DNA of 64,000 nt from Limosilactobacillus reuteri (GTDB lineage: Bacteria; Bacillota; Bacilli; Lactobacillales; Lactobacillaceae). Positions within the stretch are counted from its first letter, which is position 1, and each line of letters opens with the position of its first letter. The notes under the pieces are model-generated. The model searched no databases and was not told the origin of the DNA. It was given only the letters and a program-made list of their open reading frames with translations. Shown piece by piece: positions 1 through 64,000 of the stretch. The stretch spans positions 1,112,501-1,176,500 of the forward strand of contig NZ_CP139478.1 in NCBI RefSeq assembly GCF_034259105.1, written 5' to 3'. Made by a program: the position numbers and the translations under genes.

Positions 1-1509
<1,509 letters not shown>

Positions 1510-1686
1510 AATATATAAGAACTTGAATAGCTCTCAATTATCTTTGTTATTAAGCGAATTGACTTCGCAAATGTTTTGCTTCAAATCACATCGTGATTGA
1601 AGACCCTACACATTTGATTCGTCGAAACTTTGTTCAGTTTTCAAAGGTCTACCTGTTGGCTAATCAAGCAGCCAATCAACTTGTTT

Positions 1687-1716
1687 ATTATAACATGTAT
1701 CAGATCAACTTGTCAA
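1687..1716 (-). promoter_or_regulatory. rRNA operon promoter P2 (proximal)
   Basis: On the minus strand TTGACA (1711-1716) and TATAAT (1687-1692) are separated by 18 bp, a near-consensus vegetative promoter. Between it and the 16S gene the leader carries a boxA-like CTTTGAAAACTGAACAAA element near 1630-1650, typical of antitermination leaders of Firmicutes rRNA operons. Confidence 0.85.
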
Positions 1717-1776
1717 GAAGAATTTTTAATTATTTTTAAATTTCTTTTGATCGATAACTCAATCAGCAACTTTATT

Positions 1777-1805
1777 AATATATCATGTCGTCAATGGGAT
1801 GTCAA
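1777..1805 (-). promoter_or_regulatory. rRNA operon promoter P1 (distal)
   Basis: On the minus strand TTGACA (1800-1805) and TATATT (1777-1782) are spaced by exactly 17 bp, about 90 bp upstream of P2. Tandem promoters are usual for rRNA operons. The remaining sequence between 1510 and 1941 shows no gene. Confidence 0.8.
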
Positions 1806-1941
1806 CAATATTTTTTAAATTATTGTTGAGACTTTGCAACTAAGTTAAATAAATCTAAGAAGTTACAAGCGATTATCTATCTCCCATCGCTGACAGGAAT
1901 TTCATTATATCCTATCTCTAAATCCTTTGCAAGCATTTATT

Positions 1942-2433
1942 TTATTTTTTATGCATATCATTCAAAAATTGTTGAAGGTTTAACTCTTCATTAACTTTTT
2001 GGAACGTTTCGGTATTCCAGCCATTACTACCTGTAACAACTAATTTATTATTATCAAGCGTTGCGGTAAGGGGATTAGTTACGTCACGATCTTCCAAATT
2101 TATAAGGTAGTGTTCTCCTTCTTTACGCCATGTTAAGCTATCATCTGTATCCGGATTATTCTTATCTGCATAAACATACTGACCTGTTCCGTTTTCATTT
2201 AAGACAATAGCTGCACCGTCTTGATCATCTCGATACGATCCAACAATCTTTGCAGTCTTTGTTATTTTAGGCGAATCTTTTTTTGCTACTTTATTGTCAT
2301 AAACTGGATTAAGTTGCTTACTAGCAAACTGTTTATAATTTATCCCTAAAATTCCTAACAAGATTACCAGTAATATGGTAAATGTAATTAACCCAATATG
2401 GGATCGTTTCTTTTTAGTACTTTTCACCATCAT
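1942..2433 (-). CDS. Small membrane-anchored extracytoplasmic protein of unknown function
   Basis: About 163 residues. A short lysine-rich N-terminus (KSTKKKRSH) is followed by one hydrophobic segment at about residues 14-33 and a polar domain predicted to face outward, with repeated short beta-like stretches (GSYRDDQDGAAIVL, LTATLDNNKLVVTGS). No lipobox cysteine is visible, so an uncleaved signal anchor is more likely than a lipoprotein. The track begins at a GTG; an ATG at 2433 or 2430 fits the AGGAGG ribosome site better. It lies 24 bp after the frameshifted partner gene and may be co-transcribed with the helicase operon, or it may simply be a neighbour. I do not recognise a family. Confidence 0.75.
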   Translation of the reverse strand: MMVKSTKKKRSHIGLITFTILLVILLGILGINYKQFASKQLNPVYDNKVAKKDSPKITKTAKIVGSYRDDQDGAAIVLNENGTGQYVYADKNNPDTDDSLTWRKEGEHYLINLEDRDVTNPLTATLDNNKLVVTGSNGWNTETFQKVNEELNLQQFLNDMHKK

Positions 2434-2460
2434 CACCCCATCCCTCCTAGTATTATCTCA

Positions 2461-3657
2461 TCATTTCAGTAAATCTGTCACATCTTTTTTAGCTGATCTT
2501 TTCTTTTCTTCAAGTTGAATAAATTCTCGAAGGTATTTAAATGGAAAAGGAATTACTGTCAATTGATGAAATCGTACAAAATTCACCATCATCAGTTGAA
2601 GAAACTTCAAAATGTTTTCGGTCTCAATCGTAGCGAAACCACGCGCATTTAATTTAATGTTAGGCTGAAGTTGCCAGATGTGGGATGCCTTTGAAATTGA
2701 CATATTCATATTTTTACTAATGGTTCCAACATTATAGTAAATAACATCCTGATCGTCGTTATCAACGAAATAATTAATATCGGTTAACCCAGAAAGATAC
2801 TTTTGAACATGGGATTTTATTTTTGGTTTCACTTTCAAAACTAGTCCATATTGTTCATATAATTCATCCAATAACAAATTAATTGCAATTGGACTTAGTA
2901 TTTTATTCTTCTTCATAAAATTAAATTCATCTTTTAAGTCATTGATGTTAAATGAATCTAGCTCTCTTTTATTGTTAAATGAATCTAGCTCTCTTTTATT
3001 AATGATAGAAATAAGATTTTGGTATTTAGTTCTGTAATTAGGGTAACTTTTACTTAAATCATTCAAAGCCCGTTTAAGTTCCGCTTTTGTTACTGATGAA
3101 CAATTTTGATGACTAATCATCTCGTTGATATCGCCAAAAAGCTCAGCATTAGGTAAGGTAAAGATATTTTTCCTATTTAAATTGTAGAAAGTATTAGCAG
3201 GAGTTTTAATTAGGTACCGAAGATCTGCATCATCGGAATTAATAATTTTTGAGCTTTCTTGTAAATCTAACCGTCTCACCTCGAATTCATCACTATTAAT
3301 CATTTTAAATAGATAGACTGCTTGGGTACCATAAGCTTCCTTTGCAACTTGATAAAACTCCCATCCCTCCATTGAATCTGGTGAATGATACAGACTTAAG
3401 CTTCTTTCTTTCAAATCTTTCTTTATTATTAACTCTTTCAATGAATTAATTAACGTACTTCTTAAAGCACCCTTCCTAAAGGTATCAATTGTCAAATGTT
3501 GCACTATTGCCTGCTGATAGTCTCTCGCATAATTATCTTTAACATCTTCATGAGTTTGGAAATACCGCCTATTATTAATCACAACTAGATTATATCCAAA
3601 TTTATCTTCAACGGTCGGTCTAATATTGATTTTAACTGTTGGCAAAAGCTGAACCAA
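2461..3657 (-). pseudogene. 3' part of a ~727-aa helicase partner protein, separated from its 5' part by a frameshift
   Basis: The frame is open from 3789 to 2461, but the first possible start is a TTG at 3657 without a plausible ribosome site. The upstream in-frame residues (NQLDKHIKEFFATNRL, then IDNRIARDERIEDIKAAL) look like real protein and continue the preceding gene if one G is removed from the G6 run at 3764-3769. It contains a 9-residue tandem duplication (two copies of NKRELDSFN). The C-terminus has a pattern (ARGFATIE, then ~20 residues, then VRFHQLTVIPFPFKYLREF) that loosely resembles the end of prokaryotic PIWI proteins of the pPIWI_RE group. That family link is a guess from a weak pattern. 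Downstream lies the small membrane protein. Confidence 0.7.
2947..3000 (-). repeat. In-frame 27-bp tandem duplication
   Basis: Positions 2947-2973 and 2974-3000 are identical 27-bp units, adding nine residues (NKRELDSFN) to the 3' part of the partner gene without shifting the frame. It looks like a recent slippage duplication. Confidence 0.95.
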
Positions 3658-3682
3658 CGCGGCCTTGATATCTTCTATCCGT

Positions 3683-4645
3683 TCATCCCTTGCGATCCGA
3701 TTGTCGATTAAGTTTAACCGATTCGTCGCAAAGAATTCTTTGATATGCTTGTCTAACTGATTCCCCCCATTCAGTTTGTGAAAGTTGTCCTAAAAGTTGC
3801 TTTGCTGTATCTACTTTTTCAAATTTTAATTCAGAAAAATACTCACTAAAAACTAAGTTAAAAACACTGATTAAGTTATACAAGTGATAAAATTTTGTTG
3901 ACTGTATTTGATTTAACTTGCCATCTGACCCAAATAGCATTTGGCGTGGCTTATCTTTAGGGTATAAAGGGGCATTAATAAAGCAATTTTCGATGTTTAA
4001 GTTCTTATTATATTTATTTACCTGCTTTATTTGCCATTTTTTCAAATCAACATCAAACAATGGAGCATTATTAAGACTTTTTCTCGCCATATTATTAAAC
4101 AAACTAATTCCATGTTCCATAAAACTTTTAACTTTAGTAAACCGGGAAGTTGATAAAAACAAGCTACAATCATCGCCAACCACTAACTTTGTTAAATCAA
4201 GGTAAATCTTTTGTGTAAGACGCGGCTTCGAAGGTGTGAGAAAAAGATTGCCGAGCATCCCCGTCCCCTTAATTCCATAGAAGGGTAACATATTAAAAAA
4301 TAGTCGTAATATGATTGCTTTATCTAAAGAAGATGCTGCTTCCTCGTCTAACTTTGACACCCTAAAAGTATGCTGACTATACTTCTCAACTGTTGCCCTT
4401 ATCTCTTGAGCATTTACTGCTGCCTTTTTAGTGATTAAATATAAACGATAAACATTTTTTTGGATTTTCTTTCCCGTTAGCGCATTAATACCGAGGCTAT
4501 TTTCTACATCGATATTAATACTAAAAATTCTTCTTGGAATAAAACGTTGCTCTTCTAAATTTTGGTCAACTGAATATATATCATAGCTAGTCAGAATTTT
4601 GCGAGTATCAATATCAAATTTAGCAAGACGATTAGTTGTTATCAT
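3683..4645 (-). pseudogene. 5' part of the ~727-aa helicase partner protein (frameshifted)
   Basis: The frame encodes 320 residues from ATG 4645. The first ~294 look like a natural alpha/beta protein. The last 26, after GQLSQTEWG, are out of the original frame. A G6 run at 3764-3769 (C6 on the plus strand) marks the break, because with five G the reading continues as TEWGNQLDKHIKEFF into the downstream part, giving about 727 residues. It starts 12 bp after the helicase stop, so the two are an operon and probably act together. I recognise no domain with certainty. As sequenced the protein would be truncated, unless slippage at the G tract restores it. Confidence 0.75.
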
Positions 4646-4657
4646 TTCTGTCTCCTT

Positions 4658-7600
4658 TTATTCAAAATAATCCAATAAATTTTTTGCTAATTGACTGTTA
4701 AGTTTCCCGTCAGCTAAAAACATACTGGAACATGTAAAGAATTGTCGATATGATTGTGGGCTAAATAGTTTTTGTTTATATTTACTATTAGGTTGAAGTT
4801 GGCGAAAATTAATAAAGTATACTGGATTATTCTCTGTACAATTAGCCAGTTTTAGGCGCGCCTTCTTAAATACTTCCGTTTGTTCGGTAGCATTAGTGAT
4901 CTCATTATAATCTTTGATATCAACAAAAACTTTCTTCTTATCTTTTGTTTGCAGGTAGCAATCAAATAATTCAAATTCATTATCTGCCATTGGATAGACC
5001 TTAATCCCTAAGTATTTACAAATAACCTTAAAGACTTCCTCGCTTAACGCTGGACGATAAAAATTATTAAAGATTCCTGGTAATAATTGATAATGGTGCA
5101 GCTTTTCAAAATCATGATAGTAACCTAATAGGTCAAAATCTTCTTTGAGCCACGAATTTGCTTCATATATTTTATTTAAAGTCTTTCCATAATGGGCAAA
5201 ATCAAATTGATGCTGGTTATAGTTTTGAATTGGAACAGCGTCAATAGCAAGTAACCGACTATAGTCTCCTTCGATAGCAAAGTAATATTTATTAACCGCT
5301 TTTTCGAACTGCCAATGGAGGCGCTGAATGTTTACAGGTGCATCATCACCAAATGGATGCTTTAGTATTAATTCACGTGCTCTTTGCCAAAGCTCTTTTG
5401 TCCCTTTCCGGTCTTGTCGCAGTTGAGATGGCAACCGAACTGTAAAACGATGTTGGATTTCATTAGCCATATTGAGTTTTTCATGAAGCAACGTTGCTTT
5501 TTCTTTTTCAAGTTCCGCTTCTCTTCCGGTAATATCTGCTAATACTGCAGCCATTTCTAAGGTAGTTCGTTTATTATTCAAATAGTTGCTTACAAGGTTC
5601 TTTTTTGCGGCATTGTCTATTAAGATCATGGGACGGCTACTCTTGATATTGGTCCGTGCCATTCTTCCTAAAGCTTGCTCAATATAAACACCTCCCGCGA
5701 CTTTTACTGGTTGCAAATCATTTTGTCGATAGTTATTTACTGGGCCCCCGTTTATATAAGCATACAAATTTTTCCGATAAGTTGCCCTCGTAATATGACC
5801 GTTTCCATATAAGGCATCTTGTTCGCCAATTATGTGCAGCATTTTCTTTATTGAAAACTGTTCATCGTCTCTGCCAATCCAAGTCGCAATATGAGTGGGA
5901 GCTTCAAGGTATTCGCCATCAATATCTTTAGATAAGTTCTGCATTTGTTTGCCGATTATTACTCCATTTTTACTTTTGACTAGTTCTGTTAATGTTTCCG
6001 TATCAACTGAGTAATGAAGATTAATCCCTCTTCCCAAAGCAGCATAAGTAGTTACCATAATGTTAAGCTTGCCGTTTGTCCAATCCTCTTTTATTAGGGG
6101 AATCTTTTGCTGAATATTCTGAGCATCGACAACCGTTAAGGAAACCTTCCCCATCCCTATCGCCTTTAAACATAACTTATACCAATACAATAACTCTTCG
6201 CTAACTTTCTTGTTTTTGAATAATACATATGCTGGATTGAGAGGGCGCTTATTGTAAGATTTTACAAACGAAATAAGTGCTTGCAACGTTTTTAGGTTCC
6301 GCAAAAGAGTAAAACTAACTTGACCATCCCCTGCTAATGAAATTACGTCATTAGGCCTTAACCCTTCTTCTTCTGGATATGCAGTAAAGAGTTCAACAGG
6401 AATACGGTTAACCTTAAGCACCCTTTGTAAAAGGTCTTTTGCAAAAATAGTGTCTTGCCCTTTAATCGGTAAGTCAACATTCGTAATTGAGACATTAATT
6501 CCGGCTCTTCTTTCTGCTGCCAAATAATCTTTATTTTCTTTATCTAGCTCTTTCTCCAATTGCGTCGACAATTGATAATTATTCTTCACATGCGCTTCAA
6601 CCCACTGATAATCAAAATTATTTAACATTGTTGGGCTTTTAGCGATCGCCGACAAACCATATACGTGCCATTTATTTGCTAAAAATGCCAGGAGCCTTTC
6701 AGCACTAAAGTTGGAATGATACCAATAAACGTGATCACCAAATGCTTTATCGTCATTGCTCATTATTTGTAAGTATTCATAGCCATTTGCGTAAATACTT
6801 TGGTTATCACCAAACAATCTCTCAGTCGTCAAATCAAATCTTCCTGTTATCCCATCTTCAAGACGACTTAATATATATGTGGTTTTATCTTCTTCATTGC
6901 TTTCATCTAAAATACTCCGGATGATATAGGCGGTTGCCTCATTTGCCGTCCAGTCTTTTCTTTCAGCTCTGGTTACATTTTGACCGATTTTCTGCGCGTT
7001 TTTGACGAAAAACCGAATTAACTTTTGCAAATGCTTTAAAACTTGCGAAAGCCTCAGTTCACCATGTTGATATAATGCTTTATCAGACTTAATCAAATTT
7101 AACTGTTGTTGAGGATCCGATTGAATGACTAAATACCTTTCAGCTTCTGTTTTGCCTAACAGTTGGTTTTGCATCCCAATATTAAAGATAAAGCGCTGGT
7201 TCTCATCCTTTAGCGAATCATCAAGCTTAACCCGATATAATAAGTTTAACTTTTTATAAGTATCACATATTTTTTGCTGCATAACTTTTAGAATCTCTTT
7301 ATTATCGTTATTGCCATTTATCCCCGGTGCATCAATAATCTGTTGTGGTAAGGTTGTCATACAGTCGTTTACTTTTATGATTATTCTCCGGTAAATATGA
7401 AACAAATCAAGACGGTCCCTAAATGCCAAATCACTTTTGTCAGTAATCTGGTCGATGATGAAATTATTCCAATCTTCTTTGATCTCATCGACCTCGTCCA
7501 TAATTAAGTGAACCTTTTTCTGAGAAAAGGCAGCCCAGATATGCATTGTACTGGCTTTAGGAGTTTTAATAAGGGCGAGAAATTTTCTACTCGTCATAAA

Positions 7601-8269
7601 GACAACCCGTTTCTCTTTTAATTTGAGTTCAGGAAACATCTTGAGTACCCATGGAATGTTTGCAGCTATTTCCTCTAAGATATCATTGTTACTAATCTTC
7701 TTAGAATGGGACTTCTTCTTAATATCTCTGACTAAATTCTTTTTCAAAAGCGGAACTATTTTACTGAAATCTTCATCATCTACATGTTTATTTTGAGAAA
7801 AAGAAAATTTATGCAGAAAGAAATAAAATTGATACCTATTTATTGCGCTCTTCAACGTTTCCGCAAATAATGGATAACGGTGTTTAAACGGTGATAAAAA
7901 ATTCGTGACTCTAGAAGAAATACTATCGGTATCGGTCGGCTCAATTCCCTTAAAGATCGCTTTATTTAAATAATCACTAACTTCATCCACTTCAGATTTA
8001 AGTAAGATGACATTTCGCCTAACAAAATGCTTATCTTTACCATGGTTTTCTAATTGTCTAACCAATCCCCGCCATGCTTCATCCCGATTCTGTCGGTTGG
8101 GAGTTATGTAGATAATGACATCAGATTCCTTACTTTTCATTAGCATGTCCGTTACCCACTGCAGGGCACCCGTTGTTTTCCTAGAGCCAGTTCGATTTTC
8201 AAATAATGCTAAACCCGGAAACTGCTTTTCAGCAATTTCATTAAACAGCTTAACCGTTAAGTTCTCCAT
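4658..8269 (-). CDS. DinG/XPD-like superfamily 2 helicase fused to a C-terminal PD-(D/E)XK-like nuclease
   Basis: Large first gene of the operon, 1203 residues from ATG 8269. That ATG has a GGGAG site nine bases upstream; the GTG at 8275 is too close to it. Helicase motifs in order are a Walker A variant TGSRKTT near residue 28, a DEVD Walker B (LIMDEVDEI) near 256, and motif VI QALGRMART near 863 followed by MILID, a layout like DinG/XPD helicases. No iron-sulfur cysteine cluster stands out. Near residues 1095-1120 the pattern FELFDCYL followed by VFVDIKDYN fits the acid...D-x-K core of PD-(D/E)XK nucleases. Helicase-nuclease proteins in small operons beside variable genes are typical of phage and plasmid defence. 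The defence role is inference; a relation to the DinG-type helicases paired with pPIWI_RE proteins is a weaker one. No stop or frameshift is seen in this gene. Confidence 0.8.
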   Translation of the reverse strand: MENLTVKLFNEIAEKQFPGLALFENRTGSRKTTGALQWVTDMLMKSKESDVIIYITPNRQNRDEAWRGLVRQLENHGKDKHFVRRNVILLKSEVDEVSDYLNKAIFKGIEPTDTDSISSRVTNFLSPFKHRYPLFAETLKSAINRYQFYFFLHKFSFSQNKHVDDEDFSKIVPLLKKNLVRDIKKKSHSKKISNNDILEEIAANIPWVLKMFPELKLKEKRVVFMTSRKFLALIKTPKASTMHIWAAFSQKKVHLIMDEVDEIKEDWNNFIIDQITDKSDLAFRDRLDLFHIYRRIIIKVNDCMTTLPQQIIDAPGINGNNDNKEILKVMQQKICDTYKKLNLLYRVKLDDSLKDENQRFIFNIGMQNQLLGKTEAERYLVIQSDPQQQLNLIKSDKALYQHGELRLSQVLKHLQKLIRFFVKNAQKIGQNVTRAERKDWTANEATAYIIRSILDESNEEDKTTYILSRLEDGITGRFDLTTERLFGDNQSIYANGYEYLQIMSNDDKAFGDHVYWYHSNFSAERLLAFLANKWHVYGLSAIAKSPTMLNNFDYQWVEAHVKNNYQLSTQLEKELDKENKDYLAAERRAGINVSITNVDLPIKGQDTIFAKDLLQRVLKVNRIPVELFTAYPEEEGLRPNDVISLAGDGQVSFTLLRNLKTLQALISFVKSYNKRPLNPAYVLFKNKKVSEELLYWYKLCLKAIGMGKVSLTVVDAQNIQQKIPLIKEDWTNGKLNIMVTTYAALGRGINLHYSVDTETLTELVKSKNGVIIGKQMQNLSKDIDGEYLEAPTHIATWIGRDDEQFSIKKMLHIIGEQDALYGNGHITRATYRKNLYAYINGGPVNNYRQNDLQPVKVAGGVYIEQALGRMARTNIKSSRPMILIDNAAKKNLVSNYLNNKRTTLEMAAVLADITGREAELEKEKATLLHEKLNMANEIQHRFTVRLPSQLRQDRKGTKELWQRARELILKHPFGDDAPVNIQRLHWQFEKAVNKYYFAIEGDYSRLLAIDAVPIQNYNQHQFDFAHYGKTLNKIYEANSWLKEDFDLLGYYHDFEKLHHYQLLPGIFNNFYRPALSEEVFKVICKYLGIKVYPMADNEFELFDCYLQTKDKKKVFVDIKDYNEITNATEQTEVFKKARLKLANCTENNPVYFINFRQLQPNSKYKQKLFSPQSYRQFFTCSSMFLADGKLNSQLAKNLLDYFE

Positions 8270-8287
8270 TGGCACTATCTCCCTTCT

Positions 8288-8328
8288 AAAAAAGCAAAAA
8301 GGGGCTCCTTGCTGATCAGAGAGTCCCC
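8288..8328 (-). terminator. Intrinsic terminator in the leader of the helicase operon (possible attenuator)
   Basis: On the minus strand a hairpin (GGGGACTC paired with GAGCCCC, loop with TGATCAG) at 8301-8328 is followed by CTTTTTGCTTTTTT, ending only ~20 bp before the ribosome site of the helicase gene. There is no minus-strand gene upstream that it could terminate, since nagB is divergent. It therefore sits inside the helicase leader. Confidence 0.7.
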
Positions 8329-8413
8329 AAATAATAATTCGATAATTGCAAAAAACATATGTGTTGCTGAAAGATAATTCATTTTACTTATTTGCTGCTA
8401 TTTTCTTTCCCTT

Positions 8414-8442
8414 ATTTTACACATTTTTGTAAGCGCATTCAA
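8414..8442 (-). promoter_or_regulatory. Putative promoter of the helicase operon
   Basis: On the minus strand TTGAAT (8437-8442) and TAAAAT (8414-8419) are 17 bp apart, with TGTG in front of the -10 box. Transcription from here would cross about 80-90 nt of leader before the terminator hairpin. Confidence 0.5.
8427..8442. promoter_or_regulatory. CcpA cre site between nagB and the helicase operon
   Basis: TTGTAAGCGCATTCAA matches the consensus WTGNAANCGNWNNCWW at every defined position. It is ~90 bp upstream of nagB, where catabolite control is expected, and it also overlaps the -35 box and spacer of the divergent helicase promoter. Confidence 0.7.
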
Positions 8443-8532
8443 TAACGTTTTTGTCAAATCTCAAGAATAAGCATTTGCAATTGCTCTTTTCTTTTTCCTT
8501 AAAAGAATTACAATAGTCGTGAGGTGATAAGG

Positions 8533-9237
8533 ATGAAAATTCTTGTAACGAAAAATAAAGAAGTAGCAAGCCAAAACGCCTTTGAACTTCTCCAAACAGA
8601 TATTATTAATGGTGCCCAGGTGCTTGGCCTCGCAACAGGTAGTTCTCCCCTAGGTCTTTATCAAGAGATGACTAGTAGTTCAGTTGATTATTCCAACCTT
8701 ATTTCGATTAACCTTGATGAATATGTCGGTCTTAAACCAACTGATCCGCAAAGTTATCATTACTTTATGGAGCATCATCTTTTCACGCAAAAACCATTTG
8801 CCAAAAGTTTTATTCCAAATGGCAGTAACCTGAATACTGCTGAAGTAATTAATCACTATAATCAGATTTTGGCTACTTATCCTATTGATACGCAAATTTT
8901 AGGAATCGGCAATAATGGTCATATCGGTTTTAATGAGCCCGGAACCCCTTTTGATAGCCAAACCCATAAAGTAAAGTTAACCCCTGCTACTATTAATGCC
9001 AACGCACGCTTCTTTACTTCAAGCAAGGACGTACCAACGGAAGCCTATACAATGGGAATCGGTTCAATCTTGCAAGCAAAACATATCATCTTACTCGCAT
9101 TTGGTGAGCAAAAAGCAGACGCAATCAACAAAATGGTCAACGGTAAAATCACGACCGCTGTTCCGGCATCAGCCCTCCAACAGCATCCAAACGTAACAGT
9201 GATTCTTGATAAACAAGCAGCAAGCAACCTAGCTTAA
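8533..9237 (+). CDS. nagB: Glucosamine-6-phosphate deaminase NagB
   Basis: This cytosolic enzyme converts glucosamine-6-phosphate to fructose-6-phosphate and ammonia, linking amino-sugar use to glycolysis. Family signatures are [12 protein letters not shown] near residue 35, [10 protein letters not shown] near 60 and the active-site stretch [16 protein letters not shown] near 125. The length of 234 residues is normal for the short Firmicutes form. ATG 8533 is preferred over the GTG nine bases upstream because GAGGTG at 8521-8526 is well placed. A cre site lies upstream. The stop codon overlaps that of the convergent fic remnant, and no terminator is seen between them. Confidence 0.95.
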
Positions 9238-9481
9238 CCAGCACTTTTCTGTAATGCCATGGTCTTGGCGATAATACCAACATCTGATTGGTTTAACCCG
9301 GCAATCATTTCCGCGTTGTCTGCTGGATAATCAATTACCTGACCATGATGGAGGGCAATTAACTGGATGAATAATTTAGTTGACCGCCCATTCCCTTCAC
9401 GAAACGGATGAATATAGTTCAAATCATTTAAGAGAGCAGCATAATCCTCAATGGTAGGCTGCTTTTTCTTATGGCAGATTG
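9234..9481 (-). pseudogene. fic: 3' part of a disrupted fic toxin gene
   Basis: The catalytic Fic motif HPFREGNGRS is present, preceded in frame by KKKQPTIEDYAALLNDLNYI, which runs back to the edge of the inserted IS element at about 9481. The Fic motif binds ATP and carries the histidine used in AMP transfer. This half has no start of its own apart from an internal ATG near 9422, so the enzyme is inactive. The other half lies beyond the IS at 10518-10858. Confidence 0.85.
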
Positions 9482-10517
9482 CAAGAAATAACTTGAACGA
9501 ATTTAGTGACGTAGATTAATCAAGAAGATCTCGATTGGTGTGTGCCAGTTAAGACATTTAAGTGGTCGGGAATTCAGATACCAATTGATTTGAACCAGCT
9601 GGCGATCGCTCAGCTCTTCAATGGCTTGTCCCTTGGGAATAAACCGTCGCAAAACTCGATTACGGTTCTCATTACTACCGCGTTCGTGCGGTGAATAGGC
9701 ATGGGCAAAGTAAACCTGAGTACCCGTTAGCTGTTCAATTGCCTGATAGTTAGCGAACTCTTTCCCATGATCCACGGTAAGCGTCTTGAGCTTGTCTTGA
9801 AGTTGACTAGCTAGTTCAAGTACGGCTTGAGTCATGGACTGACTGTCGCGACCATGGAGCCGTTTAACAATTGTCAGGCGACTCTTACGCTCCACAAAAG
9901 TCGCCACAGCTTGACCTTTACGTTTGCCAGAAAGTACGGTATCAGCTTCAAAGTGGCCGAATTCTTGGCGAGTTTCGACTTTATGAGGACGCTCCTCAAT
10001 GGAGCGGCCGTGACTGAACGTACCACGCTTTTCTTTAGCACGATGACGACGAATTCCATGATCAGGCAAATCGGGTAACTGTACATCAAGCCATCCTTGA
10101 TCAATCCAGTTATAGACCGTCTTGTAGGCAATCCCAACTACATGGGCAACTTGTTCAGGGGACCACTTCTGGACTTGAATCTTTTCCTCAATCAAGTGCT
10201 TAAGGCTTTTAGTGAGTGAAGACTTCCGCCCCCGTTGACTAACCTTGCGTTCAAAGTCAGTTTGCGCTAGTTCAGCTTGATACCCACTATTTAGCCGGTG
10301 AAGTTCGTTAAAGATGGTGGTCTTACTAAAGCCTAAGTAGTTAGCGATGTATCGCAAGGAACGTCCTTCATTATGAAGCGTTTCAATGACAACACGGTTC
10401 TGGAATGATAAAATAGTGGTGCTCATCAAGGTCCTTCTTTCTAATGGATTGTGTGGTAACACCATTAAAGACCTTGATGGGTTTTTCTGTCCACTTAAAT
10501 GTTCAACTTAAATTTTA
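9482..10517 (-). mobile_element. IS30-family insertion sequence inside fic
   Basis: About 1.04 kb. The ends carry imperfect inverted repeats (inward TAACTTGAAC versus TTAAGTTGAAC). The flanks are GGCAGATTG on the left and CAATCTGCC on the right, so the target was a near-perfect palindrome, a known preference of IS30-type transposases. The duplicated target is at most 2-3 bp and cannot be fixed exactly by eye. It is unrelated in sequence to the four 1279-bp IS30 copies elsewhere in the window. Confidence 0.8.
9503..10426 (-). CDS. IS30-family transposase
   Basis: About 307 residues from ATG 10426 (AAGGA site upstream). An N-terminal HTH (EGRSLRYIANYLGFSKTTI) is followed by a DDE catalytic core with ADTVLSGKRKGQAV, TVDHGKEFANY and SPHERGSNENRNRVLRRF. 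It appears intact and so possibly active. Confidence 0.92.
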   Translation of the reverse strand: MSTTILSFQNRVVIETLHNEGRSLRYIANYLGFSKTTIFNELHRLNSGYQAELAQTDFERKVSQRGRKSSLTKSLKHLIEEKIQVQKWSPEQVAHVVGIAYKTVYNWIDQGWLDVQLPDLPDHGIRRHRAKEKRGTFSHGRSIEERPHKVETRQEFGHFEADTVLSGKRKGQAVATFVERKSRLTIVKRLHGRDSQSMTQAVLELASQLQDKLKTLTVDHGKEFANYQAIEQLTGTQVYFAHAYSPHERGSNENRNRVLRRFIPKGQAIEELSDRQLVQINWYLNSRPLKCLNWHTPIEIFLINLRH

Positions 10518-10858
10518 CAATCTGCCTTATTCAATCGCACAATTTCGTCATTAATATATTTAATTGCATTATCAAAGCGACCATATTCTAAAAAATCAAA
10601 ACCTGCTTTAGAAATATAGTAGTTACGTAACTCACCCGCCCAGTCATAAAGCCAACCAAAAAGGAATTTATTAATCGTCTGTAAATCTTCAAAACTCTTA
10701 ATTTTCGGTTGTTGTTGAAGGAGGGCCACTTCCCTTTCTGCTACGCCGCGATACTCAATTAAACTTAATTCATCCGCATTTTTAATTGCAAATTTATTGC
10801 GGAGTGTTCCATTATCATATAAAAATTTTGCTTGAAGTTCTTCATCAGTCATCTTCAT
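10518..10858 (-). pseudogene. fic: 5' part of the disrupted fic toxin gene
   Basis: The reading frame gives the N-terminal half of a Fic-domain protein (DNGTLRNKFAIKNADEL, then LFGWLYDWAGELRNYYISK) and ends at NKADCKI where the IS begins. The likely start is ATG 10858, overlapping the antitoxin stop, which implies translational coupling. Joined to the fragment at 9234-9481 it would give a full Fic protein of about 195 residues. Confidence 0.85.
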
Positions 10859-11267
10859 CACCAAATAATTGCTCAATTTCCATTAAAATTTCATCATCTG
10901 GATTTTCAGCGCTCTCTTTTAGTTGCCTTACATCTGTTGCTGTAGGCTCCCATCCCTCCAAAACATTACTTTCAACAGCAAACCGAACTTGTTGATAAGA
11001 AGAAGGTGTTTGGAACTGCACGTGCTGAATCGTTAATTGATCATCGTCAGTATGGAGGTGAAAATCAAAGTCTTGAATCCGATCTAATAATTCTCCTGGA
11101 CGCTCTCCTAAAGCATCTGCAAGTGCATTAAGAATCTGAATTGACCAGGTTGCAACTGGGCGTTTAAGTGTTTCGTTAACCTGCGCAACGTCAAGGCCGC
11201 TTTCTTGAGCAACAAATGCGACTGTCATATTATTGGTTTTTAAAATATTGATGATGTTTTCTGCCAT
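10845..11267 (-). CDS. Fic antitoxin with N-terminal HTH domain
   Basis: A 140-residue protein. Residues ~10-60 resemble an XRE-type helix-turn-helix (MTVAFVAQESGLDVAQVNET, then LNALADALGERPGELLD). The C-terminus has SNVLEGWEPTATDVRQLKES, containing the [S/T]xxxE[G/N] inhibitory motif of class I Fic antitoxins such as VbhA, whose glutamate blocks the ATP site of the toxin. Position directly upstream of and overlapping fic supports this. With fic interrupted it is an orphan antitoxin. The DNA-binding domain suggests it also represses its own operon, which is inference. Confidence 0.75.
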   Translation of the reverse strand: MAENIINILKTNNMTVAFVAQESGLDVAQVNETLKRPVATWSIQILNALADALGERPGELLDRIQDFDFHLHTDDDQLTIQHVQFQTPSSYQQVRFAVESNVLEGWEPTATDVRQLKESAENPDDEILMEIEQLFGDEDD

Positions 11268-11323
11268 GTTCTTACTCCATTTTTACTTTATCGTTTCCAT
11301 TATAGCGAGAAAACAAAATAATG

Positions 11324-11370
11324 AAAAATAGACTGCTAACTCCCACATAATGAAGGTAACAGTCTATTTT
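11324..11370 (-). terminator. Intrinsic terminator after the nucleotidase gene
   Basis: An 11-bp stem (AAAATAGACTG / CAGTCTATTTT) followed by T on the minus strand, directly behind the stop at 11377. Confidence 0.8.
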
Positions 11371-11376
11371 AAGCAA

Positions 11377-13368
11377 TTAAGCATGTTTACGCTTGCGATC
11401 AATAATTGTCAATCCGGTTGCTGCCATTAATGAACTTCCGAGAAGAAGTAATGCAAGATCTTCATCGTTACCAGTTTGTGGTAAAGCTGCTTGCTGGTCA
11501 GCTGCTTTTTGTTTTTGGCCATTAATTGATGTAGGTGTCAAATTAATTAATTGATTATTAGCAGCTACGGTTTGTTGCTTAGGTTGAGCATGCAATGTAA
11601 CAGTTTCGGCTGGTTGACCAGCTGTTGTTGGCAAGGTTATTGTTGGAGATACTGATTGGCTTGGAACCTCTTGAAGCTGATTTCCTTCAGTCTGGGAATT
11701 AGCATCATTTTGAGTGTGCTGATTAGTTCCTGTTTGTGACTGTGTGTCTGCGTCTGACTTCGCTAATTGTTCAGCAGTCAAGTAAATCTTACGGTTCATT
11801 GTTGGTGCGGTAATTGGTTTACCATCATTAGTCATATCAGTAATATAGTCAATAAACGCGTCTGTATCTTGACCAACAATCCTGATAACTTTGGTGCCCT
11901 TAAATGCAGAAAAGCCATCTCCGCCACCTGCTAAAAAGTCATTAATAACAACATTATAAGTCTTATTCATATCAAGCGGTTGATTATGTTGGTCATAAAC
12001 TTGAACGACCTTATATGGTTGGTTAGGATCATTTTGATCAGTATAAGTATAATGAAGCCCGGAAATCTGTAAGTAATAAGCTTGATCTTCGTCATATTGT
12101 TGATTCAAGGCTTCAACGATTTGTGCCCCTGTCATTTCAACTACCCGTAAAATATTACCAAATGGTTGAACCGCTTGGGCACTTCCCCATGTAATGGAAC
12201 GATCAGGATTAACATGCAGGTCTGCACGAACGCCGCCTGTATTAGTCATCGCAAAATCAGCTGGTAAGCCCACCTTATGAGCGGCATATAATTGACCATC
12301 GACAACTAATTCACCAACGGCATTTTCACGAGTAGGGGTATTATGTAGTCGTCCAAGAATATCGCCTGTGGTAGCAGCTTCCCCTATTTTCTTATTAATA
12401 ATTGGTGCTACTAGATTGTTAGCATCTTCAACAATTGCTGTAACATTTGCATCTGTTTTGATATTAGGCGCATCCTTTTCTGATAATACAGGAAAGACAT
12501 GCGAAACGAGACTATTCGGTGCGAAATCATTAGTTGTTGGATCGATGTAACCGATAATATCATCGTAAGCCTTACCTGTGTAAATGGCTTGCACTAATTT
12601 TACACTACCAACAGTAGCATTAGCATATTGGTGGGAGTGACCAGCAACATAAAGGTCGACAGAATTATCAGGGTCAATTTGGTAAAGCTTCTTAATGATA
12701 TCAACAGCATTACCTTTAGTGCTGCCATTTTTATCCGTTGAAACCCCTGTATGGGCAAGAACTACAATTGCATTAACACCCTTTTTACGTAAAATTTGAT
12801 CATATTTTGCAATTGTTTCAGCCTCGTCTAAAACATCATAATCTTTGTAATTATCGTATAAGGTTAAAATTGGTAGGGAAGTAGTTTCAATCCCAATAAA
12901 GCCAATCCGAGCAACTTTACCATCGCTAGTATGAATTTCTTTAATCAAGTATGGTTGCATTCCAAATGGGATTTGACCATCAGATTTATTTACAACATTG
13001 GCAGTAATGATATTAATCCCTGTTTTCACATGAGGATAGGCCATCTCAGCTTCATTATATTGTTTAGTAGGTTCACCACCATTAACAATCCGCATATACT
13101 CAGCTAAACCTTCATCGAACTCATGGTTTCCCAAAGTTCCTATTTCAAAATGCATTGCGTCTAAAGCATGCATGGTTGATTCGTCTTGGAGAAGAGCAGA
13201 ATTTGCTGGAGAAGCCCCAACCATATCTCCGGCTTCTACCCGAATTGAGGTTCCTGTCGGATTAGCGTTCTTAAAACTTTCCTCTGCCGCATCAAGGTTA
13301 CCAGCATAAAAAACTCCTCTATAAATATACAATGGACAATAGCTTAAAAGTTGTTTTAATTTTATCAT
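11377..13368 (-). pseudogene. Cell-wall 5'-nucleotidase / cyclic phosphodiesterase (LPXTG), N-terminus lost
   Basis: The frame encodes 663 residues. From about residue 25 it matches the metallophosphatase domain of surface 5'-nucleotidases (VEAGDMVGASPANSAL, IGTLGNHEFDEG, VAGHSHQYAN), then a C-terminal nucleotidase domain (TNTGGVRADLHVNP, FLAGGGDGFSAF). It ends with a sortase signal LPQTGNDED, a hydrophobic span and a basic tail. The signal peptide and the first metal-binding motif (normally D-x-H near the N-terminus) are missing, replaced by an unrelated stretch MIKLKQLLSYCPLYIYRGVF. It should be neither exported nor active, despite a long intact frame. A 5' deletion or rearrangement near 13300-13330 is the likely cause. 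Confidence 0.8.
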
Positions 13369-13430
13369 GACTAAAAGTTAATTTTTATAGTAATTCCGAC
13401 GCTTATGTAAAGGCATACAACAAGACTAGA

Positions 13431-13459
13431 TTAACTTTTTAAATTGACTTTTATATGAT
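13431..13459 (+). promoter_or_regulatory. Putative promoter of the secreted SSS-rich protein
   Basis: TTAACT (13431-13436) and TATGAT (13454-13459) with 17-bp spacing, ~50 bp upstream of the GTG start, followed by a GGGGGAAG ribosome site. Confidence 0.5.
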
Positions 13460-13510
13460 ATGATCTTAGAGGGGAAAAACACCTATTAAAGAAAATGGGG
13501 GAAGTATACT

Positions 13511-14188
13511 GTGAGAAAACTAGCAACAATCTTTACTAGCTTTTTTGCTGGAATATGTTTATTTATTATCCCAATTAACCAACATTCAGTACTTGCCAGT
13601 GATTTACCACTCACCGTTAATATCCCAGACGGTAAGAATGCGCAAGCGACAAGCAAAGGTATTAAGATTGATACTGAAGCAGATGGATCTATCACTTTTT
13701 CAAGAAAGACTGAAGCCAATGCAACCATTAAAATTGTGAAGCATGGCGGAAACAACGGTCACTATACTGTTGAAACCGATGATAATGGTAATTTTAGTAA
13801 GAATCTAAAACTTGCTACTAGTACCAAGAAGTGTCGTTTCGATATTACTGCCACTAACAGTGATGATGATAAAAGCGCCAAAACAAGTTTTACTGTTACT
13901 AATACTACTTACGTAAAACCAGTTGTTGAAAGCGAATCATCTTCAGAAATATCATCTAGCAGCAGTAGCGAGGAAAGTTCAGCAGTTAATACAAGTACCA
14001 GTTCAACTGCACCATCGAATAACGGTGATATGCGAACCGATCAGACCGGTATGATCGTTGGTAATGCTCGTTCAAAAATCTACCATACGCCTGATCAGCA
14101 AGGCTATCATATGAACTCAGCAAATGCGGTCTATTTCAACTCAGAAGCAGAAGTGCAAGCCGCTGGATACCGCAAATCATTAAGATAA
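13511..14188 (+). CDS. Secreted protein with serine-rich linker and C-terminal Ada-like/nuclease-tail domain
   Basis: A 225-residue protein starting at GTG. The signal peptide spans residues ~1-30 with a cleavage site around VLASD. A beta-rich domain with the pattern of bacterial Ig-like modules follows (~30-135), then a serine-rich linker (ESSSEISSSSSSEESS). The final ~45 residues, IVGNARSKIYHTP to YFNSEAEVQAAGYRKS, are the small domain found at the end of many secreted lactobacillar nucleases and surface proteins. Here the usual cysteine after YHTP is absent. A released or wall-associated protein is likely; the function is unknown. Confidence 0.8.
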   Translation: MRKLATIFTSFFAGICLFIIPINQHSVLASDLPLTVNIPDGKNAQATSKGIKIDTEADGSITFSRKTEANATIKIVKHGGNNGHYTVETDDNGNFSKNLKLATSTKKCRFDITATNSDDDKSAKTSFTVTNTTYVKPVVESESSSEISSSSSSEESSAVNTSTSSTAPSNNGDMRTDQTGMIVGNARSKIYHTPDQQGYHMNSANAVYFNSEAEVQAAGYRKSLR

Positions 14189-14197
14189 ATAATTTCA

Positions 14198-14235
14198 AAG
14201 TCATTATTGCCCTCCTGTACAATAATGGCTTTTTT
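14198..14235 (+). terminator. Intrinsic terminator
   Basis: Stem AGTCATTATTG / CAATAATGGCT followed by TTTTTT, just behind the secreted-protein gene. Confidence 0.85.
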
Positions 14236-14245
14236 ATATTATAAG

Positions 14246-14450
14246 AAAAAGCTAAGAAGAATTTCCTAGCTTTTAAAATGAAGGCCTATTTGATTGTGGA
14301 AGATAATATGGAGTTAAAGAGCATTAAATGCATTTTTTAGGCCTTCACTTAAATATATACGTAAAAAGATAACATTTGCACTTTTTATTTTAAAAAATAA
14401 AGATCTCCTATCTGGTGATACGTAAAAGAGTAGATAAGAGATCTTTACAT
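14246..14450. repeat. Cluster of hairpins without a gene
   Basis: The 14189-14824 gap has no credible gene. Three stem-loops lie in series: AAAAGCTA / TAGCTTTT (14247-14276), GAAGGCCTA / TAGGCCTTC (14280-14347, long loop), and AAAGATCTC / GAGATCTTT flanking 14399-14453. Some may be terminators or remnants of small mobile elements. Confidence 0.5.
14351..14391. repeat. AT-rich motif repeat, copy 1
   Basis: AAATATATACGTAAAAAG followed by TTTGCACTTTTTATTTT. The same order of blocks recurs at 14733-14775, and a partial form lies upstream of sbcD near 19070-19090. Confidence 0.5.
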
Positions 14451-14460
14451 TAAGATTTGT

Positions 14461-14640
14461 GGGAGAAGAAAGAGAGCGAGACAGGAATCACCTGTTACTT
14501 CGTTTTTTGACGCAAACCTAGCCTTTGGAGGCCACGCAAACATCAATAGTCACCAACAGCTTTGCCAAGCGATGATAGACCATTGTTGTACCGCGCTGTC
14601 ACCTCATTATGAAACCAACTTGACTCATATCACAGCTCCC
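14461..14640 (-). repeat. Dispersed hairpin repeat, copy R1 (diverged)
   Basis: On the minus strand it begins GCTGTGATATGAGTCAAGTT, continues through GCGGTACAACAATGG, and ends with CGAAGTAACAGGTGATTCCT and TGTCTCGCTCTC. These blocks match copies at 19690, 35105 and 56538 in order. The central hairpin arm differs strongly from the other copies. Confidence 0.7.
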
Positions 14641-14732
14641 ATTAGGGAAGTGATTGCAGACGAAGACAGCAACTAATGGGGAAAGGAGTCTATGAACGAA
14701 CAAGTCCTCATCTCGCAAATCGCCTCCCCTAT

Positions 14733-14775
14733 AAATATATATACGCAAAAAACTAATTTTTGCACTTTTTATTTT
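14733..14775. repeat. AT-rich motif repeat, copy 2
   Basis: AAATATATATACGCAAAAAA followed by CTAATTTTTGCACTTTTTATTTT-like sequence, matching copy 1. Within it GCAAAAA and TTTTTGC form a 7-bp inverted repeat around CTAA, so an operator or small hairpin is possible. Confidence 0.5.
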
Positions 14776-14824
14776 TAATTTTTTATCTAATTTCATCATC
14801 GCAAATTTAAATACTGTTTTGAAC

Positions 14825-17800
14825 TTATATTTCATGCTGATATGCGACATAACTACGGCCATTTCTTGATCGAACAATTAACTGATCTGGAATTTGCTCC
14901 TCAAGTTCAGTGATATGACTGATAATTCCAATCATCCGGTGGCCTTCGAGTTCTTGAAGGGAATGAAGAGCATCTTCAAGAGCTTGCTGATCAAGAGAAC
15001 CAAATCCTTCATCGATAAAGAGCGCATCAATCTTAATTCCCCCACTTTGCTCTTGGACAATCTGACAAAGAGCTAAAGCAAGAGCAAGTGAAGCCATAAA
15101 ACTTTCACCACCAGAAAGCGTCCGGGCACTTCGCGTTCTACCAGCATTATCATCATATACATTAACTTCAAGCCCACTCCACTTGGCACCAGCCCCATGA
15201 CTTTCCGTTGCTAATTCAAACTGGTAGCGACCATTAGTTAACCGGTCTAACTGAACATTGGCTGCTACTAAGACATCTTGAAAATATGCCTGTAATACAT
15301 ACCGTTCTAAGCTAACATGGTTTTCAGTATTCCCAGTCACAACATCTGTTAATGTTTGTAATTCATTAATTTCTTGATCAAGTTTTCCAGTTTTTTCGAC
15401 TGCCTTAATAATCTTTTGATCCGTTTCTTCTAATTGCTTATACTGAGCAGTTAACTGACCAATTTCTTGCTGACATTGCCGAAGTTGTCCACGCTCAGCA
15501 TTAAGCTTTGTCTGCGTTGACGCAATATCTGGCATCGAATGATTATTGATGGCCTTAGTCAACCGCTCTTGTTGGGACTGATTATCCTGGACTTGATTCT
15601 CAAAGGTCGTTACCTGTTCACGTAAAGATGACAATGTTGCCACTTGTTCACTAGCTTCTTGCCAGAAATCCCATTTAAGCTGGACATCATATTGTGCTAA
15701 AAGGTTCACAAGATATTGGTGTAAGTTATCCTGTTGCGTCGTTTGGGTGGCAAGTTCTTCTTTAGTCTGAGCGATCCGACTATTTGTCCCTGCTAATTTT
15801 TCAGCATTTTCTTGTCGTTGCTGTTTCAATAATTCAAGCTGGTTATTAAAGGCTTTGATCTTTAGTTGATCAGTTTGAATTTGCTTGTCAGCAGCTTCTT
15901 TAGTAGGAAATTTTGCTGGTAAAGAAGCTGCTTTTTCTTTCAGAATAGTCTGCTTGGCGATTAAATCCTGTTTGCAGCGGTTCACACTTTCGTCTATTTT
16001 ATCTAATTCTTCTTGAGAGAACTTGGATTCTTGTTGCAATTCTTCCTCTTCTTGGCGCCATTCTTTAACCTGTTGTTCTATTCTATCGAGGTCAGTCTTC
16101 ATTTCTGCTAGTTTTTGAGCGTGATTTTCGATTTGTCCTTCCCAATCACTCGGTAATTCATTATCCCCTAACAGTTCAGCTAAATTTGCCTGCTTGGTTT
16201 CTACCTCTGTCGTTAAGTTAGCAATTTGGGCAACGCTTTGGCGAACTTGCTCTTTTAAGTGGTCAAGCGTACTACGGTTTTGTTGAACTTTAACGGTTGC
16301 CGCTTTAACTTGTGTTTCCGTTACCAATTCATCATCTGCTAAGCTTGCTGGATGGGGATGGTCAAGCGATCCACAAATTGGACAAGGGGTGGCTGGCTTT
16401 AATTTTTGGGCAAGGATGGCAATTTGGTGACGGGCAAAGCGATCATTTAAGTCATCCAACTCACCTTGCGATTTTTGAACGAGTTTTTCAGCATCCCCCT
16501 GCTTTTGCTCCAATTTCGCGCAATTTTCCTTTTCAGATAAAAGTTTTGTTTCTAATTGCTTTAAATCTTTTCTAGCAGTCGTTAATTTTTCCTGAAGCCC
16601 TTCCTTCTTTGCTAGTTGAACTTGGACTTCACCTAAGTTTTCATGCTCTTTTAAATTATTAGCAATAACCGTCAATTGCTGTTGAGCGTCTTGCAACTTC
16701 TTCTGGGAAGCAGCTTGCTGTTTTTCCTGCTGCTTTAAGTTTGTTTGTAGTTCATCGACAGTTGATTTTAGCTTATCTCGATCATCGAATAATGGGAGTT
16801 TATTCGTCAAGTCGGCGACCTCTGTTTGAAGCTGATCAATCTCTTCTTGCTGCTTGCTCGTTTGTTGTAGTTCAGTTTCAATTGTTTGCTGTTGCTTTTG
16901 AAGATTACGCAGGTCCTCATGGAGAATATTACTGTCTGCTGTTAATTTTTGGAGACGCTTTTCGCCATCTTTCCACCGTTGATATTCTGTCTGGTGTTCT
17001 TGGTACCATTCAAGGATTTTTACTTGCTGCTTTGTTTCGCGGATCTTTTCCGCTTGAGCTTGCAGTGTTTCTCCAGCCTTGATAAGTTCAGCCAACTCCT
17101 CAATATTCTTCTTCAACTCTTGCTCAGTATGAAGTTGAGCATCAAGCTGATCAACTTTCTTTTGCTGTTGCTGCTCATCATCGCCCAAACGTTCAAGATT
17201 AGCCTTTAGTCGGGATAAGTAATTTTTTGCTTCCGCTAACCATTCTTTAGTTGTTAATTGCGCATTAATCTCGGTTACTGTTTCCTTTAATGATTGAAGT
17301 TTTGTTTCTTGGGTCGTCAATGACTTCTTCTGTTCACGCAAATCATTTTTTAGCTGCGCTGCCCACTGCTCATAACGGGACGTATTAAAGAGGTCCCGTA
17401 GAAGAGCTTCCTTCGTATTGCTATCTGAATCAAGAAACTGCCGAAACTTTCCTTGAGGGAGAAGAACAATCTGCTTAAATTGATCGCGGGTCAGGTTGAG
17501 CAGGTCAGTAATAAACGTGTCTGCTTCCTTGATTTTAGTAATTTCATGGGGATGATCGCTTTCAAGCGGGTAAATAAGATCAACGGCTTGATTATGTTCA
17601 ACTAAATTACCGCGGCGTCCCTTTAAAACCTGTTTAGGACGACGCATAATTTGATATTTAAGGTCTTGGTGTTCAAAGGTAAACTTCACCATTGTTTCTT
17701 GATCAGCTGGTGCGAAATCAGAACGTAAAGCAGCAGCCGACCGATCACGATCATTGGTTGTTTGACCAAAAAGCGCATAACACATTGCATCAAAAATCGT

Positions 17801-17923
17801 GGTTTTCCCTGCACCAGTATTCCCTGCTACCAGAAATAAGGAACGCTCTGTGAACTGCGTAAAGTCAATCACTTGATGCTCATACGGCCCAAAGTAATGT
17901 AGTTCAATCGTTAATGGACGCAT
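14825..17923 (-). CDS. sbcC: Exonuclease subunit SbcC
   Basis: The 1032-residue ATPase subunit of the SbcCD (Mre11-Rad50 type) nuclease, which opens hairpins and protein-blocked DNA ends during repair. Walker A GNTGAGKTT lies at residues 34-42, long Q/E/K-rich coiled-coil arms enclose the zinc hook CPICG near residue 512, the ABC signature LSGGES lies near 936, and Walker B ALFIDEGFGSLD near 968. ATG 17923 is 4 bp after the sbcD stop, so the two are co-translated. It is full length for the family. Confidence 0.97.
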   Translation of the reverse strand: MRPLTIELHYFGPYEHQVIDFTQFTERSLFLVAGNTGAGKTTIFDAMCYALFGQTTNDRDRSAAALRSDFAPADQETMVKFTFEHQDLKYQIMRRPKQVLKGRRGNLVEHNQAVDLIYPLESDHPHEITKIKEADTFITDLLNLTRDQFKQIVLLPQGKFRQFLDSDSNTKEALLRDLFNTSRYEQWAAQLKNDLREQKKSLTTQETKLQSLKETVTEINAQLTTKEWLAEAKNYLSRLKANLERLGDDEQQQQKKVDQLDAQLHTEQELKKNIEELAELIKAGETLQAQAEKIRETKQQVKILEWYQEHQTEYQRWKDGEKRLQKLTADSNILHEDLRNLQKQQQTIETELQQTSKQQEEIDQLQTEVADLTNKLPLFDDRDKLKSTVDELQTNLKQQEKQQAASQKKLQDAQQQLTVIANNLKEHENLGEVQVQLAKKEGLQEKLTTARKDLKQLETKLLSEKENCAKLEQKQGDAEKLVQKSQGELDDLNDRFARHQIAILAQKLKPATPCPICGSLDHPHPASLADDELVTETQVKAATVKVQQNRSTLDHLKEQVRQSVAQIANLTTEVETKQANLAELLGDNELPSDWEGQIENHAQKLAEMKTDLDRIEQQVKEWRQEEEELQQESKFSQEELDKIDESVNRCKQDLIAKQTILKEKAASLPAKFPTKEAADKQIQTDQLKIKAFNNQLELLKQQRQENAEKLAGTNSRIAQTKEELATQTTQQDNLHQYLVNLLAQYDVQLKWDFWQEASEQVATLSSLREQVTTFENQVQDNQSQQERLTKAINNHSMPDIASTQTKLNAERGQLRQCQQEIGQLTAQYKQLEETDQKIIKAVEKTGKLDQEINELQTLTDVVTGNTENHVSLERYVLQAYFQDVLVAANVQLDRLTNGRYQFELATESHGAGAKWSGLEVNVYDDNAGRTRSARTLSGGESFMASLALALALCQIVQEQSGGIKIDALFIDEGFGSLDQQALEDALHSLQELEGHRMIGIISHITELEEQIPDQLIVRSRNGRSYVAYQHEI

Positions 17924-17926
17924 CTC

Positions 17927-19045
17927 CTATTCCTCCCCTTTCATAATTTGAGTCAAGGCCTTTTCTGCCCACTTCTTTTGGCGGTCAGTTAAATCATTTC
18001 CCATCGTTTGGGAATAAAAATCCGCAAGCAAATCAAGGGGCGATTCCTGAGCACGTTTCTTACTAAGGTTGAGTTGAACCTGCTTGGCCTGATGTGTCCG
18101 ATGAAGGCTGACAATCTTGGGATAGTATTCGCGTAACTTGTTTAGCACATCGGGGATTCGTTCTTGGTCGGTCAATTCAATGTCATAAAAATCTTCCCGT
18201 AATGCTTCTTCAGGTTTTGTAGCCAGTTCAGCAAAACTCCCTTTCAAAAGGTGAATATCATGAACTGGTGATAATGGAACCCACTCGGCCTTAAAAGGTG
18301 CTGTATCAACAATCCAAACTCCCTTTTCTTGCTTGGCTTCCGATACTGAAAATTTCATTGGAGAGCCACTGTACTTAACTTTTTCATCATTTAAAGCATT
18401 GCGATTATGAAGGTGACCAAGAGCAACGTAATCAAAGGGAGCTAAAACATCTGTCGTGACCGCACTCAATCCGCCAACCTCAATCAAAGTTTCAGAATCA
18501 GCCGTTCGCTTACTTCCAGCCGCAAAGAAATGGGCGATGAGGACATGCCTTTTATCAGGATCAAAATGCTTTTCCATCTCAGTTGTAATCCGCGCCATCG
18601 CATCATTGACATTTTTAATCTTGTCATCATTAAAGTAATTGCGAACTTTTTGAATCCCAAAGAATGGTAACAAGAAAAATTGGGTATCTTTGATTGTGAC
18701 TGAGGTAAAAGCATCATTAATATTAGTATTTAAGAAAAAGGATTGGTAAGCAAACCAATCAGTCCCAGTACTTAAACGGGCTGCTGAATCATGGTTCCCA
18801 CTGATTGCTAGTAAAGGAAAATGATCTGTCAAATTTAAGTCTTGCAACAGCTGGTTTAAGAGCTTAACCGCTGCTTCATTGGGTACGGATCGATCATATA
18901 AATCTCCGGCAATCACTATCGCATCAACTTGGTGGTCTTTGGCAATTGCTTCAATCTGCTTAAAGGTTGCTAGCTGATCATCAAGCAAGCTAAAATCGTT
19001 TAAGGTCTTGCCAATATGCCAATCAGCTGTATGTAAAAAACGCAT
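17927..19045 (-). CDS. sbcD: Exonuclease subunit SbcD
   Basis: The 372-residue manganese-dependent phosphoesterase partner of SbcC. Metallophosphoesterase motifs are HTADWHIGK near the start, VIAGDLYDRSVPNEAA, ISGNHDSAARL, and HIL-type histidines in VALGHLHNRN. A strong AGGAGG site precedes ATG 19045. A -10-like TATAATAT lies ~25 bp further up within an AT-rich motif shared with the gap downstream of sbcC. Confidence 0.96.
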   Translation of the reverse strand: MRFLHTADWHIGKTLNDFSLLDDQLATFKQIEAIAKDHQVDAIVIAGDLYDRSVPNEAAVKLLNQLLQDLNLTDHFPLLAISGNHDSAARLSTGTDWFAYQSFFLNTNINDAFTSVTIKDTQFFLLPFFGIQKVRNYFNDDKIKNVNDAMARITTEMEKHFDPDKRHVLIAHFFAAGSKRTADSETLIEVGGLSAVTTDVLAPFDYVALGHLHNRNALNDEKVKYSGSPMKFSVSEAKQEKGVWIVDTAPFKAEWVPLSPVHDIHLLKGSFAELATKPEEALREDFYDIELTDQERIPDVLNKLREYYPKIVSLHRTHQAKQVQLNLSKKRAQESPLDLLADFYSQTMGNDLTDRQKKWAEKALTQIMKGEE

Positions 19046-19671
19046 AGGTTCCTCCTGAAAATAGTGTCTCTAATATTATATATACGCAAAAAATCGTTAA
19101 ATTCACTTAAAATCTTACATTTTACAGAAGATGTCGGCAGTACACCCCAGCGTAAATCAAGAACGCGATCCGTGATAAAACGTCCCTTTTCACGGTGCCA
19201 CTCATCGCCCAAGGAATCTGTCCACGAATGCCAATCCATCGAAGCATACTTGGCTACCCAAAGGCCACAATCACTGACACAATTTGCGACTTGCCAAATT
19301 GCTGATTCTTGAACATAGATCAATGGCCATATCCCCGTTTGGCGGTGAATTTCATCAACAAATTGCCGTACCCAAGTCGTATCACCCCAGGCAGCATTTT
19401 GATATTGTTCCCAATCAACGGCTAAAATTGCCTGGCCGAGCTTATCTTGAATATGCGATAAGAAATAATTTGCTTCCGCGATCGGGTTGCCACCACCAGC
19501 ATAATGGTAGAGTCCTAAAAGCCGACCAGCATTCTTTGCCAACGAATATTGGTACTTTGGATTTAGATAGCCAGTCCCTTGTGATACTTTAACAATCGTG
19601 CCTTGTGCATGAGGGTCAGTCACGATCCAGTCGGCACTTCCTGAAAAAACGTCTATAAAATATAATGCCAT
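19000..19671 (-). pseudogene. GH25 lysozyme (endolysin) fragment, 3'-truncated
   Basis: From ATG 19671 (GAGGAA site) the frame gives an N-terminal glycoside hydrolase family 25 domain: MALYFIDVFSGSADW, then GLYHYAGGGNPIAEANYF, the acidic DxE pair in ILAVDWEQYQN, WPLIYVQES, and LWVAKYASMDW. After DLRWGV (about 19120) the sequence turns non-homologous and runs into the sbcD promoter and start. The wall-binding C-terminus is lost. Such enzymes are usually prophage or autolysin genes; no other phage gene is nearby. It is probably a transferred remnant. Confidence 0.75.
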
Positions 19672-19689
19672 TAATTTATTCCTCTTTTG

Positions 19690-19806
19690 AGTCCCCGCAA
19701 GCAACAATAGGCCTCCAATGTTCGGTTTAAACCGGGCGTTGGAGACCATTGTTGTACTGCGCTATTTGTCTTTTATAAAAGTAACTTGATTTATGTCACA
19801 GTCTCT
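19690..19806 (-). repeat. Dispersed hairpin repeat, copy R2 (3'-truncated)
   Basis: On the minus strand it begins GACTGTGACATAAATCAAGT and contains the long stem with arms TCTCCAACG and TTGGAGGCC, flanked by CAACAATGG and CTATTGTTG. It ends at GCGGGGACTC, where the GH25 ribosome site begins. The terminal CGAAGTCAC/GTGACTTC hairpin seen in R3 and R4 is missing. Confidence 0.8.
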
Positions 19807-19823
19807 GAACTAATCTTAGCTTT

Positions 19824-20600
19824 TTAAAATAATCCAAACAATTTCTTACGTTGCTGAATCTTTTTAATCTGATGACGACTAATTTCATCCCCGTTAATGA
19901 TAGCTCGCGCGTTATCTTGGTATTCTTGAGCAACGTCAGCGCCAAATTCACGCGATAACTTTTCAAAGGCTTGTCGCATTTCATATTTTCGTCCCGGAAG
20001 GTCATGAGCATCAGAAGCAAAGATATATCCTTGACCAGTCGCAATCAGGTTTTTACTGAATTTTTCGACTTTTTTTCCAAATGTACCAACATAGGAACTA
20101 GCGGTGATTTGTGACAGGCATCCTTTTTTCAGCATTTGATAAAGCAAGTCCGGTTCAGCCATGATCTTAGTATTCCGTTCAGGGTGAACAATCACTGGCG
20201 TAATCCCCCGTTGTTGAAGGTTAAAAATCATCTGGTTAGTGTAATGAGGTACATCATTGTCTGGAAATTCCAGCATCATATACTTCCCACTCTCATCAGC
20301 GAATAAAATATCATCATTATCAAGGGCTTCAATTAGCTGACCATTAATTCGCACTTCTTGTCCAGGAAAGACAGTTAGTGGAATATTATTTTTCTCTAGT
20401 TCTTCTTGAAAGTCTTTTGTTCGCGCTAAAACGTCTTGTTTATGGTTTACATAGTGCCCGTTCATATGGTGAGGAGTCAAAAGTGCATGGGTAACCCCGT
20501 TTTCTGTTGCTTCTTTTGCAAGTCGCAATGAAATCTCCATACTTTTTGAACCATCATCAATCCCCGGCAGAAGGTGACAATGCAAATCAACCATTACCAT
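19824..20600 (-). CDS. CpsB/YwqE-type tyrosine-protein phosphatase (PHP domain)
   Basis: A polymerase-and-histidinol-phosphatase domain of about 258 residues: VDLHCHLLPGIDDGS, LLTPHHMNGHY, FPGQEVRIN, VIVHPERN, FASDAHDLPGR. These histidines and aspartates bind the catalytic metals. The family dephosphorylates the BY-kinase that controls capsule or exopolysaccharide export. ATG 20600 fits the AAGGG site; an earlier GTG is less likely. It lies ~7 kb from the decayed EPS cluster, so it may have lost its partner locally. Confidence 0.85.
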   Translation of the reverse strand: MVMVDLHCHLLPGIDDGSKSMEISLRLAKEATENGVTHALLTPHHMNGHYVNHKQDVLARTKDFQEELEKNNIPLTVFPGQEVRINGQLIEALDNDDILFADESGKYMMLEFPDNDVPHYTNQMIFNLQQRGITPVIVHPERNTKIMAEPDLLYQMLKKGCLSQITASSYVGTFGKKVEKFSKNLIATGQGYIFASDAHDLPGRKYEMRQAFEKLSREFGADVAQEYQDNARAIINGDEISRHQIKKIQQRKKLFGLF

Positions 20601-20696
20601 TCTTCTCATCCCTTTTTTCACATATTAATATTTTAAGTATAGCAAGTTATAGCGGGATTTTATAGGGACTTAGGACAAAGCTTCACAAAATCCATA

Positions 20697-23600
20697 TTAT
20701 TTGAGAATGTTGAGAAGGGTCTCCTTGTTGATGACGGCATTTGCTAGCTCGTTTCCTGAAAGAATAGAATTGGCAAGAGCTGCTTTCTTCTGTTGCATTT
20801 CAATGATCTTCTCTTCAATTGTGTTTTGTGCAATCATTTTGTAAATCGTTACGTTATTCTTTTGACCAATACGATGAGCACGGTCAGTCGCCTGATTTTC
20901 AGCCGCAATATTCCACCACGGGTCAAAATGAATGACAACATCAGCACTCGTAAGATTTAACCCCGTTCCTCCTGCTTTCAGAGAAATTAAAAAGACAGCT
21001 GGCTGATCATAGGAATTAAATTCATCAACAAATTGTAAACGATCTGCTTTCTTTGTCTTTCCTTCAATCACAAAGTACTTAATTCCTGCATTAGCAAGTT
21101 TTTCTTTTAAGATTGCTAATGCCGATGTGAACTGCGAGAAGAGTAAAATTTTATGATTATCTGCCATTTCATCTTTAATTAAATTCATAGTTGCCTTAAT
21201 TTTTCCCGAAGGACCACTGTACCCCCTATCTAACAATTGAGGACTGCAACATAGTTCACGAAGACGAGTAATTTCTGCCAAGACTGCTAATTTATTCTGC
21301 TGAAACTCTTCATCATTCTGTTTTTGAATCTGTCTTATCAATCTTTGAGCCCGTGCCTGATATAAACTTTCTTGTTTACCAACCATGGGCGTTAAAAATA
21401 CCTGTTCATTTTTCATCGGTAAATCATTAAGGACATCTTTCTTCACACGACGGAGCATGAATGGTTGTACCAAACGTTTTAAGTCGTCCTGAGCTTGCTC
21501 ATCCTGATTTTTAATAATCGGTCCTTCATACTGTTTGCGGAACTGCTGATAAGAACCGAGAAAGCCAGGCATCAAGTAGTCAAAAATACTCCAAAGTTCG
21601 CTTAACCGGTTCTCAATTGGGGTTCCGGTTAAAGCAAAACGCTGCTTAGCATTGATCGCTTTGACTGTTTTAGCGGCAGCAGTTTGGGGATTTTTAATGT
21701 ATTGGGCCTCATCAATAACTTCAATATTAAAGACATGCCCTTCATAAAAATCAATATCTCGTTTAGCGGCATCGTAGGAAGTAATAATGATATCCCTTTC
21801 TGTACTTTGCGCAAACTGTTTCCGTCGTTCAGCTTTACTACCATCAAGAACAGTTACTTTAAGGTCTGAGGCAAACTTGTTAATCTCATCTTGCCAATTA
21901 TAGATAACTGCCGCTGGGGCAACAATTAAATTCTGTCCGTTTCCCTGTTCACTTAATAGAACAGTAATAATCTGCAGGGTCTTGCCTAGTCCCATCTCAT
22001 CCGCCAGCAGTCCACCAAAATGATACTTCATTAAGGTTATTAGCCACTGGACACCATCATATTGGTAGGGACGCAATGTTGCATGAAGATTTGCCGGCAC
22101 CTTAAAATCTTTCTGCGGAGTTTTAACATCAGTAACTAGCTGGTGCAATTCTGAAGTAGTACGATAATTCAATGCTTCTTGGTGGGATAAAAGATCATCA
22201 AGATAAAGAGCACGATACACCGGCAATTTAAGTTCTTCCGCAGTAAAATCACGTGATGAGATTCCCATTTTGCGCAATGTCTCAACTAATTCAGTTAGCG
22301 AAGGTTCATCCATCTTCAAGGTTTTCTTGCCCAATTGATAGTACTGTTTATGCGGCCGGAAATCTCTTAGAATTTGCTTGATTTCTTTAGCGGTTAGTTG
22401 ATCATCACCAAAATCAAGCTTTAAAAGGCCAGAATCAACGGAGATACCGACACTTACCTTAGTAAACGGCTGTTTGTATAACCCATTAAATGCAGGAGTA
22501 GCCTTAGTAATTCCTATTTCTTGCAATTCATTGACGCCAGTTGCTAGCAAATTTGTTGCCTCATCAACTAACAGAACTGCTCTAGTCCCGGTTTGATTAA
22601 ACTTGGTGAAATATTTAGCTAGTACCTGTTCAACTCTTTGCATCAAAAATTGCGGAAGGTCATCAATTTTCTTAATTTTTTGTGTTTTTCCATCAATTTC
22701 AGTTGCCAAGTCACAATAAATTTGTTCGTCATGATAATCCAATAAGAAAACTACTGTTGGTAATGGAGGTAAAAACTTTGATAAATCGCGATCTTGGGGC
22801 ATCTCGACTGAAAACATCGACTGAATCTTGGGTAACACATAGCGGTAAAACTCAGCCATAGTATCAACACCAAAAACAAGATCACTGGTTACTGGAAAAA
22901 CAGGGTCTAACTTATCAGGGGCTATTCCTGTAAAAGCAGTCCAGGTATGGTCATCAAGGTGGTAATAGGCTGCCTGTCCACGAATAAGGTCAGCCGGAAG
23001 GTCAACACTAACATCAAGGTAACGACTTGGATCGTCATCAGCACCATTTGCTTTAATTGAAACTGCTGCTTTTAATGCACGTTCTTCCCGCTTAATAGGC
23101 ACTTTCCACCGATTATAAAGCGTATTACCGGTCTTTAATATTTGGTCAACTTCATCCATAATCACGCTAGCCAGGGGCAGCTCATTTTTTACGGATGCTT
23201 CATAATACCCATCGCGCGTTAAATCAGCGGTCGAGGATAGCTTGATGATCAAGTCTAACCATTGTTTACTATCTTTATCAAGGTTTTCGGGGATAATTTG
23301 CTGATCAAAGAACTTTCCTAAATGAAGCCGCTCACCACGGGCAATCCCATTTGTTAAGGTTGTCAAGTTTGGAAACTTATACATATGGTCTGGTACACCT
23401 GCCCGGAAGTAAAGGTATTGACCACCATCGTAGTATTCACCGATATTAGCAGTAATGATCGCCTGACTATCAGGATCGCGATCAAGAAAATTAGCTAGCA
23501 TTTGCCGGGCCGCTTCATTAGTATTCTCTTCAATATTATGTTGATCAAGGTACTTTAACAAGTAATAAAGGGCAACCATTTCAGCAATCTGTTGTCCTTC

Positions 23601-24182
23601 TCTTGTCTTTATAAAGTCTACCTGGACGTCCACAATCATTTCTCGATTAAAAGCAACTAGCACTGAAAAGTAATATTGTTTAAAACGCCCAGCCACTGAA
23701 TAATTCCACTTAGCTCCAGGAATTGTGAAATAAGCATCTGCAGCTTTAATTAGGATCTCAGAAATGATTTGAACATCGTCAAGATTAGTAAAGACATGTT
23801 CAATCAGCCGTAGCGGAAAGACTTCTTTACTTAGAAAACTTTGCGGATCAACTGGTAAACGGTTTGGCGGAAAAGCTGATTGAAAAACCTCCCCTAATGA
23901 TTTTTGCGGTTCAATATTTGCCGAATCATCATCAATCGCCTCTAAAGCCGCGGCCATATGTTTACAACGATGGTTATCCTGCGCATAGGGACAATCACAA
24001 TGAAGTTGAGAAAACTTTCCATTATGGTATCTACCAGTTACTTTATAAGCCCGATTTCCCTTAACGATTGCAGAAAAATTATCGTCTTCATCGATTATTA
24101 AGTTTTTAACTTTATCGCGATAGTAGTAATCCCTACCCCGTTCATAAATTCGTTGTGCAAATAGATTACGCCAGTTACTCAT
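20697..24182 (-). CDS. SNF2-family helicase with N-terminal SWIM zinc finger
   Basis: 1161 residues. The SWIM finger CDCPYAQDNHRCKHM lies near residues 60-75. A long middle region of unknown structure precedes the SNF2 ATPase core: ADEMGLGKTLQ near 727, IDEAQYIKNP near 823, ALTGTPIENRLSELWS, LLFSQFTSALAIL, and motif VI DRAHRIGQ near the end. Such RapA/SNF2 proteins move along DNA and are thought to remodel protein-DNA complexes. The bacterial SWIM-SNF2 role is not settled. It appears intact and is followed by the CpsB-type gene after ~75 bp. Confidence 0.9.
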   Translation of the reverse strand: MSNWRNLFAQRIYERGRDYYYRDKVKNLIIDEDDNFSAIVKGNRAYKVTGRYHNGKFSQLHCDCPYAQDNHRCKHMAAALEAIDDDSANIEPQKSLGEVFQSAFPPNRLPVDPQSFLSKEVFPLRLIEHVFTNLDDVQIISEILIKAADAYFTIPGAKWNYSVAGRFKQYYFSVLVAFNREMIVDVQVDFIKTREGQQIAEMVALYYLLKYLDQHNIEENTNEAARQMLANFLDRDPDSQAIITANIGEYYDGGQYLYFRAGVPDHMYKFPNLTTLTNGIARGERLHLGKFFDQQIIPENLDKDSKQWLDLIIKLSSTADLTRDGYYEASVKNELPLASVIMDEVDQILKTGNTLYNRWKVPIKREERALKAAVSIKANGADDDPSRYLDVSVDLPADLIRGQAAYYHLDDHTWTAFTGIAPDKLDPVFPVTSDLVFGVDTMAEFYRYVLPKIQSMFSVEMPQDRDLSKFLPPLPTVVFLLDYHDEQIYCDLATEIDGKTQKIKKIDDLPQFLMQRVEQVLAKYFTKFNQTGTRAVLLVDEATNLLATGVNELQEIGITKATPAFNGLYKQPFTKVSVGISVDSGLLKLDFGDDQLTAKEIKQILRDFRPHKQYYQLGKKTLKMDEPSLTELVETLRKMGISSRDFTAEELKLPVYRALYLDDLLSHQEALNYRTTSELHQLVTDVKTPQKDFKVPANLHATLRPYQYDGVQWLITLMKYHFGGLLADEMGLGKTLQIITVLLSEQGNGQNLIVAPAAVIYNWQDEINKFASDLKVTVLDGSKAERRKQFAQSTERDIIITSYDAAKRDIDFYEGHVFNIEVIDEAQYIKNPQTAAAKTVKAINAKQRFALTGTPIENRLSELWSIFDYLMPGFLGSYQQFRKQYEGPIIKNQDEQAQDDLKRLVQPFMLRRVKKDVLNDLPMKNEQVFLTPMVGKQESLYQARAQRLIRQIQKQNDEEFQQNKLAVLAEITRLRELCCSPQLLDRGYSGPSGKIKATMNLIKDEMADNHKILLFSQFTSALAILKEKLANAGIKYFVIEGKTKKADRLQFVDEFNSYDQPAVFLISLKAGGTGLNLTSADVVIHFDPWWNIAAENQATDRAHRIGQKNNVTIYKMIAQNTIEEKIIEMQQKKAALANSILSGNELANAVINKETLLNILK

Positions 24183-24246
24183 GTGTCGATCCTTTCAAAT
24201 ATTGTATTTTCATTGATTATATAGACTAGCATGACGAAAAACAAAT

Positions 24247-25834
24247 TTATTCGTACCGTTTAAGTGTTGCACCAATTCCTACTAGCCCAATAACAGCGCC
24301 GAGGGCAATAATCGGAAGTGAAGATTCATCCCCGGTTCGTGGCAAAACATTATTCGTTGTCTTGGCCTTATAAGACTTAGCTAATGAAGGCCGAGCACTG
24401 TTATTCCGAGCTGCTTGACCTTTTATTACTACGTTTGGTTGGACGGTATTTTGCTTGGTTTGCGGAGTCACCAATATTTCTGGCACTAGATTATCATTAT
24501 TAACTTCCACTACCTGGGCAGAAAGATCATTCGCACGCATATTATTTTCTTGGGCAGGATCAACCGTTTCTTGTACAGGCGAAATCTCTTTATTAGCGTC
24601 TGCCTGTTTTTCTGTTGCGATGACAGTAACCTGCTCGTTAGTTAAAATCACCGATCCATCAGGAAAAACAATTAAGACATCTTCAGTATGCTTTCCGGGA
24701 CGTTGAAGGTCGGCTGCAACTTTAGCATCATCTTTCCACACTACCTTTGTTCCCTGAGGCAGCTTATTTTCTTGCTCATCGCCGGGTAAAGTAATAACAG
24801 CTTTATTCTGATGATCATCATTTTCAACCGCAATCGCCGTCGTAACTTTAGGAGCAGGAGTTACTCCTGGCTCAACTGTTAGTGGTTCAAGGTTGATTAG
24901 CGAGCTATACTTTAAGGCATCAGTTTGTATAGAAAGTTTTTCTTTTGCTGACGCTAACTTTTCTTGTGAATTTGTCTTATTGAGTAAGGCTTGCAATAGC
25001 TTGGTTTGCGCATTGATTGCTTGGGATTGCATCATATTGCGCTTATCTTTGGCCTGAGTAAGTAGTTCTTCTTGAAGCGCAAGATTTTGTTTAGCTTGTG
25101 ACATGGCACTTTCGGCATCTTTAATTTGTTGAGTAGCAGTAATAAGCGGTTGGGAAATCTGCTCTAACTTTTGAAGCAATTTTTGGGCAGCAATAGATGT
25201 TTTTTCTGCCTTTTCTACAGCCGACTGCATTTTATTATGTAATTCGACTAATCTTTGTTGAACCTTGTTTAGGGCTTCCTCGTGATTTTCAATTAATTTA
25301 TTTGTATGATCAATTTTGTCAACATCATCCCATTCATTATAATTAGCGGAACTATAAGAATACGATAATCCATATGAATCGGTACTTATCCAGCCGATAT
25401 CATCTTTAGGCTTATAATATTTTCCCTCTCTTTGCGCTGCTGCAACCTTATACAATTCCTCTAGTTCTTCTTTTATTGTTACTTTTGCTTGTTCAAGATT
25501 CTTGATATTATCTTCGAATGGTCTACCCATTTTCAGATAATTAATGGTTTTCTCGTTTTCTGCAATAATCTTTTTCAAGAAATCAATGTTTCCTTGATAG
25601 TTATTCGCAAGAAAATTTTCATACGCTTGATTCTTAGAAATTAGATTTTCTTGGTTGTCATAAGCAATATAATCAAGCATTGATCTTTCGTAAACATTCA
25701 ATCCCCCACCAGAAGATGCCGTGTATGAAATATTAACTGGTTGCTTCAATAGTTCATAATATTCGTCATGAGCGTTAGTTAAAACTTGTTGAGCATTTTC
25801 TTTTGTTTGCTCAAGGGATGATAATTGCTCTTTC
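24247..25834 (-). pseudogene. LPXTG surface protein with coiled coil, 5' end removed at an IS30 copy
   Basis: The frame is open from the IS edge at 25834; the first alternative start is TTG 25749. The N-terminal part is alpha-helical and coiled-coil (EQTKENAQQVLTNAHDEYYE, AQKLLQKLEQ), followed by a proline-rich region with GTKVVWKDDAKV and VLIVFPDGS, a Rib-like repeat pattern. The sortase signal LPRTGDESS, a membrane span and KRYE close it. The signal peptide is missing and is not on the other side of the IS, so sequence was deleted along with it. It should not be surface-displayed. Confidence 0.8.
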
Positions 25835-27113
25835 CCTAAATTTCAAGAATAAGTTAGCCACTGGACTCAAATAAATAATACTGACCAATTGATTATTGGT
25901 TGATGGAGCTGTGATATCTCTTGGTAGAAGGCCTTACGATAGATATCCATTGACGAATGTCCATTAAACATAGCTCGTGGATAGTGATTCATCCAATCAT
26001 TAGTCGCTATGATCTGAGCACTACTATAGTTATTTATAGCTTCACCTTTGGTAATCTCCTTGCGGAGAAACCGGTTATTGATCTCATTGGATCCACGTTC
26101 CCAAGGGGAATACGGATCAGCATAGAAAACATGATCGTGAACTTGTGTTAACTCACTAAATTCTGAACCGTTGTCAGAGGTTATTGTCTTAAAGATGTGA
26201 TAGTAAGCATCTGTGCCCATTTTCTGGCGTAAATTTATAAAGAACTGATTTACTGCATGCGCAGTTTTACCAGCAATTTTACTCGTGATATTAACTCGTG
26301 AAAGGCGATCAGTCATTACTAGTACAACACTGTCATTACCGTTTTTCTGTCCCTGAACTGTATCTAGTTCCCAATGGCCAATTTCGGACCGTTGGTCCGC
26401 AGTTTGAGGTCGTTGAGCAATATTAGGCCCTAAGCACCTTTTAGCTTGCGGATGAGTTCGATGATGCTTACGTTTAGGTTTTTCAAAGAGGTCTAAATTG
26501 GACGTACGAAGCACACCCTCATTAATCCATTGATATAAAGTTACAACCGACTTTGGGATCAGGGTGCCATCATTCATTAAATCTCGAGCCTTATAAATAA
26601 CCGCTTGTGGGGAGTAATGGTGGTCGTCAAACTCACCAAGCATTAGCTGATCAGCTAATCGTAAAAATTGCTTTGAAGAATAATATAAGCGACGACGACC
26701 AGAATGGCGGTGATGTTCAAGATATGTGGCCTGACCAGCTTCATAACTATAGATGTAGTAAGAATATTCGTAAATCTTACCATTAGATTTTTGACGACGA
26801 AGTTGGCGGACCGTACCACGGTTGAGCTCGTTATTAATTGTTTGATGATTAACTCCTAATTGGCGACCAATTGCGCGATTGGAAAGTCCTTGCGACTTTA
26901 AAGTCGCAATCATCACACGTTCTTCTTTAGTAAGATGAGCATTCTTTTTATGAGTAGTCAATAAACTAGTAGACATGGTATCATTTAAGTGCGTCATTTG
27001 ACGGACATCCTTTCATATAGGTTTGGTTCACTTAATATGATACCTGATGTCACGCCGAATGGCGTTTTTTATTTACCACCAACTGGGTGGCTAACTTCAT
27101 TCTATAATCCACC
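25835..27113 (-). mobile_element. IS30-family element, copy A (1279 bp)
   Basis: Ends CCTAAATTTCAAGAATAAG and (reverse) GGTGGATTATAGAATGAAG, with the shared inner block GTTAGCCAC. The length is identical to copies B-D. The flanking 13-mers (left TAATTGCTCTTTC, right TAAGTTATTGGGA) do not match, so the present junctions are not a simple insertion. It has truncated genes on both sides. Confidence 0.92.
25867..26997 (-). CDS. IS30-family transposase, copy A
   Basis: 376 residues, with N-terminal HTH (LTKEERVMIATLKSQGLSNR, then LGVNHQTINNELNRG) and DDE core (HWELDTVQGQKNGND, ITSDNGSEFSEL, SPWERGSNEINNRFLRKE). It differs from copies B-D at one residue (DAYYHIF rather than DAYYRIF). Confidence 0.95.
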   Translation of the reverse strand: MTHLNDTMSTSLLTTHKKNAHLTKEERVMIATLKSQGLSNRAIGRQLGVNHQTINNELNRGTVRQLRRQKSNGKIYEYSYYIYSYEAGQATYLEHHRHSGRRRLYYSSKQFLRLADQLMLGEFDDHHYSPQAVIYKARDLMNDGTLIPKSVVTLYQWINEGVLRTSNLDLFEKPKRKHHRTHPQAKRCLGPNIAQRPQTADQRSEIGHWELDTVQGQKNGNDSVVLVMTDRLSRVNITSKIAGKTAHAVNQFFINLRQKMGTDAYYHIFKTITSDNGSEFSELTQVHDHVFYADPYSPWERGSNEINNRFLRKEITKGEAINNYSSAQIIATNDWMNHYPRAMFNGHSSMDIYRKAFYQEISQLHQPIINWSVLFI

Positions 27114-27590
27114 TAAGTTATTGGGATAAATAAAAAAATAAAGTTGAATAATCGTAGAGATAAACCAGAATTGTATGCCAAAACTATTTTCGTACTGAGA
27201 AAAAAACATTTTAAATAAGAAGAGGTGACTAAAAACAGCCAAAATTCTATCTTTTCCCGTATACATCCATGGAAGACACGCTGAAATTAACACTATAATT
27301 GCATAAGGAATATAGATTTTAAGAAACCTTTTTTTAATAAATCCGATAAATGTTAGTGGTTTATTTAAATGACTCATATATAAACCAATACCAGAACATA
27401 AGAAAAAGATATGTACTCCTGTTCCACCGATACTAGCTAATGATGAAATTATATGAGGCATCTTAGGTGTCATTTGAACCAAATGCATTAAAACAATCGT
27501 AAATATTGAAAATCCCTTCAATAAATTTATGATTGGTACATATCTAGTTCCAGCTTTTTTCTGAATAGTTATACCGTGTGGATTTTTCAA
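27114..27590 (-). pseudogene. Acyltransferase 3 family protein, 3' end lost at IS30 copy A
   Basis: The start is TTG 27590 with an AAAGGAG site. The N-terminal ~155 residues carry the acyltransferase-3 pattern (PIINLLKGFSIFTIVLMHLV, SIGGTGVHIFFLCSGIGLY, KRFLKIYIPY) and several membrane segments. The frame enters the IS and stops at once (NNLGGL). Such enzymes acetylate or otherwise decorate surface polysaccharides. A full protein would be ~330 residues, so this one is broken. Confidence 0.8.
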
Positions 27591-27658
27591 AAGAATTCTC
27601 CTTTCGTTAAAAAATTAATTTTTTTATTAATTTAACTTCAGTAATTCAACATAAAAAT

Positions 27659-28040
27659 TTAAATTGACATTTCAGGATAATTAAAAACTCCTATATTTCC
27701 TAATACTATATCATTATCATTTAAATTAAACTGATTTCTAATTTTATTTCGTTTACGAATATCCGGTTTATAAAGTCTTAAGTCCACACCATTCTGAATT
27801 ATAATAAATTTTTTATCTTTAAATAACCATTTTCCAGCTTCATCACTACAAGCCATTCTCTCAGTAAGCCCAAAATTAAAAATAGGGTATAGTATTTTAT
27901 TTATAATGGGGTGTTCTGTTGTCGTATTATGACTGTGTACAATTCTATTTTTACAACCTGCGATTTTCCCAGCAATCAATTCTAAAGCCATTGTGCTACT
28001 ATTTCCATTTACATGAAGTACATCATAATGATGATTTTTT
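27659..28040 (-). pseudogene. Glycosyltransferase, middle part, interrupted by IS30 copy B and 3'-truncated
   Basis: The frame from the IS edge gives NHHYDVLHVNGNSSTMALEL, NRIVHSHNTTTEHP, ERMACSDEAGKWLF and IIIQNGVDLRLYKP, a GT4-type (GT-B fold) glycosyltransferase with the typical inner start of the C-terminal domain (LGNIGVFNYPE). It stops early at EMSI, well before the EX7E motif. The 5' part is at 29320-29583. Both an insertion and a 3' loss have hit this gene. Confidence 0.8.
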
Positions 28041-28109
28041 GGTGGATTATAGAATGAAGTTAGCCACCCAGTTGGTGGTAAATAAAAAACGCCATTCGGC
28101 GTGACATCA

Positions 28110-28177
28110 GGTATCATATTAAGTGAACCAAACCTATATGAAAGGATGTCCGTCAAATGACGCACTTAAATGATACC
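28110..28177 (+). promoter_or_regulatory. Hairpin enclosing the transposase ribosome site and start (IS30 copies A-D)
   Basis: GGTATCATATTAAGTG (28110-28125) pairs with CACTTAAATGATACC (28163-28177) with one bulge. The AAAGGATG site and first ATG lie in the loop or arm. In read-through transcripts this would hide the start. The same structure occurs in all four copies. Confidence 0.6.
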
Positions 28178-29287
28178 ATGTCTACTAGTTTATTGACTAC
28201 TCATAAAAAGAATGCTCATCTTACTAAAGAAGAACGTGTGATGATTGCGACTTTAAAGTCGCAAGGACTTTCCAATCGCGCAATTGGTCGCCAATTAGGA
28301 GTTAATCATCAAACAATTAATAACGAGCTCAACCGTGGTACGGTCCGCCAACTTCGTCGTCAAAAATCTAATGGTAAGATTTACGAATATTCTTACTACA
28401 TCTATAGTTATGAAGCTGGTCAGGCCACATATCTTGAACATCACCGCCATTCTGGTCGTCGTCGCTTATATTATTCTTCAAAGCAATTTTTACGATTAGC
28501 TGATCAGCTAATGCTTGGTGAGTTTGACGACCACCATTACTCCCCACAAGCGGTTATTTATAAGGCTCGAGATTTAATGAATGATGGCACCCTGATCCCA
28601 AAGTCGGTTGTAACTTTATATCAATGGATTAATGAGGGTGTGCTTCGTACGTCCAATTTAGACCTCTTTGAAAAACCTAAACGTAAGCATCATCGAACTC
28701 ATCCGCAAGCTAAAAGGTGCTTAGGGCCTAATATTGCTCAACGACCTCAAACTGCGGACCAACGGTCCGAAATTGGCCATTGGGAACTAGATACAGTTCA
28801 GGGACAGAAAAACGGTAATGACAGTGTTGTACTAGTAATGACTGATCGCCTTTCACGAGTTAATATCACGAGTAAAATTGCTGGTAAAACTGCGCATGCA
28901 GTAAATCAGTTCTTTATAAATTTACGCCAGAAAATGGGCACAGATGCTTACTATCGCATCTTTAAGACAATAACCTCTGACAACGGTTCAGAATTTAGTG
29001 AGTTAACACAAGTTCACGATCATGTTTTCTATGCTGATCCGTATTCCCCTTGGGAACGTGGATCCAATGAGATCAATAACCGGTTTCTCCGCAAGGAGAT
29101 TACCAAAGGTGAAGCTATAAATAACTATAGTAGTGCTCAGATCATAGCGACTAATGATTGGATGAATCACTATCCACGAGCTATGTTTAATGGACATTCG
29201 TCAATGGATATCTATCGTAAGGCCTTCTACCAAGAGATATCACAGCTCCATCAACCAATAATCAATTGGTCAGTATTATTTATTTGA
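28157..29287 (+). CDS. IS30-family transposase, copy B
   Basis: 376 residues, identical in sequence to copies C and D (see copy A for domains). The first ATG (28157) lies in the 3' arm of an inverted repeat (28110-28125 with 28163-28177), and a second ATG (MSTSLL) follows at 28178. Confidence 0.95.
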   Translation: MTHLNDTMSTSLLTTHKKNAHLTKEERVMIATLKSQGLSNRAIGRQLGVNHQTINNELNRGTVRQLRRQKSNGKIYEYSYYIYSYEAGQATYLEHHRHSGRRRLYYSSKQFLRLADQLMLGEFDDHHYSPQAVIYKARDLMNDGTLIPKSVVTLYQWINEGVLRTSNLDLFEKPKRKHHRTHPQAKRCLGPNIAQRPQTADQRSEIGHWELDTVQGQKNGNDSVVLVMTDRLSRVNITSKIAGKTAHAVNQFFINLRQKMGTDAYYRIFKTITSDNGSEFSELTQVHDHVFYADPYSPWERGSNEINNRFLRKEITKGEAINNYSSAQIIATNDWMNHYPRAMFNGHSSMDIYRKAFYQEISQLHQPIINWSVLFI

Positions 29288-29319
29288 GTCCAGTGGCTAA
29301 CTTATTCTTGAAATTTAGG

Positions 29320-29583
29320 ATGATGATTTTTTATAATACTAATTAAATTAAAAAAATATTTCAGTGGATGCTTCTTTCTATTAGGAAATTCATAAAGCAA
29401 TATATTATGCTTACTTAAATTTCTCTTAATAATGTATTGAACCTTATTAGGTGCCACAATTGAAACTTCGTTTTTTTTTGCTAGAGACATTGCATGACTT
29501 ATAATAAATGTTGAAATTCCGTTTTTATCTAAATCGACTGTACTAACGAAGAGTATATTCAAATTTTTGAACCTCCCTAACAA
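29320..29583 (-). pseudogene. Glycosyltransferase, 5' part
   Basis: The N-terminal ~85 residues have LNILFVSTVDLDKNGISTFI, the glycine-containing first strand-loop of a GT-B acceptor domain, and end at SIIKNHH where IS copy B begins. It continues in frame as NHHYDVLHVNG at 28040. It belongs to the EPS cluster, directly downstream of glf. Confidence 0.8.
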
Positions 29584-29615
29584 TAATTCTCAATAGAATC
29601 ATCATTCATGACTCT

Positions 29616-30731
29616 CTAATCAAACTCCTTGTTAACAGCTGTCAATGCTGCATGTAATACTTGATCCATATTATAGTAACGATATTGACCTAAACGACCA
29701 CCAAAGATCACATTATTAGCTTTTTCACTTGCTAACTTTGCGTATTGCTTGTAAAGGTCGTTATTACGTTGATTATTAATTGGGTAATATGGTTCATCAC
29801 CGCGATGCCAATCAGCTGGGTATTCACGGGTGATCACTGTCTTATCCTTATCACCTTTACCGAATTCAAAGTGTTTATGTTCAATAATCCGGGTATATGG
29901 TGTTTCGGCATCAGTATAATTAATTACAGCGTTACCTTGGTAGTTACCAACGTTCTTTTCTTCAGTTTCAAAGCGCAAACTACGATATTGTAATTCGCCT
30001 AACTGATAATCAAAGAATTGGTCAATCATTCCGGTAAAGACAATCTTTGGATAATCTTTAAGGTATTCATCCTTCTTATCAAAGAAGTCTACTCCAGTTT
30101 CAACATCAATCAAATCACTATCTAACATTTTTTCAACAATCTGGGTGTAACCACCAACCGGAATTCCTTGATAGGTGTCGTTAAAGTAGTTGTTATCGTA
30201 AACTAATCGCACTGGCAGACGCCGAATGATAAAGGCTGGCAATTCATTTGCCTTTTGTCCCCACTGTTTTTCAGTATAACCTTTGATGAGCTTTTCATAG
30301 ATATCGCGACCGATTAAGGAAATGGCTTGCTCTTCCAAATTCTGTGGTTCTTTACCAGCCATCTCTTGGCGTTGCTCATTGATCTTTGCCATTGCTTCTG
30401 CTGGTGTCCGCACACCCCACATTTGACTAAAAGTATTCATATTAAATGGCAGGTTATACATTTGTCCTTTGTAGTTAGCTACTGGACTATTTGTATATCG
30501 ATTGAATTCTGCAAACTGGTTTACATAATCCCACACTTCCTTATTAGACGTATGGAAAATATGAGCTCCATATTGATGAACTTGAATACCATCTATTTTC
30601 TTAGTGTAGATATTACCAGCAATGTGATCTCGTTTTTCAATTAGTTTTACACGCTTACCACGTTTAGCAGCTTCATAGGCAAAGGTTGCACCAAAAAGGC
30701 CTGTACCTACTACTAAATAATCATATTTCAT
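29616..30731 (-). CDS. glf: UDP-galactopyranose mutase
   Basis: A 371-residue flavoenzyme that converts UDP-galactopyranose to UDP-galactofuranose for surface polysaccharides. The FAD-binding GxGxxG (VVGTGLFGATFAYEAAKRG) is at the N-terminus. Family motifs YGAHIFHTSNKEVWDYV, GYTEKQWG, PVGGYTQIVEKML and the C-terminal GGRLGQYRYYNMDQVLHAAL are all present. It appears intact and is the best preserved gene of the EPS cluster. Confidence 0.96.
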   Translation of the reverse strand: MKYDYLVVGTGLFGATFAYEAAKRGKRVKLIEKRDHIAGNIYTKKIDGIQVHQYGAHIFHTSNKEVWDYVNQFAEFNRYTNSPVANYKGQMYNLPFNMNTFSQMWGVRTPAEAMAKINEQRQEMAGKEPQNLEEQAISLIGRDIYEKLIKGYTEKQWGQKANELPAFIIRRLPVRLVYDNNYFNDTYQGIPVGGYTQIVEKMLDSDLIDVETGVDFFDKKDEYLKDYPKIVFTGMIDQFFDYQLGELQYRSLRFETEEKNVGNYQGNAVINYTDAETPYTRIIEHKHFEFGKGDKDKTVITREYPADWHRGDEPYYPINNQRNNDLYKQYAKLASEKANNVIFGGRLGQYRYYNMDQVLHAALTAVNKEFD

Positions 30732-30780
30732 ACTTAATCAATAACCTCTTATACTTAATTATCCTTATAGATATCTACAG

Positions 30781-31824
30781 CTATATTCCTAAAATTTTAT
30801 CCAAACGCTCAAAATATTCTTTTTCATAAAATTTATTAATACTTCGAGTTATACTTTCAGAATTATAGTATTTACTATTTACATATTCTAATTTATTTAC
30901 AAAGTCATTAATATTCCTACTTTTGTAAATAACTCCATTTTGACTATTAATAATATCACTACTGCCATAAAAATCTGCAACTATACAAGGAATTCCCCGA
31001 GATAATGCTTCTAGCATTACCATAGGTAGTCCTTCATATTTAGAGGACAATACTAAACAATTTGGATGAACTTTAGTTATAATTTCTTTCCAAGGATCAT
31101 CAGTCCATTTATGAAAAGTACAAAACTTAATCAGATCTTCATTTTTTAAGAAGTTGAAAATTTCTCCATTTGTAGTATCCGCTCCAAAAAGATCAATATG
31201 TATTTTCCCTTTATAATTTTTCACAGCATTAAAAAGTTCAATTAAATTTTTCTGACCGGTAAGCATAATCTTTCCAACATACACTACTCTTAACACTGAA
31301 GTATTATCAGGAATATTCTTCTCTCCTTTATATTTTGAAATAGGATTAAAAATCAATCTTATCTTTTTTTCAGGCTCTCCCAATTCAATTAATTGTTTCT
31401 TTATTGAAGTACTAATTGCTAGATGAATATCAGCATATAATATATTCTTAGGATTAAATAAATTTTGATTATATAATGAATAATGTATCCATGAATATAT
31501 TTTCCACTTTTTTTTCAAAATCTTTCTGTAAAAATAAGCTAACTTAATTATATTCGCGCCTAATATAATTAACCTATCATCATTTGAAGTTGAATAAAAA
31601 ATTCTATTTAAATAAAACAATTTTTCAATCTTTGTATGACCTGTAAAATGAACAATGTTTACGTTAGAATTTATTTTTGTTAACCATGATCTATTTTCAG
31701 GCTCCAAAGTCAAAAATAGATCAACATTTTTATTTAATTCTGCTAAGTGATTAACTACAGCAACCACTACAGTTTCTGTTCCACCATTTCCTGAAACAGG
31801 CGCACATATAAAACGATACCTCAT
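30781..31824 (-). CDS. Glycosyltransferase family 4 enzyme of the EPS cluster
   Basis: 347 residues with a GT-B fold. The N-terminal GNGGTETVVV loop and the C-terminal EX7E-type motif (SSKYEGLPMVMLEALSRGIP) bind the nucleotide sugar. It should add one sugar to the lipid-linked repeat unit; donor and acceptor cannot be told. It overlaps the flippase stop by 4 bp. Strongly AT-rich, as are its neighbours, which suggests the cluster was acquired. Confidence 0.9.
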   Translation of the reverse strand: MRYRFICAPVSGNGGTETVVVAVVNHLAELNKNVDLFLTLEPENRSWLTKINSNVNIVHFTGHTKIEKLFYLNRIFYSTSNDDRLIILGANIIKLAYFYRKILKKKWKIYSWIHYSLYNQNLFNPKNILYADIHLAISTSIKKQLIELGEPEKKIRLIFNPISKYKGEKNIPDNTSVLRVVYVGKIMLTGQKNLIELFNAVKNYKGKIHIDLFGADTTNGEIFNFLKNEDLIKFCTFHKWTDDPWKEIITKVHPNCLVLSSKYEGLPMVMLEALSRGIPCIVADFYGSSDIINSQNGVIYKSRNINDFVNKLEYVNSKYYNSESITRSINKFYEKEYFERLDKILGI

Positions 31825-32792
31825 GATCTCTCCTTATTTTTTATAATATTAAATGCCAGCTTAATTATTGGAGTTCTTAAAACTATTAACAAAATAATGT
31901 ATATGATTGTTGCAGATACAATGTCAATAATTAATACAAAAATTGCATTTAGTTTTAACTCGTTATTTAAGAATACACCCCAAATAAATATTATGATTCC
32001 AGAAACCGTATATTTAATTGTCCCAGAAAATAGTTTCTTATAATTTAATAATTTTTTTACAACTATTATTTGATAAAAAGTAACACTAGTTTTCGAAATA
32101 ACAGTAGATAAAATGGCCCCATTTAATCCCCATAAATTAATTAATGGTATATTTAGTACTATGTTTATAATTGCACCTAAAAAAACTGAAATATTGAATT
32201 CTTTAACTTTATTAATAGGCAATAAATACTGTGTCCCAATAGCGTTACTCCAACCAATCATTACAATGATTATTGACTCAATCATCATTGCATTTATAAC
32301 TGGAAAATATCCTGGTCCATAGTAAATAGGCACTAGAAGTTTAGCTATAGAAGCTAAACCGAACATCATAGGCATTGAAATCGCAGTAACAAAATTAAAA
32401 GAAGTATATAATAAATTATTTACTTTTTTCATATTACCGCTTGAATAAGCATTTGCAACATGCGGTAACATTACAGTACCTGTTGCAGTTATAATTCCAA
32501 TCACCATATGTATTAAATTATCTGAATATTGGTAGTATCCAGATGATGTTTCACCTGAAAATACTCCAAGCATGGTCCTATTAATTTGAAGATATATTGT
32601 TGTTGCAATTTGAGGTAAAAAAAGAGCAAAAGTTGGATAAAGATGCTTTAATATATTTATTTTGAACTTCAATCTATTAGTCAAAATCTTCCTCATATGA
32701 GGCCAAAGAGTTAAATTTCCTATTAAAGAGGATAAACCTAAAATAATAATATATTTTGTTAAATCTGAGGAATTCCTAACTACAGCAAATAT
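31821..32792 (-). pseudogene. Wzx-type polysaccharide flippase, 5' end lost at IS30 copy C
   Basis: The C-terminal ~323 residues of a multi-span exporter (IYLQINRTMLGVFSGETSSG, YYQYSDNLIHMVIGII, IGTQYLLPINKVKEF). The apparent start MVSIIYLSPVANLF is derived from IS sequence; the native part begins around 32792. About 150 N-terminal residues are missing and are not found beyond the IS. Without a flippase the EPS cluster cannot export repeat units, unless another copy exists in the genome. Confidence 0.82.
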
Positions 32793-34071
32793 CCTAAATT
32801 TCAAGAATAAGTTAGCCACTGGACTCAAATAAATAATACTGACCAATTGATTATTGGTTGATGGAGCTGTGATATCTCTTGGTAGAAGGCCTTACGATAG
32901 ATATCCATTGACGAATGTCCATTAAACATAGCTCGTGGATAGTGATTCATCCAATCATTAGTCGCTATGATCTGAGCACTACTATAGTTATTTATAGCTT
33001 CACCTTTGGTAATCTCCTTGCGGAGAAACCGGTTATTGATCTCATTGGATCCACGTTCCCAAGGGGAATACGGATCAGCATAGAAAACATGATCGTGAAC
33101 TTGTGTTAACTCACTAAATTCTGAACCGTTGTCAGAGGTTATTGTCTTAAAGATGCGATAGTAAGCATCTGTGCCCATTTTCTGGCGTAAATTTATAAAG
33201 AACTGATTTACTGCATGCGCAGTTTTACCAGCAATTTTACTCGTGATATTAACTCGTGAAAGGCGATCAGTCATTACTAGTACAACACTGTCATTACCGT
33301 TTTTCTGTCCCTGAACTGTATCTAGTTCCCAATGGCCAATTTCGGACCGTTGGTCCGCAGTTTGAGGTCGTTGAGCAATATTAGGCCCTAAGCACCTTTT
33401 AGCTTGCGGATGAGTTCGATGATGCTTACGTTTAGGTTTTTCAAAGAGGTCTAAATTGGACGTACGAAGCACACCCTCATTAATCCATTGATATAAAGTT
33501 ACAACCGACTTTGGGATCAGGGTGCCATCATTCATTAAATCTCGAGCCTTATAAATAACCGCTTGTGGGGAGTAATGGTGGTCGTCAAACTCACCAAGCA
33601 TTAGCTGATCAGCTAATCGTAAAAATTGCTTTGAAGAATAATATAAGCGACGACGACCAGAATGGCGGTGATGTTCAAGATATGTGGCCTGACCAGCTTC
33701 ATAACTATAGATGTAGTAAGAATATTCGTAAATCTTACCATTAGATTTTTGACGACGAAGTTGGCGGACCGTACCACGGTTGAGCTCGTTATTAATTGTT
33801 TGATGATTAACTCCTAATTGGCGACCAATTGCGCGATTGGAAAGTCCTTGCGACTTTAAAGTCGCAATCATCACACGTTCTTCTTTAGTAAGATGAGCAT
33901 TCTTTTTATGAGTAGTCAATAAACTAGTAGACATGGTATCATTTAAGTGCGTCATTTGACGGACATCCTTTCATATAGGTTTGGTTCACTTAATATGATA
34001 CCTGATGTCACGCCGAATGGCGTTTTTTATTTACCACCAACTGGGTGGCTAACTTCATTCTATAATCCACC
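32793..34071 (-). mobile_element. IS30-family element, copy C (1279 bp)
   Basis: Same ends and length as the other copies. Flanks (left CTACAGCAAATAT, right CTCCAAGCAAATC) are not duplicates, so a deletion or recombination has involved this copy. It bounds the EPS remnant on the right. Confidence 0.92.
32825..33955 (-). CDS. IS30-family transposase, copy C
   Basis: 376 residues, identical to copies B and D, with DDE motifs intact. Confidence 0.95.
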   Translation of the reverse strand: MTHLNDTMSTSLLTTHKKNAHLTKEERVMIATLKSQGLSNRAIGRQLGVNHQTINNELNRGTVRQLRRQKSNGKIYEYSYYIYSYEAGQATYLEHHRHSGRRRLYYSSKQFLRLADQLMLGEFDDHHYSPQAVIYKARDLMNDGTLIPKSVVTLYQWINEGVLRTSNLDLFEKPKRKHHRTHPQAKRCLGPNIAQRPQTADQRSEIGHWELDTVQGQKNGNDSVVLVMTDRLSRVNITSKIAGKTAHAVNQFFINLRQKMGTDAYYRIFKTITSDNGSEFSELTQVHDHVFYADPYSPWERGSNEINNRFLRKEITKGEAINNYSSAQIIATNDWMNHYPRAMFNGHSSMDIYRKAFYQEISQLHQPIINWSVLFI

Positions 34072-34236
34072 CTCCAAGCAAATCATAAAAAAGTGCAAAT
34101 TCGCTATAAAACGTTTCACTTTTAACATGAATATTAAGATACTGGGATAAATCTGCCCTGTCAACGTCTTTTTAAAACACTTTCACCCTGTTTTATCGTT
34201 CGCTAAGACGGTAGATTTTTTGGTAAGTTAACGGTA

Positions 34237-34252
34237 CTCAAGAGCTCTTGAG
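34237..34252. promoter_or_regulatory. 16-bp perfect palindrome upstream of the sigma-factor gene
   Basis: CTCAAGAGCTCTTGAG, 26 bp before ATG 34279. It is a candidate operator or autoregulatory site. Otherwise 34072-34236 shows no gene. Confidence 0.45.
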
Positions 34253-34278
34253 AATATTTTCAAAGGATGTTCTCAATA

Positions 34279-34854
34279 ATGAATTATAAAAAAATTTCTG
34301 ACGGTTTAACTTTTCTGATGAGTGATAAGCGGATTACGATTGTCCATGGAGTATTAAAGAGTCTCGGGATCTCACCGCGCCGGGACGACTATGATGATTT
34401 TGTCCAAGATGCTTCGATTATCTTTGCCCAGGCCTACGCTGATTTCTTACAGGAGACAGATGAGGTCGAAAATGAACGGGATTTGATGTGCTTTGCTTAC
34501 CAACGGATGCGCTGGCGTTTACTGGATCGACTGCGGTGGCAACAACTTGAAGCCCTCCTTTTTAACTACACCCTTGACAACGAAGACGATGATCATGACT
34601 ACGACGAGACAATGGTTGACCATTCAGCGACCGCGCCATTTGCTCACCTGGAAAATAGCGACTTTCTTAACTACCTCTACCACCACTGTCCCCGCGTTCA
34701 ACAACGGTATTTGATCGCCAAACTCAATCACCATTTGAGTGACCGGCAGATTGCAGACGAGTATCGGGTTAGTCGGGCAGCCGTTTCGCAATGGCGGCGA
34801 GGAGTGATTACCCGTGCCCACCAGCTTCGTGCTAAAATGAAGGGAGAGTTTTGA
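34279..34854 (+). CDS. Orphan sigma-70 family factor (SigH/ComX-like)
   Basis: About 191 residues. The N-terminal region 2-like part has DDFVQDASIIFAQAYADF and FAYQRMRWRLLDRLRW. The C-terminal region 4-like HTH is HHLSDRQIADEYRVSRAAVS. This size and layout match the ComX/SigH-like factors of lactobacilli, which act on competence-type genes. An acidic linker (DNEDDDHDYDE) separates the domains. ATG 34279 has AAAGGA at a usable distance; the ATG at 34267 has none. No anti-sigma gene is adjacent. Confidence 0.75.
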   Translation: MNYKKISDGLTFLMSDKRITIVHGVLKSLGISPRRDDYDDFVQDASIIFAQAYADFLQETDEVENERDLMCFAYQRMRWRLLDRLRWQQLEALLFNYTLDNEDDDHDYDETMVDHSATAPFAHLENSDFLNYLYHHCPRVQQRYLIAKLNHHLSDRQIADEYRVSRAAVSQWRRGVITRAHQLRAKMKGEF

Positions 34855-34863
34855 GGTGAGAAT

Positions 34864-35100
34864 GTGGAAAAACATGAAATTGACCATCAAGCTAAGTGGC
34901 TTCATATTAAATATGATGGCGAAGATCGTGATGATGAGTGCGTTAATGAGCTTAGCATTTATCAGAACGCTGACGAACCGGAGCTGCAAATGCTGGTGTC
35001 AAATATTGATTTTGATAATATCAGCCATGATAATACTTTTGCACTGACAAAAGAAGACGCGAAAGTATTGATTGACTACTTGCAAAAGTGGATAGAATAG
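34864..35100 (+). CDS. Small acidic protein of unknown function
   Basis: 78 residues from GTG, with GAGGTGAG directly upstream and overlapping the end of the sigma-factor gene, so the two form an operon. It is acidic with a C-terminal helix (TKEDAKVLIDYLQKWIE). No family is recognised; a role with the sigma factor is possible only from position. Confidence 0.6.
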   Translation: MEKHEIDHQAKWLHIKYDGEDRDDECVNELSIYQNADEPELQMLVSNIDFDNISHDNTFALTKEDAKVLIDYLQKWIE

Positions 35101-35104
35101 AAAA

Positions 35105-35258
35105 GGGACTGTGACATAAGTTAAGTTACTTTCATAAAAAGCAAATACGCAGTACAACAATGGCCTCTAACGTCCGGCAAAACCGAACGCTAGAGGCCTA
35201 TTGTTGCTTGCGGGGGCTCGAAAACGAAGTCACAAGTGACTTCTGTCTCGCTCCCTTT
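35105..35258 (+). repeat. Dispersed hairpin repeat, copy R3
   Basis: Begins GGGACTGTGACATAAGTTAA. The central stem is CAACAATGGCCTCTAACG paired with CGCTAGAGGCCTATTGTTG. A second hairpin CGAAGTCAC / GTGACTTC follows, then TGTCTCGCTCCCTTTCT. The CCTCT/AGAGG pair here replaces CCTCC/GGAGG of copy R4. Confidence 0.85.
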
Positions 35259-35266
35259 CTATTCAC

Positions 35267-35779
35267 TTACTTGATCTTTTCGCGATCAAAACTTTCACCC
35301 AACATCTTCCAATAATCCATAATCATTGCAAAGTCGATGGGGCCTTGAATTCCGAGGTCGAGTTGGGCGATCTTTTGTAACTCGTTACTCAATAAGACCC
35401 GGAAATCAGTTAATTTAATAATCGTCGAATGGGGCGCTGGTGGTACCAGACTAAGGACGTGATCCATGAGGTCTTCAATCAAACCAGCATAGAAGTCCAT
35501 TAAGTCCTCACTTGGCAAGGCAGTTGGTTCTAATAAATGCTCTCGCTCTTTGTCAAAAATCTTATACCAGTGCGACATGGAGTTCCAGTACGCATTGTAG
35601 AGGCGTTTGCTTTCCTTATCAGCGTATGCTAACTGGTAACGGCTTAAAACTTTCCACTGTTCTAACAAATCAACATAGAGTGATTCATGAGGGAAAGCCG
35701 TGTCTTCCCGGGTTTCCTTAATAAAGTGCTCCAAATCATCAGTCATCTGAACCGGTGTTTTCATTTTCATTTCTCTCAT
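35267..35779 (-). CDS. Conserved-looking cytosolic protein of unknown function
   Basis: About 170 residues, helix-rich with many aromatic residues (LSRYQLAYADKESKRLYNAY, MSHWYKIFDKEREHLLEP, FAMIMDYWKMLGES). No signal peptide or membrane segment. Three close ATG codons (35779, 35770, 35764) follow an AAAGGAA site. It lies 44 bp downstream of nothing else on its strand, beside glpK. Not recognised; possibly a PHA-synthase-subunit-like helical protein, but I cannot support that. Confidence 0.7.
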   Translation of the reverse strand: MREMKMKTPVQMTDDLEHFIKETREDTAFPHESLYVDLLEQWKVLSRYQLAYADKESKRLYNAYWNSMSHWYKIFDKEREHLLEPTALPSEDLMDFYAGLIEDLMDHVLSLVPPAPHSTIIKLTDFRVLLSNELQKIAQLDLGIQGPIDFAMIMDYWKMLGESFDREKIK

Positions 35780-35823
35780 TTTCCTTTTACATTAGTTTGT
35801 TGAATGGTGATCGGTGTTTTTAG

Positions 35824-37326
<1,503 letters not shown>

Positions 37327-37360
37327 TTATATTCATCCTTTCGCTGCTAATTGCGAGCAG

Positions 37361-37385
37361 TTTCTACCTATATAATAGGAAGAAA
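37361..37385. promoter_or_regulatory. Inverted repeat in the glpK promoter region
   Basis: TTTCT-CCTAT around a central AT-rich step and ATAGG-AGAAA, imperfect, 25 bp, 35 bp upstream of glpK. It includes a TATAAT/TATTAT -10-like hexamer, so a repressor bound here would block transcription. The regulator is unknown. Confidence 0.4.
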
Positions 37386-37460
37386 CTTGATGGATTTTAG
37401 ATCATACAAAAAAGCCACCGTGCAAAGACTGAACTGCCTCCCCCGATGACTCTCTTGTTG

Positions 37461-37646
37461 TTACTTGTCGCTGACCATCTTACCAGCTACACTATAGTGG
37501 TCTTTGCGCATCTCATTCAACACGATATGCACCCGTTCAGCAGGAACGTTGGCATTCTTTGAAATTGCTGCTGTAACATCCTTTACGAGAGCCTTTAACT
37601 GCTCATCGGTCCGGCCTTCAATTAAGTCAATATGAACTAATGGCAT
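37461..37646 (-). CDS. 4-oxalocrotonate tautomerase family protein
   Basis: 61 residues, starting MPLVHIDLIEG with the catalytic proline at position 2 (Pro1 after removal of Met), and the family end RVHIVLNEMRKDHYSVAG. The small subunits form hexamers. The physiological substrate in lactobacilli is not known. An AGGAGG site precedes ATG 37646. Confidence 0.93.
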   Translation of the reverse strand: MPLVHIDLIEGRTDEQLKALVKDVTAAISKNANVPAERVHIVLNEMRKDHYSVAGKMVSDK

Positions 37647-37725
37647 AATCCGTGCCTCCTTCTAAATTCATTTAAAATCTTACCATAAGAGCGCTTTTAC
37701 GGCAATTACATTAACGAAAAATATT

Positions 37726-39552
37726 TTAATTAACGCCGCGCAAGGCTTCACGAACCTCTTCGGCTGCTTTCCGGTCCCCAGTAAAGAGGATATGATCACC
37801 ATACTCGATAATCGTATCACCATGCGGGTCAATTGGCTTGCGTTTCCGGAAGATCCGACTAATCGTAATGTTATTAACAAATGGCAATGTATGCAGTTCG
37901 CGCCCAGTATAACGTGAATTAAGGACAGTTGCTTCATATAATCCAGCTTCGGTATCAGTCAGCATCTGCAAGATCAATGGTGATTCAATCAACGCCCGTA
38001 AGACACTGCTTTGGACATTGAAGCTATTAAAGATTTCAATCCCTTTTTCACGAAGCGCACTGATATCTTTCGGGTCCAGCCGCGGATTGTTTTGGCTGGC
38101 AATGACCCGTTTTACCCCATGTTCCTTAGCGATCTGAGCTAGACGCGCTGACTTATGATCATTTAAGAACCCAACAACAATATCACAATCAAAGTATCCT
38201 CCCTGCTCAAGGGCCTCCGCGTCAAGCTTAGGCAGATACTCTAAATGCTTCACCTGACTATTATAGGTCTTGAAGTTATTTTCATTATCTGTAACCATCC
38301 GCACGTCATACCAGTTCTTATATAATTGTTGGGAAATCGGAACAGTTAAGGTGTTGGTTCCGATAAAATTAACCTTTTGCTTGATCAAATCAGATTTTTC
38401 AAGCTTATACATTGAATTGAAGACGATTGGCGCAATGATACAGACAATTACGGCGGCCAATGTAAAGGCATCGGATTGCGCACCAGTAATTGCATGCAAA
38501 TTCCGTGCAACTTGCAAGGTTGGTAATACCAAGGTAATCGTTGTCGCTACTAAAAAGCTGCCGGCAAATGAATTGCGGGGCTTAAAACGGCGCCGATAAA
38601 TGAACATGGTTGGCGATTTAGCAAGTAAAAAGCCGATGACCAAAATCGGAATCAGGGCTAGTGCTTGGTGGTTAGCAAATAAATTCTTCAAGTCAAGGCG
38701 GTCACCCGTCATGATAAAGAAGAATGGAATCAGAAAACCATAACCAATTGAGTTTAACCGGTCTTCAGTTGCTTCACTTGGTTCAAGCAGTTTCATGACC
38801 ATCCCGGCGAGGAAGGCTCCCAGGATATTTTCCGCTCCCACCGTTTCGGCGATTGTTACTAAGGCGAAGATCAAGAAGAAAGCTAACCGAATATCAAGTT
38901 GAGTGGTTGATTTGGAAATTTTATTAAACCAAATAAACGGTTGCTTAAAACGCCACAAGAGGAAAAAGGCTGCCAAGAAAAGAAAGACAATTAAGCCCAG
39001 GCGCTTGGCATTGCCCCCATTGATCGATGCATAGAAGGTCAATGCGAGCATCGGAACCACTTCCCCTAATACTGCTGTCAATAAGAGGGTCTGTCCCACT
39101 GGTTTTTGTAAAATGTCCTTTTCTTTTAACGTTGCGATAACAACACCGAGTGCGACGGTTGAAAAAATAATTGTCGCTAACAAAATATCGCTAAATAAGT
39201 GCAAACGGCTAATAATTAAAGCAATCACAAATGAAGAAACAACAATGAGGCCAAATACCTGTGAAGCCATAATTACTGGCGATTTACTATCACGTTTTTT
39301 CCCGGGGGTCTTACGAAAAAGATCAAAATTAATCTCCATTCCCGACAAAAACATCAACATAATAACCCCCAATGACGACAAGAAATTCAATGTCCAATTG
39401 GGGTTAACGATATTAAAAAAGCTTTTTCCGAGAATAATACCGGTTAAGATTTCCGCAATCGCCGTCGGAATCGAGGAAACCTTAAACCGTGCCATAATAA
39501 TAGGAATAATTAACGCCGCTAACATAACAATTAACAGTGATAATTGTTGCAT
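37726..39552 (-). CDS. CPA2-type cation:proton antiporter with TrkA-N domain
   Basis: 608 residues. About 11-12 membrane segments occupy residues 1-385 (ILTGIILGKSFF, GAENILGAFLAGMVMKLL with the acidic transport residues), followed by a cytosolic TrkA-N NAD-binding domain (~400-520) and a TrkA-C-like end with DTIIEYGDHILFTGDRKA. The Kef-like layout suggests K+ or Na+ exchange for protons, aiding pH homeostasis. Confidence 0.9.
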   Translation of the reverse strand: MQQLSLLIVMLAALIIPIIMARFKVSSIPTAIAEILTGIILGKSFFNIVNPNWTLNFLSSLGVIMLMFLSGMEINFDLFRKTPGKKRDSKSPVIMASQVFGLIVVSSFVIALIISRLHLFSDILLATIIFSTVALGVVIATLKEKDILQKPVGQTLLLTAVLGEVVPMLALTFYASINGGNAKRLGLIVFLFLAAFFLLWRFKQPFIWFNKISKSTTQLDIRLAFFLIFALVTIAETVGAENILGAFLAGMVMKLLEPSEATEDRLNSIGYGFLIPFFFIMTGDRLDLKNLFANHQALALIPILVIGFLLAKSPTMFIYRRRFKPRNSFAGSFLVATTITLVLPTLQVARNLHAITGAQSDAFTLAAVIVCIIAPIVFNSMYKLEKSDLIKQKVNFIGTNTLTVPISQQLYKNWYDVRMVTDNENNFKTYNSQVKHLEYLPKLDAEALEQGGYFDCDIVVGFLNDHKSARLAQIAKEHGVKRVIASQNNPRLDPKDISALREKGIEIFNSFNVQSSVLRALIESPLILQMLTDTEAGLYEATVLNSRYTGRELHTLPFVNNITISRIFRKRKPIDPHGDTIIEYGDHILFTGDRKAAEEVREALRGVN

Positions 39553-39689
39553 ATTATCCTCTCCTTTCCTATTTTATACAGCAATATTATATACTTCTTA
39601 ACTTGAAATTAAAATATTCCAACTAAATCGACTTAAATCACCGTTCGCGGTACAATTAATACAATACGCAAAAGGAGAATGTATTATCT

Positions 39690-41093
39690 ATGGGGAATAA
39701 ATTAACCGCATGTACAAGTATTTTAATTGGTAAAGGGGCCAGCATCGACGGCACAATCATGATCGGTCGAAACGAAGATGCCAAAGCTGCCTGGCCCAAG
39801 CATATGGTTGTTCACCGCCGTGGGGAGATGCCCAGCCACTTCATCTCTAAGGATACCCGTTTAGAGCTCGACTTGCCAGAAGAAAGCGCTCAGTATACGG
39901 CAACTCCGGAATGGACAGATAAAGACGGGCTGTTTGAAGAAGACGGGATTAATGAGTATGATGTGGCAATGAGTGCGACTGAAAGTGCTTATTCTAATCC
40001 CCTCGTTTTGGGCTATGATCCACTGGTTGAAAATGGTCTAAATGAAGAAGCAATGATCACTGTGGTTCTGCCATATGTTAAGACGGCACGTGAAGGGGTC
40101 CAACGCCTCGGTAATTTGATTGCGAAGTACGGAACCGGCGAAACAAACGGGGTACTTTTTGCTGATAATGACGAAGCTTGGTACTTCGAAACCGGTGCAG
40201 GTCACTACTGGGTTGCGCAACGGATTCCAGATGATTCATATGCGGTGGTTGCCAACCAACTGGCAATTCAAGAAATTGACTTTAATGATCCGAATAATTT
40301 CATGTTCCATCCGGGAATTCAAGAATTCGTTGAGAAGCATGACTTGAACCCAGATCCATCCACCTTCAATTTCCGCAAAATCTTTGGGACAGCTGATCGG
40401 TCAGACGCGATTTACTCTGAACCGCGGGTATGGGCTGGTCACCAAATGTTTAGCCCCCGGCAAGCAACAGAGGAGACCCCGGAATCAACTGAATTGCCAT
40501 TTATCATGAAGCCGGATCATAAGTTATCAATTTTTGATGCCCAGAACTATCTCAGTAACCACTATGAGGGAACCGAATTCGATCCCCTTGGGCACGGTGA
40601 ACACGCCCATAAGTACCGGCCAATTAGTTTAGCTAAGACCCAAGAGTCACATATTTTACAGACGAACCGACCGGGCGCTAATATTCACTGGTTAGCAATG
40701 GGGGTCGCTGTTGAAAGTACCTATGTGCCATTCTTCAACGGCATTACTGATACACCAGCCCCTTACAAGCGTGGGAAGCTGCCGGCTCAGCTCAACTCTG
40801 CTTACTGGATTTTCAAGCATGCCAGTGTGCTAGTTGACAGCCACCTACACGATTTCCTTCCATTATTACGAGACGTACAAAAGGAACGAAACGCCGCGGC
40901 CATTAAGATGATTGCCGAAACTGATCATCGCCTCCCGAGTCTCAAAGGAGAAGCACGTGCAACCTTCTTAACGCGGCAAAGTGACGGTTATGCCACCGAT
41001 ACATTGAACGCATATAAGAAATTAAGCCTTGAGCTAATTACAAAGATGACTGATTATTGTGAATTAAACTTTAATACGGATGAGAACCTGTAA
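39690..41093 (+). CDS. pepD: C69-family dipeptidase (PepD type)
   Basis: A 467-residue Ntn-hydrolase that cleaves dipeptides in the cytosol. The N-terminus MGNKLTACTSILIGKGAS carries the catalytic cysteine that becomes residue 1 after removal of MGNKLTA. GRNEDA and ETGAGHYWVAQRIPDDSYAV are further family blocks. AAAGGAG lies upstream of ATG 39690. Lactobacilli carry several paralogues, so the letter suffix is left out. Confidence 0.93.
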   Translation: MGNKLTACTSILIGKGASIDGTIMIGRNEDAKAAWPKHMVVHRRGEMPSHFISKDTRLELDLPEESAQYTATPEWTDKDGLFEEDGINEYDVAMSATESAYSNPLVLGYDPLVENGLNEEAMITVVLPYVKTAREGVQRLGNLIAKYGTGETNGVLFADNDEAWYFETGAGHYWVAQRIPDDSYAVVANQLAIQEIDFNDPNNFMFHPGIQEFVEKHDLNPDPSTFNFRKIFGTADRSDAIYSEPRVWAGHQMFSPRQATEETPESTELPFIMKPDHKLSIFDAQNYLSNHYEGTEFDPLGHGEHAHKYRPISLAKTQESHILQTNRPGANIHWLAMGVAVESTYVPFFNGITDTPAPYKRGKLPAQLNSAYWIFKHASVLVDSHLHDFLPLLRDVQKERNAAAIKMIAETDHRLPSLKGEARATFLTRQSDGYATDTLNAYKKLSLELITKMTDYCELNFNTDENL

Positions 41094-41102
41094 GACAAAA
41101 AA

Positions 41103-41148
41103 GAAGCAGCTCCTAAGTTGGAAGTTCCAGCTTAGGGGCTGCTTTTTG
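41103..41148 (+). terminator. Intrinsic terminator of pepD
   Basis: Stem AAGCAGCTCCTAAG / CTTAGGGGCTGCTT with TTTTT behind it, directly after the stop. Confidence 0.9.
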
Positions 41149-41219
41149 TAGGCTTTACAATTTTAAGTACTGATGGATTTAACATCAGGGCTTTATTTGT
41201 TTAAAATTTAAAATAAAAA

Positions 41220-41267
41220 AGCGAAAGATGGTTGGACCCCGTCTTCGCTAAGAAAGGACCATCTTTC
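41220..41267 (+). promoter_or_regulatory. Alternative hairpins in front of the ISL3 transposase start
   Basis: GAAAGATGGT (41223-41232) pairs perfectly with ACCATCTTTC (41258-41267), ending at the base before ATG 41268 and covering part of the AAAGGA site. A competing stem AGCGAA (41220-41225) / TTCGCT (41244-41249) is also possible. Such structures protect insertion sequences from read-through expression. Confidence 0.6.
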
Positions 41268-42599
41268 ATGAACAATTCTATCAAAACTATCTTAGGAATT
41301 AAAGATCCTTACCTCAAACTAGATGAAAAGAATTTTGATAACCCAATTGAAGATCAACCTAATCAAATCATTGTCCATCTTATTCAAACTTACCCCATGC
41401 ATTGCCCAAAATGTGGACACTTAATGTGTAAAAATGGCTATAAAACAGTTAATTGCTTGGGACCAGAGCTTCACTTTAAGCCAACAATCTGGTCGATTAA
41501 AAAGCAAAAATATATCTGTAAAGCTTCTTCTTCTTGTCCTGAAGTAGTTACTAAATTAGCAGCCGTTGAAGATATTCATTATCGTAATCATATCTCTTTA
41601 GCGATAAAACAACGGGCAATGATGCTTCTAACAAAAAACGAATCACAAAGTGATTTAGCCAAAGAATTAAATGTCTCTGACTGGACAATTAGACGAGTCA
41701 TTACAAATCTTGATCAGTTTTTTAAGCCTAACTATCATTGGTTACCTCGCCATATTGCCTTTGATGATTTTAAGTCTGGTCGCTTTGCCCCCAGCGGAAT
41801 GAGTATGATTCTAATGAATATTGAAAATAAGCGGACGCTTGATATTATCTTGTCACGTAAAAATAGCTATCTGCGAAAATACTTTCTTCGATATGACCGT
41901 TCAGCACGCTTAGCAGTTCAAACAGTAACGGTTGACTTGTACACTCCTTACCGCCATTTGATTCATGAGCTTTTCCCCCACGCTTTAATTATCGCTGATC
42001 ATTTTCATATTGTTGCTCAAGCATATCGTGCATTTAACAAAATTAGGATCCAAGTAATGAATCGTGCCGGTGCTGGCACTCATAAATGGCGTGCACTTAA
42101 GCACTTTTGGAAATTACTCCTAACGCCTGCTAATGAGCTTAAATATGATAATTATTGGTCAAGGCGTAACTTTAGTTACGCTCAATTAACCGATGTGGAA
42201 GTCATTCATCGTCTTCTAAGCTTTGATAATGAACTAAAAAGGGCTTATGAATACTATCAAAACTTAATTCTGGTGATTGCTCATCGTAGCAAGAAAGAAT
42301 TAAAAAACTTACTCGCGATTAAATGGACGCAGCTTCCCCAAGCACTGCAAAAAGTTCAGCGTACTCTTCGCAGACATAAACAAGAAATTTACAATAGTTT
42401 TAAATATGATACCTATACAAATGGTCCCGTTGAAGGAACTAACAATAAAATTAAAGTTATTAAACGAACTGCTTATGGCTTTCGTAATTTCTTTAATTTC
42501 CGAATTAGAATCCTCCTTGCATTACCAAATACCTACATTGCAATAAACTGGAGAAATAAACAAACAGCTCATGCCAAAGTCCAGGCACAAGCTGCTTAG
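41268..42599 (+). CDS. ISL3-family transposase
   Basis: About 443 residues from ATG 41268. An N-terminal zinc-finger-like CPKCGHLMCKNG is followed by an HTH (QSDLAKELNVSDWTIRRV) and a DDE core with IAFDDFKSG, LIIADHFHIVAQAYRAFNK and the terminal NGPVEGTNNKIKVIKRTAYG. It looks complete. Confidence 0.95.
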   Translation: MNNSIKTILGIKDPYLKLDEKNFDNPIEDQPNQIIVHLIQTYPMHCPKCGHLMCKNGYKTVNCLGPELHFKPTIWSIKKQKYICKASSSCPEVVTKLAAVEDIHYRNHISLAIKQRAMMLLTKNESQSDLAKELNVSDWTIRRVITNLDQFFKPNYHWLPRHIAFDDFKSGRFAPSGMSMILMNIENKRTLDIILSRKNSYLRKYFLRYDRSARLAVQTVTVDLYTPYRHLIHELFPHALIIADHFHIVAQAYRAFNKIRIQVMNRAGAGTHKWRALKHFWKLLLTPANELKYDNYWSRRNFSYAQLTDVEVIHRLLSFDNELKRAYEYYQNLILVIAHRSKKELKNLLAIKWTQLPQALQKVQRTLRRHKQEIYNSFKYDTYTNGPVEGTNNKIKVIKRTAYGFRNFFNFRIRILLALPNTYIAINWRNKQTAHAKVQAQAA

Positions 42600-42643
42600 T
42601 AAAATTATTTTATTTTCTCATCAGTACTTCTTGACGAAGAGCC

Positions 42644-43011
42644 AGACAATGCATCGAGTATTACTGTAAGTAATTAAGCAAGCATTGCATAAGCGTTAAG
42701 TCATTGCAATAAACCCTTGCTCTCCGCATTGTTATAATAATTACCATGTGATAAATTTTATAACTTATCCATACTTATAGAATAACAGGATTTAGATAAA
42801 TTTCAATACATAAGTTGATGTTTTTTGCCGTTTTTAGGCCTTTTTGCGAATTTTGCTGTCTCTTAATGCTGATAAATGAAGTTTTCCATCCCATTGTTTC
42901 AGAAATGTTAAATTTTGATTTCGATTGTCATTAATAGAAAGTTTAAGTATTTACCAGTAATCATTGGCTGGCTTGTATTTATCAATTGATATGAAGGTCC
43001 TCTTCTCTATG
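42644..43011. other. Intergenic stretch without recognisable gene
   Basis: This AT-rich 370 bp between the ISL3 element and the reductase terminator holds no ORF with a ribosome site and no clear repeat. A TATAAT at ~42732 lacks a well-spaced -35 box. Confidence 0.5.
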
Positions 43012-43060
43012 CAAATAAAAAACGAGGATCAAAGAGTTTTACTTCTTCAAATCCTCGTTT
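43012..43060 (-). terminator. Intrinsic terminator of the ahpC-reductase operon
   Basis: On the minus strand AAACGAGGAT / ATCCTCGTTT followed by TTTTTAT, three bases after the reductase stop. Confidence 0.88.
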
Positions 43061-43063
43061 ATC

Positions 43064-44731
43064 TTAATTTTGATGATGTTTTTCAACTGCCGTAACTAGT
43101 TCTTCCAATGATTGACTTCCAAAAATAACTGGGTCATCATCAATCATCGTCGCTGGAACACTCATAATCTTCTTTTCTTTCCGTAATTCTGGGAAATGCT
43201 GCAAGTCAATCATCGTGGCAGTAATTCCCACATTCAGAGAAGCCATCCGTTGACAAGCCGCAACAACATCAGGGCAGAAATGACAAGTTAAGGAAACGCC
43301 AATCCGAATCTTAGTAGGCGCAAGTTTCTTAATTCGTTCTACCAATTCTGGTGCAATTGTTTGTCCAGGACCAGCAACGTTGTAAACACCTAAAACTAAG
43401 GAGTTTAATTCGTGACCAGTTGGAATCCCCGCATAATGTAAGCCAGTATCATTACCATCTGCATCAAGCAAGCGCAATTGTGGTAAGTACTTTACGTCCG
43501 CTGGTGCCGGTTTAGTCTCCATCTGCAGGTGCTGATCAAGTGAAGCGAATTCTTCAACAAAGCTAACTAACTGATTGCTAAGCTCTGTCTCATTGGTTAA
43601 CACTTGGAGTTTAATATCCTTGGTTAAACGGGCAAAGATTGGTTGTAACTGTTGGTCAATCTCAGCTGGCAGCCAGCTTCCTTCATGTGGCGTGGTGTTT
43701 TCTTGTTGGCTAAGTTCGCTCGTCTGTCCCACGGTCTTAGCAGGCTTTTTGTTAGTTTCTGCATGAATTGGGATACCTTGCTTTTCCTTTTGCAAAATAA
43801 CGTATCGTTCTGCAGCAGTAGATGCAACCGCCCCATCAGATGCAGCTGTCACGATCTGGCGAAGATTTTTATGGATAACATCCCCAGCAGCGTAAACGCC
43901 ATCGATGTTTGTCTTACCATTTTCATCCGTCATGATATAGCCCCGATCATCCAAATCAAGGATATTAGCTAATGCTTTCGTTGCTGGTTGCGTACCAATA
44001 TAAATGAACATCCCAAATGTCTGGTCACCATCATCGACATGGTAAACCGTCTCTTCGCCAGTCTTATTATTAACCAAGGTAGCAGTAGTAAGGTAATCAT
44101 CCCCACTAACTTCCTTTACCTCAGTATTGTATTCCACACTAACTTTAGGATTATCCAAGGCACGCTTAGCCGTCAATACAGGACATGCAAAATGATCGCC
44201 ACGAACTAAAACAGTAACGTGCTTGGCAAAGCGGCTCAAATAGTCAGCTTCTTCAGCGGCCGCATATCCGCCACCAACGACAAAGACTTGAAGACCGGTA
44301 AAAAGTTCGCCATCACAAGTTGAGCAATAAGCAATTCCCCGTCCACGGAATTCATTTTCACCGGGAAAACCAACTTTTTTAGGGTTAGCACCAGTCGCAA
44401 TAATTACGCTTCGGGCAGTATATTTTTGACCACTCTTGCCAATCAATGTCTTAACTTCACCAGTAAGATCAAACTTTTCAACCGCATCATGTTGAATTTC
44501 AACCCCAAAGCTAGCGACCTGGCTTTGCATCTGGTTCATCAATTGGGTACCGTCGACTTTTTCGACAGCTGGATAATTATAAACCACCGAGGTCGTTGTT
44601 ACCTGACCGCCGACAGTATCTCCTTCTAAAATCAACGTATCCAAGGTTGCGCGTCCAGCATATAAACCAGCAGATAATCCCGCTGGTCCAGCACCAACGA
44701 TGATTAAATCATATAAATGTTGTTCTGCCAT
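43064..44731 (-). CDS. AhpF-like peroxiredoxin reductase (thioredoxin reductase with C-terminal thioredoxin-fold domain)
   Basis: 555 residues. Residues 1-310 are a thioredoxin-reductase-type flavoprotein: IVGAGPAGLSAGLYAGRA (FAD), redox CSTC in IAYCSTCDGELF, VVGGGYAAAEEADYLS (NAD(P)H) and GVYAAGDVIHKNLRQI. A poor linker (~320-345) leads to tandem thioredoxin-like folds with CHFCPDVVAAC near 480. In classical AhpF the thioredoxin-like part is N-terminal, so here the order is reversed. It probably passes electrons to the AhpC peroxiredoxin encoded 13 bp upstream. Confidence 0.92.
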   Translation of the reverse strand: MAEQHLYDLIIVGAGPAGLSAGLYAGRATLDTLILEGDTVGGQVTTTSVVYNYPAVEKVDGTQLMNQMQSQVASFGVEIQHDAVEKFDLTGEVKTLIGKSGQKYTARSVIIATGANPKKVGFPGENEFRGRGIAYCSTCDGELFTGLQVFVVGGGYAAAEEADYLSRFAKHVTVLVRGDHFACPVLTAKRALDNPKVSVEYNTEVKEVSGDDYLTTATLVNNKTGEETVYHVDDGDQTFGMFIYIGTQPATKALANILDLDDRGYIMTDENGKTNIDGVYAAGDVIHKNLRQIVTAASDGAVASTAAERYVILQKEKQGIPIHAETNKKPAKTVGQTSELSQQENTTPHEGSWLPAEIDQQLQPIFARLTKDIKLQVLTNETELSNQLVSFVEEFASLDQHLQMETKPAPADVKYLPQLRLLDADGNDTGLHYAGIPTGHELNSLVLGVYNVAGPGQTIAPELVERIKKLAPTKIRIGVSLTCHFCPDVVAACQRMASLNVGITATMIDLQHFPELRKEKKIMSVPATMIDDDPVIFGSQSLEELVTAVEKHHQN

Positions 44732-44744
44732 TTAGCTCACCAAA

Positions 44745-45308
44745 TTAAAGCTTACCAACTAGATTAAGACTTGGCTTAATTGAATCTTGGCCTGGCTTCC
44801 AGTTCGCTGGGCAGACTCGGTCACCATGTTCACGAACAAATTGAGCAGCTTGGAGTGTCCGTAAGATCTCATCAGCACTCCGACCAATTCCCATATTATT
44901 AATTGTGTAGGATTGGATAATACCATCAGGATCAACAATGAAGACTCCCCGGTATGCTTGACCAGCGTCTTCGTCAAGAACATCGAACATCCGGGCTAAC
45001 TTACCAGCTGGATCAGCAAGCATTGGATATTTGATCTTGCCAATCTTGTCAGAAGCCTGAGCCCATGCCTTGTGGACAAATTCGGTATCCTCAGAAACAG
45101 AGTAAATCTCAGCGTTTGCTTTCTTGAAGTCTTCGTACTTATCTTGCAAAGCTTCCAATTCAGTTGGACAAACAAATGAGAAGTCAGCTGGGTAGAAGAA
45201 GAAAATACTCCACTTACCTAAAACATCCTTCTTGGATACTTCGGTTGTTTCACCGTCATGATAAGCATTTACCTTAAAATCTTCAATTTCATGTCCTACA
45301 AAGTTCAT
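44745..45308 (-). CDS. ahpC: Alkyl hydroperoxide reductase subunit C (2-Cys peroxiredoxin)
   Basis: A 187-residue peroxidase that reduces H2O2 and organic peroxides. The peroxidatic cysteine is in FSFVCPTELEAL and the resolving cysteine in GDRVCPANWKPG near the C-terminus. It is the first gene of the operon with the AhpF-like reductase and is preceded by a promoter between two PerR-type palindromes. Confidence 0.96.
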   Translation of the reverse strand: MNFVGHEIEDFKVNAYHDGETTEVSKKDVLGKWSIFFFYPADFSFVCPTELEALQDKYEDFKKANAEIYSVSEDTEFVHKAWAQASDKIGKIKYPMLADPAGKLARMFDVLDEDAGQAYRGVFIVDPDGIIQSYTINNMGIGRSADEILRTLQAAQFVREHGDRVCPANWKPGQDSIKPSLNLVGKL

Positions 45309-45326
45309 GTATATCCTCTCCTTAAA

Positions 45327-45342
45327 TTAGAATCATTCTTAA
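45327..45342. promoter_or_regulatory. PerR-type box downstream of the ahpC -10
   Basis: TTAGAATCATTCTTAA, one mismatch from the symmetric TTAnAATnATTnTAA pattern. It lies between the -10 box and the AGGAGAGG ribosome site. Confidence 0.6.
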
Positions 45343-45353
45343 CTACAACTCTT

Positions 45354-45381
45354 AGTATAATCTTTTTATGCTAATTTGCAA
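45354..45381 (-). promoter_or_regulatory. ahpC promoter
   Basis: TTGCAA (45376-45381) and TATACT (45354-45359) on the minus strand, 16 bp apart, ~45 bp upstream of ahpC. Confidence 0.65.
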
Positions 45382-45387
45382 GTAATT

Positions 45388-45402
45388 TTAGAATAATTCT
45401 AA
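45388..45402. promoter_or_regulatory. PerR-type box upstream of the ahpC -35
   Basis: TTAGAATAATTCTAA is a perfect 15-bp palindrome fitting TTAnAATnATTnTAA, the operator of the peroxide sensor PerR. It lies just before the -35 box and close to the sdaAA stop. Confidence 0.7.
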
Positions 45403-45407
45403 AAAGA

Positions 45408-46310
45408 TCAAATTTCCTTGCCGAAGATTTTCGTCTTAATCGCCTGTCCAGTTGGGGTTCCAGCCAGTCCACCGCGGCCTGTTTCCCGTAAATCAACTGA
45501 CATTGACCGGCCAACCTTATCAAGAGCAGAAATACATTCATCGGCCGGAATCATACTCGTACAACCAGCGAGTGCCATATCAGCTGCAATTAACGCGTTT
45601 CCAGCTCCAATCGCATTTCTTTTAACACAAGGGATTTCTACCAAACCGGCAATCGGGTCACATACCAAGCCTAACAAGTTACTAAGAGCAATTGCCAATG
45701 CTTGACTGCTTTGTTCTGGACTACCACCCGCTGCTTCAACAGCCGCCGCGGCAGCCATTGCCGATGCTGAACCAACTTCTTCTTGGCAGCCGCCTGTCGC
45801 GCCAGCAATTCCCGCATGATTGGCAATAATTAAGCCCAACCCACCAGCAGTAAATAAGAAGCGAATCATCTGATCTTCACTAAGGCCTAATCGTTGTTCT
45901 AACATAAAAAGAGCGCCAGGAAGAGTCCCGGATGAACCGGCAGTCGGGGTTGCGCAGATGACTCCCATTGCTGCGTTAACCTCGTTAGTTGCGATCGCAT
46001 TTTCCACGGCAGCCATCATAACATCACCAGAGAGGGTCTTTCCTTTTGCACGATATTTTTTCAGCTTAATCGCTTCGCCTCCAGTTAAACCAGTTTTTGA
46101 CCGAACTCCCAGCTCATTTTCACCTTGTTTAATTGCGGCTCGCATCGTCAGTAAGTTTGATCGCATCCGTTGCCAAACTTCTTTTCGATTGCTACCAGAT
46201 TCATGACATTCTGCCTCAATCACTAGCTCGGACAATGCTTTTTGCTGAATTTCTGCAGTTCGCACTAAATCTTTAACACTTTGATACATCGCTCTTTCTC
46301 CTAAAGACAA
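45408..46310 (-). CDS. sdaAA: L-serine dehydratase, alpha subunit
   Basis: 300 residues. An iron-sulfur enzyme that deaminates L-serine to pyruvate. Family blocks: GMMAAVENAIATNEVNAAMG-like region, ICATPTAGSSGTLPGAL, GCQEEVGSASAMAAAA, GLVCDPIAGLVEIPC and GMIP-type SMIPADECI; cysteines in CQEE, CDP and CVK fit cluster binding. It overlaps sdaAB by 10 bp, so both subunits are co-translated. Confidence 0.95.
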   Translation of the reverse strand: MSLGERAMYQSVKDLVRTAEIQQKALSELVIEAECHESGSNRKEVWQRMRSNLLTMRAAIKQGENELGVRSKTGLTGGEAIKLKKYRAKGKTLSGDVMMAAVENAIATNEVNAAMGVICATPTAGSSGTLPGALFMLEQRLGLSEDQMIRFLFTAGGLGLIIANHAGIAGATGGCQEEVGSASAMAAAAAVEAAGGSPEQSSQALAIALSNLLGLVCDPIAGLVEIPCVKRNAIGAGNALIAADMALAGCTSMIPADECISALDKVGRSMSVDLRETGRGGLAGTPTGQAIKTKIFGKEI

Positions 46311-46963
46311 ATTGCAGCCGGGTACTTCTTTTCAAAATAAGCAATCGTCGCTGGCTGCATCGGGTTTTTAATATCGTAAACATAAATATCACAATCATCT
46401 GCCCGTAATACTTGTCGCCGGGTAAATGGTGCTTTTTCTTCCAAATCAGTATTGATCGCCAGTGCATTGGCCATCTGTTTACTATAATCGCGAAAGATAA
46501 CAATTGGTAAGGGACCCGCTGGTAAAATATCAACACCATCAAAGCTAATAGCCCTAATTTCAATTATCCCGCCACCGATCGAACAACCAGCAACCGTTAC
46601 CCTCGTCTTATCACCAGTCATTTGAAGGATGGCTGTGTTAGGATGGTGAATCGGGCTTTCACCCTCTTCTTCAACAAAGCGAAGGTCCATTCCTCCTTGG
46701 CGAGCAATCATTGGCGCCGATGGAACTCGTGAATCGTCTGGCGCAAATCCTAGCAATCCCGCCGCAATTGCATAGTCTGTTCCATGACCACGATGCGTCC
46801 GAGCAAAAGATCCATAATAGTGAACGGTTACTTTAGGTGGAACCGTGCCAAAAAGTTTATTTGCGACTCGACCAATCTTGACCGCCCCTGCAGTATGCGA
46901 ACTAGAAGGACCAATCATTACTGGTCCAATAATATCAAAAACACTTTTATAGTTATTTTTCAT
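46301..46963 (-). CDS. sdaAB: L-serine dehydratase, beta subunit
   Basis: 220 residues. It starts with SVFDIIGPVMIGPSSSHTAGAVKIG, the hallmark of this subunit, followed by YGSFARTHRGHGTDYA and an ACT-like C-terminal half (VTVAGCSIGGGIIEI). It is the first gene of the sdaAB-sdaAA pair. Confidence 0.95.
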   Translation of the reverse strand: MKNNYKSVFDIIGPVMIGPSSSHTAGAVKIGRVANKLFGTVPPKVTVHYYGSFARTHRGHGTDYAIAAGLLGFAPDDSRVPSAPMIARQGGMDLRFVEEEGESPIHHPNTAILQMTGDKTRVTVAGCSIGGGIIEIRAISFDGVDILPAGPLPIVIFRDYSKQMANALAINTDLEEKAPFTRRQVLRADDCDIYVYDIKNPMQPATIAYFEKKYPAAICL

Positions 46964-47034
46964 GTTGTTGTTCCCTTAAAAATAAAATAGAGATTGAAAG
47001 AAAAATCATGTTTTTCTCAACCTCTTCATTATAA

Positions 47035-47727
47035 CTACTTTTTCTTTTTATGAAAGCCAAGAAATGACCAGAAGCCGCGATGACCACCAGATTTTTTCTT
47101 CGGTTTCTTTTCTGCTTTTCGATCTTCTTTGGCAGCCTTTTCAGCAAGTACTTTTTGCTTGGCGAGAATTGCCTCCCGCTTTTGCCGCTCTTTTTCAGCC
47201 TCTTTTCGGGCTGCCATTGCCTTTTTAGCCCGTGCTGCCCGTTGCTGAGCAGCTTCTTTCATTAATTGTGGCCGCATCTGTTCCATTGTATCAAACATTG
47301 TTGCCACCTTAATAGCTGTCTTATTGGCTAAGGCTTGATCAGTATTTGAAGCCACTTCAATATTATGGGCTGCCGTAATCTCACGTTCCCAGTATTGTTG
47401 TGTCTTAATAGGTAAACTAGTAAACTCCTGGCTCCGTAAGAACTGACCTGCTCGTGATAACTGCATCTTCAACGAATGCTTATCCGTTTGCTGACCATTT
47501 AATGCTTTTCGCGAATTATAAATCGCTTGATCAACAAGGTCGACCATTGCTTGTGGTTCATTATATCCCTCTTTATGCTCTTGAAGGACATCCTCCCCCA
47601 TTCTAATGGCTTCATCATAAAGGCCCTTAGAACGATCAGTCCCATTAAAGTATTTATATGTTTGCCTTACACGTACTTGATCAGCTACATCTTTACTTAG
47701 TTGATCAAAAACTACTTTTTCGTTCAT
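47035..47727 (-). CDS. Coiled-coil protein with very basic C-terminus, unknown function
   Basis: 230 residues. An alpha-helical N-terminal part (VFDQLSKDVADQVRVRQTYK) is followed by a long K/E/A-rich helix (~150-210: KEAAQQRAARAKKAMAARKE) and a lysine tail (KKPKKKSGGHRGFW, then HKKKK). No membrane span. The tail could bind nucleic acid or the membrane surface. Not recognised. Confidence 0.7.
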   Translation of the reverse strand: MNEKVVFDQLSKDVADQVRVRQTYKYFNGTDRSKGLYDEAIRMGEDVLQEHKEGYNEPQAMVDLVDQAIYNSRKALNGQQTDKHSLKMQLSRAGQFLRSQEFTSLPIKTQQYWEREITAAHNIEVASNTDQALANKTAIKVATMFDTMEQMRPQLMKEAAQQRAARAKKAMAARKEAEKERQKREAILAKQKVLAEKAAKEDRKAEKKPKKKSGGHRGFWSFLGFHKKKK

Positions 47728-47900
47728 TAGATTTCCACCGCCCGACTTTACTCGTCTACTATTCTTAGTATAGCAGTTATTGATCGCGAACTAAGCTAAA
47801 ATGTCAATTTTTTTAGAAGATTATCGAAAAATTTACCCGCTCGCCGGTTTGAGCAAAGTGCAATTAAGCTATTATTAGTCTTAATTTTCGTCCATTATTC

Positions 47901-47942
47901 AAAAAGGAGCTATCGAGAAGAATATTTCTCGATAACTCCTTA
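47901..47942 (-). terminator. Intrinsic terminator of rpsN
   Basis: On the minus strand AAGGAGTTATCGAGAA pairs with TTCTCGATAGCTCCTT, followed by TTTTT. Confidence 0.9.
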
Positions 47943-47957
47943 TAAATAAGATTTAAC

Positions 47958-48227
47958 TTACCAACTGGCCTTACGAACACCAGGGATTTGACCCTTGTGT
48001 GCTAGTTCACGGAACTTAATCCGTGACATTCCAAACTTACGCATGTAAGCATGTGGTCGGCCATCGTAACGATCACGGTTGTGAAGACGAACCGCACTAG
48101 AGTTACGAGGAAGTTTGGATAAACCGATGTAGTCGCCCTTCGCCTTTAATTCTTTGCGCTTTTCAGCGTATTTCTTTACTAAAGCTTCTTGGTGATGTAA
48201 TTTAGCAATCTTTGACTTTTTTGCCAT
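47958..48227 (-). CDS. rpsN: 30S ribosomal protein S14, zinc-free form
   Basis: 89 residues ([20 protein letters not shown], with [20 protein letters not shown] and [11 protein letters not shown]). The CxxC pairs of the zinc-binding S14 are absent, so this is the longer C-minus paralogue. Such copies stand alone and often replace the zinc form under zinc shortage. No clear Zur box was seen upstream. Confidence 0.95.
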
Positions 48228-48372
48228 TAAGTAGTTCTCCTTTTATATTAAAAACTTTATCTACTATACAATTACTATTTAAAATTAAAACATCTGCGAA
48301 CTCTTTTCATTTTAATATTATCGCTGATACTTACAAAAAATACAAGGATTTTGCATTACTTTTTGACCTTTC

Positions 48373-49224
48373 TTAACCATTTAATTTTTTCGCGTATTTA
48401 CGGTATTCGTCAGCATAATTATATTGATTATTATATTCAGTTAAAAGTTCATCATCATGGGTATAAGCCCGTCCCGTCACCATCATCTTCTTGTAAAGGT
48501 CACGGTATGGCAAATCACTCTTATCGGCAATTTGTTTTTCCTGATCGCGACTATATCCAATATGACGGAAGCTAGTTTCAGCTAAACCAATATCGTCTAC
48601 TTCCAAAATTAGATAGTGGGCCCGCAAATCACGCTGGAGAGGTTGCCAGTGGTTGAATGGCTCGCCGACTGCTCCGGGATTTAAAACCATGCGTTCATCA
48701 CTCCCATACCGCAAAAGGTCATGGTGAACATGGGCATAAATGGCAATATCAACTGGTTCGCCAGCGACATTAAACAGCTTATCAAAATTTTCACTAACTT
48801 GCGTGGGAAAAAGGTCTTGACCCATATTAAGCCACGGCAAATTATGGGAGATGCCAAAATTAAGGGGACCCACGCGTTTCGTAACGTGCATCGGCCGACT
48901 TGCAATTTCATCAACCATTCCGTCAGGGGCATGTTCCGCAACGTACTGGGCTAACCGCGCAAAGTAAATGTGGGAAGGACGCTCCATATCCATCATCCCG
49001 CGAGCACCACGAACAACTAGGTCATCCCAGTTTCCTCGTACAATTACTGCTGGCTTCATTCCTTGCAAAATCTCCCAAATTGGTTTTACACTTGGGCCTG
49101 GCATCAGTAAATCACCAATAAACCAATATTCATCAACATGCTGCGCTATGCTATCGCGATACATTGCTTGCAACGCTGTTAGATTTCCATGCGTATCTGA
49201 AAAGACTGCGATCCTCTTTTTCAC
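48373..49224 (-). CDS. Calcineurin-like metallophosphoesterase (YfcE/YvnB-like)
   Basis: About 283 residues. Metal-binding motifs in order: AVFSDTHGN, FIGDLLMPGPS, VRGNWDD, YAHVHHDLL and LNPGAVGEP. The ATG at 49251 has no ribosome site; GTG 49224 has AAAGGGG nine bases upstream and gives KKRIAVFSDTHGN near the N-terminus as usual, so I prefer it. A soluble phosphoesterase of unknown substrate. Confidence 0.85.
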   Translation of the reverse strand: MKKRIAVFSDTHGNLTALQAMYRDSIAQHVDEYWFIGDLLMPGPSVKPIWEILQGMKPAVIVRGNWDDLVVRGARGMMDMERPSHIYFARLAQYVAEHAPDGMVDEIASRPMHVTKRVGPLNFGISHNLPWLNMGQDLFPTQVSENFDKLFNVAGEPVDIAIYAHVHHDLLRYGSDERMVLNPGAVGEPFNHWQPLQRDLRAHYLILEVDDIGLAETSFRHIGYSRDQEKQIADKSDLPYRDLYKKMMVTGRAYTHDDELLTEYNNQYNYADEYRKYAKKLNG

Positions 49225-49331
49225 AGATGATTTCCCCTTTCTTACCTTCATTAATATATTAGCAAATTTTCGAAAAGGAATGCTAAATTAATTTGTATTT
49301 TCAGAAGGATTTCCCACATTACAAATTATTT

Positions 49332-50610
49332 CCTAAATTTCAAGAATAAGTTAGCCACTGGACTCAAATAAATAATACTGACCAATTGATTATTGGTTGA
49401 TGGAGCTGTGATATCTCTTGGTAGAAGGCCTTACGATAGATATCCATTGACGAATGTCCATTAAACATAGCTCGTGGATAGTGATTCATCCAATCATTAG
49501 TCGCTATGATCTGAGCACTACTATAGTTATTTATAGCTTCACCTTTGGTAATCTCCTTGCGGAGAAACCGGTTATTGATCTCATTGGATCCACGTTCCCA
49601 AGGGGAATACGGATCAGCATAGAAAACATGATCGTGAACTTGTGTTAACTCACTAAATTCTGAACCGTTGTCAGAGGTTATTGTCTTAAAGATGCGATAG
49701 TAAGCATCTGTGCCCATTTTCTGGCGTAAATTTATAAAGAACTGATTTACTGCATGCGCAGTTTTACCAGCAATTTTACTCGTGATATTAACTCGTGAAA
49801 GGCGATCAGTCATTACTAGTACAACACTGTCATTACCGTTTTTCTGTCCCTGAACTGTATCTAGTTCCCAATGGCCAATTTCGGACCGTTGGTCCGCAGT
49901 TTGAGGTCGTTGAGCAATATTAGGCCCTAAGCACCTTTTAGCTTGCGGATGAGTTCGATGATGCTTACGTTTAGGTTTTTCAAAGAGGTCTAAATTGGAC
50001 GTACGAAGCACACCCTCATTAATCCATTGATATAAAGTTACAACCGACTTTGGGATCAGGGTGCCATCATTCATTAAATCTCGAGCCTTATAAATAACCG
50101 CTTGTGGGGAGTAATGGTGGTCGTCAAACTCACCAAGCATTAGCTGATCAGCTAATCGTAAAAATTGCTTTGAAGAATAATATAAGCGACGACGACCAGA
50201 ATGGCGGTGATGTTCAAGATATGTGGCCTGACCAGCTTCATAACTATAGATGTAGTAAGAATATTCGTAAATCTTACCATTAGATTTTTGACGACGAAGT
50301 TGGCGGACCGTACCACGGTTGAGCTCGTTATTAATTGTTTGATGATTAACTCCTAATTGGCGACCAATTGCGCGATTGGAAAGTCCTTGCGACTTTAAAG
50401 TCGCAATCATCACACGTTCTTCTTTAGTAAGATGAGCATTCTTTTTATGAGTAGTCAATAAACTAGTAGACATGGTATCATTTAAGTGCGTCATTTGACG
50501 GACATCCTTTCATATAGGTTTGGTTCACTTAATATGATACCTGATGTCACGCCGAATGGCGTTTTTTATTTACCACCAACTGGGTGGCTAACTTCATTCT
50601 ATAATCCACC
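49332..50610 (-). mobile_element. IS30-family element, copy D (1279 bp) with 13-bp target duplication
   Basis: Flanked by identical 13-mers TTACAAATTATTT at 49319-49331 and 50611-50623. The ends are the same as in copies A-C. It is inserted in the region between the phosphoesterase gene and the MFS gene, just in front of the MFS promoter. Confidence 0.95.
49364..50494 (-). CDS. IS30-family transposase, copy D
   Basis: 376 residues, identical to copies B and C, with intact DDE motifs. Confidence 0.95.
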   Translation of the reverse strand: MTHLNDTMSTSLLTTHKKNAHLTKEERVMIATLKSQGLSNRAIGRQLGVNHQTINNELNRGTVRQLRRQKSNGKIYEYSYYIYSYEAGQATYLEHHRHSGRRRLYYSSKQFLRLADQLMLGEFDDHHYSPQAVIYKARDLMNDGTLIPKSVVTLYQWINEGVLRTSNLDLFEKPKRKHHRTHPQAKRCLGPNIAQRPQTADQRSEIGHWELDTVQGQKNGNDSVVLVMTDRLSRVNITSKIAGKTAHAVNQFFINLRQKMGTDAYYRIFKTITSDNGSEFSELTQVHDHVFYADPYSPWERGSNEINNRFLRKEITKGEAINNYSSAQIIATNDWMNHYPRAMFNGHSSMDIYRKAFYQEISQLHQPIINWSVLFI

Positions 50611-50673
50611 TTACAAATTATTTTGTTACAATATACTTTTATGAACAAATCATTTTAGGAGATGATAATCAAA

Positions 50674-51897
50674 ATGGATTCGGAAGTCGCAAGAGGAAAA
50701 TTTCCTCACGGTTGGCACCGAACTTTTTACACCCTCTGGCTCGGCGCGTTCATCACCGGGATGGGCTACTCGATGACGATGCCGTTTATCTCACTTTTTA
50801 TTGCAGAATTAGGAAACTTTACGCGTTTTCAGCTCAACATTTACTCCGGACTAGCATTTGGGGTGACCTTCATTAGTCAAGCCATTGTTTCACCGTTCTG
50901 GGGCAGTCTGGCTGATCGCAAAGGACGAAAACTGATGTGTATGCGTGCATCGGGAGTAATGGCTTGTACAATCTGTGCAATTGGATTTGCCCAAAGTGTC
51001 TGGATGATTATTGGCATGCGGTTCCTTCAAGGAGTCTTTTCCGGCTACATTAATAACGCTACTGCTTTAATGGCTGGCGAAACACCGCATAATAAATCAG
51101 GCTGGGTAATGTCAGCGATGACTACTGCGGGGGTGGCCGGCAATTTGGTTGGTCCTTTGCTTGGTGGTTTCCTATCAGGATTGTTTGGGTACCGAATCCC
51201 ATTTTTCATCACCGGAGCACTAATGTTTTGTGTCTTTCTCAGTACGTGGTTATTGACGGTAGAACATTTTACCCCGATTAAAAAAGAAGCGATGAAGCCA
51301 ATGAAAGAGATAATTCATAATCTGGATAATCCACCATTGATCTTCGTTATGTTCTTAACCACAATGATTGTTACTTCTTCTACCATGTCAATTGACCCAA
51401 TTATCAGTTTGTATGTTCGGCAATTGATGGGCGGCCACGGCAATATTGCCTTTGTCGCTGGGATTGTTGCTGCTACTCCAGGACTAGGAACATTGCTTGC
51501 CGCTTCAAAGGTTGGTCACACGATGGACCGGATTGGACCAGAAAAAGTATTACAAATTGGGATTCTCACGGCCTTTATCCTCTTTATCCCCATGACCATT
51601 ACTAAGTCTCCATGGGCCTTGGCATTTTGGCGCTTCTTGCTTGGGTTAGCAAACGCGGCGTTAATGCCTGCTACCCAAACGGTCTTAACCCTTGACGTCC
51701 CAACCGAAGCATTCGGCCGGATCTTTAGTTACAATCAATCTTTCCAGGCTGCGGGTGCGGTGTTAGGGTCAATTCTTGGGTCATTCATTTCGGGAATTTC
51801 TAGTTATGAAATGGTCTTTGTCATTACTGGTTTGACTCTCCTGCTTAACTTTATCTTGGTGATGTTGGTTAGACCAAAGAAGCAACTTACAGAATAA
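50674..51897 (+). CDS. Major facilitator superfamily drug/proton antiporter
   Basis: About 407 residues with 12 membrane segments. The DHA1-type motif A (GSLADRKGRKLM) lies between segments 2 and 3 and motif C-like GNLVGPLLGGFLSGLFGYR in segment 5, as in multidrug exporters such as NorA or LmrP-like proteins. A TTACAA/TATACT pair at 50611-50637 may be its promoter, partly supplied by the right-hand IS target duplication. ATG 50674 fits the AGGAG site better than the ATG next to it. menG follows after 20 bp. Confidence 0.88.
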   Translation: MDSEVARGKFPHGWHRTFYTLWLGAFITGMGYSMTMPFISLFIAELGNFTRFQLNIYSGLAFGVTFISQAIVSPFWGSLADRKGRKLMCMRASGVMACTICAIGFAQSVWMIIGMRFLQGVFSGYINNATALMAGETPHNKSGWVMSAMTTAGVAGNLVGPLLGGFLSGLFGYRIPFFITGALMFCVFLSTWLLTVEHFTPIKKEAMKPMKEIIHNLDNPPLIFVMFLTTMIVTSSTMSIDPIISLYVRQLMGGHGNIAFVAGIVAATPGLGTLLAASKVGHTMDRIGPEKVLQIGILTAFILFIPMTITKSPWALAFWRFLLGLANAALMPATQTVLTLDVPTEAFGRIFSYNQSFQAAGAVLGSILGSFISGISSYEMVFVITGLTLLLNFILVMLVRPKKQLTE

Positions 51898-51917
51898 CTT
51901 AAAGAAAAGAGAAAATC

Positions 51918-52625
51918 ATGGTTCAAACAAATAAATTATTAAATGAACACGAAGTAAATAACTTATTTTCCCGGGTTGCCCCCCGCTATGACTTATTAAA
52001 CAATGTGATTAGTCTAGGAACGCAGAAAATATGGCGACACGAACTTTTTAACCAGCTTCAAATTAAGCCTACCGATAACGCCTTAGATGTTTGCTGTGGA
52101 ACGGGAGACCTCGCAATTGCCCTGGCTAAGCGGATCTCTGCTGGACGAGTAACCGGGCTTGATTTTAATAAAGAAATGTTGGAAATCGCTAAAGAAAAGA
52201 CAAAGATGATTGGCAACCTCTTCTTGGTACAAGGGGATGCCATGGCGTTGCCGTTTGATGACAATAGCTTTGATATCGTCACCATCGGCTTTGGCTTACG
52301 AAATGTTCCAGATGCAGGTAAGGCGCTCAGCGAGATTTACCGGGTCCTCAAGCCAGGTGGGCAATTCGTTAGCTTGGAAATGTCGCAGCCGACCAATCCA
52401 ATTATTAAAGTCGGCTGGAAAGCTTACTTTACGGCCTTTCCATTGATGGCTTCATTAGCTGGTGGACATTATCGCGATTATCAATATTTAAAGAAAACCA
52501 GCCAACAATTTGTCTCCGCCCATCAACTTGCGCGAATGATGAAGGCAGTCGGATTTAAAGAGGTCCATTACCAACCACTGAACTTTGGCGCAGCTGCATT
52601 ACATTTTGGCGATAAAATCGAGTAG
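51918..52625 (+). CDS. menG: Demethylmenaquinone methyltransferase
   Basis: A 235-residue UbiE/MenG SAM-dependent methyltransferase: RVAPRYDLLNNVISLGTQKI, SAM site DVCCGTGDLAIAL, GDAMALPFDDNSFD and GLRNVPDAGKALSEIYRVLK. It does the last step of menaquinone synthesis. The stop TAG (52623-52625) lies at the 3' junction of the group II intron. Removing 52623-54530 puts a TAG and the shared terminator directly behind the same last codon (GAG). Confidence 0.95.
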   Translation: MVQTNKLLNEHEVNNLFSRVAPRYDLLNNVISLGTQKIWRHELFNQLQIKPTDNALDVCCGTGDLAIALAKRISAGRVTGLDFNKEMLEIAKEKTKMIGNLFLVQGDAMALPFDDNSFDIVTIGFGLRNVPDAGKALSEIYRVLKPGGQFVSLEMSQPTNPIIKVGWKAYFTAFPLMASLAGGHYRDYQYLKKTSQQFVSAHQLARMMKAVGFKEVHYQPLNFGAAALHFGDKIE

Positions 52626-52700
52626 GAGATAATTGATTAGTTCAATTATCGACCTCTCACACCACCGTACGTACGGTTCCGTATACGGCGGTTCGACAAC

Positions 52701-53168
52701 TTAATCACATTGAATTGACTGGAGCGTCTTGGACATATTCATAAGTCCGAGTTGTTCCAGTTTTCTATTAGTTAGAGAATAGCTCAAGGTCTTACTATGT
52801 GCAGTTCGCCAGTAGCCCTTTCGGGTACTAGCGAAGACATATGCATCACGCTGGGACATCCCCAACTTCTGTAAGTTAGTTACCTTAGTTTTAAACTTTT
52901 TCCATTGCTTCCAAATATACTGCCTTATTCGGACCCTCAACCACTTGTCAAGGCGTTGAATAAAGTTAGTTAGTTTCCCAATTGAGTAGTACTGAAGCCA
53001 CCCACGCATTTTTCGATGAATTTCTTCAAACATTCTTGTCAGAGATATTCCACGATTACGTTTAGTTAATAACTTCAGTGCTTTCTTTACTCGTTGTTGC
53101 GATTGTTTAGCTGGACGGGCGTAGGCCCCATTGTGGTCTACACCCAACGAAAAGCCAAGAAACTTCAA
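52701..53168 (-). pseudogene. ltrA: Group II intron maturase, C-terminal part (frameshifted)
   Basis: This frame carries LKFLGFSLGVDHNGAYARP, the thumb/maturase domain (MFEEIHRKMRGWLQYYSIGK), and a terminal GYWRTAHSKTLSYSLTN. The apparent TTG start at 53168 is inside the original gene: upstream residues VGSPLRLKFLGF continue the RT domain. A 4-bp CAAA duplication near 53186-53195 separates it from the upstream part. Confidence 0.85.
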
Positions 53169-53178
53169 CCGTAGCGGG

Positions 53179-54087
53179 CTACCGACTTTGTTTGGTTTTA
53201 TCTGGGTTCACTTTAACTTTCAAGCGCTTTTCTAGAAACTGGGTAATGCTTCGCATTACTCGTTCTCCGGCTCGTTGACTTTTAACATAGATGTTACAAT
53301 CATCCGCATAGCGCACAAAGTGGTGACCACGTCTAGTCAACTCTTCGTCCAACTCATTTAGATAGATGTTCGCCAGTAGTGGTGACAATGGCCCTCCTTG
53401 TGGGGTTCCTTTTTCACTCTTAGCGAAAAGCCCATGGTCTAAGACTCCGCTAGTTAGAAACTTACGAATGAGTCTTAGTGTCCATGGGTCATCAATATAT
53501 TGTTGGAGATACTTAATCATCAAGTCATGATTAACGTTATCAAAATAGGCTTTTAGGTCTAAGTCGACAACTCTTCGATAACCTTGATTATAAAGATCTA
53601 CTACTTTTGAAATAGCGTCATGGGCCCCACGGTGGGGACGGAAGCCAAAGCTATTATCAGAGAAAATACGCTCAAAGATAGGCGTAAGAATTTGGGCTAC
53701 AGCTTGTTGAACCATTCGGTCCACCACCGTTGGTATTCCAAGTCTTCTTACTCCACCATTAGGCTTCGGAATTTCTACCCGTTTGACTGGAGCTGGTTTA
53801 TACTTGCCCTCACGCAAACTAGCGATCAGTTCCGTCTTATTTTCTCTGAGATATGGCAGAAGGTCATTGACTGTCATATCGTCAACGCCTGCTGCTCCTT
53901 TATTTCTCTTAACTCGCAAATAAGCCTGATTAAGGTTATTGCGATCCAAGACCAGGTCTTGGATAGTGACACTCATACCTTTACCTTCACCATAACCGGT
54001 ACTACGCGCCCTTGTGTACTTTCGGTTTTCCAAACCTATCCTCGACAAGCGGTCAGCTTGTTGTTCTGTTTTCTGCGATTGTCGCAC
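53179..54087 (-). pseudogene. ltrA: Group II intron reverse transcriptase/maturase, N-terminal part (frameshifted)
   Basis: About 302 residues covering RT motifs 0-5: NKGAAGVDDMTVNDLLPYL, RRLGIPTVVDRMVQQAV, SFGFRPHRGAHDAI, DLDLKAYFDNVNHDLM, GTPQGGPLSPLLANIYLNEL and the catalytic FVRYADDCNIYV. It stops at NPDKTKQSR because AAACAAAGTC carries one CAAA too many, where AAAGTCGGTAGC would continue the frame. The maturase is therefore split, and mobility of this copy would need help in trans. Confidence 0.9.
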
Positions 54088-54532
54088 CTGATTACACCTC
54101 CGATATAAGTTACAAGTTATTGTCGTTCAGTCCTTCATCTGATTATTCAAACTACTATGACCTCGGCTGACTTCTGGCTTACTCAACACTGCATCACTGC
54201 ACCGCTTGTTTCTGTGGAAATTAAACTTATTCCTCTTGTCGGAAACGTGTAGGCCAGATCACCCCGGGTAAGAATATTAGCTTTCGTACCATGTCATCGT
54301 TAGCTTTACTGAGACCAACTTCGAGTAGTATTGGACTTCAACTTGTCTAGCAGCCTTATCCAGTTAATTCCAGCCTTATAGCTACTTCTTGTTCATCGAT
54401 GCAGTACTTTGCCTTAGACTTCCTTCAGATTCCACCTCACGGTGGACACCCTTGTCCTCAGCTCATGGTTCCGACTACTACGGCCCATAGCGGACTTTCA
54501 CCACCTAGCTAATACCCATGCCGGGCGCACTA

Positions 54533-54568
54533 GAAAAATCGGGTCTGAAAAATTCAGAACCCGATTTT
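54533..54568. terminator. Bidirectional terminator shared by menA and menG
   Basis: AAAATCGGGT with ACCCGATTTT on both arms and T runs on both sides. It serves menA on the minus strand and served menG on the plus strand before the intron was inserted between them. Confidence 0.9.
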
Positions 54569-55468
54569 TTATATCAGCCCAATCGCAAACGTTACGACTT
54601 GAACCAGTGAGCCAATTAATAATATTTTAACTGCACATGGAAATGTCTCTTTCTTAACTTGCTTAGCAAATAACATTCTTGTTTGCTTAACCACAAATGG
54701 GATAATCAATAAGGTTAACAAGACTGTCCATGGTACGAAATGAAGAACCGCGGCGAAAATAATAGCTAAAAATGCTAAAACGTTCTTAATAGCAAATGCA
54801 TATAGACCATTTTTCTGCCCAATAAAGTGAATAACTGTATGACGGCGATTGTCTTCATCTTCACCCGCATCACAAATATTATTTGCTAATAATAGGTTGG
54901 AAATCCACAATTCATCCGGTAAAGCAACGAGAAAGACGACCCCGATATTTGCCCAGGACCATGTAAATTGCTGGCCAACATTAATAAAGACAGAAATAAG
55001 GGTAATCATGAACCCCATTGTAAATCCCGAGGCAAATTCACCAACTGGCAACCCTGACAAAGGAAATGGACCAGAAGAGTAAAGAATGCCGATCGCAAAA
55101 CAAAAGATTCCCATCCATAGTAACGGAAGGCCAACACGAGTAACTAGATAGATTCCTATTAAGCCGGCTACTATACTAAAGGCAAGCAAGAGACCGAGAA
55201 CTAAACGCGGTGAAATATTTTCCCGCCCAATAATATTTGTATTTTTCTTATAATCAACGGTATCAATGGCATGGTTATAATCATTATAATTATCCATCAT
55301 ATCAACCGCCATATTGAATAATAGCATTGCGATGAAAAACAGAACTGAATTTAGCAGGTTTAGGGAATGATAATAATAGACACTAAGGCAAATCCCGAGG
55401 AGCATCGGTAAGATACTAGCAGTTTTGGCCTTAATTTCTACTAATTCCAAAAAAACATTTAACGACAT
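54569..55468 (-). CDS. menA: 1,4-dihydroxy-2-naphthoate polyprenyltransferase
   Basis: A 299-residue UbiA-family membrane enzyme that attaches the polyprenyl chain to dihydroxynaphthoate. The first aspartate motif is in NMAVDMMDNYNDYNHAID, and the second in NNICDAGEDEDNRRHT; eight or so membrane segments are predicted. It is divergent from the polyprenyl diphosphate synthase gene, which supplies its substrate. Confidence 0.93.
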   Translation of the reverse strand: MSLNVFLELVEIKAKTASILPMLLGICLSVYYYHSLNLLNSVLFFIAMLLFNMAVDMMDNYNDYNHAIDTVDYKKNTNIIGRENISPRLVLGLLLAFSIVAGLIGIYLVTRVGLPLLWMGIFCFAIGILYSSGPFPLSGLPVGEFASGFTMGFMITLISVFINVGQQFTWSWANIGVVFLVALPDELWISNLLLANNICDAGEDEDNRRHTVIHFIGQKNGLYAFAIKNVLAFLAIIFAAVLHFVPWTVLLTLLIIPFVVKQTRMLFAKQVKKETFPCAVKILLIGSLVQVVTFAIGLI

Positions 55469-55548
55469 TTAGTAAATTTTCCTTTCATAATTCCTTAGTT
55501 GTTCGGTACAATATAGATGGTACACCATAACAAAGGAATTATCGATTA

Positions 55549-56529
55549 ATGAAACAACATTTTTTCCATACCTATCCGGCGATTAATAACGCTCTAGGTA
55601 AAGTAAATCAAACAATTAATGACCGGATTACAATTAAAAATTCCCAACTACACGATGCCCTGCAACAGATGGTCTCAAATGGTGGTAAATACCTTCGCCC
55701 AGCATTCTTCCTTTTATTTGCAAATATCAATCATCAAACTGCAACTGAGCAAGAAAAACTAATTAAAATTGCCTCTTCACTTGAGGTTTTACACATGGCT
55801 ACTTTGATTCATGACGATATTATTGATGATTCACCTAAGCGTCGCGGAGCCGTCAGTGTCCAAGCCGCTTTTGGTAAAGATACAGCCGTCTATACGGGGG
55901 ACTTCCTTTTCACTATTTTTTTCGACCTCCTCGTAGAAACGATGACCGGGTCCCCCTACCTGACACGAAACGCTCGGACGATGCGCAAAATTCTTACTGG
56001 AGAACTGGGACAGATGGATAATCGCTTTGATCTCAGTCAATCATTACTCAATTATTATCGCAATGTAAACGGCAAAACAGCCGCCATCTTTAGTCTTGCT
56101 GCTGAAGAAGGAGCCTATTTTGGTCATAGTGATCGTCGGACCATCAACTTAGCAAAACGAATTGGACAAAACATCGGGATCAGCTTCCAGATACTGGATG
56201 ACATCCTTGATTATTCAGGGGATGAACGCCTTAACAAACCTGTTTTGGAGGATTTAGCAACTGGCGTTTACTCCCTCCCTCTTCTTTTAAGCTTGCAAAA
56301 TCATCGTCATGAATTAGAACCGTTACTTACCAAAAAACGCCAAATGACGATTGAAGATATGGAAAAAGTCCAAAAGATTGTTATTACTCATGGTGGTGTT
56401 AAGCAAGCGCAAGAAATTGCTACTAAGTTTACACAAAAAGCGCAAACCGAAATTGATCAATTAGCAGATAAGCATACCCGAAAGATGTTAAAGTTGGTAG
56501 CAGATAAGTTATTGACGAGGGTAAATTAA
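55549..56529 (+). CDS. Polyprenyl diphosphate synthase
   Basis: 326 residues with the two DDxxD motifs of trans-isoprenyl synthases: LIHDDIIDDSPKRRG (first) and QILDDILDYSGDE (second), plus GGKYLRPA and GKTAAIFSLA. It probably makes the menaquinone side chain, given menA and menG next to it. Chain length (hepta- to nonaprenyl) cannot be read. It seems able to act alone, without a component I gene nearby. Confidence 0.92.
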   Translation: MKQHFFHTYPAINNALGKVNQTINDRITIKNSQLHDALQQMVSNGGKYLRPAFFLLFANINHQTATEQEKLIKIASSLEVLHMATLIHDDIIDDSPKRRGAVSVQAAFGKDTAVYTGDFLFTIFFDLLVETMTGSPYLTRNARTMRKILTGELGQMDNRFDLSQSLLNYYRNVNGKTAAIFSLAAEEGAYFGHSDRRTINLAKRIGQNIGISFQILDDILDYSGDERLNKPVLEDLATGVYSLPLLLSLQNHRHELEPLLTKKRQMTIEDMEKVQKIVITHGGVKQAQEIATKFTQKAQTEIDQLADKHTRKMLKLVADKLLTRVN

Positions 56530-56537
56530 AATAGTTA

Positions 56538-56712
56538 GGGACTGTGACATAAGTCAAGTTACTTTCATAAAAGACAAATAGCGCAGTACAACAATGGCCT
56601 CCAACGCCCGGTAAAACCGAACGTTGGAGGCCTATTGTTGCTTGCGGGGGCTCCCAGAGGCTAGCTTCGCGTCGAAAAACGAAGTCACAAGTGACTTCTG
56701 TCTCGCTCCCTT
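56538..56712 (+). repeat. Dispersed hairpin repeat, copy R4
   Basis: The longest copy. It starts GGGACTGTGACATAAGTCAA. The central stem is CAACAATGGCCTCCAACG / CGTTGGAGGCCTATTGTTG. An extra block AGAGGCTAGCTTCGCGTCG precedes the CGAAGTCAC / GTGACTTC hairpin, and it ends TGTCTCGCTCCC. It starts 9 bp after the synthase stop and may act as its terminator. Confidence 0.88.
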
Positions 56713-56728
56713 AGCTGTTTTTTTATTC

Positions 56729-57826
56729 TTAAACCAAAATCTCAACATCCCACGAATCAAGCATCGTTTCAGGAAAATCACCAGTCAAAAGGTCTCGATA
56801 ACCCTTTTGAAATTCTACTGGTAATGGTTGTTTACCCTTTCCCATATTAAGGACAAAGTAAATATCCTGACCTGCTGAATTTAGGCGTTTTGTTATCTCC
56901 AGTTCTGTTGGCTCTTTAACTAACGCGGAAAGGTGCACATCATCAACAATATGCATAATGATCTTACGGAGACTAGCATGGTCAAGGCGACTACCGACAT
57001 ACCATGTTTTCCCCTTTGAATAGGTATTCTCGGTTACCGCGGGAGTCCCAGCATAAAATTCACTAGCGTATTTAGCCAGGACATGAGCGCCTTTAAGGCG
57101 AATTAAATCTGCTATTAAATGTCCCGTTAATTCATCCCCGGTCGTCATTGCTAATTTAACATCTTTATTAGGGAGGATTGCATCGCTCTCTTCAACCCAC
57201 AGTCCCATTACCTCTTTTAATGGGCCAGGATAACCGCCCGGATAGATATTATCGGATCCATTTACCATTCCGGACATAAAACTAGTAATAAAATTACCAC
57301 CGCTAGCAACATAATCCGTAATTTTTTGCCCTAAGCCATCCTTAACCATGTAAAGAACGGGGGCGACTATAAGATCATACTGACTAAAATCATCATCAAC
57401 CGAAATTACATCAGTTGGAATATTCAGTTCATAAAATTGCCGGTAATAATCAAGAATAATTGGTACATATTTTAGGGCCTGGGTAATCCCATCGACATAC
57501 TCAAAGGACCAGAAATTACTCCAGTCAAAGATAAGAGCCACCCGCGCTTTAGTCTGAGAATTCTTAATAACCGGGCCCACTTTTCTTAAATCATGACCTA
57601 ATTTTGCCACTTCCTTAAATGCCCGGGTATCAGTACGATTAGCATGACTAATCACGGCACCATGAAACTTTTCTGATCCGCCCAGTGCCTGCTTCAACTG
57701 GAAAAATTGAACGGTATCCGCACCATGCGCAACTGCCTGTAATTCAGTGGCCGCCATCTGTCCTGGACGTTTTAACGGGCTATATGGTTGCCAGTTAACT
57801 TGTGATGGCGTTGATTCCATCAGCAT
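56729..57826 (-). pseudogene. lacA: GH42 beta-galactosidase, 3' part behind a nonsense codon
   Basis: The frame continues from the amber codon at 57833-57835 (HxPFMLMESTPSQVNWQ). The catalytic nucleophile glutamate is the E of MLMESTPS, only six codons after the stop. It includes the family trimerisation domain (VALIFDWSNFWSFEYVDG, DLIVAPVLYMV) and a C-terminal beta domain. The original protein was about 670 residues. Confidence 0.88.
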
Positions 57827-57832
57827 AAACGG

Positions 57833-58741
57833 CTAGTGTTTTAAAGAACGCATCAAATCATATAAGAATGCTGGCTGATAAACCGGTGCATCATAAGCCG
57901 GATAACTATCATATGATATGATGTCTTGCGCACTCGCCCACTGCTGATAATCAATCATTTTATTTGGCAGACTATGAAAGTTAGTAGTGACTAAGGTTGT
58001 TGGATCATATTTTTCGATGATTTGCTTTTCCATCTTAAATAAATCAAGCATTTGGGTCGATTGGAACCACAAATAATCAACTGAAAGTCCGGCGACAATT
58101 GTTTCCGATCCTTCTGGGCCCCATGCATCACCAAGATCATTAGGCACAACAATCTCATCCCAGTCATAAATTGTATGACTCCACACATTCATATTCCATG
58201 CATGATTAAGATTATCTAAGGTTTGATAGCGTGCCTTCAACCATTGCTGAAATTCTGTTTGGCATTCTTCACAATAACAATTGCCACCATATTCATTGTT
58301 AACATGCCAAGCAACAATATGCGGATTATCGCCATACCTTTTAGCAAGCTGTTCAACAAGATTTTTCGCTAAGCGCCGGTAATTTTTACTACTTGGGCAA
58401 AAGTTATGCCGGGCACCAAATACATGGCGGCGTCCTTGGTAGTCGACCCGCGCAACATCTGGATATTTTTTGAACATCCAAGCAGGCATCGCTGCAGTTG
58501 AGGTAGCAAGAACAATGTCAAAATCAGCTGCCGTTAATTCTTTGATAATCTTATCAAGCTTGGTAAAATCGTATTTTTCCTCCTGCGGTTCAAGCAAGGC
58601 CCATGAAAAAACATTGATCGTGGCGGAATTTATATCTGCCTGTTTAAATACTTTAATATCTTCAGCCCACGTTTCTTCTGGCCACTGTTCTGGATTATAG
58701 TCGCCACCATATAAGAAATGAGGTAATTCTCACTTTATCAT
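57833..58741 (-). pseudogene. lacA: GH42 beta-galactosidase, 5' part with two nonsense codons
   Basis: From ATG 58739-58741 (AAGGTGAG upstream) the reading is MIK-stop (TGA, 58730-58732), then ELPHFLYGGDYNPEQWPEE with no further interruption up to the second stop TAG at 57833. CGA to TGA and CAG to TAG, both C-to-T changes, would explain them. The acid/base glutamate lies in HVNNEYGGNC and zinc-site cysteines in CYCEECQ. It is directly behind lacS, with 9 bp between, as in lactose operons. Confidence 0.88.
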
Positions 58742-58750
58742 TTTCTCACC

Positions 58751-60673
58751 TTATTTAAATTCTACTGTTACTACCTTATCACCATGTTTAACGGTCTTTC
58801 CGGGAGTAAAGCCATTAGCTGCTTCAATATTATGCGGTTGCGCAAAGAAAGTAATTACCCAGTCTTCATACCCGCTTTGTTTAATCAATTCACGATCAAA
58901 ATCAAAGAGTAGCTGACCCTTTTTAACGATTTGACCGTCACTATAATGGGCATTGAAGCCTTCACCACGCATGTTCACAGTCCCGACACCAATATGAACA
59001 ATCATTTCTAATCCCTTGTCAGAAGTAATACCAAACGCATGACGGGTGCCAAACGTAAAGTTAATCTTCCCGTCAAATGGGGCGTACAATTTATCGCTAG
59101 TTGGCCTAATCGCAAAGCCCTTTCCGGGGAACGGTTGACCATCACGATCGACGACTTCTTTCATTGCAACTAATTCGCCATCTGTTGGGGCATAAATCGT
59201 TTCTTCTTTAAGACCAGTCGATGATGTCGACACTTCACTTGTCAATTCTCCTTGTGCTAATTTATCCTTTAATTCTTCAACTACTTCCGCATGAACTTCT
59301 TCACTCAATTTCACCTTAAAAAGAAAGACAAAAATTGACAAAACAGCTAATGCCAGCGGGATATAGAATGCCATACTATCGAAAGTCCGAATATCATGAC
59401 CTGTCATGTCAGCAGCAGTCACGCTCCCCGTCATTCCGGCTGCGATTGCGATATAACCGACAAGGCCATTTGAGATCGCCCCTGTTAATTTATCAATCAT
59501 TGGTCGCATAGCAAGAACAACCGCTTCATTTCGTTGACCAGAATTTAATTGGCCATATTCAATTGCATCCGTTAATGTTAAAACTGTTACCAATTGGGCA
59601 AAATTAATGTTAAACAAGACCAATCCAAAGTCCATCATTAAAACATTAGAGCGGGCAAAAATAAAGATTAAATATGCTAAACTCATGCAGACTTGGCCAC
59701 CAATGAATAGCCATTTTCGTGGAATAAATTTATTCAAAATAGGATAAAGAGGACTAGTACAGAAACCAATAATCGTAGCGATGACCCCAACAATCCAGAA
59801 TTCACCAGGTTTACCAATAACAAACTTGTAAAGGTAGAAAAGGACACCATTAGTTACAACATAGGCACATGAATAAAGTAAATATGCCAAACTTGGCCAT
59901 AAGATTTGGTCATTGTGAAAAATTGCTGAAAAAACTTCCCGAATAGTTGTCTTATCCTGGGCAGACTTACGGATCACATTGTAATTTTCTTTCGTCCCAA
60001 CACAAACAACCAAGGCACAGATAACAGCTAATGCCGAAATAATGGCAGCAAAGGCAAACCAACCAGCAGGCCCCTGCCGATGATGGCCTGTAGCTAAATA
60101 AGTAAAGGTCGTTACAATCGGTACCACGATAATCGTTAATCCATTCCAACCAAGTGTTCCCGCAAAGGCACCGAGAGCGGTATAAACGCCCCGCTCTTCA
60201 GAATCTTCACTTAAAGCGGGCACCATTCCCCAATACGAAACATCAGAAAATGAGTAGAAAATATCAAACGTAATGAAAATAATAACAAATAAAATGGCAA
60301 AAAGAACCCAATTATATTTTGCTAAGCCAAAGATTCCGGTAAAGAGGATTAATAGCGGAATCGCACTAACGATATTTCCCATTAAAATCCACGGCTTGAA
60401 TTTTCCCCACCGAGTTTTAGTATTATCAACAATATTTCCTAACAGCGGATCAATTAATAATTCCAAAATCCGGACAGAAACAATCAAACCAGTAATCAAC
60501 CCAATTAGTTTATTAGCAACCGTTTTGCTTAGTCCCGCGAACATTCCGCTTGTTACAAAGATAATAAAGTAAGTACTCATTACCCCATAAAATGCAGAGT
60601 GTCCTAAGTTACCAAAGCAAAACGAAGCACGAGAAATAAGCTGCTTCCCCGTGAGCTTATGGCTATGTGTCAT
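58751..60673 (-). CDS. lacS: Lactose/galactoside permease of the GPH family with EIIA domain
   Basis: About 640 residues. Residues 1-460 have 12 membrane segments with the GPH pattern (NKLIGLITGLIVSVRILELL, NIVDNTKTRWGKFKPWIL). Residues ~490-640 are an EIIA-glucose-like domain with the phosphorylatable histidine in LEMIVHIGVGTVNM and QLLFDFDRE. Phosphorylation by HPr tunes transport in LacS proteins. ATG 60673 is chosen since GGAGG lies just upstream; the TTG at 60688 precedes it. It may carry lactose, raffinose or other galactosides. Confidence 0.92.
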   Translation of the reverse strand: MTHSHKLTGKQLISRASFCFGNLGHSAFYGVMSTYFIIFVTSGMFAGLSKTVANKLIGLITGLIVSVRILELLIDPLLGNIVDNTKTRWGKFKPWILMGNIVSAIPLLILFTGIFGLAKYNWVLFAILFVIIFITFDIFYSFSDVSYWGMVPALSEDSEERGVYTALGAFAGTLGWNGLTIIVVPIVTTFTYLATGHHRQGPAGWFAFAAIISALAVICALVVCVGTKENYNVIRKSAQDKTTIREVFSAIFHNDQILWPSLAYLLYSCAYVVTNGVLFYLYKFVIGKPGEFWIVGVIATIIGFCTSPLYPILNKFIPRKWLFIGGQVCMSLAYLIFIFARSNVLMMDFGLVLFNINFAQLVTVLTLTDAIEYGQLNSGQRNEAVVLAMRPMIDKLTGAISNGLVGYIAIAAGMTGSVTAADMTGHDIRTFDSMAFYIPLALAVLSIFVFLFKVKLSEEVHAEVVEELKDKLAQGELTSEVSTSSTGLKEETIYAPTDGELVAMKEVVDRDGQPFPGKGFAIRPTSDKLYAPFDGKINFTFGTRHAFGITSDKGLEMIVHIGVGTVNMRGEGFNAHYSDGQIVKKGQLLFDFDRELIKQSGYEDWVITFFAQPHNIEAANGFTPGKTVKHGDKVVTVEFK

Positions 60674-60700
60674 ATTTATAACCTCCAAACTACAGCTTTC

Positions 60701-60714
60701 TGTAATCGCTTACA
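60701..60714. promoter_or_regulatory. cre site of the lacS-lacA operon
   Basis: TGTAATCGCTTACA fits TGWAANCGNTNWCA at all positions. It lies immediately downstream of the -10 box, so CcpA binding would block transcription. Confidence 0.78.
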
Positions 60715-60719
60715 AATAT

Positions 60720-60748
60720 ATTATAATTCTTTAGCTGATTTTAGTAAA
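60720..60748 (-). promoter_or_regulatory. lacS promoter
   Basis: On the minus strand TTTACT (60743-60748) and TATAAT (60720-60725), 17 bp apart, ~45 bp upstream of lacS. Confidence 0.7.
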
Positions 60749-60784
60749 CATTTATTTAAAAAGTAAATTCATTACTAGCGAAGA

Positions 60785-60838
60785 TATAAAAAAGTAGCTA
60801 ATCCGTGAATCGCTGATACGAATACTGATTAGCTACTT
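60785..60838 (-). terminator. Intrinsic terminator of the LacI-family gene
   Basis: AAGTAGCTAATC / GATTAGCTACTT with TTTTTT on the minus strand. The stem includes the stop codon of the regulator gene. Confidence 0.85.
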
Positions 60839-61855
60839 ATTTTCTTTGGGAAAGCTTTTACGAAAAACAATATTGGTATTTACTGTCAGATGAACGTGCG
60901 GACGCTGGGGATGGGTTATTAAATCTTGGAGAAGGTTAATCGCCATCCGACTAAGCGTTTCTTGGTTGATATTGTAGGACGTTAACGGCGGTGAAACATA
61001 CTTAGCAACTTCACTGTTATTGATGCTAATCACGACAGTATCACGTGGCACAATTACCCCTGCTTCATTAAAAGCCTGGAGAACACCAACACTTAACGTA
61101 TCAGAGGCAATAATAAAGGCTTCCGGTAATTTACCACCGCTTTGTTCAAGAACCCGTTTACCAAGTTGATAACCGTTTTTAACATTAAATGGTCCGTCCA
61201 CATATAATGGCGCTTCTTTTATCCCTTGCATCCCTGTAAATTCACGAAAGGCGATTTCACGGGCATCAGCTTGTTGGATGTTATTGAGATTAAGTCCTTT
61301 TCCACCAATGAAACCAATTCGTTCATAACCTGCTTCGGCGAGGCGATGGAGAGCATCCTGAATCGTTAATTCAAGGTTGGGCTGAACGGAATCAAATAAT
61401 TGTGGCATCGGATTTATATCAACAAAAACCCCATGTGGTAAGTATTGATGAAGTTCGATAAGCTGGTCCTGCGTTACCCGGTCCGCACCCACGCCAATAA
61501 ATCCTTGGAACGAATCAGCCGCCGCAATCAAATCCTTGATATTACTAAAGATTTCAACCTGCGCTCCCACCTCATCGACTTCTTTAATAATTGCATTGCG
61601 CAAAAACGCAAAATATTCATCTTGCAGTTGTTCTTTACCGCTTACCCGATACAATAGAGCAAGATTAGGACGGATTGGTTGCTGCTGAGAGTTTTTCTTG
61701 TGGTTGTTCCAATAGCCAAGCTCATTAGCCACCGTCATGATCTTATTGCGGGTGCTTGGACTGATCGATAAATTTTGGTCATTATTCAAAAGGCGCGATA
61801 CCGTTGCTGGTGAATATCCTGATTTTTCCGCAATTTCTTTAATTGTCGCCATCAT
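60833..61855 (-). CDS. LacI/GalR-family repressor of the lac locus
   Basis: 340 residues. The N-terminal HTH is ATIKEIAEKSGYSPATVSRL with hinge NELGYW. The periplasmic-binding-like sugar domain has GFIGGKGLNLNN and AFIIASDTLSVGVLQAF. Location and orientation upstream of lacS, with a terminator between, point to control of lacS-lacA. The sugar effector is inferred to be a galactoside. AGAGGTG precedes the double ATG. Confidence 0.92.
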   Translation of the reverse strand: MMATIKEIAEKSGYSPATVSRLLNNDQNLSISPSTRNKIMTVANELGYWNNHKKNSQQQPIRPNLALLYRVSGKEQLQDEYFAFLRNAIIKEVDEVGAQVEIFSNIKDLIAAADSFQGFIGVGADRVTQDQLIELHQYLPHGVFVDINPMPQLFDSVQPNLELTIQDALHRLAEAGYERIGFIGGKGLNLNNIQQADAREIAFREFTGMQGIKEAPLYVDGPFNVKNGYQLGKRVLEQSGGKLPEAFIIASDTLSVGVLQAFNEAGVIVPRDTVVISINNSEVAKYVSPPLTSYNINQETLSRMAINLLQDLITHPQRPHVHLTVNTNIVFRKSFPKENK

Positions 61856-62021
61856 TTTTCACCTCTTTTAGTAATGGGTTTAGTAAATATTATACACTAG
61901 TTTGAAGATAGGAAGGATAATTCAATCTACTAATCTTATTCTTAATTATTTTCCCTTGTTTATTTTCCTTAAAATGATCATAATTAAGAGGACGAGATTT
62001 ATTGATGAGGAGATTTATATT

Positions 62022-62501
62022 ATGAATAAAGTTTCTAAGGGCCTTGTACTCGCTCTTGCTGGTATCACTGTTGGAACTAGTACTGGACTTAGCACTACCT
62101 TTTTCCAATCAACCAGTGTTGCCTATGCTGCTGAGATGACAAAGGAAAAGAATGATTTAGCTAATCGTTATATCGCTGATTATTTAGGAAATTGTCAACA
62201 ATATGAACAGAATGACAAAACATTCAAAGGCTTTTCTTCAATCAAGGATATTACCTATTCGCGGGACAATAAGATTAAAATTAACGTTAATGATGACATT
62301 TATCAATTGCCTAAAGCCCGTCGTTCACTTTTGATTCAAGATTTGCAAAATGGTGTGTATGGCACATTAGCAGACAACGACCTTAAGAAGTTATCTGAAA
62401 AAGACATTCAAAAGGGTTGTCCAACTACTGTTTACTTGAATGGAAAAGTAATTGGCCACACTGCCAAGAATGTTAACCACCACATTATTTGGGATAAATA
62501 A
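62022..62501 (+). CDS. Small secreted protein of unknown function
   Basis: About 159 residues from ATG 62022 (GAGGAG site). The signal peptide is MNKVSKGLVLALAGITVGTS, continuing to a likely cleavage after SVAYA. The mature part is basic and polar, with cysteines in LGNCQQYEQ and KGCPTTV. No wall anchor. Probably a released lactobacillar protein; not recognised. Confidence 0.75.
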   Translation: MNKVSKGLVLALAGITVGTSTGLSTTFFQSTSVAYAAEMTKEKNDLANRYIADYLGNCQQYEQNDKTFKGFSSIKDITYSRDNKIKINVNDDIYQLPKARRSLLIQDLQNGVYGTLADNDLKKLSEKDIQKGCPTTVYLNGKVIGHTAKNVNHHIIWDK

Positions 62502-62502
62502 C

Positions 62503-62549
62503 AAAATAAGAGATTTGGGACAAAGTTGGTGTTCCAAATCTCTTATTTT
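62503..62549. terminator. Bidirectional terminator
   Basis: AAAATAAGAGATTTGG / CCAAATCTCTTATTTT, perfect 16-bp stem between the convergent secreted-protein and exoA genes. Confidence 0.9.
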
Positions 62550-62552
62550 CAT

Positions 62553-63380
62553 TTAAAGATCGATTTCTAGAATAATTGGCGTATGATCGCGACGTTCTCC
62601 ACTATCGATCATCCCCGCTTCTATAATCTTATCAGCAAGACGATCACTGACTAACCAGTAATCAATTCTCCAGCCAGAGTTATTTTGTTTACTAGTAATT
62701 ACTCGTTGTGCCCACCAGGAATAAACTCCCTTTTCGTCAGGGTGGAGGTGACGGAAACTATCAGTAAAGCCAGCAGCTAATAGTTTTGAGAAATGTGTAC
62801 GTTCTTCATCAGTAAAGCCAGCTGAATGATGGTTGGTTGCTGGATGAGCCAAATCAATCTCCTCATGAGCAACATTAAAATCACCACTAGCAATCACCGG
62901 TTTTTGCTGGTCAAGTTCATGCAAGTAGTCCCGGTAACAATCATCCCATGTTTGCCGCTCATCTAAGCGTTTAAGCCCGTTGCCAGAATTTGGCGTATAT
63001 ACTTCCGTAACATAGAAGTCTGGAAATTCAAGGGTAATGATTCTTCCTTCATCATCCATTGGTTCTGGCGCATTAATTTTAGGATAAGTTACTTTCGGCT
63101 TATATTGGGCTAAATAAAGATACATGGTCCCAGCATACCCTTTCCGTGCTGGCTCAACGGAACTTCGCCATGCCACTTCATAATTGGGGAATAATTCTTG
63201 TAAAACCGTCAAATGCTTTTTAGTTGGCCCATTCTTTGACAGCTTGGTCTCTTGAATGGCGATGACATCTGGCTTCATCGCTGCAATCTTTTTCAATACT
63301 TCCCGCGTTTCCCCTGCCCGTACGGAAGTTCCAGTTAGTGCTGCATTAATTGAGTCAATGTTCCACGAAATAAATTTCAC
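62553..63380 (-). CDS. exoA: Exodeoxyribonuclease III / AP endonuclease
   Basis: 275 residues of the EEP family, acting in base excision repair. Motifs: FISWNIDSINAAL, VIAIQETKLS (metal glutamate), SGDFNVAHEEIDL, and the terminal RIDYWLVSD and ERRDHTPI with the catalytic histidine. GTG start with a GAGGAG site. Confidence 0.96.
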   Translation of the reverse strand: MKFISWNIDSINAALTGTSVRAGETREVLKKIAAMKPDVIAIQETKLSKNGPTKKHLTVLQELFPNYEVAWRSSVEPARKGYAGTMYLYLAQYKPKVTYPKINAPEPMDDEGRIITLEFPDFYVTEVYTPNSGNGLKRLDERQTWDDCYRDYLHELDQQKPVIASGDFNVAHEEIDLAHPATNHHSAGFTDEERTHFSKLLAAGFTDSFRHLHPDEKGVYSWWAQRVITSKQNNSGWRIDYWLVSDRLADKIIEAGMIDSGERRDHTPIILEIDL

Positions 63381-63519
63381 AGCTATTTCTCCTCGTATTC
63401 TATAAATATATCCTTACGGATTTTGTTACATTACAACTTGTTTTCTGGTCACCGCATGATAACCTCTAATTATCATTGGCTTTGGTCAGCTGGTATAGGT
63501 TATTTTCTCCTGTAGTTTT

Positions 63520-63735
63520 AACTACTTAAAAAGTCTGCCGCCCAGACAATCAACTGATTTTCGAACTCACATGCTGTATCGATTAGAAAGTTTGCTAATT
63601 CAGAGTAGGATTAGGTGCAGCTTTGACTCTCTAACCAATGAATACTGATACTTGCGAGGATGTTTTTAGTGATTGTAATTAGGGGCTATCATGCAGTGAT
63701 CAGATTAAGACCAGTAAATTTTAATGAAAGGAGGC
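63520..63735 (+). ncRNA. Candidate bridge RNA of the IS110 element
   Basis: The 360 bp before the recombinase gene have no ORF. A small hairpin GTCTG-CCGCC-CAGAC (63532-63546) is followed by CATGCTGTATCGATTAG, close to a CATGCCGTATCG segment I recall in the IS621 bridge RNA. Two internal loops follow: ATTAG/CTAAT around AAAGTTTG, and TTAG/CTAA around GTGCAGCTTTGACTCT, which would be the target- and donor-binding loops. Position in the 5' non-coding end fits the IS110 group. Ends are approximate. Confidence 0.45.
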
Positions 63736-63742
63736 CATTCCA

Positions 63743-64000
63743 ATGAAACTTTTTGTCGGTATTGACGTTAGCTCAAAAGATTTAGTCACTTCAATGATTT
63801 CTGAAGAAACATGTGATGTTGTTTTTCAAGGTAACTTTGTTAATGATTTGAAAGGCGCAACCGAATTAAAAACCATTATTATTAACACGGCGAATTCAAA
63901 TCATCTCGACCAAGTTGTGATTGGCATGGAAGCTACTTCCATTTACAGTTTTCACCCCGCAATGTTTTTTCAAGAAGACGCTGACCTCAAAAAACTTAAT
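63743..64000 (+). CDS. IS110-family recombinase, 5' part (cut by the window)
   Basis: The frame is open from ATG 63743 (AAAGGAGG at 63727-63734) to the window end, 86 codons. MKLFVGIDVSSKDLV holds the first aspartate of the DEDD RuvC-like site and VVIGMEATSIYSF the glutamate. The C-terminal serine-bearing domain is off the window. Confidence 0.9.
   Translation, partial: MKLFVGIDVSSKDLVTSMISEETCDVVFQGNFVNDLKGATELKTIIINTANSNHLDQVVIGMEATSIYSFHPAMFFQEDADLKKLN

Follow-up and report, generated by a model that had tools for sequence, protein, structure and literature searches.

A Divergent ddmDE-Like Operon in a Chromosomal Slot of Limosilactobacillus reuteri, Probably Decayed in This Strain

Introduction

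To which system do the two large adjoining genes near an rRNA gene of Limosilactobacillus reuteri belong, and does this system still work? The window analysed here is a stretch of 64,000 nucleotides (contig NZ_CP139478.1, positions 1,112,501 to 1,176,500). A preliminary description, made from its letters, read the genes as a conflict operon of a helicase-nuclease fusion with a PIWI-like partner, suspected a kinship to pPIWI_RE proteins and recognised no named system. The first part of this description is supported by the sequence comparisons below, as both proteins match DdmD/DdmE; that same match overturns the last part, in the way in which the description itself had said it could be proved wrong. 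The DdmDE system, in which DNA guides direct the elimination of plasmids, is described in the literature, also from Lactobacillus casei (PMC12409362, citing Huang et al. 2024 Cell Res, in the passages dealing with it), and the kind of system is thus already known in lactobacilli. With a probability of about 0.85, we read the locus as a ddmDE operon that lies on the chromosome, represents a divergent branch found in lactobacilli and has decayed in this strain. At the level of sequence, this reading draws on the relationship of the two proteins to DdmD and DdmE, on the gene order and the motifs, and on the damage in the window copy.

Gene Organization of the Locus

The operon lies on the minus strand, with the helicase gene at 4658-8275 and the partner 12 bp downstream in the window's list of open reading frames (ORFs). 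The helicase ORF comprises 1205 codons from a GTG, or 1203 aa when counted from the ATG two codons further in, as in the preliminary description, and the next ORF begins at 4645, which confirms the 12-bp spacing given there. The partner occupies two frames of the minus strand, an upstream piece at 3683-4645 (320 aa) and a downstream piece at 2461-3657 (398 aa). The same 12-bp gap between ddmD and ddmE was found in the closest relative, L. reuteri WF-AA1-C (L001), and the order of the two genes is kept in the other operons read.

One border of the operon is a DUF3642 lipoprotein gene (1942..2436, minus strand; Pfam PF12182, E=6.8e-40), and the other is a nagB-like gene (8524..9237, plus strand; glucosamine-6-phosphate deaminase-like). 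A 16S rRNA gene occupies the start of the window (1-1509, minus strand). The GC content of the three 2-kb bins of the operon is 0.33-0.35, as compared with 0.37-0.48 in 26 of the 29 remaining bins of the window. Judged by conservation, the ORFs are real genes and not chance frames, because the helicases of two relatives match that of the window along their whole length at 94% and 92% identity and because the pairwise dN/dS of ddmD is 0.13-0.16. With a Fic/HTH pair as a possible exception, no known defence genes were found among the operon neighbours scanned.

The Helicase-Nuclease as a Divergent DdmD

The ddmD-like gene is open over its whole length (4658..8275, minus strand), and all of the motifs named in the preliminary description (TGSRKTT, DEVD, QALGRMART and FELFD...VDIK) are present. 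When the window helicase was used alone as a query, no match was obtained in PDB at E<=1 or to the PADLOC DdmD model; it gave weak Cas3 matches and sub-cut-off DEAD matches. Cas3 was set aside, as its matches were weak and confined to the helicase N-terminus (Cas3 models in PADLOC and NCBIfam), and chance sub-cut-off Pfam matches, e.g., SOGP_4th, were likewise discarded.

The relationship to DdmD emerged from profile comparison. A profile of the window clade (three rows) aligned with six L. casei-type DdmDs in hhalign at E=6.8e-27 over 1042 columns. One distant relative (L018) is clearly a DdmD, with matches at 3.8e-24 in PADLOC and at 9.6e-217 to PDB entry 9ix4; we take 9ix4, 9iw3 and 9ixm to be L. 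casei DdmDE entries. When ten rows were aligned, the window protein could be matched over its full length, at 17-20% identity to the L. casei-type DdmDs, and the helicase motifs together with the nuclease E, ELFD and D-x-K were common to the rows. Motif II (DEVD; 7487..7498, minus strand) and motif VI (QALGRMAR; 5654..5677, minus strand) are intact in the window copy, as are the nuclease residues E1079, D1105 and D1119-x-K1121 (4913..5041, minus strand), which are invariant in 10/10 rows. On these alignments, the window protein is a divergent DdmD, composed of an SF2 helicase and a predicted C-terminal PD-(D/E)XK nuclease.

Close copies in the contig scan were those of L. reuteri WF-AA1-C (94% identity) and L. 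balticus BG-AF3-A (L002; about 91-92%). A scan of 301 genomes of the family gave a match in 10, the strain's own genome included; its own genome and one short 91% remnant aside, the identities were 21-29%. In a 14-row DdmD tree (midpoint root; nine other DdmDs; no V. cholerae or ApsA row), the window, the two close copies, genome G210 and a plasmid copy from L. intestinalis grouped together with 100/100 support, and a long branch sets this clade off from the nine others. The PADLOC DdmD model detected none of the five members of this clade and all of the 6 other DdmDs tested; such recognition is a trait of the detection tool and does not define DdmDE. AlphaFold2 pLDDT values were too low for a comparison of folds (35.6 for the DdmE of WF-AA1-C and 47.6 for the last 300 residues of the window DdmD).

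The Partner as a DdmE-Like Long Argonaute

In WF-AA1-C, the partner is a single intact ORF of 718 aa. The window's 320-aa piece (3683..4645, minus strand), which lies ahead of a frameshift, is 88% identical to the start of this protein and gave no significant match as a lone query. The 398-aa piece in the other frame (2461..3657, minus strand) matched DdmE in PADLOC (E=1.3e-5) and the DdmE structure 9iw3 in PDB (E=2.6e-4). The length of about 727 aa which the preliminary description obtained by correcting one base is upheld: it corresponds to the 718 aa of WF-AA1-C plus an extra duplicate of 27 bp, since the window carries an in-frame tandem duplicate that is absent from WF-AA1-C.

In a profile-profile comparison, the intact partner of WF-AA1-C matched six L. 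casei-type DdmEs at E=7.1e-16 across residues 224-705, and it matched a solved DdmE at 6.8e-4. A 14-row DdmE profile including the WF-AA1-C and L. casei-type rows covered the solved DdmE nearly end to end (3.1e-192) and matched V. cholerae DdmE at about 3e-31; because the profile holds L. casei-type rows, these values do not count as separate support for the window clade. Three features are invariant in the 14 rows, namely His 383, Lys 408 and the C-terminal signature TV.P...K...E. Among columns 411-697, none was acidic in at least 11 of the 14 rows (alignment at 15-25% identity), which fits a catalytically inactive PIWI domain without a DEDX tetrad, within domain limits that were themselves inferred. 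The partner, described at first as PIWI-like, thus appears to be of Argonaute type, namely a DdmE, a long Argonaute that may be catalytically silent. The PADLOC DdmE model matched 2/10 DdmE proteins or pieces tested, and the intact partner of WF-AA1-C was among those missed.

These results bear on three other readings of the pair. In pPIWI_RE systems, a member of the Argonaute superfamily is accompanied by helicase and nuclease proteins, and the preliminary description accordingly considered a compact version with a DinG-like helicase. The three components are shared with the locus, but a pPIWI_RE or RNaseH_pPIWI_RE domain was found by Pfam neither in the window proteins (E<=1) nor in the intact relatives (E<=0.01), and both proteins match DdmD/DdmE instead. 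A pPIWI_RE-type system is therefore extremely unlikely, and this suggestion was abandoned.

A second reading places the locus closer to ApsAB of E. coli ST38, which is related to DdmDE but has another kind of Argonaute-like protein as its partner. ApsAB likewise pairs a helicase/PD-(D/E)XK protein with an Argonaute-like protein, and, as presented in the relevant sections of PMC11096173, it acts against plasmids. The separation of the window clade from the other DdmDs could be taken to favour this reading, in a tree that held no ApsA row. The partner, unlike that of ApsAB, is DdmE-like, and those sections report no sequence similarity of ApsB to DdmE; they describe a YxxxK..QG..K motif in ApsB (PMC11096173) that is absent from the WF-AA1-C partner and from that of the L. 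intestinalis plasmid (L057). This motif matched 2/14 DdmE rows, one of them (L068) in a MID-like stretch. We consider an ApsAB-like identity very unlikely.

Thirdly, the partner might naturally be an Argonaute in two pieces that functions while split, as it is split in the window, in L. balticus and in genomes G210 and G237. The places and causes of these interruptions differ, being a frameshift in the window, an exact 56-bp tandem duplication in L. balticus and in-frame stops in G210 and G237. Moreover, the pieces in G210 and G237 make up one continuous tblastn frame, and the WF-AA1-C and L. intestinalis plasmid copies have one open frame. We hence give little credence to a functional split and prefer to regard the partner as one DdmE-like protein that is broken in the window.

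Damage in the Window Copy

The window helicase has two substitutions in core motifs that were missed in the preliminary description. In Walker A (TGSRKTT; 8171..8191, minus strand), the last Gly is replaced by Arg, and in motif III (SAI; 6644..6652, minus strand), Thr is replaced by Ile; the former residue is Gly and the latter Thr in 9/9 other aligned DdmDs. The window ddmE is frameshifted within a run of 6 identical bases and contains the 27-bp in-frame tandem duplication (2947..3000, minus strand; copies 27/27 identical), and neither lesion is present in WF-AA1-C or L. balticus. Given the loss of the P-loop Gly together with the frameshift in ddmE, the window copy is probably inactive, and probably dead.

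It is conceivable that the window DdmDE still works; in that case, the frameshift would be an error of sequencing or a slippage switch that can be reversed, and the helicase would tolerate its two substitutions. The position of the frameshift in a homopolymer makes a sequencing error possible for that one lesion; such an error is much less likely for the helicase substitutions. The helicase frame is otherwise open, the nuclease residues are intact and dN/dS is low: the pairwise values for ddmD are 0.15 and 0.16 between the window and its two relatives and 0.13 between the relatives, in comparison with 0.10-0.19 for nagB. Against a working copy, two positions constant in 9/9 relatives are changed in one protein, both in core ATPase motifs (Walker A and motif III), and of the six further copies in Limosilactobacillus, five are disrupted, each by lesions different from those of the window. 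A working copy is accordingly improbable, and we favour decay of the operon in this strain. The low dN/dS of ddmD (near 0.15) indicates purifying selection on this gene, and hence retained function, until recently.

The other two contigs of the same genome are 98 and 99 kb long. RepA_N matches were found on both, at least one on each, with only one of the three above the curated cut-off (on contig C2), and a Rep_3 search of the genome was negative. The first 20 kb of each contig held stretches common to lactobacillus plasmids; the best matches covered 12% and 32% of the query, and much of the shared sequence consisted of insertion sequences or introns. The two contigs of about 98 kb are probably plasmids. 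They fit a loss of anti-plasmid immunity, in one genome only and with the cause not proven.

A Single Slot in Limosilactobacillus and the Wider Family

Among 50 Limosilactobacillus genomes, the strain's own included, a ddmDE operon or its remnants were found in 7; traces of DdmE occur in all 7 of these, and traces of DdmD in 6. In all seven genomes, the ddm sequences adjoined the same DUF3642 gene and lay between it and nagB. Both genes are open in one of the seven (G325, which is the WF-AA1-C copy at 100% identity). In L. balticus (G302), ddmD is open and ddmE is broken by its 56-bp duplication. Genomes G045, G323 and G324 share a junction at which about 4.3 kb is gone. The missing part starts near codon 73 of ddmD and ends near codon 296 of ddmE, and 9 bases overlap at the junction; this common junction points to what was probably one ancestral event. 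G276 holds degenerate ddmE pieces only. In the G324 sequence (L062, G324:C1:1640000-1652000), many ORFs abut without intergenic bases, which gives the impression of coding sequences strung together, and deletions in this genome should be read with caution. Three other species (G262, G335 and G326) carry three other genes between a histidine phosphatase gene and DUF3642; in G262 (L073:3329-7279), these are isochorismate synthase, menD and menH, which take the place that ddmDE has in the L. reuteri group, and the slots of G335 and G326 (L074 and L077) look alike by eye.

A ddmDE-like operon or remnant was found in 20 genomes in all. Both frames are open in 7/20 (G325, G099, G204, G015, G209, G393 and G657), the operon lies at a contig break in one (G053), and it is broken in 12/20 (the Limosilactobacillus genomes G000, which holds the window, G302, G045, G323, G324 and G276, and also G210, G237, G128, G049, G388 and G547), a count that is descriptive only, as the tally mixes related genomes and drafts and has no control gene for the breakage rate. 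Besides the ddmE stops of G210 and G237, an in-frame stop interrupts ddmD in G128. In three lactic acid bacteria (G049, G388 and G547; L065, L066 and L067), transposase genes lie in ddmD, replacing part of it in G547, while ddmE is open.

Proposed Mechanism and Significance

The passages of PMC12409362 on the mechanism describe DdmE as binding single-stranded DNA guides, recognising plasmid DNA and recruiting DdmD, and the DdmD dimer as opening, loading onto the non-target strand, translocating and cutting in a nuclease-dependent manner. By analogy, an intact DdmE of the window branch, a long Argonaute in which no catalytic tetrad appears to be conserved, would carry a short guide of DNA, base-pair with the plasmid through it and bring in DdmD. 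The latter would then bind the strand that has been displaced, move along it at the expense of ATP and cleave DNA with the nuclease at its C-terminus, and the plasmid would be lost. Guide use, recruitment and plasmid loss are inferred here from the homologous systems of V. cholerae and L. casei.

The operon resembles L. casei DdmDE in having a helicase-nuclease gene followed by a long Argonaute gene, in the similar sizes of the proteins, in the same motifs and in the C-terminal DdmE signature; it differs in the DdmD identity of about 17-20% and in that the window copy is broken. V. cholerae DdmDE shares the domain layout and gene order and is covered by the lactobacillus-relative profiles. It is more remote than L. 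casei DdmDE, and it lies on a pathogenicity island, in the account given by the relevant part of PMC12409362, as opposed to a constant site on the chromosome, next to an rRNA gene, here.

Inactivating apsAB mutations arose repeatedly in E. coli evolution experiments with a plasmid, according to the portion of PMC11096173 concerned. The repeated breakage of ddmDE is most naturally read in the same way, which is not proven here. We tentatively propose, at slightly less than even confidence, that a deep DdmDE branch, invisible to the PADLOC DdmD model, was acquired at a single chromosomal site by the ancestor of the L. reuteri group. Purifying selection would have maintained it there, and most species of the group would now be losing it, each along its own route, as a natural counterpart of the apsAB losses under plasmid selection; being present also on a 319-kb Lactobacillus plasmid, it could act there against rival plasmids.

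Among the papers listed in literature searches, no title or abstract dealt with a Limosilactobacillus DdmDE; subscription journals were mostly outside this search, and an earlier report is possible. The results extend DdmDE to a branch that the standard profile misses, and for this reason DdmDE may be under-counted in lactobacilli. With open, broken and deleted copies at one slot, the seven related species form a small natural series in which the cost of anti-plasmid immunity can be weighed against the carriage of plasmids. Where plasmids are poorly stable in food or probiotic strains, an intact copy would be a plausible cause.

Plasmid-Borne Relatives and Neighbouring Elements

Carriage by phages is supported neither by 50,697 phage records, which gave no match, nor by two IMG/VR scans, in which 130 and 11 pattern matches included zero confirmed relatives. 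In a plasmid collection, a relative was found in three records (L. intestinalis, Nostoc and L. delbrueckii). The 319-kb plasmid of L. intestinalis DSM 6629 (NZ_CP072985.1, L057:6001-11479) carries a ddmDE pair near a replication-initiation gene, with a DdmE of 616 aa, and would thus be a plasmid that itself bears a putative anti-plasmid system. The annotated start of its DdmD lies downstream of Walker A, and the motif sits in the open frame upstream. Plasmid pn2 of Nostoc sp. UHCC 0926 (NZ_CP117770.1, L058:4476-10039) holds a ddmDE pair of 1143 and 710 aa, both annotated as hypothetical proteins, and pLD01 of L. delbrueckii holds a fragmented copy.

Two further elements were observed in the window. 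A Fic-family gene (9234-10876, minus strand), which is open at 194 aa in WF-AA1-C, is split by an IS30-family transposase gene (9503-10465) into pieces at 9234-9422 and 10508-10876, and a Cro/C1-type HTH gene (10845-11267) lies alongside. Group II intron domains are located at 52617-54446 on the minus strand (three Rfam matches).
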